From: a virus
DNA length: 27,976 nt
Virus record (IMG/VR): IMGVR_UViG_3300030331_000269
Coordinates: 1 to 27,976 of that record
Strand: one strand, 5' to 3'
The translations under genes and the position numbers were made by a program. Of this stretch, positions 1 to 27,976 are shown piece after piece. The notes under the pieces were generated by a model, which was not told the DNA's origin, searched no databases, and worked only from the letters and a program-made list of their open reading frames with translations. How positions within the stretch are numbered: the first letter of the stretch is position 1; the number at the start of each line of letters is the position of its first letter.

Positions 1-1
1 T

Positions 2-175
2 TTTCATAGAAAAGTTCTTGAATGCGTATCATCATCTTATGATGGTAGTTCTTGGACTCATACAGATACAGATATATCTGGAGAGTCTACAGAAGTTCAA
101 GGTATTTGTAATGCAGTCTGGACTACTACAGTTAAGAATGCTAAGAAAGCAGCTAACGAAGCAGCAGGATCATAA
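2..175 (+). CDS. C-terminal end of an unrecognised protein (5' truncated by window)
   Basis: An open frame enters from the left edge and ends at the TAA at 173-175, giving 57 visible residues. The visible part is polar, has three tryptophans or tryptophan-rich spots (SSWTHTD, AVWTTTVKNAKK) and an alanine/lysine-rich tail ending NEAAGS. The stop overlaps the ATG of the next gene by one base, which supports it being a real translated gene. I do not recognise the family. Its position upstream of small membrane, lysozyme and tail genes suggests a late virion or tail-associated protein, but the start and most of the protein lie outside the window. Confidence 0.6.
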   Translation, partial: FHRKVLECVSSSYDGSSWTHTDTDISGESTEVQGICNAVWTTTVKNAKKAANEAAGS

Positions 176-351
176 TGGCAACAACTAAGGAATCATTAGC
201 AAAAGTAGAAGCACAAGTCGACAACATAGAAAAACGTCTAGATAAAGGAGACGCTAAGTTTGACGCTATGGATTCAAAGTATACTAGATATATTATGGGC
301 CTTTATATACTTATCATAGGTATGAGTGGCGTGGACAGGCTTTTTTCTTAA
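175..351 (+). CDS. Small coiled-coil/single-TM protein, holin- or spanin-like
   Basis: This 58-aa gene starts at an ATG overlapping the previous stop (TAATG), so it is probably translationally coupled. Residues 1-35 are charged and helical (KESLAKVEAQVDNIEKRLDK), typical of a short coiled coil. Residues about 38-53 form one hydrophobic segment (YIMGLYILIIGMSGV), followed by a short DRLFS tail. Charged coiled coil plus C-terminal membrane anchor, about 300 bases before an endolysin, resembles XhlA-type haemolysin/holin accessory proteins. The lysis role is inferred from architecture and position only; it could also be a structural accessory protein. Confidence 0.65.
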   Translation: MATTKESLAKVEAQVDNIEKRLDKGDAKFDAMDSKYTRYIMGLYILIIGMSGVDRLFS

Positions 352-392
352 GGATATACTAAACAAACCATAACTTAATAAGGAGTATTTAT

Positions 393-641
393 ATGGAAAA
401 TAATAACGAAATAAAAACTGTTACTTTTGATGACAACGAATATGACATACAGGATCTAACGCCTAGAGCGATAGAGATGTTTAATGTTGTATTTAAAGCG
501 CAACAAAACCTTAACAACCTAGCAATGGATGTTAAGTTAACTCAAGCGAGTATAAGTGCGTTAAATAGCGACCTAAAAACTATTTTAAAAGAAGATAAAA
601 TAAAACCTAAAGTTAAAATAGAAACAGAAAAAAAGGAGTAG
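393..641 (+). CDS. Small conserved phage protein, DUF6447-like
   Basis: The product is 82 aa. An AAGGAG Shine-Dalgarno lies about 7 bases before the ATG. The N-terminal part reads as a short beta hairpin (VTFDDNEYDIQDL), followed by one long amphipathic helix (about residues 24-66) and a lysine/glutamate-rich tail. The pattern 'TFDDxEYDxxxL then a helix with Q/N-rich heptads' resembles small proteins of the DUF6447 type found near tail-fibre genes of marine phages. That family match is from memory and not tested. No enzymatic motif is visible. The stop is 2 bases before the lysozyme ATG, so the two are probably co-translated. Confidence 0.7.
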   Translation: MENNNEIKTVTFDDNEYDIQDLTPRAIEMFNVVFKAQQNLNNLAMDVKLTQASISALNSDLKTILKEDKIKPKVKIETEKKE

Positions 642-643
642 GT

Positions 644-1099
644 ATGGACATTGAAAAATGTAAAGCTGAAATAAAACGCCATGAGGGTGAAGTTTTAGAA
701 ATTTATGAAGATAGTTTAGGTTTTAAAACGTTAGGTATAGGCCATCTTTGTAAACCAGAAGACCCTGAGTATGATTGGGAAGTTGGTACAAAAGTGTCAC
801 AAGAAGTAGTAGACATGTATTACGAAGATGATTTTAATAAACATCTTGCAGAAGCGATACATGTGTTTGGTACAGATGAAGGTTTTTATAATTTACCTGA
901 AAACATACAACACGTGCTTGTTAACATGTGTTTTAATTTAGGTGGCACGAGGCTTTCTAAATTTAAAAACATGCTAGACGCTTGTAGAAAACATCAATGG
1001 AGTCTAATGGCTGTTGAGATGGAAGATAGTAAATGGTTTACTCAAGTAGGAAGAAGGAGTCAAGAACTACAGGAATCTGTTCTAAATACTGGAAAATGA
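644..1099 (+). CDS. Endolysin, T4-type lysozyme (glycoside hydrolase family 24)
   Basis: The 151-aa muramidase is predicted to cleave the MurNAc-GlcNAc bond of peptidoglycan at the end of infection. The family signature is clear: RHEG with Glu14 as general acid, YEDSLGFKTLGIGHL supplying Asp23 and Thr29 (matching T4 lysozyme Glu11, Asp20 and Thr26), and later helices including NMCFNLGG and the C-terminal SKWFTQVGRRSQEL block. Length is close to T4 lysozyme (164 aa). No signal peptide or SAR anchor is present, so it should need a holin to reach the periplasm. The candidates are the three-TM protein at 6043 and the small membrane protein at 175. The start is supported by AAGGAG just upstream. 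Confidence 0.95.
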   Translation: MDIEKCKAEIKRHEGEVLEIYEDSLGFKTLGIGHLCKPEDPEYDWEVGTKVSQEVVDMYYEDDFNKHLAEAIHVFGTDEGFYNLPENIQHVLVNMCFNLGGTRLSKFKNMLDACRKHQWSLMAVEMEDSKWFTQVGRRSQELQESVLNTGK

Positions 1100-1103
1100 A
1101 ACT

Positions 1104-3104
1104 ATGGCGTATATTAAACTTAATACATTTGGAGGCAAAGCCCCTAGAATATCTCCTAGACTATTAGGTGATACTCTTGCCCAAACTGCAACTGATGTAA
1201 ATTTAGAAAGTGGGCGTTTAGTTCCTATAACAGATAATTCTACAGTAGACCCTTCTAATGGTGTATCTACCTTAGCTAATACAACTAAGCAAACCATATT
1301 TAAATATACTGACAGTCCAGAACGTTGGTTACAGTTTGATGAAGATGTAGACGTCGTGCGTGGCCCCATAGCCGGGGACACTAACGACACGATCTATTGG
1401 TCAGGTCAATCTTTCCCTAGAATGGGCAGAAGTGACATTATTTTAAATAGTGCTCCTTTTCCTAGTGCTTTTTTTAGATTAGGTGTACCAGCTCCGACGG
1501 CTGCTCCAACCGTAGCTGTAGCTGCCCCAACTCAACTAAATGCAACTATAACTACAGCAAGCGGTTCTGGAACTATTACAGTAACCACTGCTAGTGCACA
1601 TAATGCTTCTGTAGATCAGTTTGTTACTCTTGCAAGTTTTGGTGCTACAAATGGACTCACTGCGGACGAAATAAATGGCGACTTTAAAATAGTATCTACC
1701 CCCTCTGGTACAACTTTTACGGTAAAAACAAGCGGTTCAGCTACGGGGGATGGTACTTCAAATTCTGTTACAAATGGCGCTTCTTTTAATGGACCATCAG
1801 ACGCTAATGTAGATTTTGAAACAGCTTATGTTTACACTTTTGTAACTGCTTATGGAGAAGAAGGGCCGCCATCTCCAGCATCTACTGTAGTAACAACAGA
1901 TGATAATCAAATTGTAAATTTAAGTAACTTAGAAACTAGTAGTGCAAAATCAAATACTAACTTATCTAAAAAACGTATATATAGATCTAACACCGGTTCA
2001 AATACTACCGCATTTCAGTTTGTTGCAGAGGTAACTCTTGCTACAACTACTTATCAAGATACTTCAAATAATAATGAATTAGCAGAAATAATACCTTCTA
2101 CTACTTGGATTGCGCCACCAGATGATGATACCTCTTTATATCCAGACGGACCTATGAAAGGCCTGTGTGCTTTACCTGGGGGTGTGTTTGCGGGTTTTAC
2201 AGGCAAACGTATATGTTTTAGTGAAGCTTTTTTACCTCATGCATGGCCAGTAGATTATAGGTTAACTTTAGAAGAAGAAATAGTAGCTATAAAAGTGGTA
2301 TCTAATGGTGTGTTAGCTACAACAAAAGGAGTTCCTTATCTAATAACGGGTTCTGACCCGTCTACTATGACTGCAATTCGTATAGAAAGTGCACAACCAA
2401 ATTTAAATAAAAGGTCTATGGTAGACATGGGACAATTTGTTATATATGCAAGCCCAGACGGATTAATTGCTGCCGCAGGCACAACTGTACGAAATTTAAC
2501 AGAACAAATTATCACTCCAACTCAATGGCAAGCTAATTATTATCCTGCAACTATAACTGGGTTTATGTGGGAAGAAAGGTATGTTGGTTTTTTTGATAGA
2601 GGTAGTGGTTCTCCTAGGTATGGAGGGTTTATATTTGATCCAAGAGCTGAGAATGGAACAAGTTTTGTAGATTTAGATGCAAGTGGACTTATACGTGGTG
2701 GCCACACAGATCCGGACGACAGTCAATTATATTTAATTATAAGCAACACGATTAAAAAATTTCAAGGCAGTAATACTAATTTAACTTTCAATTGGAAATC
2801 AAAAGAATACGTTACACCAAGACCTACAAGTTTTGGGTTCGCAAAAGTAAATGCAGAAACTTACCCCGTCAGAATAAAAGTATACGGGGACGGTAGCGTT
2901 ATATATAACGCTGTTATAGCATCCTCTGGTAGTGCTTTTACTGTAACAGGCACTACGCCTAGTTTTAGTGCTACCGCTATAACCGAACCTATGGTTCGTT
3001 TGCCAGCTAGTGTTCATAAGACGTTTGCAATAGAAGTAGAAGGAGCGACTATTGTTAATGAAATATGCATAGGAGAGTCTATAGGCGAATTAAGAGAAGT
3101 CTAA
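1104..3104 (+). CDS. Large virion (tail) structural protein
   Basis: The product is 666 aa. The N-terminus (FGGKAPRISPRLLGDTLAQT) is typical of a phage virion protein family I have seen next to tail-fibre genes. Residues about 140-230 are Ser/Thr/Gly-rich beta repeats. Residues about 240-310 look like a fibronectin type III-type domain (YVYTFVTAYGEEGPPSP). Residues about 345-560 contain conserved blocks such as CALPGGVFAGFTGKRICFSE and PHAWPVDYRLTLEEEIVA, which suggest a propeller-like or beta-rich head. No catalytic motif is evident. The gene sits between the endolysin and a J-like tail tip gene and ends in a TAATG overlap with it. Tail-tip, nozzle or stabilisation roles are all possible; exact function is unresolved. 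Confidence 0.8.
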   Translation: MAYIKLNTFGGKAPRISPRLLGDTLAQTATDVNLESGRLVPITDNSTVDPSNGVSTLANTTKQTIFKYTDSPERWLQFDEDVDVVRGPIAGDTNDTIYWSGQSFPRMGRSDIILNSAPFPSAFFRLGVPAPTAAPTVAVAAPTQLNATITTASGSGTITVTTASAHNASVDQFVTLASFGATNGLTADEINGDFKIVSTPSGTTFTVKTSGSATGDGTSNSVTNGASFNGPSDANVDFETAYVYTFVTAYGEEGPPSPASTVVTTDDNQIVNLSNLETSSAKSNTNLSKKRIYRSNTGSNTTAFQFVAEVTLATTTYQDTSNNNELAEIIPSTTWIAPPDDDTSLYPDGPMKGLCALPGGVFAGFTGKRICFSEAFLPHAWPVDYRLTLEEEIVAIKVVSNGVLATTKGVPYLITGSDPSTMTAIRIESAQPNLNKRSMVDMGQFVIYASPDGLIAAAGTTVRNLTEQIITPTQWQANYYPATITGFMWEERYVGFFDRGSGSPRYGGFIFDPRAENGTSFVDLDASGLIRGGHTDPDDSQLYLIISNTIKKFQGSNTNLTFNWKSKEYVTPRPTSFGFAKVNAETYPVRIKVYGDGSVIYNAVIASSGSAFTVTGTTPSFSATAITEPMVRLPASVHKTFAIEVEGATIVNEICIGESIGELREV

Positions 3105-5023
3105 TGTCTAAAACTAAAGTACCCGCCTTAAAAAATATACCTTCTACAGTAGATAGAGAACTTAGAGATACTTTAGTATCTATGAAAGAAGCACAAGAAA
3201 TAAGACTTGGCAGGCTAGGAGACCCTTTAGACAGAGCTGTAACACTAAGAGAGTTAGTAGACTCTGGTATGGCTAAACAATTAACTGAAAGACCTTTTAA
3301 CCCAGACGGTTTAACCGATTTTATACCCAATGACGAAACTATACAGGACCTTAGTATTCCTCCAGCTCCTACTGGCCTAGAGGCTTCTGGTGCTTTTACA
3401 GAAGTAATAGTTAATTGGAATCCTGCTCAGTATAGTAATCATGCTTTTACAGAAGTATGGCGTTCAAGAGATGACGAAGTAGGTACAGCTGTTCTTATAA
3501 CAACTACTAGTTCTTTTATAATTACTGACCCTGTAGGTTACGATCAAACGTATTTTTATTGGGTTAGGTTTGTAAGTACTAGTAATGTAAGAGGCCCATT
3601 CAATAGAACAAATGGTACAAAAGCCACAACAATAGAAAATATAGGAGCTGTAATGCAACAGCTATCAGAAGAGTTATCTAATTTGCCTGGGTTTAACTTA
3701 ATTACTACAACAGCAGCAGCTGCTAACATAATTAAATCTTCTGGCCAACCCAGCACAAGGGCAGATGGTTCGTCTATAGGAGCTTTTGATATCTGGTTTG
3801 ATACTGATGACGGTCAAATATACACACGAAACGCTTCTAATAATGCTTGGGTAGCAGGGCGTGATGCTACATTAGTTAACCTTTTTGGTAGCACTAGTTT
3901 TACAGGTAGCACTTTAACTGCAGCTATGGCTACTGCTCAATCAGACATTGTTACAGTAACTAACGCACAAAACTCTACTGCGTCTTCTGTAACTAATTTA
4001 ACCTCTACTGTTAATGGCAACACCAGTTCAATTAATACATTAAATACTACTACAGCTAGCCATACTGGAGATCTTAATGCAATGTTTGTATTGCAAGTAG
4101 CTACAGAATCAAATGGCAGTAAATCAGCTGCGGGTATGGTCGTGGGGTCCAATGCTAGTAATGGCTCAGGAGCACAATCTTTTGTGCAGTTTCAAGCAGA
4201 CAAGTTTGTAATCTGGAACAACACAAACGCAAATGTAGCGCCGTTTATTGTAAGTGGAGGTTCAGTATTTATAGACAGTGCACGTATTGAAGACGGAGCT
4301 ATAACAAATGCACGTATTGCTGACGCAACTATTGAAAGTGGTAAGATTTCTAACTTAGCTGTAACCGAAGCTAAAATTGCTAACTTAGCTGTAACAGCTG
4401 CAAAAATTGCTAATGCAACTATAACAACGGCTAAAATTGGAAACGCACAAATCACAAATGCAAAGATAAGTGATCTAAATGCAACTAAAATAAATGCAGG
4501 TTTTATTAACGCAGCTAGAATTGATTCTCAAACAATCACAGCAGATAAAATTAATGTTACAGATTTAGTATTACCTACAAGCGGGGGTCTTGTTACAGGT
4601 AGCAGTATTGGAAACTTTAACCTTAACTCTAAAAGATATGCAGAAATAACTACAGTTGGGACAGGAGCTGGGTTTTATCAAGGTTATGTGCGTTTAGTTG
4701 GAGGTAATGGTCAAGTTAAAACAATACATTTGTTATTTTCTGATGGTACAGTTAATACGACCGTTACATCAGGTGGCACTGATACCCCAGAGTTACTTGA
4801 TGGGAGTTCTGGTGTAGTTTATAGAACTCCTGATATACAACATTTAAACACAAGCATAACTGAGTCTAGACTTACAAGCAGTGCTGACACTGCTAATTTA
4901 CCAATTGCATTTAGATATACTGGTAGTGGTACGGTAAAATGTTATATGTATGGGCAAGGAGATGCAAACTTTAGGCAGATAGGGTCAGCTGATGTTAGGT
5001 TTGTTAAATTTAGTGCGAGTTAA
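3104..5023 (+). CDS. Tail tip/fibre protein, lambda J C-terminal-like (host recognition)
   Basis: The product is 639 aa. I chose the ATG that overlaps the preceding stop (TAATG) and follows AAGAGAAG, rather than an upstream in-frame ATG at 3065. Residues about 86-180 look like a fibronectin type III domain (PPAPTGLEASGAFTEVIVNW). Residues about 340-395 (AGMVVG, VQFQADKFVIWN, APFIVSGGSVFIDSARI) match the DUF1983-type region of lambda tail tip protein J. Residues about 396-485 carry at least six roughly 10-residue 'A-x-I-x-x-AKI' repeats, expected to form a trimeric fibre stalk. The remaining C-terminal 140 residues are beta-rich and probably the receptor-contacting tip. This architecture favours a siphovirus-type tail. 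Confidence 0.85.
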   Translation: MSKTKVPALKNIPSTVDRELRDTLVSMKEAQEIRLGRLGDPLDRAVTLRELVDSGMAKQLTERPFNPDGLTDFIPNDETIQDLSIPPAPTGLEASGAFTEVIVNWNPAQYSNHAFTEVWRSRDDEVGTAVLITTTSSFIITDPVGYDQTYFYWVRFVSTSNVRGPFNRTNGTKATTIENIGAVMQQLSEELSNLPGFNLITTTAAAANIIKSSGQPSTRADGSSIGAFDIWFDTDDGQIYTRNASNNAWVAGRDATLVNLFGSTSFTGSTLTAAMATAQSDIVTVTNAQNSTASSVTNLTSTVNGNTSSINTLNTTTASHTGDLNAMFVLQVATESNGSKSAAGMVVGSNASNGSGAQSFVQFQADKFVIWNNTNANVAPFIVSGGSVFIDSARIEDGAITNARIADATIESGKISNLAVTEAKIANLAVTAAKIANATITTAKIGNAQITNAKISDLNATKINAGFINAARIDSQTITADKINVTDLVLPTSGGLVTGSSIGNFNLNSKRYAEITTVGTGAGFYQGYVRLVGGNGQVKTIHLLFSDGTVNTTVTSGGTDTPELLDGSSGVVYRTPDIQHLNTSITESRLTSSADTANLPIAFRYTGSGTVKCYMYGQGDANFRQIGSADVRFVKFSAS

Positions 5024-5025
5024 TT

Positions 5026-5388
5026 ATGGCAGTTCTTAAAAAATATACAGCAACTTTTACACCAACTTTAATTACATCTAAACAAATAGTAGAAGACGGT
5101 AAGGTATTAGTAACCGAGGTAGAGTACACAATAAATGCGCATGAAACAGCTGATTCTAGCAACACACTAACTGTGCCTAAACAATCTATAACTTTTAACT
5201 ACTTTGAAAAAAATACATCAGCTTCAGGTTTTGTAGAAATAGAAAATGTAACAGACTCTATTGTACAAGGTTGGATAACAGATCATTTTAGCACCAGAGA
5301 GCTAGAGTTAAATGCTCTGTTGTCTCATTTAGATGGTATAACTTGGTCAACTGCTGATGATATTGACGTTAGTAATCCATATGGATAG
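5026..5388 (+). CDS. Small tail-associated protein of unknown function
   Basis: The product is 120 aa, beginning two bases after the tail tip gene and so probably in the same transcript. The sequence is mostly beta-strand pattern (KKYTATFTPTLITSKQIV, VLVTEVEYTINAHETA, QSITFNYFEKNTSASG) with a short helical C-terminus containing LNALLSHLDGITW. There is no signal peptide, membrane segment or catalytic motif. Small proteins immediately downstream of J-like fibre genes are often fibre chaperones, assembly factors or minor virion components. That role here is inferred from position alone. Confidence 0.7.
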   Translation: MAVLKKYTATFTPTLITSKQIVEDGKVLVTEVEYTINAHETADSSNTLTVPKQSITFNYFEKNTSASGFVEIENVTDSIVQGWITDHFSTRELELNALLSHLDGITWSTADDIDVSNPYG

Positions 5389-5421
5389 AATAAACTATGT
5401 CAAATATTAAGGAGACAAACT

Positions 5422-5649
5422 ATGCCAAGAGGTAAAGGAACGTATGGGAGCAAAGTAGGTAGGCCAAAGAAAAGAATGGCTAAAAAACCTATGAAGAAAA
5501 AAGCTCTTACAAAAAGGCAAGAGGCCACTATGAAGCGACATTCAAAACACCACACTGCTAAACATATGAAGTACATGAAAAATCTTATGATGAAAGGTAG
5601 CACATTTACTGCTGCTCATAAGAAAGCTCAAAAAGCAGTTGGTAAGTAA
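5422..5649 (+). CDS. Very basic 75-aa protein, possible nucleic-acid-binding protein
   Basis: A strong AAGGAG lies 7 bases before the ATG. About a third of the residues are Lys/Arg, with many Met and His; it opens MPRGKGTYGSKVGRPKKR and continues with KKPMKKKALTKRQ. There is no hydrophobic segment. The extreme basicity suggests binding to DNA, RNA or another acidic polymer. Similar short 'RGKGTYGSKxGRPKKR' proteins occur in marine phage genomes as I recall, without known function. The TAA overlaps the ATG of the nuclease gene by one base, suggesting translational coupling and perhaps a shared DNA-related job. It could equally be a minor virion protein. Confidence 0.75.
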   Translation: MPRGKGTYGSKVGRPKKRMAKKPMKKKALTKRQEATMKRHSKHHTAKHMKYMKNLMMKGSTFTAAHKKAQKAVGK

Positions 5650-6071
5650 TGTACGAATATAGATGCGATATAACCCGGGTGGTTGATGGTGATACTGTTG
5701 ACGCCATAATAGATTTAGGTTTTGATATCTCTTATACATCCCGTGTCAGGTTATACGGAATCGACACACCAGAATCACGAACACGTGACTTAGACGAAAA
5801 AGCTAGAGGAAAACTAGCTGGTAAGTTTTTATCAGATGCTATCTTGCATGCTGATGATTTAAAAATACAAACAAAACTAGACAAGAAAGGGAAATTCGGT
5901 AGAGTTCTAGGCGTCATTATTGCAGATGGCGTAGATCTAAACCAAGCGCTTATTGATAATTATCTTGCTGTTGCATACACAGGCCAAAGCAAAGATGATA
6001 TAGAAGCACAGCATTTAGTAAACAAGGAGGAGCTATTAAAGCTTGGAAAATATGAAGAAGTTACTGGGTAA
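5649..6071 (+). CDS. Thermonuclease-family (staphylococcal nuclease fold) nuclease
   Basis: This 140-aa protein is a compact SNase domain expected to hydrolyse DNA or RNA with calcium. Conserved elements are VVDGDTVD (Asp15 matching nuclease Asp21), RLYGIDTPE (Arg34, Asp39, Thr40, Glu42 matching Arg35, Asp40, Thr41, Glu43) and FGRVLGVI (catalytic Arg equivalent to Arg87), followed by DGVDLNQALIDNYLAV. All catalytic positions look intact. No signal peptide is present, so it should act in the cytoplasm, perhaps in host DNA breakdown or genome processing. It overlaps the next gene (holin) by 29 bases if that gene starts at TTG 6043. Confidence 0.93.
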   Translation: MYEYRCDITRVVDGDTVDAIIDLGFDISYTSRVRLYGIDTPESRTRDLDEKARGKLAGKFLSDAILHADDLKIQTKLDKKGKFGRVLGVIIADGVDLNQALIDNYLAVAYTGQSKDDIEAQHLVNKEELLKLGKYEEVTG

Positions 6072-6522
6072 TATAGTAGGAGCAGTCGCTCCAACATTAG
6101 GAACTGCATTAGGTGGACCCTTTGGTGGTATGGCAGGAGATGTTATATCAAAAGTATTAGGAGTAGAAAACAACCCTAAGTCTATAGAACAAGCATTAGC
6201 AAATGCTACGCCTGAACAGTTAATTGAAATTAAAAAAGCAGAAAAAGAATTTGAAGCTAAAATGAAAGAGCTTGATGTTGATTTGTACGATTTAGAAGCT
6301 AAAGAAAAACAACACGCACGAAACACATTTAGTAAAGATTGGACAGCTAGAATTATAGGTATAGCCATGGTTGGTGGTTTTCTTGGTTATATTTTCCTCG
6401 TGACTCTCCAACCACCAGAACAGAACAGTGAAGCCCTAATTAATTTGGTTTTAGGTTATCTCGGTGGCCTAGCATCTGCAGTGATATCATTTTACTTTGG
6501 GGCTTCCAATAAACAAGACTGA
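6043..6522 (+). CDS. Three-TM holin (GTA-type holin family)
   Basis: The product is 159 aa from a TTG at 6043, or 156 aa from the ATG at 6052. The AAGGAGG at 6024-6030 favours the TTG (12-base spacer versus 21 for the ATG). The N-terminal Gly/Ala-rich segment (VGAVAPTLGTALGGPFGG) is the first weakly hydrophobic helix. A charged coiled coil covers about residues 47-92 (EQLIEIKKAEKEFEAKMKEL). Two strong TM segments follow, at about 104-121 and 131-152. The HARNTFSKDWTARI-x-G spacing and overall pattern match the GTA_holin_3TM family. It would form inner-membrane holes that let the lysozyme out. The stop overlaps the next ATG. Confidence 0.85.
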   Translation: MENMKKLLGNIVGAVAPTLGTALGGPFGGMAGDVISKVLGVENNPKSIEQALANATPEQLIEIKKAEKEFEAKMKELDVDLYDLEAKEKQHARNTFSKDWTARIIGIAMVGGFLGYIFLVTLQPPEQNSEALINLVLGYLGGLASAVISFYFGASNKQD

Positions 6523-6872
6523 TGCAAGACATCATAACTGTTATACAACAAGTAGGCTTTCCTATAGCAGCAGCTATTGGTCTTGGTTGGTTTATATATA
6601 AACTTATAATGCGTATTGTTGACGGTATGGAGACCAAACTAGATACCGTTGATGAAAAAGTAGAGGGTCAAATTGCAGCTATTGAAGAGAGACTTGGCAC
6701 GAAACTTGACTCACAACACGGTATTTTAGTGGCTTTGATAGATAGAATACGTAGTTTAGACAATGAGATTATTAGACAAGATACGCTTATAAAGACTATA
6801 CTAGGAGTACCTCAACTTATAGATAGCAACAAAATTGCTAAGGCGGATAGAGATGACCAAAGGAAAGACTAA
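6522..6872 (+). CDS. Membrane-anchored coiled-coil protein, holin-like
   Basis: The product is 116 aa, starting inside the holin stop codon (TGATG), so probably coupled to it. Residues about 10-30 form a single TM helix (GFPIAAAIGLGWFIYKLIM). The rest is one long charged coiled coil (VDEKVEGQIAAIEERLGTK... RIRSLDNEIIRQDTLIKTI). This N-terminal TM plus cytoplasmic coiled coil resembles BhlA/UviB-like holin-associated proteins. It might tune holin timing, or belong to the following curli-type module. No catalytic motif is seen. Confidence 0.7.
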   Translation: MQDIITVIQQVGFPIAAAIGLGWFIYKLIMRIVDGMETKLDTVDEKVEGQIAAIEERLGTKLDSQHGILVALIDRIRSLDNEIIRQDTLIKTILGVPQLIDSNKIAKADRDDQRKD

Positions 6873-7371
6873 GAAAGAAATAGAAGCAATAGAGTTAGAA
6901 AAATATAGACTTACAATAAGTTTAGTTTTTATAGGTTTTGTATTATTTATTGCAATTATTGCAATGAATGTAAAAGCAGATCAAATAGTTCACGGTTTTA
7001 AAAACCCTAGTTTTAGTGGCGTAGGTACCAGTTCACATTATCTTACTATTGAAAACCAAGAATTTAATCGTAAAGAAAATATTAAAGCAGAACTAAAAGC
7101 TTATAAAGAACAACTTAAAAGAGATGCAGAAAATACTACCCTTGCTAGATTTATACGTAACTTAGAGTCTAGAATATATGCACAGCTATCAAGACAACTT
7201 GTAGATGCTTTGTTTGGAGATACGCCTCAAACACAAGGTATCATTGAACTAATGGGCAACACTATTGAATACAACGTGAGTGAAGATGGTACAATGATAA
7301 CTCTAAAGATAACAGACCCAGATGGCAATACTACAGAAATTACGGTACCTATCGGTTCTTTTACTTTCTAG
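6853..7371 (+). CDS. csgF: CsgF-like curli assembly/anchoring protein
   Basis: The product is 172 aa from the ATG at 6853, preceded by AAGGCGG; an upstream in-frame TTG at 6835 is less likely. Residues 1-19 are charged, 20-38 form a long hydrophobic signal/anchor, and a plausible signal peptidase site is VKA-DQ (42/43). Directly after it comes FKNPSFSG (49-56), the hallmark CsgF motif that in E. coli plugs the CsgG pore (FRNPNFGG). The C-terminal GNTIEYNVSEDGTMITLKIT and EITVPIGSF strands also match CsgF. In the curli system CsgF binds CsgG and nucleates fibres at the surface. The highly charged 19-residue N-terminal extension is unusual. It overlaps csgG by 50 bases in another frame. Confidence 0.88.
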   Translation: MTKGKTKKEIEAIELEKYRLTISLVFIGFVLFIAIIAMNVKADQIVHGFKNPSFSGVGTSSHYLTIENQEFNRKENIKAELKAYKEQLKRDAENTTLARFIRNLESRIYAQLSRQLVDALFGDTPQTQGIIELMGNTIEYNVSEDGTMITLKITDPDGNTTEITVPIGSFTF

Positions 7372-8134
7372 TTGCGCGTCACTATTATTTGACCCCATAG
7401 AAAATAACATAGCTCCGATACGGAAAATCGAGTCAGCACAGATAGAAGAGCTAGTTATAACAGACTTGCAGGAGTGCCGTACGCCTGAAAGAAAACCAAC
7501 TGTAGCTGTGTACGGAAACGCATTTACTGACCAAACAGGCCAAAGACTTAGCAATTCTATGTATGCTAGCTTCTCTACAGCTATAACCCAACAACCTAGC
7601 GCCTATCTTATTAAAGCTCTTAAAGACGCATGTAAACAAAACGGTGGTTTTTTTACTGTAGTAGAAAGAGGTGGATTAGATAACTTAACTAAAGAACGCC
7701 AGATAATACGTAGTGGTAGGACTGAAAACAAAGACAATACAAAGATAGGTACTTTGTTATTTGCAGGTTTATTACTAGAGGGGTCAGTAGTTTCATATGA
7801 ATCTAATGTAACATCTGGTGGCGCAGGTGCTAGATATTTAGGAATTGGTATATCTAAAGCTTATAGAACAGATTCAATAACCATACAATTACGTCTTGTG
7901 TCTGTAAACTCAGGCCAAGTGCTACTTGAAAAATTAGTATCTAAGACCATTCTTAGTGTATCATTAACAGACGACGTGTTTCGTTTTATCGAAGCTGGTA
8001 CTGAATTAGTAGAGATAGAAAGTGGTGTAGTGCGAAATGAGTCTGGAGGACTTGCTTTGCGTTCTGCTATAGAAACAGCCGTATTAGAAATAATCAAGGA
8101 GGGTGAACAAGCTGGATATTGGAGTTATAAATGA
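7322..8134 (+). CDS. csgG: CsgG-like curli secretion channel lipoprotein
   Basis: The product is 270 aa. The signal peptide ends in a lipobox, LSSC, with Cys18 as lipidation site; Ala follows, consistent with outer-membrane sorting. Family hallmarks are abundant: AVYGNAFTDQTGQ, SFSTAITQ (Phe84 aligning with the E. coli constriction Phe56), VVERGGLDNL-x-x-ER-x-IIR, EGSVVSYESNVTSGGAGARY, VSKTILSV, VFRFIEAGTELVE and a C-terminal LRSAIETAVLEI helix. E. coli CsgG forms a nonameric outer-membrane pore that secretes curli subunits; length here is near its 277 aa. The Tyr51 position of the constriction is not obviously conserved. The gene lies between csgF and a curlin-repeat gene, with 50- and 4-base overlaps. 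Confidence 0.93.
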   Translation: MAILQKLRYLSVLLLSSCASLLFDPIENNIAPIRKIESAQIEELVITDLQECRTPERKPTVAVYGNAFTDQTGQRLSNSMYASFSTAITQQPSAYLIKALKDACKQNGGFFTVVERGGLDNLTKERQIIRSGRTENKDNTKIGTLLFAGLLLEGSVVSYESNVTSGGAGARYLGIGISKAYRTDSITIQLRLVSVNSGQVLLEKLVSKTILSVSLTDDVFRFIEAGTELVEIESGVVRNESGGLALRSAIETAVLEIIKEGEQAGYWSYK

Positions 8135-8829
8135 AAAAACTTTTACCCTTACTGTTAGTTGGTTTTTTGTATGCTGATAATGAAGTGTATGTCGACCAGT
8201 CCGGGAATAACGCAAACATAGACATAGAACAGTTAGGTTCGTCTAACATCATTGGTGGACTAGACGCTGTTAGTGGTACTATGACCGCGCTCGATCTTGA
8301 CGGTTTAAATCTTACTTTAGATATAAATCAAATAGGTAGCTCAAACAAATTCTTAGGTGATATTTATGGAGATAGCATTACAGGATTTTTTGAATTTGAT
8401 GGAGATAGCAATATATTTGATATACAAGTAGACCCAACTAATACATATGGCGCAGATTCAGGTAACTACAATGTAGACGTAACTGGTTCTAGTAACGACT
8501 TTAATTTAAACGTTGGTACTAATGCTTTAGCTTCGACACTTGACTTAGACTGGATAATTAATGGAGATAGCAACACGTTTGATTTCGATATTGATTATGA
8601 CCTAGGTACATCTTATGTAGATGTCGACGGGGACTCTAACTCAATAACATTTGACGGAAGTGGATATCAAAATGGATATTTCTATCTTGACCAAACAGGC
8701 AACAGCAGGACTTTTAATATTACACAATCATCTACATTGGCTAGTGACTGGCTTAAGATTTTGTCTACTGGCAATAATGGCACTGTGTGTGTTGTTCAGA
8801 ACGACGGCGGTACAAGCACAAGCTGTTAA
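8131..8829 (+). CDS. Secreted curlin-repeat (CsgA/CsgB-like) protein
   Basis: The product is 232 aa. The start overlaps the csgG stop (ATGA). A signal peptide (MKKLLPLLLVGFLYA) is followed by about eight imperfect repeats of roughly 20-28 residues built on '[DQ]-x-[TS]-G-[DSN]-[SN]-N-x-x-x-[FIL]', for example VDQSGNNANIDIEQLGSSN, IIGGL, INQIGSSNKFLG, FDGDSNIFDI, VTGSSNDFNL, INGDSNTFDF, VDGDSNSITF and LDQTGNSRTFNITQ. This is the curlin amyloid-repeat pattern, with Gln/Asn stacking positions often replaced by Asp. Two cysteines (220 and the terminal 232) could form a C-terminal disulfide. It is the likely cargo of the neighbouring CsgG. It is very acidic, which differs from E. coli CsgA. Confidence 0.82.
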   Translation: MKKLLPLLLVGFLYADNEVYVDQSGNNANIDIEQLGSSNIIGGLDAVSGTMTALDLDGLNLTLDINQIGSSNKFLGDIYGDSITGFFEFDGDSNIFDIQVDPTNTYGADSGNYNVDVTGSSNDFNLNVGTNALASTLDLDWIINGDSNTFDFDIDYDLGTSYVDVDGDSNSITFDGSGYQNGYFYLDQTGNSRTFNITQSSTLASDWLKILSTGNNGTVCVVQNDGGTSTSC

Positions 8830-9856
8830 TATTGGAGACATATCTGAGCTAAACGGCTCTGCTGAAGTAATACGAGATAAGCCTTATGGGGCTGAATTAG
8901 ACTTTGGCATTCAACAAATGGACGATGTACGTACTAGTACGGGTCGTGTAGGAATTACTTTCCTGGACAACTCTGTTGTACGATTAACCGAACATTCTAA
9001 GTTAGTTATTACCGAATACATATTCGATCCTGACCCCTCAAAAGGCAAAATGGCTTTGCAGTTTGCCAGTGGTACTGCTAGGTTTGTAACTAGTAGATTA
9101 GGTAAAATAGATAAGAAAAACATTAGGTTGTCTACACCTACTGCAGATATAGCGATTAGGGGAACTGATTTTACCTGCACGGTAGATGAACTAGGCCGCA
9201 GTTTAATAATATTACTTCCAGATGAAAACGGCATATCTAGTGGTGAAATACTTGTAACTACCGCAACAGGTAGCGTTACTCTTAATAAACCTTATCAAGC
9301 TACTACCGTGGAAGTATGGGAAACTGCACCTACTAAGCCTGTAATACTTGACCTTACTTTAGATATTATAGATAACATGCTTATTGTTACACCTCCGGAC
9401 GAACAAAAGTTATCCACAGATTCATCCACAACGTCCGTAGCAGATAGCGGAGCTATATTAGATATAGATTATTTAGAGTTTAATGAGCTAGAACAAGATT
9501 ATTTAGCTGAAGATACTTTAGAGTTTACAGAACTCGATATAAACTTTTTAGACATAAATTTCTTTGAAGATTTACTAGCAATAATAGAAGAAATAGATGA
9601 ATTAGATACTAAAAAATTAACTGTAGGCACTTCGATACAAGGCACAGAAATAGGACAAGACTTAGAAACGCAGATAATAACTTTATTGCAAGGAGAACAG
9701 ATCGCCTTTCAAAGAAAAGTTAATCAAAACGCACAGTTGACGGTAAACAGTGCCCAAGGTTACACTATTATTTTAATACAGGATGGTAAATACCAGCAGA
9801 TTGTAGTTAACGGTGGAGGTAATTCTACTATTACAATTAAACAGGGGTCAGGATGA
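8744..9856 (+). CDS. Secreted FecR-domain protein
   Basis: I chose the GTG at 8744 (370 aa) because it opens a good signal peptide, MTGLRFCLLAIMALCVLF with cleavage near VQA-QA. ATG 8777 and TTG 8651 are alternatives, and no strong Shine-Dalgarno decides. It overlaps the curlin gene by 86 bases. Residues about 28-180 are a FecR domain: GDISELNGSAEVIR, DDVRTSTGRVGITFLDNSV, LTEHSKLVI, LSTPTADIAIRGTDFTCTVD. Residues about 225-305 are an unusually Asp/Glu-rich helical stretch. The C-terminus is beta-rich and ends VVNGGGNSTITIKQGSG, which resembles a curlin repeat. FecR proteins of this class are often encoded beside CHASE2 cyclases and are thought to signal to them. The stop overlaps the cyclase ATG (ATGA). 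Confidence 0.85.
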   Translation: MTGLRFCLLAIMALCVLFRTTAVQAQAVNIGDISELNGSAEVIRDKPYGAELDFGIQQMDDVRTSTGRVGITFLDNSVVRLTEHSKLVITEYIFDPDPSKGKMALQFASGTARFVTSRLGKIDKKNIRLSTPTADIAIRGTDFTCTVDELGRSLIILLPDENGISSGEILVTTATGSVTLNKPYQATTVEVWETAPTKPVILDLTLDIIDNMLIVTPPDEQKLSTDSSTTSVADSGAILDIDYLEFNELEQDYLAEDTLEFTELDINFLDINFFEDLLAIIEEIDELDTKKLTVGTSIQGTEIGQDLETQIITLLQGEQIAFQRKVNQNAQLTVNSAQGYTIILIQDGKYQQIVVNGGGNSTITIKQGSG

Positions 9857-11604
9857 AGAAATGGATTTCGTTACTTAGCATACCAATACTATGCATACCT
9901 TTACTATTTAATTGGCAAGCCTTAGAAATACTTAAATTAAAAACTTTTGACGCTTTAGTTACAACACCAGAACCTAGTGACATGTTTGTTACACTAGATA
10001 TAACAGAGCAAGACCTAGCTTTGTCTGGTGGATGGCCTTACCCACGTCAAGATCTTGCACATATTCATAAAAACCTCATAGATGCAGGAGCCTGGGGCGT
10101 GGGTTGGGTCGTCGCTTTTCCACAAGAAGATAGGTTTGGAGGAGATGATGATTTTGCATACATGTTATCAAATACAGCAAGTGTTATTGCAATGTTTGAA
10201 AATGATACAGGTGAGTATCCGCCCACTACAGGCACTGTTATATTAGGAGATGGCTTACCCATACAAGCAATAGAATCTAAAGGAGTAGTAAAAAACACAG
10301 AAAAACTTGCAAGTGCAACTAGTCAGGGCCTCGCTGTTGCACGAACAGATGTAGATAACTTAGTAAGACGTTTACCTTTGTTGCTACAAACGCCAGATGG
10401 TTGGACACCTTCTTTTGGTATAGAAGTAATGAAAATAGTATCTGGTTCCGATACTTACATTATTAAATCTGAACAAGGCCAAATAGTAGAACTTACTTTG
10501 CCTAACTATGCACAAATACCAGTAGATAATATTGGAAGACGTTGGGTATCATGGATTGATACACCAACTACTACACTACAAGAAATGGACGTAAAAGACA
10601 GGTTTGTGTTTGTAGGAGTAACAGCAAAAGGGGTGATGCCGCAAATAGCCACTTCCGTTGGTTTAAAATATCCACACCACGTGCAAGCAGCTTTAGCAGA
10701 AAGTATGACTGTAGATGTGCCTGCAATACCTGGTCTTTCTTTGTTATATGAATTACTTATATTAGTAGGGTCTTTATCATTATTAATACTTATAGTGCGT
10801 AATGCACCTGTTATAGGTTCTATGGCGGGGGTTGGGTTTTTATATGCTGTGCAAGCTGCAGCTGCAGTATATCTTGCACGAAATAATGTACTTATAGATT
10901 TTAGCTATAGCACAGTTAGTATGACACTTTTATCTGTACAAGAATTTTGGTTAAGATTTGGAGAACAATATAAATTAAGACAACAAATAAAGAAACAATT
11001 CGAACATTACTTAGATCCTAGGCAAGTTGCACAATTACAAAAAGACCCCAGCTTGTTAAAGTTAGGTGGAGAAAAACGCACATGCACGTTTCTTTTTACA
11101 GATGTTAGAGGTTTTACAAATTTATCAGAGAAACTGCCACCTGAACAAGTGACTGAAATAATGAACAAAGTGCTTACTGCACAAGTACAATGTATTCAAG
11201 CACATGGGGGTATGGTTGATAAGTTCATAGGCGACGCATGTATGGCCATCTTTAACGCCCCCCTCGATATTGATGAACATGAACAACGTGCTGTCGCCTG
11301 TGCCCAAGATATGCGTACGGCTATTCGTATGTTGCAAAAAGAATTACCTGAACCAATAGCTATAGGCATAGGTGTAAATACGGGCGAAGCTGTAGTTGGT
11401 AATATGGGTAGTAACACGAGGTTTGATTACTCTGCTATAGGAGATGCAGTAAATGTAGCTGCACGATTAGAGAGTGCAACAAAAGGTAGAGGTGTAGATT
11501 TATTGATTGGAGAAACTACAGCATTAAAAGTACAAGATTTACATTTAATGCCATCTATAAAAGTAAAAGGTAAAGAAGAACCTTTAAAAGTGTATACTAT
11601 ATAA
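9853..11604 (+). CDS. CHASE2-domain transmembrane class III adenylate cyclase
   Basis: The product is 583 aa. An N-terminal TM (about 4-20) leads to a periplasmic CHASE2 sensor (about 25-290: LKTFDALV, GGWPYPRQDLAHIHKNL). Three TM helices follow (about 295-315, 319-341, 346-363), then a linker helix and a class III cyclase domain (about 405-583). Catalytic residues look complete: metal-binding Asp417 (FTDVRGFT) and Asp461 (KFIGD), adenine-specifying Lys457 and Asp525 (RFDYSAIGD), and transition-state Asn534 and Arg538 (NVAARLE). The product should therefore be cAMP from ATP. Length and order match bacterial CHASE2 cyclases. It is the last large gene of the csgF-csgG-curlin-FecR array. A membrane receptor cyclase is very unusual cargo for a phage. 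Confidence 0.93.
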   Translation: MKKWISLLSIPILCIPLLFNWQALEILKLKTFDALVTTPEPSDMFVTLDITEQDLALSGGWPYPRQDLAHIHKNLIDAGAWGVGWVVAFPQEDRFGGDDDFAYMLSNTASVIAMFENDTGEYPPTTGTVILGDGLPIQAIESKGVVKNTEKLASATSQGLAVARTDVDNLVRRLPLLLQTPDGWTPSFGIEVMKIVSGSDTYIIKSEQGQIVELTLPNYAQIPVDNIGRRWVSWIDTPTTTLQEMDVKDRFVFVGVTAKGVMPQIATSVGLKYPHHVQAALAESMTVDVPAIPGLSLLYELLILVGSLSLLILIVRNAPVIGSMAGVGFLYAVQAAAAVYLARNNVLIDFSYSTVSMTLLSVQEFWLRFGEQYKLRQQIKKQFEHYLDPRQVAQLQKDPSLLKLGGEKRTCTFLFTDVRGFTNLSEKLPPEQVTEIMNKVLTAQVQCIQAHGGMVDKFIGDACMAIFNAPLDIDEHEQRAVACAQDMRTAIRMLQKELPEPIAIGIGVNTGEAVVGNMGSNTRFDYSAIGDAVNVAARLESATKGRGVDLLIGETTALKVQDLHLMPSIKVKGKEEPLKVYTI

Positions 11605-11850
11605 ATGCCACGTAATTATAAAAAAGAATATAAAAACTACCAAGGCAGGCCTGAGCAAAAGAAACGTCGTGCTCAAAGAAATAGAGTTAGACGTTTAATG
11701 CAAAGATTAGGAAAAGTTAAAAAAGGTGACGGTAAAGATGTGCATCATAAAGACGGAAATCCTATGAATGCTAAAAGATCTAATTTAAAAGTAGTTAAAC
11801 GATCAAAGAACCGTTCTTTTGCCCGAAATCGTAAAGCTGGCAAAAAATGA
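11605..11850 (+). CDS. Small basic HNH-like protein
   Basis: The product is 81 aa, its ATG following directly on the cyclase stop. It is very rich in Lys/Arg. Residues 46-64 (VHHKDGNPMNAKRSNLKVV) resemble the core of HNH_3-type homing endonucleases, with His47/48, Asn55 and Asn60 as possible metal and catalytic residues. There is no DNA-specificity domain and no intron nearby. Short phage proteins of this form are often annotated as HNH endonucleases. It may be a nicking nuclease used in packaging or simply a DNA-binding relic. It ends the plus-strand gene run, facing the minus-strand operon. Confidence 0.75.
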   Translation: MPRNYKKEYKNYQGRPEQKKRRAQRNRVRRLMQRLGKVKKGDGKDVHHKDGNPMNAKRSNLKVVKRSKNRSFARNRKAGKK

Positions 11851-11944
11851 CCTCATAGTATTTATTCTAAGGCGTTTTTAGCACATAGTCCTTGTGTTGA
11901 TATCAAAAACACTTAAAATGCAGCACAAAGCACCTCCGTGCGTT
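11851..11944. other. Convergent intergenic region, weak hairpin only
   Basis: The plus-strand late genes end at 11850 and the minus-strand replication operon ends at 11945. A bidirectional terminator would be expected here. I find only a short stem, GCAC/GTGC at 11930-11933 and 11938-11941 with a CTCC loop, followed on the plus strand by A/T-rich sequence with T runs. This is too weak to call a terminator with confidence. Confidence 0.3.
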
Positions 11945-12172
11945 CTATGCAATTTTAGTTTTTTCTACGGTTTTTATGAGTTTATTTAAGTACCATTGCG
12001 CTTTTTTTAGGTCTTCAACGCCTTTTTTGTTTTCATAGCGCCAAATATATTTTTGAATGTTACCTTTTAAGTAACCTTTAAATGCTTCAGGTGTCATACT
12101 TTCTTTAATAGCATCTATACATTCTATGTCACCACTGTTGTAATGTGGTGGTGAGTTAACCATGTCAGGCAT
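11945..12172 (-). CDS. DUF3310 family protein
   Basis: The product is 75 aa. The SPPHYNSGDIECIDAIKESM motif, then GYLKGNIQKYIWRYENKKG and DLKKAQWYLNKLI, are diagnostic of DUF3310, a short helical family common in phages and sometimes annotated as a nucleotide kinase without solid evidence. Its ATG overlaps the stop of the upstream gene (TAATG), and it is the last gene of the replication operon. Biochemical function is unknown; conserved His, Asp, Glu and Lys residues hint at nucleotide or metal binding. Confidence 0.9.
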   Translation of the reverse strand: MPDMVNSPPHYNSGDIECIDAIKESMTPEAFKGYLKGNIQKYIWRYENKKGVEDLKKAQWYLNKLIKTVEKTKIA

Positions 12173-12309
12173 TATTTTTCCCCCGGTAGTTTATCCATCA
12201 TTTCTTTTATTTTATTCATTAGTTTATCCATTGCTTCTTTAACCTTTGGGTTTTCATAGTATAGTTTTTCTAAAGCAAATAAAAATTTTTCTTTTTCATT
12301 ATGATTCAT
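12172..12309 (-). CDS. Small helical protein of unknown function
   Basis: The product is 45 aa, beginning MNHNEKEKFLF. I place the start at 12309 because TTTGGAG lies about 8 bases upstream; a longer frame reaching 12408 would run deep into the neighbouring nuclease gene. The sequence is almost entirely charged helix (EKLYYENPKVKEAMDKLMNK, then IKEMMDKLPGEK). The start overlaps the end of the nuclease gene by 11 bases and the stop overlaps the DUF3310 start, so it is part of a tightly coupled trio. No function can be inferred. Confidence 0.65.
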   Translation of the reverse strand: MNHNEKEKFLFALEKLYYENPKVKEAMDKLMNKIKEMMDKLPGEK

Positions 12310-12703
12310 TGTTTTTCTCCAAACAAAATTTAGACAAGGCAGATATAAAGTTTTCAAATGGAACTGCGTGCATGTTAAATGTTTCAACTGTAAATTCTTG
12401 CAAGTCAAAGTCTTCTATGACGTACACTTGATCCTGGCAGGCAAATACCACGTACACGAAAATATTATTGACTTTTTGTGTTTTTAACCAGTTGCGTTGT
12501 TGTTCAGATAAATTTAATTTTATTTTAGAATTTGATTTTTTAGGTAAAGAATCTTTGTATTTATATTCTACAAAGCAGTGACCTTGTATACCAGAATAGA
12601 AAGCATCAGGGACACCTCCATGGTAGGGATCGTTTATCTTCCAACGATAAACTTCTTTTGATAAGTGCTTGTGCACTTTATTTATGAACTCCTTTTCACG
12701 CAC
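12299..12703 (-). CDS. PD-(D/E)XK nuclease (VRR-NUC/resolvase-like)
   Basis: The product is 134 aa from a GTG start. The core nuclease motif is visible: GGVPDAFYSG with Asp33, then CFVEYKYKD with Glu46-x-Lys48, preceded by the helical REKEFINKVHKHL segment that may supply an early acidic residue. This arrangement fits small phage VRR-NUC or Holliday-junction-resolvase-like nucleases acting on branched or damaged DNA. It belongs to the replication/recombination operon. The start has no upstream Shine-Dalgarno, and the GTG falls in the loop of a 7-bp hairpin (12688-12712), so translation may be controlled. An internal GTG at 12676 with AAGGAG upstream is an alternative start. Confidence 0.8.
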   Translation of the reverse strand: MREKEFINKVHKHLSKEVYRWKINDPYHGGVPDAFYSGIQGHCFVEYKYKDSLPKKSNSKIKLNLSEQQRNWLKTQKVNNIFVYVVFACQDQVYVIEDFDLQEFTVETFNMHAVPFENFISALSKFCLEKNNES

Positions 12704-12712
12704 CCAAGGAGT
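12688..12712 (-). promoter_or_regulatory. Hairpin enclosing the nuclease GTG start codon
   Basis: The 7-base arms ACTCCTT (12688-12694) and AAGGAGT (12706-12712) are perfect complements. The 11-base loop holds the GTG at 12703-12701 read on the minus strand. The mRNA would thus present its start codon in a loop, with an anti-Shine-Dalgarno-like CTCCTT upstream and AAGGAG downstream of it. Regulation is an inference. Confidence 0.4.
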
Positions 12713-12721
12713 ATAACATAG

Positions 12722-12806
12722 GCTTGGTGTGGTAGTAAGTGCAATTTAGCAAGGAGTCCCGTGTACGGAGACACTTACTACCTTTTAACCGTATCCCTCA
12801 CCAAGC
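12722..12806. ncRNA. Structured intergenic element, nested long stems
   Basis: Two perfect nested inverted repeats are present: GCTTGGTG (12722-12729) with CACCAAGC (12799-12806), and GGTAGTAAGTG (12731-12741) with CACTTACTACC (12772-12782). One base separates the left arms and 16 bases the right arms. The apical region also contains CCGT/ACGG. This lies in a 187-base gap between two minus-strand genes. It could be a small RNA, a processed leader or a protein-binding DNA site. It does not fit a tRNA, because no anticodon arm or T-loop consensus is present. Confidence 0.5.
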
Positions 12807-12846
12807 AAAGAGATATAAATTCCCTCCATACAGGGACAATTAGGTA

Positions 12847-12880
12847 ATCGGGCATGCGACCTATTATGTCGCACCCCGAT
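12847..12880. terminator. Strong 11-bp hairpin just downstream of a minus-strand gene
   Basis: ATCGGG (12847-12852) pairs with CCCGAT (12875-12880), and GCGAC (12856-12860) pairs with GTCGC (12868-12872), with small bulges and a 7-base loop. It begins 11 bases past the stop of the gene ending at 12891. No U-tract follows on either strand, so a classic intrinsic terminator is unlikely; it may act as an attenuator, RNase processing site or 3'-end stabiliser. A weaker TCCCT/AGGGA hairpin lies at 12821-12836. Confidence 0.45.
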
Positions 12881-12890
12881 CGCACGAACT

Positions 12891-13574
12891 TTAGCTAGAC
12901 TTACTAGCTATACTGTTCTTATAAAAAGCTTCTACTTGTTGATAAGCTTCAGCTTTTAACCAACCCACAGGTTCAATATCAATATTGACCCAGCTACCTT
13001 TAGCATTGCTTTGTGGTACTGAGGACATTCTCCACATGTAAGAGAACCTGTTAACATTCCCCCCTAGTTTTAAGAGTTGGACATTCCAATCTCTAGAAAC
13101 TTTGAGTTTAGAAGAGGCACAATCAAACAGAAAAGGTATGTCTGATATTTCTTGTGTTTTCTCATCCATACGCAACAACGTATGTATGTGAGTTTGAGTA
13201 ATATCATGCTTATCTGCATCAAGTCCGTTATCTTCAAGATACTTTTCAGCTTCGACTCTAGTAGTAAAATTTCCTACTAGTCCTCCACCTTCTGTTCTCT
13301 TTCTCCAGATAACATACTCTTCTTTAAAATGAGTATTAACTACAATTAGAGATGAACCGTAGTTTTCACCAGTCACAGTGTTTATGAAGTCACCTTCTTT
13401 GGCACCTTCAACATATTCACTGTGGTTTGGATCTACTTCGTGATTCATCTTTTGAAGTAGTTTTACTCTTGGGACTGAAATATGTTCTGAAGTCACATTT
13501 TCATTCCCCATTGCTGATCCCTCTTGGATATGAGCGGGCATCTTGCTCGTTACTATACTAATATCGTTAGACAT
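12891..13574 (-). CDS. Conserved phage protein in the replication operon, possible ssDNA-binding role
   Basis: The product is 227 aa. I chose the ATG at 13574 because GGAGG precedes it by about 8 bases, rather than the ATG at 13589. The sequence has a conserved early block (VPRVKLLQKMNHEVDP), then beta-rich segments (SLIVVNTHFKEEYVIWRKRT) and a C-terminal FDCASSKLKVSRDWNVQL region ending in an aromatic, helical tail. I recognise it as a protein type common in podo- and siphophage replication modules and sometimes labelled ssDNA-binding, but no OB-fold signature or acidic C-terminal tail is obvious. Position between a helicase/coiled-coil pair and a resolvase-like nuclease supports a role in replication or recombination. 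Confidence 0.7.
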   Translation of the reverse strand: MSNDISIVTSKMPAHIQEGSAMGNENVTSEHISVPRVKLLQKMNHEVDPNHSEYVEGAKEGDFINTVTGENYGSSLIVVNTHFKEEYVIWRKRTEGGGLVGNFTTRVEAEKYLEDNGLDADKHDITQTHIHTLLRMDEKTQEISDIPFLFDCASSKLKVSRDWNVQLLKLGGNVNRFSYMWRMSSVPQSNAKGSWVNIDIEPVGWLKAEAYQQVEAFYKNSIASKSS

Positions 13575-13611
13575 CGTTATTTCCTCCATCGTTATTCGAT
13601 ATTCGTTATTG

Positions 13612-13983
13612 TTATGTTGACCTGTAATTAATACGTGTCAACTCCCGGTTCGTAACCCCAGGTACGTCCGCACCTAGTGATACTTTTTCCCTGTATGCAG
13701 TAGCGGATACACGTCTATGCAACAGCTCAAACTCACCAGTTTCAGCTACGTGTTGCTGTAGTGCATCCCAATCTTCTACATTAGGGACAATCTCATTTTT
13801 AAGTGAGACTGTTCGACCACCATTAGAAATCTTATCGAGGCCTTCCTCAGTCATTCTAATAGCGATCTGACTCTCAAGTTCAGACTTGAGAATGTTTAGT
13901 TCTTTTTCTTGTGCTTGTAGGTCTTTGATACCGTCTCGCACTGTGCCATATTCGGCTAATAAGTCATTAAGTTTCTTTGCCAT
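13612..13983 (-). CDS. Coiled-coil protein of unknown function
   Basis: The product is 123 aa. Residues 1-50 are a charged coiled coil (LAEYGTVRDGIKDLQAQEKE and following). The C-terminal half contains WDALQQHVAETGEFELLHRR and AYREKVSLGADVPGV, a pattern shared, as I recall, by small proteins of many phage replication modules. No catalytic residues stand out. Its start overlaps the helicase gene by 17 bases, so the two are co-translated, suggesting it may be a helicase or single-strand-binding partner. Function is unassigned. Confidence 0.7.
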   Translation of the reverse strand: MAKKLNDLLAEYGTVRDGIKDLQAQEKELNILKSELESQIAIRMTEEGLDKISNGGRTVSLKNEIVPNVEDWDALQQHVAETGEFELLHRRVSATAYREKVSLGADVPGVTNRELTRINYRST

Positions 13984-15322
13984 GTTTTACCTCCTGTAAG
14001 ATATTTAGCAAGTTTTCCATTCGCCCTAGTTTAGTATTTAGCTTTTGATATACTTCGGGCTCCCAAGTATTTTTAGCTTGTATAAGTATAGTTTCGGTCT
14101 TTTGTGTTTGACCTGCTCTATATATACGTTGGTTAAATTGTTGAAAGTGTTCTGCGTTATACGTGGGAGAACACCAGATCACAGTATTTGCACGAGTAAG
14201 TGTAAGACCATGAGATGCTGATTGTGGATGACACAGTAACATCTTTATTTGTCCTGCTTGAAAACGTGCAACAATATCTTTTCTACGTTCTGCTTTGACT
14301 TCGCCATCAATAACTTCATAAGATATATCTAGTTTTTCTGCTAGTTCTATTAAAGCATCACGTTCGTGTCGCCAGTTGAATGCTACCAGGGAGTGCGCAC
14401 GTTGTTCTACTAAAGTCATAACTATGTCATATCTTTCTTGGTGTATGAACTGAACTAGTTTGTCTTCGTCATATACTGCGCCCGTAACAAGCTGCAGTAG
14501 CTTCTTGACACGAGCACCTGCGTGTACAGCATTAACTGTGCCTGATTTTGTATACAACACAGAATCTTTAGCAAACAAGTTATATTGTTTTTGTACTTGT
14601 GGTGTAAGTTTAGTGTTGATTGTTCGTGTTATATTGTCAGGTAGATCTATACATTCCGATAGACCATATCGTATTGTAATGTCAGATAACAGATTAGCTA
14701 CTGCGTCTTCTGCTCCAGGCTTGTCTATCCATTCGTTAGCAAAGCCATTAAATCGTGGTGTACATACTTGGTGACGGAACGCAAAGAATCGTGCACCTAA
14801 TCGTTGGCCGTCGTCGACCAACAATGTAGGGTGCCAGATATCTAGAATAGTATTACTATTAGGAGTACCAGACATGGCAATCCTATTAGTAAAATATGAG
14901 ATGATATGTTTGAGATTTTTACTGCGTTTTGCTGTCCTATTTTTAAAAGCGGTAAACTCATCAATAATGATTGTGTTGAATTGCTTACAGTATTGTGGAT
15001 TTTTGCGTAAAAAGTTGACAGCTTCAAAGTTAGTGATGACCATATCGAGGTCGTCTTCTTCAAATATTTTTTCCCTGTTTTTAGCATAAGCTACTCCATA
15101 TTTAATATTTGGTTGAAATTTATTAATGTCTTCAACCCACGCTGCTTCCAATATTGAAAGTGGCGCTAAGACTAATGTCTTGCCTCCAAGTATAGCATGA
15201 GCATCTAAACATGCACGTGTTTTACCAGTGCCTGGATCTGACGTTATCATACATTGTGGATTTGCTACTATGAAATCAGTAGTCTTTTTTTGGTGGCCAT
15301 AGGCCGCAGGTATATCGTTCAT
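13967..15322 (-). CDS. SNF2/DEAD-like superfamily 2 helicase
   Basis: The product is 451 aa with two RecA-like domains. Motif I is SDPGTGKT (28-35), motif II is IIIDEFTAF (Asp121-Glu122), motif III is MSGTPNSN (Ser151), and motif VI is QRIYRAGQTQKT (Gln398, Arg399, Arg402), the last typical of the SNF2 group. It should be an ATP-driven DNA translocase or helicase acting at forks or in recombination. Start: GGAG lies 8 bases before the ATG. It is about the size of other phage SNF2 helicases and lacks accessory domains. Together with the primase-helicase upstream, the phage encodes two distinct motor proteins. Confidence 0.93.
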   Translation of the reverse strand: MNDIPAAYGHQKKTTDFIVANPQCMITSDPGTGKTRACLDAHAILGGKTLVLAPLSILEAAWVEDINKFQPNIKYGVAYAKNREKIFEEDDLDMVITNFEAVNFLRKNPQYCKQFNTIIIDEFTAFKNRTAKRSKNLKHIISYFTNRIAMSGTPNSNTILDIWHPTLLVDDGQRLGARFFAFRHQVCTPRFNGFANEWIDKPGAEDAVANLLSDITIRYGLSECIDLPDNITRTINTKLTPQVQKQYNLFAKDSVLYTKSGTVNAVHAGARVKKLLQLVTGAVYDEDKLVQFIHQERYDIVMTLVEQRAHSLVAFNWRHERDALIELAEKLDISYEVIDGEVKAERRKDIVARFQAGQIKMLLCHPQSASHGLTLTRANTVIWCSPTYNAEHFQQFNQRIYRAGQTQKTETILIQAKNTWEPEVYQKLNTKLGRMENLLNILQEVKHGKET

Positions 15323-15366
15323 CGTTACTCCTTAATCGTTATTCGTTAGTTGTTACTTTTATTATA

Positions 15367-16119
15367 TCATGATTCAGCCCATTCGCAAACGGGATAATCG
15401 CCTTTTCCATATGAACACCATTTACAATTGTAATTGCTAGGTGTTGGTGGAAACTTAGTTGCAGTAGTCATAGCTATTGCTCTGTCATGTAACTTGGGCA
15501 TGAAAATCATTGCTTCATCCCTTGTGTACACTTGTTCTAGAGTTGTGCCATGATCGAGATACCATATCTCGGTCTTAGCTATTTCTAGTTCTGGGAAACG
15601 AAAGAAACTGCCAATAGCATATATAAGTGCTTGTTGACTGTGTGATATTTCGTTTCCATATGCTTTACCTGTTTTGTAGTCTATAACTCTTGCTGATGTT
15701 TCTGATTCGTGTACGAACGCATCTAATTTGATACGACCCCATGTGTCAGGTGCTAGCCAGCCTGTTGTTTCCCACGCACGAGTAAAGCCCCATTCACCTT
15801 CAGTCTCTACTTTAGCTTCTTCATACAACTCACGTAATACTTTGAATTGTTTTTCAAACTTGCGTAAAGAATTAGGTAGTTCTCCTTTTTGCCCTTTTAC
15901 GTACTGTTCTGCTTCATCATGAATCACAGTGCCACGAGCTGCAGCTGGGCCGTAGTCTTCTGCTATCTTTTTTACTTTTGCTATATAGGATCTGTAAGCG
16001 CATTGTTCAAAGGTTTTAAGAGTAGAATATGACCACGCTGGGATGTATCCCAGTTCTAAATCTTCTGTGACTTCAATCGTTGAGATTAAGTCTGGACGTG
16101 TAGGTTGTTTCATCTCCAT
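15367..16119 (-). CDS. Cas4/RecB-like PD-(D/E)XK exonuclease with probable Fe-S cluster
   Basis: The product is 250 aa. Motifs in order: WSYSTLKTFEQC (Cys40), RGTVIHDEAEQYV (His67), GRIKLDAFV (Asp133), VIDYKTGK (Asp147-x-Lys149) and the QALIYAI helix. Near the end comes CKWCSYGKGDYPVC (Cys232, Cys235, Cys245). The Cys40 plus three C-terminal cysteines match the 4Fe-4S cluster of Cas4 and AddB nucleases. It is predicted to resect DNA ends, probably for recombination-dependent replication; no other CRISPR component is present. The start lies inside the end of the primase-helicase gene (47-base overlap) and follows AGGATTAATCA. Confidence 0.92.
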   Translation of the reverse strand: MEMKQPTRPDLISTIEVTEDLELGYIPAWSYSTLKTFEQCAYRSYIAKVKKIAEDYGPAAARGTVIHDEAEQYVKGQKGELPNSLRKFEKQFKVLRELYEEAKVETEGEWGFTRAWETTGWLAPDTWGRIKLDAFVHESETSARVIDYKTGKAYGNEISHSQQALIYAIGSFFRFPELEIAKTEIWYLDHGTTLEQVYTRDEAMIFMPKLHDRAIAMTTATKFPPTPSNYNCKWCSYGKGDYPVCEWAES

Positions 16120-18556
16120 TGATTAATCCTAAGTCCCTTTCGTCAAAATGTTCTTTTATAAGTTGTTCTTTAACATTATTATCTATTTTCCAAGTTAAGA
16201 CAACTCCACGCGGTATACCAGCTGAACGATCTTTACTTACACGTTTACGTGCAGTTTTTATACTAAGTCTAGACATTCGTTTAGAAAACTCACGTTGAGA
16301 TATAGTATTACGACTGTCAGTAAGAGCATCATATACAACTTTAAAATGTGCTAGTGGTATAACTTGTTGTTCATCTGAACGAGCTAACCAATCTTTTACA
16401 TATCTTTGTGCTGTGCTTATACCACCTGCGTCAAAAGTATTTGTAAGAGGTATATCTAAAACATCTGCAAAATATTCTAAGTTGCGTGTGCGTATTGCAT
16501 TTGCAAATTCTTCTAGTATAGACATAGATACTTCTTTCATTTCTTTCTTAGCGTCGTTTTCTAGTGCTGTATGAGCCATTCGTGCATCAACTTTGAATTT
16601 GTCAAGTACGCCTGACACGATATATAGTTCGTGTTCAAGTGCCTCGAGGTTAGTTAGTAAGTTTGGATGAGCTACTTCTAATTTTGTTTCTTGCCTAGGT
16701 GCTACGTTATATCTTCTATCGCTGTCTTCTATTTTAACTGCGTCTGCTCTGTTAGTTAGAAAGATAAAGTTCGTGTAAGACGGCAGCTCGATCTGGTTTG
16801 TACGCATGGCTCTAATTGTTAGAGTTGGTTCTGTAATTTGATGCTTTAATTTGTCAGCCATCTTACCTACTGAACCAGAGTCAGCCATACGAAACTCATC
16901 AACTATAAGAAACAAAGCTGTTCTCATATATAAATTATATTGTTCTTCTATATTTTCTAAAGAACGCATTGGTGTTTGTTGTTCACCAAATAAAGGTTTA
17001 AGTATTTTGTGTGTAAATAAGCCTTTGCCGGTTCCGGGCACGCCCGTAAATATCCAAGCTGTCATTGCTTTACGTTTATTTTGGTATATATAAGCTAACC
17101 AATTCATAAAATGTTCAAACTCAGGTTTACCGTCTCCTAATATATGCATGGTTAAGTTGTAAAAGTTCGGACAAATCTTAGCCACCTGGATGGCTTCGCC
17201 GTACGAAAGTTCTTTTACATTTTCTTGTGGTTGCAACATATAAGGAGTTTTCCTAAATAAATTTACGCTGTATGGGACTGTATCTAAGTCAATACCTTTG
17301 TCACTACTCGGATCAAATACGACACGAGCATCTGGAACGTAATCCAAGGCAGCGCGGCCATGAGACTTAAGAAAATCATTAAGACTGTTTTTATTGGTGG
17401 GGGTGAGGGGGTAGTCCTCACTAAACTGTTGTTTTGTTTCATCATATACTCCGTTATAAAAAGTGTCTGTGTAGAAGTCACGTAAGACAACTGGTTTCTT
17501 TTTAGTATCTGCATCAATCTTATCTCCGAATATTTCAAAGATACTTCTATAGAAATCTGCATCTGCTTTTTCTATTTCCCAAATAGGTTCTCCTTTGAAG
17601 TTATACATGTAATGGGGGTTAGTAAGAATAAAATAATATCCTCCGCTATCGCCACCGTTTACATTACAGTTTACAAAAGGCTCGGACACACGACTGATTT
17701 GGATGGTCATTTTGTCTGGGTTTTGTAATACTTCGTGCGATTCCCCAGCAACGTTGACCGTAGACAACTTTCCTACTCGCTTAGGTAAGTTACTCTTCTT
17801 TCTTAAATTATCTTTAATTTGCAAACCTAGGGTGTGTACCTTTTCAGGGTTGACACCAATTAAAGACGAGGAGATATCAAGAACAGCTTGTCTACGATCA
17901 ACTTTAACAAATCTATTTTCTGGATATGGGTCTTTAACACCAGTAAATTTAGGTGGTGCTAAATAAATTAGTTTACTATTATCTGCAACTGACGGGTCTA
18001 ATACGCAAGATAAGCTTTGACCGTTAGCCGATAAAGTAATTTGTTCTGCAAGAAATTCACATTCATAATTAATCATGCGAATGAGATCCTTCAGGGTCTT
18101 TGGATGTACGAGCATGTCCATAAGAAAAAATAAGTGTAAAGATACACTGTTTTTCTTTATGCCTAATGATGCACTTGCTTGAACTATATACGAACAATCG
18201 TGAAATAGCTCAGGTAACTGAAGCACGATACGATCGGCCATAGCTTGTAAGTCATCGCCTGGAGTGGCACGTAAACCGTCTATATCTAAAACTAAAAGTT
18301 GTGTTGGTGCAGATCTGTCTGACATGAGTGCACGAGATTCATCAATTAGTGGACGTTTTAAGGGTCCTTTATGCATGCAGTGTCCTTGCTCTGCAGCGGT
18401 AGACATTACACGAAATAATTTAGTAAGACCTTTTTTATCAATAGTTATTTTTTCTTCATAAGAAGTAAAGTTTTTTACTAGTGGATAAGGTTTAGACTCT
18501 TCACTTGTTATTTCTTTAACTAGTGGTTTCTTTGCTTTTAGAAATGTTATTTTCAT
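16073..18556 (-). CDS. AEP-like primase fused to SF3-type helicase (DUF5906-like)
   Basis: The product is 827 aa. The N-terminal third looks like an archaeo-eukaryotic-type primase: LLVLDIDG (Asp91, Asp93), VSLHLFF (Ser139-x-His141) and LDPSVADNSKLIYLAPP (Asp186). The C-terminal region is an AAA+-type SF3 helicase: Walker A GVPGTGKG (504-511), Walker B FLIVDEF (Asp552-Glu553), and the sensor/arginine block FLTNRADAV-x-x-EDSDRRY (Asn601, Arg613/614). A middle region of about 250 aa and a 190-aa tail are undefined. It should prime and unwind phage DNA for the adjacent polymerase. AAAGGAG precedes the ATG. It overlaps CsrA by 41 bases and the exonuclease by 47. Confidence 0.88.
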   Translation of the reverse strand: MKITFLKAKKPLVKEITSEESKPYPLVKNFTSYEEKITIDKKGLTKLFRVMSTAAEQGHCMHKGPLKRPLIDESRALMSDRSAPTQLLVLDIDGLRATPGDDLQAMADRIVLQLPELFHDCSYIVQASASLGIKKNSVSLHLFFLMDMLVHPKTLKDLIRMINYECEFLAEQITLSANGQSLSCVLDPSVADNSKLIYLAPPKFTGVKDPYPENRFVKVDRRQAVLDISSSLIGVNPEKVHTLGLQIKDNLRKKSNLPKRVGKLSTVNVAGESHEVLQNPDKMTIQISRVSEPFVNCNVNGGDSGGYYFILTNPHYMYNFKGEPIWEIEKADADFYRSIFEIFGDKIDADTKKKPVVLRDFYTDTFYNGVYDETKQQFSEDYPLTPTNKNSLNDFLKSHGRAALDYVPDARVVFDPSSDKGIDLDTVPYSVNLFRKTPYMLQPQENVKELSYGEAIQVAKICPNFYNLTMHILGDGKPEFEHFMNWLAYIYQNKRKAMTAWIFTGVPGTGKGLFTHKILKPLFGEQQTPMRSLENIEEQYNLYMRTALFLIVDEFRMADSGSVGKMADKLKHQITEPTLTIRAMRTNQIELPSYTNFIFLTNRADAVKIEDSDRRYNVAPRQETKLEVAHPNLLTNLEALEHELYIVSGVLDKFKVDARMAHTALENDAKKEMKEVSMSILEEFANAIRTRNLEYFADVLDIPLTNTFDAGGISTAQRYVKDWLARSDEQQVIPLAHFKVVYDALTDSRNTISQREFSKRMSRLSIKTARKRVSKDRSAGIPRGVVLTWKIDNNVKEQLIKEHFDERDLGLINGDETTYTSRLNLND

Positions 18557-18746
18557 TTATATCTCCTTTTATATATATTTCTTCTCTATCTATGCGAATA
18601 GAAGGGTCGGCCTCAAAAGCTAGTTTGCATGCTTTTTGCGAGATGTTAGTTACAGTTATCGTGCAAATTTCGCTACCAGGCGTGTAAATTTTGACACGAT
18701 CGCCGACCTTTCTTGTAAGCACTAAGTTGTTGTTTTTATTTGTCAT
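18516..18746 (-). CDS. csrA: CsrA-family RNA-binding translational regulator
   Basis: The product is 76 aa. The CsrA fold is recognisable end to end: LVLTRKVGDRVKIY (beta 1-2; Leu8 to Arg12 match E. coli LILTRR), CTITVTNISQKACKLAFEA (beta 3-4) and DPSIRIDREEIYIK (Arg54 matching the RNA-contacting Arg44). It has a 7-residue N-terminal extension and an 18-residue polar tail beyond the usual 61 aa. CsrA dimers bind GGA motifs near ribosome sites and control translation of carbon-storage, motility and biofilm genes. The gene overlaps DNA polymerase (11 bases) and primase-helicase (41 bases), so it is expressed early with replication. It could regulate phage mRNAs, host mRNAs or both. Confidence 0.88.
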   Translation of the reverse strand: MTNKNNNLVLTRKVGDRVKIYTPGSEICTITVTNISQKACKLAFEADPSIRIDREEIYIKGDINENNISKSKETTS

Positions 18747-20532
18747 ATTGAGTGCTCACTCCTCCCTCTGCGTCTAGTGGTAAATCACTGCACCATTCAG
18801 GTGGTGTACGCATAATATTTAATATTGTATTCATTGTAACATCTGAATCAAGTTTAGAGCCAATTGCTATTATTTCATCGTGTACCTGCATAACTACGTT
18901 AACATTGGGTAAACTTTGAATTTCTAATATTTGGTCTGTAATAACTATTCGTGCAAGTGCTTGAATAATATTCTCTACCAAACGCGGTCCGTAAGTCCTA
19001 ACTTTACCTTTAGAAGTGTCATACAAAAACTCCCCTCCTATGTATTTTAGTTCAGGATAATGTAATGACATTTGATTAGGTAATATTAATCTATTACGTG
19101 CTACTTGTAAGGGCCCGTAATTTGTACCAAACATGTTTGGCGAAGTCATATTAAATAATAAATCTTTGCCACGTGCCCATAACATAGGAATGTTTGGATA
19201 CATGCCACGATACTGTGTAACAACCTGGGCTGCAGTGCTGTCCGACACGTCAACTGAGGGAGAGCCTGATTTTAGGGTGTCTTGGAACTTAATATGTCCC
19301 ATGCCATACCCCAGCCCTAGGATCGCTGTTTTGCCGACATATCTTTCTAGCGTGTTTTCTTTGGTGATTGCACGATTATATATTTGTGACGCAAACTCAC
19401 AGTATACATCTCTCTTTTGTGCAAAAGCGTCAAGTAAATCAGCTTCTTTAGCTAACCACGCCAACATACGCGCTTCAATATTTGACAAGTCCGCGATAAA
19501 AAGCCGCTGCCCTTCAGGCGCACGAATTGCCGTGCGTAATTTTGAACCGCGTGGTAGGTTTTGTAGGTTAATTTTATCTGAGCCACCAAACCTACCAGTG
19601 TGTGCAGCATAGTATCGTAACGGTATGCCAAAAGTGCCGTCTGGGTTACACGCGTCAATAAATCTTTGTGCTCTGGTTTCATCAATACGTGACTTAACAA
19701 CTTCCCTGGCGTCCCACAATGCACGGTGTTCTGGATACATGTTGCACATTTGTATGTAGGCTGGGTCGTTTTTACCAAAGGCAGGTATTTGTTTGCCAGT
19801 GGTTGGACTTTTTTTTGTAGGCACTGTTATTTCTAAACTTTCTAAATGTGCGGCAAACTTCTGTTGTGACGCAAGAACTTCTCGTGTTACTCCAGATGCA
19901 TCTATTGCTTGCACTGCACGTTCTGCCATGTCTTTCTTGTATGCATGTAACATGGGTTGGTCTAATAAAAGTTTAGGCTCTACAAACATTCGTGTAGTTA
20001 AATCGATCAGGTCCAGCTCTTTTGTAGGATAATCTTTGATATAACTTTGAAATAAATCATATGTTAAATCAACATCTTGTATGCAATATCCCCCAATCGT
20101 GTTGTCTAGCTCAGGATCTAGATCACGTACGCCTTTTGCATTTACCAGTTCTTCTCCCTTACGTTTAGTTAAATCGGATGGAAATTCACGCACGACGCAA
20201 TCTTTTAACCTAGCAGACATGTTCGGATACAGACCACGACTCATTGCCGCAGTGTCGTAGTAATACGCTGGTCTGTATCCGAAATGCTGTGTAAGAATAT
20301 AAGCGTCAAACAAAGTATTGTGGCAGACTAAAGAGATGTTATCCCAATTAATCTGTTCCAAAACGGAGGGGGTTTCATCTTCTGAAAACCACTCTGTATC
20401 TTCGTTTTCTACCTTTATTCCCACGCCCCAAACTTTAAAGTCTGCGTGATTAATATATTGTGCAGTCGACATTTTTGTTAATGAATAATGCACATCGTAA
20501 AATGTTTCAAAATCTAAATATATTGTTTTCAT
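18736..20532 (-). CDS. Family A DNA polymerase with 3'-5' exonuclease domain
   Basis: The product is 598 aa, a phage-length PolA lacking a 5'-nuclease domain. Exonuclease motifs: YLDFETF (Asp7, Glu9), CHNTLFDAYIL (Asn72, Asp76), and Tyr149-x3-Asp153. Polymerase motif A is FIADLSNIEAR (Asp348), motif B is RYVGKTAILGLGYG (Arg397, Lys401, Leu405, Tyr409), and motif C is MQVHDEI (His551-Asp552-Glu553). The O-helix residue equivalent to E. coli Phe762 is Leu405. In published virome work a Leu at this site was associated with slower, more accurate synthesis and often temperate-type phages. It is the replicative polymerase of this operon. Confidence 0.95.
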   Translation of the reverse strand: MKTIYLDFETFYDVHYSLTKMSTAQYINHADFKVWGVGIKVENEDTEWFSEDETPSVLEQINWDNISLVCHNTLFDAYILTQHFGYRPAYYYDTAAMSRGLYPNMSARLKDCVVREFPSDLTKRKGEELVNAKGVRDLDPELDNTIGGYCIQDVDLTYDLFQSYIKDYPTKELDLIDLTTRMFVEPKLLLDQPMLHAYKKDMAERAVQAIDASGVTREVLASQQKFAAHLESLEITVPTKKSPTTGKQIPAFGKNDPAYIQMCNMYPEHRALWDAREVVKSRIDETRAQRFIDACNPDGTFGIPLRYYAAHTGRFGGSDKINLQNLPRGSKLRTAIRAPEGQRLFIADLSNIEARMLAWLAKEADLLDAFAQKRDVYCEFASQIYNRAITKENTLERYVGKTAILGLGYGMGHIKFQDTLKSGSPSVDVSDSTAAQVVTQYRGMYPNIPMLWARGKDLLFNMTSPNMFGTNYGPLQVARNRLILPNQMSLHYPELKYIGGEFLYDTSKGKVRTYGPRLVENIIQALARIVITDQILEIQSLPNVNVVMQVHDEIIAIGSKLDSDVTMNTILNIMRTPPEWCSDLPLDAEGGVSTQYDK

Positions 20533-20534
20533 AA

Positions 20535-20717
20535 TTATTCCGTGTGGTATCTGCTTTCAGCAATAATATGTAATATTTCATCTCTGTCGTCGTCTTGATG
20601 TAGACCTGTTTCAAGAGATACTTCTTGAACTTCGTCGCATAGTTGTAGTTTAGAATCTTCTAATTCTACTTGTTGGACTATACTTTCCCATCTATCTTCG
20701 TTGTAATGATTACTCAT
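20535..20717 (-). CDS. Small acidic protein of unknown function
   Basis: The product is 60 aa, starting at the ATG at 20717, which follows AAGGAGG by about 4 bases and overlaps the previous stop (ATGA). It is strongly acidic (QVELEDSKLQLCDEVQEVSL, then HQDDDRDEILHII), probably helical, with no membrane segment. The stop is 2 bases before the polymerase ATG. Small acidic early proteins are often inhibitors or DNA mimics, but nothing here proves that. Confidence 0.65.
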   Translation of the reverse strand: MSNHYNEDRWESIVQQVELEDSKLQLCDEVQEVSLETGLHQDDDRDEILHIIAESRYHTE

Positions 20718-20929
20718 AGTTCCTCCTTGAACTTTTTCATTTTTGCACACCATTCTTCGTATTCAGAACGTTTTGCACGTTCCCAACCAACTTGCTTACT
20801 GGTATACATTGAATAAGCAGTTGATATCTTTACATACTTCCATTGTATGTAGGGTAAATCTTCTGGATTGTTATATGTATAAGGATGCACAGGGTTGCGC
20901 TTAACATATACATATTTTGGTGGTGCCAT
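20714..20929 (-). CDS. Small basic/aromatic protein, first gene of the replication operon
   Basis: The product is 71 aa with AAGGAG about 9 bases before the ATG. It is Tyr/Lys-rich (PPKYVYVKRNPVHPYTYNN) with a C-terminal charged helix (AKRSEYEEWCAKMKKFKEEL). No known domain is recognised. As the first gene after the divergent promoter region it is likely among the earliest transcribed of the operon. It overlaps the next gene by 4 bases. Confidence 0.65.
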   Translation of the reverse strand: MAPPKYVYVKRNPVHPYTYNNPEDLPYIQWKYVKISTAYSMYTSKQVGWERAKRSEYEEWCAKMKKFKEEL

Positions 20930-20948
20930 TTAATTACTCCTTAATTAC

Positions 20949-20977
20949 TTGACAAATTTGATTTGTATCTTTATGAC
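20949..20977 (+). promoter_or_regulatory. Sigma70-like promoter for the isolated plus-strand gene
   Basis: A perfect -35 TTGACA (20949-20954) is followed after 17 bases by TATGAC (20972-20977, 4 of 6 matches to TATAAT). An alternative -10, TATAGA at 20978, has too long a spacer. The site lies in the divergent gap and points at the gene starting 21026. It implies transcription by host RNA polymerase. Confidence 0.6.
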
Positions 20978-20982
20978 TATAG

Positions 20983-21006
20983 ATGTTACCTAATTTTGGG
21001 TAACAT
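20983..21006 (+). promoter_or_regulatory. 5'-UTR hairpin upstream of the 21026 gene
   Basis: ATGTTACC (20983-20990) and GGTAACAT (20999-21006) form a perfect 8-bp stem with an 8-base loop. It sits at the likely transcript 5' end, about 8 bases before the AAAGGTG ribosome site. Such leaders often stabilise phage mRNAs; as DNA it could be a dyad operator. Confidence 0.5.
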
Positions 21007-21025
21007 AACAACTAAAGGTGAAATT

Positions 21026-21436
21026 ATGGCAACTTTTACAAGTGACATGGTAGCGGGTAACCAATCATTCAAGCCTTTTCCTAGTGGACAGCTTGGTGTT
21101 AGATACTCAAAAATCACATTGACTGCAGCGCCTAACGCAAATGACGTATACAAAATGGTAGACGTTTTTGCTGGTGAGACAGTGCACAATGTTGTGATTA
21201 AATCTAGTGACCTTGACGGTGGTACAGCTTTAGTTTGGGGTGTTGGTGATGGCGACGATACAGATTACTATATCGGTGCATCAACAGCAGGACAAACTGG
21301 TGTAGCTGATCACATGGATACTGACGTATGCCCAAAGACCTACAGTGCAGACGATACAATTGATATCATCTGTGAAGTAGCTCCTGGTTCAGACGTTGCA
21401 ACAGGCACACTAGAAATTTGGGTTACAGTAGCTTAA
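21026..21436 (+). CDS. Small probable structural protein, own promoter and hairpin
   Basis: The product is 136 aa from the ATG at 21026 (AAAGGTG 6 bases upstream); an earlier in-frame start at 20963 would overlap the promoter and hairpin. The sequence is beta-rich, acidic and low in Lys: SFKPFPSGQLGVRYSKITL, YKMVDVFAGETVHNVVIKSS, TYSADDTIDIICEVAPGSD and TLEIWVTVA. No signal peptide or TM is seen. The pattern resembles small beta-sandwich virion or decoration proteins of marine phages, but this is a weak recognition. Strong promoter, leader hairpin and 3' hairpin around a single gene, inserted against the direction of the flanking operons, point to high, independent expression. Confidence 0.75.
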   Translation: MATFTSDMVAGNQSFKPFPSGQLGVRYSKITLTAAPNANDVYKMVDVFAGETVHNVVIKSSDLDGGTALVWGVGDGDDTDYYIGASTAGQTGVADHMDTDVCPKTYSADDTIDIICEVAPGSDVATGTLEIWVTVA

Positions 21437-21448
21437 CCTAAAGACGCA

Positions 21449-21480
21449 TAGCCCAAGCCGGGTTCCCGAATCTTGGGCTA
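21449..21480 (+). terminator. Strong 3' hairpin of the 21026 gene
   Basis: TAGCCCAAG (21449-21457) pairs perfectly with CTTGGGCTA (21472-21480), with an inner CGGG/CCCG stem. It starts 12 bases after the stop codon. No T-run follows directly, so it could be a Rho-type or stabilising 3' end rather than a classic intrinsic terminator. Confidence 0.6.
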
Positions 21481-21485
21481 TACTA

Positions 21486-21612
21486 ATGCCACTCCTTGGC
21501 ATGTTAAATTAACTCTCTATCTCCCTCTCGTTGCCTACTGGCCGACAATGTTTCTTGGTAGGTCATGCACGTGCTCTGCCATCGTTGGAGGGCTCTTCCT
21601 CAAGAGAGTTAA
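21486..21612. ncRNA. Structured non-coding region between convergent genes
   Basis: A small hairpin ATGCC/GGCAT (21486-21502) is followed by a long-range 10-bp perfect inverted repeat, TTAACTCTCT (21509-21518) and AGAGAGTTAA (21603-21612). Inside are CCCTC/GAGGG (21523-21527, 21588-21592), CCTAC/GTAGG (21534-21538, 21558-21562) and the palindrome GCACGTGC (21567-21574). The nested pairs are mutually compatible, suggesting a folded RNA of about 105 bases. No ORF is present. It ends 2 bases before the stop of the minus-strand gene. Confidence 0.45.
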
Positions 21613-21614
21613 AC

Positions 21615-21806
21615 TTAATGTAGTTTTGGCTCTTCCCATTTATTTTGTTTGACGTAATCATCCCAAGAACCATCGTAACAGTCTGCAAATAATATGCAGA
21701 CTTTTACATTATCTTCTGATTCAAAGAATTTTTCCATCGTAGCAGGAATGCCATAAATGTGAGCGTATTCAGCCACAGTAAACATATAGTTTTTAATGTG
21801 ACTCAT
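21615..21806 (-). CDS. Small protein of unknown function
   Basis: The product is 63 aa; AAGGAG lies 7 bases before the ATG. It is acidic and aromatic (KNYMFTVAEYAHIYGIPATM, then CYDGSWDDYVKQNKW). It overlaps the upstream small gene by 14 bases and is the last gene of the MoxR/VWA operon. No domain is recognised. Confidence 0.6.
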   Translation of the reverse strand: MSHIKNYMFTVAEYAHIYGIPATMEKFFESEDNVKVCILFADCYDGSWDDYVKQNKWEEPKLH

Positions 21807-21978
21807 ATTCGCTCCTTGGATACATTTCTTGAAACTTCATTATTGCTTGTTCTTGCGTTAATCTAGTTTCATTGTTAACACTACGTTCAAAATGAACAGC
21901 ATCAATCCAATTAGCCATATTAGCTTCATATGAAAATTTTGGATTGTATTGCCATTGTTTATTAGATTCAATAGTCAT
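21793..21978 (-). CDS. Small protein of unknown function
   Basis: The product is 61 aa, starting 2 bases after the stop of the long coiled-coil gene, with GGGGG as a weak ribosome site. Its sequence has aromatic and charged residues (QWQYNPKFSYEANMANWIDA) and a helical C-terminus (LTQEQAIMKFQEMYP). No domain is recognised. Confidence 0.55.
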   Translation of the reverse strand: MTIESNKQWQYNPKFSYEANMANWIDAVHFERSVNNETRLTQEQAIMKFQEMYPRSEYESH

Positions 21979-21980
21979 AA

Positions 21981-22811
21981 CTATTCCCCCATAAGTTTAT
22001 TACCAAGAATAACCTCATTCATTGAGTCTTTCAACTCTTCTGGTATGGTTTCATTAACAGTAACTTTCTTAGTTCCTGTTGAAGTCTTAGTTTTTGGAGC
22101 AATCATTCGTTGCATATCTTCGTGTGGAACTAGATTTCTACCTGCGGGCCAATCATCAAGAAACTGTTTGAGCGTATTCTTTTTAGCAAGAGCGTCAGCA
22201 AAAGTTGCAGTTTCTTCACCGATTCTTTGCTCAATCTCTCCAATAGGAGAAAAAGCTTCGCACAATTCTTTGTCTGTAACAATCAAAGCTCCGTCTGTGA
22301 CATGAGGTTGATACGGTCCAGTATCGCGCCATCCTCTGTAATAACTAAGACCAAAAGTTAGTGGATAATAAAATTCATCTACATTATCAAGCTTAACAGC
22401 TATATCACCTTCAACAAAAGATTTACCTTCGTTCCATTGGCCTGCTGTATATTCATCTTCATGAGGAACTTCCCACTGTTTAATGGTAGTCATATTATCT
22501 GACTCTGGACGTTTTGGATTACAAATAAGACCCAAACTTGTTTGAGGTCTAATAATGTTGTCATCTATTCTAGAATGATAACTACCAACACTGCTGTCAT
22601 ATTGAGATTGTATCTTTGGAAGAATAATTTGATATTCTCTCTCCATAGAGATAAGTTTTTGCAACTCTGGGGAAGAGTTTTGCATTTTATCTAATATGGC
22701 GTCTATAGAAGGTTGAACATTAAAAGATTTACGATAAGCCTTCTCTAGTTGGACCTTAAAATTGTCCTTTATATCTTCTCGTAATCTTTGTGATAATTGA
22801 ACACTAGCCAT
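21981..22811 (-). CDS. Coiled-coil protein, paralogue of the 24682-25326 product
   Basis: The product is 276 aa; I chose the second of two adjacent ATGs because AAAGGAG lies 7 bases from it. The N-terminus (VQLSQRLREDIKDNF) and C-terminus (TLKQFLDDWPAGRNLVPHED, and NKLMGE at the end) match those of another protein in the same operon (TVRLSSSLARDIENN, TLNQLIKAAPYVKDLVP, DKLMGDD). The 'TLKQ-x3-x-WP' block also recalls the phage Nmad5 family, a low-confidence comparison. The middle (EVPHEDEYTAGQWNEGKSF, YYPLTFGLSYYRGWRDTG) is unique to this copy. It overlaps the stop of the preceding gene. Confidence 0.65.
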   Translation of the reverse strand: MASVQLSQRLREDIKDNFKVQLEKAYRKSFNVQPSIDAILDKMQNSSPELQKLISMEREYQIILPKIQSQYDSSVGSYHSRIDDNIIRPQTSLGLICNPKRPESDNMTTIKQWEVPHEDEYTAGQWNEGKSFVEGDIAVKLDNVDEFYYPLTFGLSYYRGWRDTGPYQPHVTDGALIVTDKELCEAFSPIGEIEQRIGEETATFADALAKKNTLKQFLDDWPAGRNLVPHEDMQRMIAPKTKTSTGTKKVTVNETIPEELKDSMNEVILGNKLMGE

Positions 22812-23052
22812 CATTTTGCTCCTTTCTTATATCTTCTAATACTTCAGAGATTAGCCTTTCAGCGTCTTCTCTGCTTGGAGCACAAATAAATGTTTGTGAC
22901 ATAGTCCAAGCTAACAGTAAAGATAATACATGTGGCGTAGGTAATTGTGAGTTACCTGCTAACAGCAACATAGCATTAAGTATTTCTTGAATAGCATCAT
23001 GTGCTAGTTCTTCGTCGGATTTATTGAGATCCCTCTCTGTAATCTTTGACAT
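22804..23052 (-). CDS. Small helical protein of unknown function
   Basis: The product is 82 aa from the ATG at 23052, chosen because AAGGAG is 6 bases upstream; the ATG at 23058 lies inside that ribosome site. It is helical with a central hydrophobic stretch (VLSLLLAWTMSQTFICA) that is probably a buried helix rather than a TM, then a charged SREDAERLISEVLEDIRKEQ tail. It follows the metallopeptidase-VWA gene by about 10 bases. Function unknown. Confidence 0.6.
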   Translation of the reverse strand: MSKITERDLNKSDEELAHDAIQEILNAMLLLAGNSQLPTPHVLSLLLAWTMSQTFICAPSREDAERLISEVLEDIRKEQNDG

Positions 23053-23062
23053 AAACATCTCC

Positions 23063-24157
23063 TTAGTTTATTTCAATAACCTCGCCGAATGGGGCGTCGG
23101 TTGAGTTAGTTGTAACCCAGAGAACAGGGAAGTCTGGCTCATCGCCAAAGTCACTAGACTCTAGATCGGTTAAGTATACAAGAGCCCTAACATTTGGATG
23201 GTGCTCTTTAATATAGGTGATAACAGGCTCGAACGCCGTCCCACCTCTACCTTGGTATGTGATTTTAAGTGGTAAAGACTCTCGTGTGTATTCGGTAGTC
23301 TCTTTTACTTCGTAATCACATTGTATAAACTGCACACGCTCAGGATTGAGTTCGTGCAATATATGTGAAGTTTCTGTTGTGAACTGAGTAAGTTCTTCAT
23401 CATTAATAGAACCTGAAGTGTCGACTGCAATAGCAATCTCTTCTAGACAAGGGTTATGTAATGATGGAAGATACATGCCTCTGCCGATGAAACGCCTGTT
23501 AGGTCTGACCCAAGTAAAGTCAGACTTGTTGTTAGCACGCAAGAAACGAGCCAACACAGCTTTCCAATCAACTTTTGCATTAGTTACTTCAGAAATTAGT
23601 GTTTCCATATTACCAGACAGTTTGCCTTGAGCTTTAGCCGCTTCGGCAGCCTGGTGTATGGCTACAGTAAGTTCAGCTTCAATAGCACTATTTTTGCCAA
23701 CCGTTCCGTCTTTGTCAGGATGGTCTAGAACAGCACCACACTTACCAGGGTCCATATGATTAGTATCTTCATCTGGTAGATCAGCGTAAATAGCTTCTGT
23801 AGACATATCATTGTATTCAGGGTCAATCAATCCACCTGACGGCAATATAAAATTCTCTTTAATAAGATGATTGTTAATTGCGTAGTCAGCAGCGATATTC
23901 CATTTTTGAGGTTCGCGTTCTTGCCTACGAGTAATGTGCAGTAAAACCACATGCATAACCTCGTGAGCAAGAAAACCTACTCTTTGAAGTGCAGTTAGAC
24001 TTTCAAACCATTTAGGATTGTAGAACAAATGCACACCGTCGACTGCACCAGTGGGCATGTCGTCACGCTCCACTGGTTTAAGTCTAAGACAAAGAGTGCC
24101 AAAGAATGGATTCTCAAGTATCAATTGAGACCTAGCTTTAATAAATAAGTTATTCAT
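23063..24157 (-). CDS. Metallopeptidase-VWA protein (DUF2201-like)
   Basis: The product is 364 aa. The N-terminal half is a zinc-peptidase-like domain: FLAHEVMHVVLLH carries HExxH (His65, Glu66, His69), with NIAADYAIN (Asp91) as the probable third ligand region. The C-terminal half is a VWA-like domain with a complete MIDAS: AVDTSGS (Asp246, Ser248, Ser250), GGTAF (Thr307) and LTDLESSD (Asp331). This two-domain layout matches DUF2201-type proteins, which pair with MoxR AAA+ ATPases; a MoxR-like gene lies about 1.2 kb upstream in the same operon. In cellular systems such pairs remodel or metallate target proteins. Proteolytic activity here is plausible but unproven. Confidence 0.92.
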   Translation of the reverse strand: MNNLFIKARSQLILENPFFGTLCLRLKPVERDDMPTGAVDGVHLFYNPKWFESLTALQRVGFLAHEVMHVVLLHITRRQEREPQKWNIAADYAINNHLIKENFILPSGGLIDPEYNDMSTEAIYADLPDEDTNHMDPGKCGAVLDHPDKDGTVGKNSAIEAELTVAIHQAAEAAKAQGKLSGNMETLISEVTNAKVDWKAVLARFLRANNKSDFTWVRPNRRFIGRGMYLPSLHNPCLEEIAIAVDTSGSINDEELTQFTTETSHILHELNPERVQFIQCDYEVKETTEYTRESLPLKITYQGRGGTAFEPVITYIKEHHPNVRALVYLTDLESSDFGDEPDFPVLWVTTNSTDAPFGEVIEIN

Positions 24158-24593
24158 AATTTAAAGTTCCTTGTAAATAAGCCAAAGTATCAGAAGAAAA
24201 TTTATCTTCTGGTATTATTTGGAGTTTAGCGGAAGTAGACATAGGTATAAGTTCCCACCTAGGTAAAGGTAGTTCTTGTAACATTGGGTTTCTAGCCCAC
24301 CAGCGTTTATTTACTGGTGAGCTTATTTTATGCCATCTACAACCTTTTACATAAGCGTAGCCATCTCTTTCGTAAATTTGATTTACTAAGAAACCGGCAG
24401 TGCCCCAACTAAAAGGTATCCTAAATATATCTCCTAGTTGCATATCCAAACGAACTGGATAAGTAGCATAAGCAGGATTATTACGATACATTTTAACATT
24501 TTGAGCATGTAATCTAGCTGTAGCAAAAGTTTGTATTCGTTGTCGTGGAGCTTTTGGAATCATAGTTCCAGACTCTATATACATTGCGTGCAT
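24150..24593 (-). CDS. Protein of unknown function
   Basis: The product is 147 aa; GGGAG precedes the ATG, which overlaps the stop of the 29-aa gene (TAATG). Arg, Trp and Pro are frequent (APRQRIQTFATARLHAQNVK, WHKISSPVNKRWWARNP). A beta-rich middle (QLGDIFRIPFSWGTAGFLVN, QIYERDGYAYVKG) might be an SH3-like or small barrel fold. No catalytic motif is seen. It overlaps the metallopeptidase-VWA gene by 8 bases. Confidence 0.65.
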   Translation of the reverse strand: MHAMYIESGTMIPKAPRQRIQTFATARLHAQNVKMYRNNPAYATYPVRLDMQLGDIFRIPFSWGTAGFLVNQIYERDGYAYVKGCRWHKISSPVNKRWWARNPMLQELPLPRWELIPMSTSAKLQIIPEDKFSSDTLAYLQGTLNYE

Positions 24594-24682
24594 TACTTTC
24601 TCCCTTGTGTATTAATGAGAATCACATAAAAAAGCAGTGAAGCCGCAATACATATTGTTAAGATAGGTACTTCTCCAACCAT
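24593..24682 (-). CDS. 29-aa single-TM microprotein
   Basis: The frame MVGEVPILTIC... to ...NTQGRK fills the gap exactly. Its ATG overlaps the preceding stop (TAATG) and its TAA overlaps the next ATG (TAATG), so it should be translated by coupling on both sides. Residues 5-24 (VPILTICIAASLLFYVILIN) form one TM helix, with a short basic tail. The perfect stop/start stitching is the main evidence that it is real. Function unknown; a small membrane partner of the MoxR/VWA cluster is possible. Confidence 0.6.
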   Translation of the reverse strand: MVGEVPILTICIAASLLFYVILINTQGRK

Positions 24683-25326
24683 TAGTCATCTCCCATTAGT
24701 TTGTCTTCTAGCAATACTTCACGAAGTTCTGCTAGCTCTGTTTCAGCAATTTCTGCTTGTTCTTTAGCACGAGCAGAACGATCGTCTTTCTCGTGCATCT
24801 TTTGCAATCTGTCTGAAGGGACCAAATCTTTTACATACGGAGCAGCCTTAATTAACTGATTTAAGGTGCTAAATCTGTCAATAACCTCTCGTATTTTATT
24901 TTCGTAATCTCTCCTTTTTTCAGACAAATTGTCGTTATACATTTTGACTTCCATGCACTCTTGAAAGGTTGGATTATCTCTTTCAACAGTGACATACATT
25001 TCGTCAGAATATTTAACCAAAGCAGTAGGAACAGACACACCAGAAATAGGCAACCTGAAAGTTTGCGTATTCCTGTATCCGTCTTCATCAGTGTCAATAG
25101 TGGCAGTGATGTGTATAGTATCAATTTCATTGACAGGGCAATCAAATCCCCAAGTGTCTTTGAAATGTTTTACTGTAGCATCGACTTTAGCTTGATAACC
25201 ATTGTCGATGTAGAATTTCATACCGTCGTTAGGGTATTCCTTTTCAGGGTTAGCCTTTTGGTATTTAGTTCTTGCATTATTTTCAATATCTCTAGCCAAA
25301 GAGCTAGATAGTCTAACAGTTTTCAT
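24682..25326 (-). CDS. Coiled-coil protein, paralogue of the 21981-22811 product
   Basis: The product is 214 aa. N- and C-terminal segments align with the other paralogue (see that entry). The middle has beta strands (TIHITATIDTDEDGYRNTQT, then FRLPISGV) and a long coiled coil (NDNLSEKRRDYENKIREVID), ending ELREVLLEDKLMGDD. The shared LVP-x4-Q-[KR]-M block follows the coiled coil in both. No enzyme motif is visible. It lies directly downstream of the MoxR-type ATPase (9-base gap), so it may be a substrate, adaptor or regulator of that ATPase. Confidence 0.68.
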   Translation of the reverse strand: MKTVRLSSSLARDIENNARTKYQKANPEKEYPNDGMKFYIDNGYQAKVDATVKHFKDTWGFDCPVNEIDTIHITATIDTDEDGYRNTQTFRLPISGVSVPTALVKYSDEMYVTVERDNPTFQECMEVKMYNDNLSEKRRDYENKIREVIDRFSTLNQLIKAAPYVKDLVPSDRLQKMHEKDDRSARAKEQAEIAETELAELREVLLEDKLMGDD

Positions 25327-25335
25327 AAGTCCTCC

Positions 25336-26352
25336 TTACAATACAACGTTAGCGTTTTTGTTAATCCAGTTTTTAATCGCTGGATGTGATTTAAGATCGC
25401 GATCTCTAGCAAGACAACCTCTAACCAAGACAACTTGATATTCTATTACAAGCTTGTCAGATAGCTTCATGATGTTGTCCATCTTAGATTCTTCCGCTCT
25501 AACCGCAATTGCGTTAGCCAAAGCATATAACAACGCAGGGTTGTCATTACGCTTGTATCTAGTTGGATCCGCAATAATAGCGTCAATATCAGGTAGTTCG
25601 TCTGATATTTCTTTGAACGCAACAAACTCTCCAGCAGCGCCATCGCCAACCAAAGCAGACACACTGTAAAACATTCTGTCTTTGTCAGTGTTTGTCTTTT
25701 GTAGTTTCTTGCTAACCAAAGACCAAGCACGCGGTGTTGGAAAAGCATACTCATCTGGATTGAAGTCCGACAACAGATTCGGTCTGTATTGTATAAACGC
25801 AATAACATCTGAATCAATGTTGTTTTGGTGAGCCCACTTAGTCCAGTCATCAAGAGTAGGTTCTAGCTCGTAGTGTGCTAGCCTGTTTCTGACCGGTGAT
25901 GGCATTTGATACACAGCTGCAGAGTCAGTTAGTCTGTTACCAGCACACAAAATAGCCCAGCCAATAGGCAGTGAATAATCACCGATTTGTCTGTTTAGCA
26001 AAAGTTGCAAGAAAGCATTTTGCGTTGCTGGTGGTGCAGTTGGTAGCTCGTCAATAAACAAGATACCTCTGTCGCCGTCGCGTTCTGCGATCGGAAACAC
26101 ATCTGGAACTGCCCAAGCAGTGTATTTCTGTGCGTCCGCGTCTGCTTGTGTGAGGTAAGGAATACCACGCACATCGACAGGGTCGAACAGATTTGCACGA
26201 AAGTCTATGATATTCATATCAAGGTCTTTCGCGACTTGTGTAGGAATGTCAGATTTGCCAATACCTGGTCCGCCCCAAATCATTGCAGGCGTGCCAGAAA
26301 CAACAGAATCTTTCAGTTCCATAATTAGATTAATTGGATTAATGGTTTGCAT
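25336..26352 (-). CDS. MoxR-type AAA+ ATPase
   Basis: The product is 338 aa. Walker A is GGPGIGKS (27-34), Walker B is ILFIDELPTAPP (Asp101, Glu102), sensor 1 is CAGNR (Asn139), and a probable arginine finger is in PSPVRNRL. The DVRGIPYL and QNAFLQLLLNRQIGDY segments fit the MoxR/AAA_5 group. The 170-residue C-terminal part is a helical lid without other recognised domains. MoxR proteins act as chaperone-like ATPases with VWA partners; the VWA-metallopeptidase in this operon is the obvious candidate. Its ATG overlaps the stop of the upstream membrane gene. Confidence 0.92.
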   Translation of the reverse strand: MQTINPINLIMELKDSVVSGTPAMIWGGPGIGKSDIPTQVAKDLDMNIIDFRANLFDPVDVRGIPYLTQADADAQKYTAWAVPDVFPIAERDGDRGILFIDELPTAPPATQNAFLQLLLNRQIGDYSLPIGWAILCAGNRLTDSAAVYQMPSPVRNRLAHYELEPTLDDWTKWAHQNNIDSDVIAFIQYRPNLLSDFNPDEYAFPTPRAWSLVSKKLQKTNTDKDRMFYSVSALVGDGAAGEFVAFKEISDELPDIDAIIADPTRYKRNDNPALLYALANAIAVRAEESKMDNIMKLSDKLVIEYQVVLVRGCLARDRDLKSHPAIKNWINKNANVVL

Positions 26353-26684
26353 TATCTCCTCCAGTTAGGTTCTACAGTCTTCCATCTAGTTTTGACTGTA
26401 GGAATTTTAATTTGAACGGGTTTATCAATAATAACTCGTTCGCCCTTTTCGATTGTTAGTCTCTCGTGCGGCATAGTTTTCTTCATAATAAACAAAACAA
26501 CAGACGCAGACAAACCACCAACCATTGCAGCAGTCATACCGCTGAATGTGCCGTAAAAGCACACCATTAGTGTGACCGTAATCAAGACATCAACAAAGAT
26601 ATCGTGACCGATGGCCTTACGGCCGCCAGCTTTAAGCGCCAGGATTAACAACCCTAGGGCCGACAGTATTCCTACTAGTAACAT
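26352..26684 (-). CDS. Small membrane protein, 2-3 TM helices with basic tail
   Basis: The product is 110 aa. Hydrophobic segments at about 1-18, 30-46 and 48-67 (LITVTLMVCFYGTFSGMTAA, VGGLSASVVLFIM) are followed by a positively charged cytoplasmic tail (IIDKPVQIKIPTVKTRW). The ribosome site is GGAGTAAG. It resembles a holin by shape, but it sits in the early-type MoxR operon far from the endolysin. A membrane platform for the AAA+ ATPase is another possibility. The start is inside the end of the 26632-26784 gene. Confidence 0.68.
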   Translation of the reverse strand: MLLVGILSALGLLILALKAGGRKAIGHDIFVDVLITVTLMVCFYGTFSGMTAAMVGGLSASVVLFIMKKTMPHERLTIEKGERVIIDKPVQIKIPTVKTRWKTVEPNWRR

Positions 26685-26784
26685 CTTTCTTACTCCACAT
26701 TAGATAAGCCATATAAGCAAATTGTATGGCCTCGATTAGAATCCAGAGTGCTGTAGTCAGCGCTCCAACTATATTTGCATTCAT
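26632..26784 (-). CDS. 50-aa single-TM microprotein
   Basis: GGAGG sits 5 bases before the ATG at 26784, which overlaps the previous stop (ATGA). The product has a strongly hydrophobic aromatic helix (GALTTALWILIEAIQFAYMA) and a short polar tail. The last 53 bases overlap the next membrane gene in another frame. The good ribosome site and coupling support reality. Function unknown. Confidence 0.62.
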   Translation of the reverse strand: MNANIVGALTTALWILIEAIQFAYMAYLMWSKKDVTSRNTVGPRVVNPGA

Positions 26785-26933
26785 AGTAACCTCCATAGCA
26801 AATAGAATATTGACGACATTCCAATGCCGACAGCCATCAATATGAGTGAATAATTGATACTCGTTGCTATGCCGAATAGAACAAAGAGTATTGCTGTGCC
26901 AACCAGCACAGACTTTGCGTAGTCCTTAATCAT
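26781..26933 (-). CDS. 50-aa two-TM microprotein
   Basis: I chose the ATG at 26933 because AAGGAGG lies about 6 bases upstream. It has two TM helices (YAKSVLVGTAILFVLFGIA and LILMAVGIGMSSIFYLLW) joined by a very short turn, ending WRLL. It forms, with the 26632 and 26352 genes, three consecutive small membrane proteins just before the MoxR ATPase. Function unknown. Confidence 0.65.
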   Translation of the reverse strand: MIKDYAKSVLVGTAILFVLFGIATSINYSLILMAVGIGMSSIFYLLWRLL

Positions 26934-26943
26934 AAGTGCCTCC

Positions 26944-27384
26944 TTACCAAGAACAGTCGTACCAGACATTTTTACCTTCGTCTAGCCATTTAAGAGCTTG
27001 AGCACAGAACTTTATGTCTTGTTCCTTGTATTCTTTCATAGCTTCTTCTTGGAACTGTTGTCCCCAAAAGAAACCATCAGAACAAAAAGGCAGATTATCG
27101 TCTCTTACTTTAGCTTGAAGGTCTAGTATGTCCTCCCTAGTCAAGAATATAGTTTCTGCAAGGTCGTGCTTGCCGTCCATATGAAGACCGCCCATGTTAC
27201 GAGCTTGTTCTTCTCCAAATGTTCTAACACGCCAAAGATCTTGCATGTATTGCTGTAGTCTTGAATGTTTACGCCAATAGAATCGGTCGTCATGTTGTAA
27301 TGTATCGTAAAACGCATCAGGGTTGATAGGTTCTACATTTTCTGGTTGTGGCTCTTGAAAGCCAGCATAGGCATCTAATCCCAT
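26944..27384 (-). CDS. Conserved phage protein of unknown function
   Basis: The product is 146 aa with AAGGAG 7 bases before the ATG. Conserved-looking blocks include MGLDAYAGF, DRFYWRKHSRLQQYMQDLW, LTREDILDLQAKV, FFWGQQFQEEAMKEYKEQD and FCAQALKWLDEGKNVWYDCS. I recall this pattern as a widespread marine-phage protein, at times mislabelled as phosphoglycerate kinase; no kinase motif is present. High aromatic content suggests a compact helical protein. It is the first gene of the MoxR/VWA operon. Confidence 0.78.
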   Translation of the reverse strand: MGLDAYAGFQEPQPENVEPINPDAFYDTLQHDDRFYWRKHSRLQQYMQDLWRVRTFGEEQARNMGGLHMDGKHDLAETIFLTREDILDLQAKVRDDNLPFCSDGFFWGQQFQEEAMKEYKEQDIKFCAQALKWLDEGKNVWYDCSW

Positions 27385-27626
27385 AATATTCTCCTTAATA
27401 ATAGTTAAAATTAGGTGGACAGCTTTTCATCTGCCCATGGTCGTTCCGGAGACACCGCCACACACCTTACAATGATAAACGCGTTTGTGTGGTAACGCGG
27501 GAGAGTGCGCATAAGGGACAATCAAAAACTTACACACACCAAAAACTTATCAGATACCAAGTCCCCCACGCCTATAGAATAGCCGGTGCTGGACTTGGGC
27601 GCTACAGTCTTTTCCTTGTGAATTTT
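27385..27626. other. Leader region upstream of the MoxR/VWA operon
   Basis: This 240-base stretch has no convincing ORF. It holds the 5' leader of the minus-strand operon and a bulged hairpin: CCGC (27455-27458) plus CACACA (27459-27464) against TGTGTG (27486-27491) and GCGG (27497-27500). I could not find a clear sigma70 promoter. A/T-rich sequence next to the 27384 gene (minus strand CTATTATTAAGGAG) could contain a -10 element. Confidence 0.35.
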
Positions 27627-27907
27627 GGTTCCACTGGTTCCATATGGTTCCATATGTCGTGGAACGCAAAAAGAGCAGTAAAAACAGGGGATATAGGTTA
27701 TGGTTCCATTGTTCCATGTAAAAATAGTATTCATAAAATATCATTTATCCTTTGTCGGTGGTCGATCATAATCACATAGCCTCTGAAGTTCGCGGAACCG
27801 TGGAACCGCAGGCAAGTATACCCGCTCCAAAGCCCGCAGGCATATGGTTTCCGCTGGTTCCATTTGTTGGTTCCACATCGGGGCAAGTCCGTGGAACAAG
27901 AGGAACC
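27627..27907. repeat. Iteron-like cluster of GGTTCCA/TGGAACC motifs
   Basis: Twelve copies of a GTTCC/GGAAC-cored motif occur in 281 bases. Direct copies: 27627, 27636, 27646, 27702, 27711, 27856 and 27869. Inverted copies: 27660, 27794, 27801, 27892 and 27902. The first three are spaced 9 and 10 bases, near one helical turn. The stretch is non-coding and noticeably more G+C-rich than the rest of the window. It may be a replication origin, a repressor-operator array or a packaging/att region; the sequence does not decide between them. Confidence 0.6.
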
Positions 27908-27976
27908 GGCATGCAAACTTGGAAACTGGCATATGCATGCAGGCACACTCGCATCCGCTCGTGATGATAGTAGCAA
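27908..27976. other. End of window, no gene recognised
   Basis: These bases carry overlapping palindromic words (GCATATGC, TGCATGCA) and continue the higher G+C composition of the iteron-like cluster. Open frames crossing here have composition unlike phage proteins (Cys/Arg/Ser-rich) and no ribosome site, so none is called. Confidence 0.4.

Follow-up and report, generated by a model that had tools for sequence, protein, structure and literature searches.

A phage gene cassette combining curli export genes with a FecR protein and a CHASE2 cyclase

Results

Gene layout of the cassette

The window (the whole stretch of DNA analysed, 27,976 nucleotides of the IMG/VR record IMGVR_UViG_3300030331_000269), from a marine phage, carries the cassette on its late strand, after a weakly GTA-holin-like gene. 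The features are as follows.

6522..6872, + strand: TMcc, 116 aa, cassette member; a single transmembrane helix at the N-terminus plus a coiled coil
6853..7371, + strand: CsgF homologue (Pfam CsgF, 3.9e-16; phrog_35372, 1.8e-42)
7322..8134, + strand: CsgG homologue, outer-membrane secretion channel (Pfam CsgG, 1.2e-49; lipobox LSSC)
8131..8829, + strand: curlin-repeat cargo, 232 aa, putatively secreted (weak Curlin_rpt match; homology to HTVC008M curlin)
8777..9856, + strand: FecR-domain periplasmic protein (Pfam FecR; signal peptide, acidic linker and probable curlin-like C-terminal tail)
9704-9853, + strand: probable curlin-like tail of FecR, approximately the last 50 aa (from comparison with curlin C-termini)
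9853..11604, + strand: CHASE2 class III nucleotidyl cyclase, 583 aa (Pfam CHASE2 and Guanylate_cyc)
11605..11850, + strand: HNH endonuclease, neighbour outside the cassette, directly 3′ of the cyclase (Pfam HNH_3, 9.1e-07)

A sequence-only reading of the window had placed five overlapping genes (CsgF, CsgG, curlin, FecR and CHASE2-cyclase) at 6853-11604; their order and span were as described, and the Pfam domains were found. All five members are present, and a sixth that the reading had omitted, TMcc (6522-6872), was added; its 3′ end overlaps csgF, and within the window lineage it is always in the block. Start codons were placed at 6853 (ATG) for CsgF, 7322 for CsgG, 8131 for curlin and 9853 for the cyclase, and the FecR start is most likely 8777, judged from the signal peptide, within a frame open from 8651. 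From CsgF/CsgG to FecR/cyclase, successive genes overlap by 50, 4, 53 and 4 bases. One curlin gene is present. Across all six cassette genes dN/dS was 0.02-0.29, a sign of selection which, together with the unbroken order in related loci (below), speaks against a chance grouping. The HNH endonuclease follows the cyclase in only part of the related loci. In a promoter scan, sites were no commoner than in shuffled sequence, and no gene for a cAMP effector was recognised in the window.

Curli export genes

Pfam matches to CsgF, CsgG, FecR, CHASE2 and Guanylate_cyc all exceeded the curated cut-offs. In CsgF, an N-terminal hydrophobic signal or anchor is followed by an F-x-N-P-x-F segment. This protein had been read as the channel gate; in E. 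coli the gate is CsgE and CsgF is an assembly factor, and the role was corrected to the latter. The E. coli curli system additionally has CsgE, CsgC and CsgD, for none of which a Pfam match was found among the cassette genes. CsgG matched the E. coli CsgG structures in PDB at 3.1e-39, and its lipobox was found in 111 of 116 sequences. A phage-specific CsgG constriction (one extra residue and no Asn relative to E. coli) was considered and dropped, since the CsgGs of alphaproteobacteria share these features.

The window curlin contains one Curlin_rpt (16.8 bits, below the Pfam cut-off of 20.7) and shares 33% identity over 90% of its length with the HTVC008M gene annotated 'curlin-associated'. 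AF2 predicts an all-beta fold for it (pLDDT 85), and comparison of this model with PDB gave no significant match. Two C-terminal cysteines are conserved in the cargo, and 108 csgG-curlin pairs were collected among related viral loci. The second cargos of relatives exceed the Curlin_rpt cut-off, that of HTVC008M consisting of a PA14 domain and curlin repeats, and 17 large-phage loci encode an extra signal-peptide protein whose C-terminus resembles an outer-membrane barrel (one of the 17 with an F5/8 C domain).

FecR protein and its C-terminal tail

The window FecR protein contains the Pfam FecR domain (5.7e-12), and its model resembles the periplasmic domains of PupR and of anti-sigma proteins (E 2-6e-4). 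By Pfam and transmembrane scans it has a signal peptide and neither a cytoplasmic anti-sigma domain nor a membrane helix, and Pfam detected no sigma-factor domain in the cassette genes or in the neighbours scanned.

The last ~50 residues, a low-confidence region of the FecR model, probably resemble C-terminal curlin repeats. When FecR tails were compared with curlin C-termini by hhalign, 93% was obtained for the pooled set, 91% for podovirus and 90% for large-phage tails, and FecR windows outside the tail gave at most 16.4 bits; tails of the HTVC008M/Melnitz group alone gave 19%. Unfiltered and partly incomplete FecR frames had given 2.8%, and complete frames were used in the repeat. Since the clear match was obtained only with myo- and large-phage curlin C-termini as query, the resemblance was graded as probable. 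FecR proteins end in phi-x-phi-x-Q in 71/71 and 73/74 sequences, against 8-10% in shuffles, and this terminus was absent from five bacterial FecRs inspected. The tail as a plain curlin repeat was discarded: Pfam Curlin_rpt gave nothing above cut-off on the FecR tails, a curlin-repeat HMM was weakly positive, and the window lineage's own curlin gave no significant hhalign match to the tail.

CHASE2 cyclase and TMcc

The cyclase matched Pfam CHASE2 (6.9e-27) and Guanylate_cyc (1e-20) and adenylate cyclase structures down to 3.7e-38. In the window it retains the catalytic residues D417, K457, D461, N534 and R538 (the metal-binding Asp pair, the purine Lys, and the Asn and Arg), which are invariant in 107 of 108 sequences. 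At the substrate site it has Ser, where members of the family have Ser, Thr or Asp; this residue is compatible with use of ATP. The catalytic Asn is replaced by Ser in 21 of 60 myo- and large-phage cyclases and is missing from that of Melnitz, so cAMP, which had been proposed as the reported signal, is not supported as the universal output of the cassette. Searching the literature for a cAMP receptor in SAR11 yielded nothing useful.

TMcc showed neither HisKA/HATPase nor any other domain at scores above cut-off in Pfam and NCBIfam; its best PHROG is a family of unknown function, with a faint match to a holin PHROG besides. It lies 5′ of csgF in 100 loci with both genes complete, and in HTVC008M, Melnitz and most myo- and large-phage loci it is present in two copies.

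Distribution among viruses and bacteria

The gene order was unbroken, with zero violations, in 144 related viral loci, among which curlin and FecR were never missing, and the cyclase follows FecR in 101 of the 102 loci with room for it. In further scans FecR followed csgG in 34/34, 14/14 and 41/41 loci with room (89/89), and the cyclase was present in 18/19, 9/9 and 37/37 (64/65). Carriers include podophages, myophages and very large phages, from 60-kb podoviruses up to a 337-kb phage. The hallmarks phrog_2, Terminase_6N and Gp23 were mostly uninformative for large contigs, and several of these were therefore called phage from the IMG/VR label and PHROG matches. FecR or CHASE2-cyclase occurred within ~9 kb of none of 36 bacterial curli loci, and viral CsgGs formed one clade (support 100/99) against 36 bacterial CsgGs. 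The cassette is thus near-universal in these phages and virus-specific against the 36 bacterial curli loci sampled. The highest distance correlation within it, 0.87, is that between FecR and cyclase. The view that the genes form one functional unit is strongly supported by this co-occurrence: wherever a viral locus had room, FecR came after csgG, and the cyclase was absent from very few. Rare co-occurrence in related phages, which the sequence-only reading had named as grounds for refuting it, was thus not what the loci showed.

Comparison with known systems

The cassette is not new in kind: the available text of Wittmers et al. 2022 (PMC9599517) describes an HK-CsgF-CsgG-CsgA/B-FecR-AC cluster in SAR11 podo- and myophages, so the novelty suggested by the sequence-only reading is not supported. 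That text also describes virus-to-virus transfer of the T8SS-FecR-AC cluster and the absence of CsgE, CsgC and CsgD from viral and alphaproteobacterial modules. The order is identical (small gene, CsgF, CsgG, curli repeat, FecR, AC), whereas a second curli repeat often lies between FecR and AC in the published clusters and the window has a single curlin gene. Upstream of csgF the published clusters have HK and the window has TMcc, which has no kinase domain; position and copy number suggest that TMcc is the published HK. The window phage belongs to a podovirus lineage other than the HTVC023P type of that paper. Its assignment to that type was unsupported; of the window proteins tested, only PolA (25%) was common to it and HTVC027P. 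Relative to the available text of PMC9599517, which does not mention CHASE2, the bacterial FecR/CHASE2 pair or a curlin-like FecR tail, the present analysis adds a non-HTVC023P phage lineage, the invariant order, the viral CsgG clade, the two-module origin, the FecR tail and the kinase-less gene.

Melnitz and HTVC008M (PMC9004378, PMC7029224) share the order CsgF-CsgG-curlin-FecR-curlin2-AC; unlike the window phage, they are T4-like myophages with a second curlin and two TMcc genes. CsgF and CsgG were recognised in those papers, and the fibre subunit genes were not recognised as such.

With bacterial loci for curli (type VIII) secretion the cassette shares CsgF, CsgG and probably curlin repeats; those loci differ in lacking a nearby FecR or CHASE2-cyclase (36/36). 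The FecR gene adjoins a cyclase in 7 of 20 alphaproteobacterial relatives, a FecR-domain protein gene lies beside a CHASE2 adenylate cyclase in Campylobacterota (PMC9239204), and in S. meliloti FecR is beside the CHASE2 cyclase cyaD1 (SMc02176/SMc02177; PMC5498481); unlike for the cassette, curli genes were not reported with these pairs. Since bacteria already have FecR paired with the CHASE2-cyclase, the cassette is a union of two modules. A CHASE2-less S. meliloti cyclase makes cAMP constitutively, and the neighbouring FecR is dispensable for plant-signal perception (PMC5498481). With FecI/FecR sigma-anti-sigma signalling the cassette FecR shares the periplasmic domain and PupR-like fold, but not the cytoplasmic anti-sigma domain, membrane helix or adjacent sigma factor.

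Discussion

As a tentative reading, which we hold to be possible and somewhat short of probable, the cassette would be a virus-specific curli export system coupled to a FecR/CHASE2-cyclase envelope sensor and built from two bacterial systems. A minimal type VIII system, in which the CsgG lipoprotein channel and CsgF operate without CsgE, CsgC and CsgD, would export curlin to the cell surface, and FecR in the periplasm would contact the CHASE2 sensor of the inner-membrane cyclase. The curlin-like repeats at the FecR C-terminus may bind curlin or the CsgG/CsgF channel and so join both parts; the tail could physically connect cargo with sensor, and its resemblance fits the earlier suggestion that secretion is monitored in the periplasm. 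Pore occupancy or fibre growth could then set the state of FecR and thereby cyclase activity. The likely use would be coating or aggregation of infected cells late in infection, with host physiology altered via the cyclic nucleotide.

In weighing this coupled-sensor reading, the following were counted for it: the domain matches, the invariant order, the viral linkage set against the 36 bacterial loci, the single viral CsgG clade, the bacterial FecR/cyclase pairs with the constitutive CHASE2-less cyclase (PMC5498481), the FecR-cyclase distance correlation, the FecR terminus and its hhalign matches, and the PA14 domain on the cargo of a relative. Counted against it were the FecR tails missed by Curlin_rpt, the weak curlin-repeat HMM result, the low confidence of the tail in the FecR model, the 19% of the HTVC008M/Melnitz-group tails, the unmatched window-lineage curlin, the dispensable S. 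meliloti FecR (PMC5498481), the Ser-for-Asn cyclases (21/60), the lack of a recognised effector gene in the window, and the clumping not seen with Melnitz (PMC9004378).

The cassette might instead serve adhesion, infected cells being made sticky to capture sibling cells or particles while FecR and cyclase only tune expression or host state. Zaragoza-Solas et al. (PMC7029224) proposed this as 'sibling capture', and it accords with the PA14-curlin cargo of HTVC008M and the barrel-like proteins of the 17 large-phage loci, one with an F5/8 C domain; we regard it as unlikely, as neither cytograms nor TEM showed clumping during Melnitz infection (PMC9004378) and the near-constant retention of FecR and cyclase is left unexplained. 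In another reading the cassette would control lysis, the CsgG/CsgF outer-membrane pore helping to depolarise or permeabilise the envelope with TMcc as holin-like partner. A lysis role was proposed for Melnitz CsgGF (PMC9004378), and this reading agrees with the holin-like gene preceding the cassette on the late strand and with the faint holin match of TMcc. It appears quite improbable, given that curlin and FecR are never missing, that the holin-like gene is unlinked in other loci, that CsgG is located in the outer membrane, and that the HTVC008M and Melnitz cassettes adjoin replication genes.

Superinfection exclusion, with the exported fibre or occupied pore masking phage receptors, would make use of phage control over surface export machinery and would suit near-universal retention, but it has no need of the cyclase, and we rate it as very unlikely. 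The published annotation suggests that FecR regulates curli in response to iron, which is hardly credible: the Pfam FecR domain speaks for it, whereas the signal peptide, the lack of a cytoplasmic anti-sigma domain and membrane helix, the absence of a sigma-factor domain among cassette genes and scanned neighbours, and the constant partnership with a CHASE2 cyclase speak against it.

The reason for curli genes in marine phages has been a standing question since 2020. Viral exporters nearly always come with a FecR/CHASE2-cyclase, which is found at 0/36 bacterial curli loci, and FecR probably bears a curlin-like tail; a 'partial curli operon' thus becomes a testable sensor model, and two annotations, 'histidine kinase' and 'iron regulator', are called into question. 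A stronger form of the coupled-sensor reading, which we consider rather unlikely, is a trans-envelope sensor in which the FecR tail engages CsgG/CsgF or the curlin chain as it grows; an amyloid exporter in the outer membrane would in this way directly control an inner-membrane cyclase. If true, phages would have rebuilt a FecA-FecR-like signalling chain in which curli form the outer-membrane part and the output is a cyclic nucleotide, and the conservation of such a chain would extend from podoviruses of 60 kb to a phage of 337 kb.

Cassette genes and phage lineage

The window is a complete IMG/VR record: a linear fragment, 27,976 bases long, whose structural and presumed late genes are read rightward as far as about 11.85 kb, with the replication genes that follow read leftward. 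TMcc, csgF, csgG, curlin, fecR and cyclase close the rightward run at its 3′ end, and each pair of neighbors shares 4 to 53 bases. The five families named in the sequence-only reading (CsgF, CsgG, curlin, FecR and CHASE2 cyclase) were confirmed by Pfam, curlin weakly, and CsgG and the cyclase also through solved relatives. The curlin gene had a weak Pfam score, yet is homologous to the curlin gene in HTVC008M; its product was predicted as an all-beta chain (pLDDT 85), for which no significant match was found by structure search of the PDB. No kinase domain was found in TMcc by domain search. All six genes were under purifying selection (dN/dS 0.02-0.29, overlapping stretches included).

At 33-37%, the closest matches to the window PolA were those of Pseudomonas phages KPP25/phiR18 and Rhizobium phages. 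For the virion gene at 1104-3101 the nearest genes were in 55-63-kb Vibrio, Aeromonas and Escherichia phages, and HTVC027P (cultured, HTVC023P-type; first 50 kb) aligned at PolA only (25%). The window phage is thus, as judged from its genes, a podovirus-like lineage distinct from the HTVC023P type, in which the cassette was described. A VWA/metallopeptidase-like protein, common to many podoviruses, and a nearby gene resembling a MoxR-type ATPase (23063-24157 and 25336-26352, minus strand) are perhaps a conserved phage pair.

Linkage in viruses and comparison with bacterial curli

Scanning of IMG/VR with the window CsgG and FecR gave 144 annotated loci, found by similarity to the window, with no violation of the gene order. 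Where there was room, curlin and FecR lay downstream of csgG (96/96 csgG genes), all four preceding genes upstream of FecR (86/86 FecR genes), and the cyclase after FecR (101/102). Genes inserted between FecR and cyclase (methyltransferases, cytidylyltransferase, second curlins) left the order intact; cytidylyltransferase-like, FkbM-like methyltransferase and DNA cytosine methyltransferase-like inserts were recognized by eye from sequence in loci L014, L017, L026, L013, L028 and L065. Further scans with the HTVC008M and Melnitz CsgGs extended to CsgGs sharing 46-54% identity with that of Melnitz, encoded on contigs as large as 337 kb; FecR was found at 34/34, 14/14 and 41/41 loci and the cyclase at 18/19, 9/9 and 37/37. 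The 337-kb contig encoded Gp23 and terminase, and some other large contigs carried phage PHROGs. None of 36 sampled bacterial curli loci (one bacterial phylum) had a FecR or cyclase gene within ~9 kb, and in the CsgG tree the viral proteins formed one side of a branch (support 100/99) versus the 36 bacterial CsgGs.

In locus L100, the cyclase (7650-9395) was 75% identical to that of the window and CsgG just 56%, a sign of recombination inside the cassette. The cassette also occurred on phage-like contigs from a Neomarinimicrobiota MAG (L065/L066, PBPT01000002) and a Maricaulis MAG (L067, NZMJ01000004), assignments that are likely binning errors. A 1.5-kb CsgG-encoding 'Salmonella phage' contig (L004, OR851715.1) is probably bacterial DNA inside a phage record.

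CsgF/CsgG and a curli-associated protein were found in pelagimyophages by Zaragoza-Solas et al. (PMC7029224), and Melnitz CsgGF was modelled by Buchholz et al., with clumping not seen (PMC9004378). Wittmers et al. (PMC9599517) described the complete cluster, FecR and AC included, from nine podovirus genomes and from myophages, together with its ocean distribution, and gave canonical bacterial curli operons as without FecR, HK and AC. This kind of cassette was thus already known: the physical union of export, cargo and sensor cyclase is confirmed in the window, and its description in PMC9599517 came earlier.

FecR, cyclase and added parts

Of 20 alphaproteobacterial cyclases taken from the top relatives of the window cyclase, 7 had a FecR-domain gene as neighbor, and the same pair is reported in Campylobacterota (PMC9239204) and S. 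meliloti, where cyclase lacking CHASE2 gives constitutive cAMP (PMC5498481); the cassette is therefore curli export joined to a pre-existing FecR/CHASE2 module. The predicted folded part of FecR matched PupR and a Parabacteroides anti-sigma factor, but the window protein is not the anti-sigma FecR: it carries a signal peptide and lacks both a helix and a cytoplasmic domain.

D417, K457, D461, N534 and R538 were intact in 107/108 cyclases of the window's wider set. Since the catalytic Asn was Ser in 21/60 myo/large-phage cyclases (within L242-L401), output may be weak or different in those phages. The Melnitz cyclase (L003:11002-13053) also has Ser.

HTVC008M gp18 (L002:9962-11287), annotated hypothetical, joins a PA14 domain to curlin repeats. 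In 17 large-phage loci an additional 500-800 aa signal-peptide protein lay within or before the cassette, with an outer-membrane barrel-like C-terminus ending in an aromatic residue. Both appear to be adhesion parts added by relatives.

Additional signal-peptide proteins of large-phage loci
L358:11984-13891
L364:11341-13188
L375:10749-13142, with an F5/8 C domain
L377:11789-13285
L394:5635-7533
12 more loci

The FecR tail

FecR ends in a conserved segment behind a poorly conserved acidic linker. A phi-x-phi-x-Q terminus was shared by non-redundant FecRs of the podovirus set (71/71) and the myo/large-phage set (73/74) and by 89/100 curlins of the latter set, versus 7-10% of shuffles, counts of related sequences that are not independent and not to be taken as probabilities; it was absent from five bacterial FecRs inspected. 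By profile comparison the tail matched the curlin C-terminus end-to-end (31.6 bits, 93%; column-shuffled control, ≤9.1), the match being 91% for podovirus-set, 90% for large-phage and 19% for HTVC008M/Melnitz-group tails, all in one register. When FecR, cyclase, CsgG and CsgF were compared in 50-column windows, the top score beyond the FecR tail was 16.4 bits, and the Pfam curlin model gave no match above cut-off in FecR tails. The resemblance is probably one of homology; the alternative is convergence on a common strand pattern.

The window cassette is thus a further example of a viral cassette already described, carried by a different phage lineage. These comparisons strengthen the earlier evidence that exporter and sensor are one unit, with the FecR tail as one new, testable link between them.
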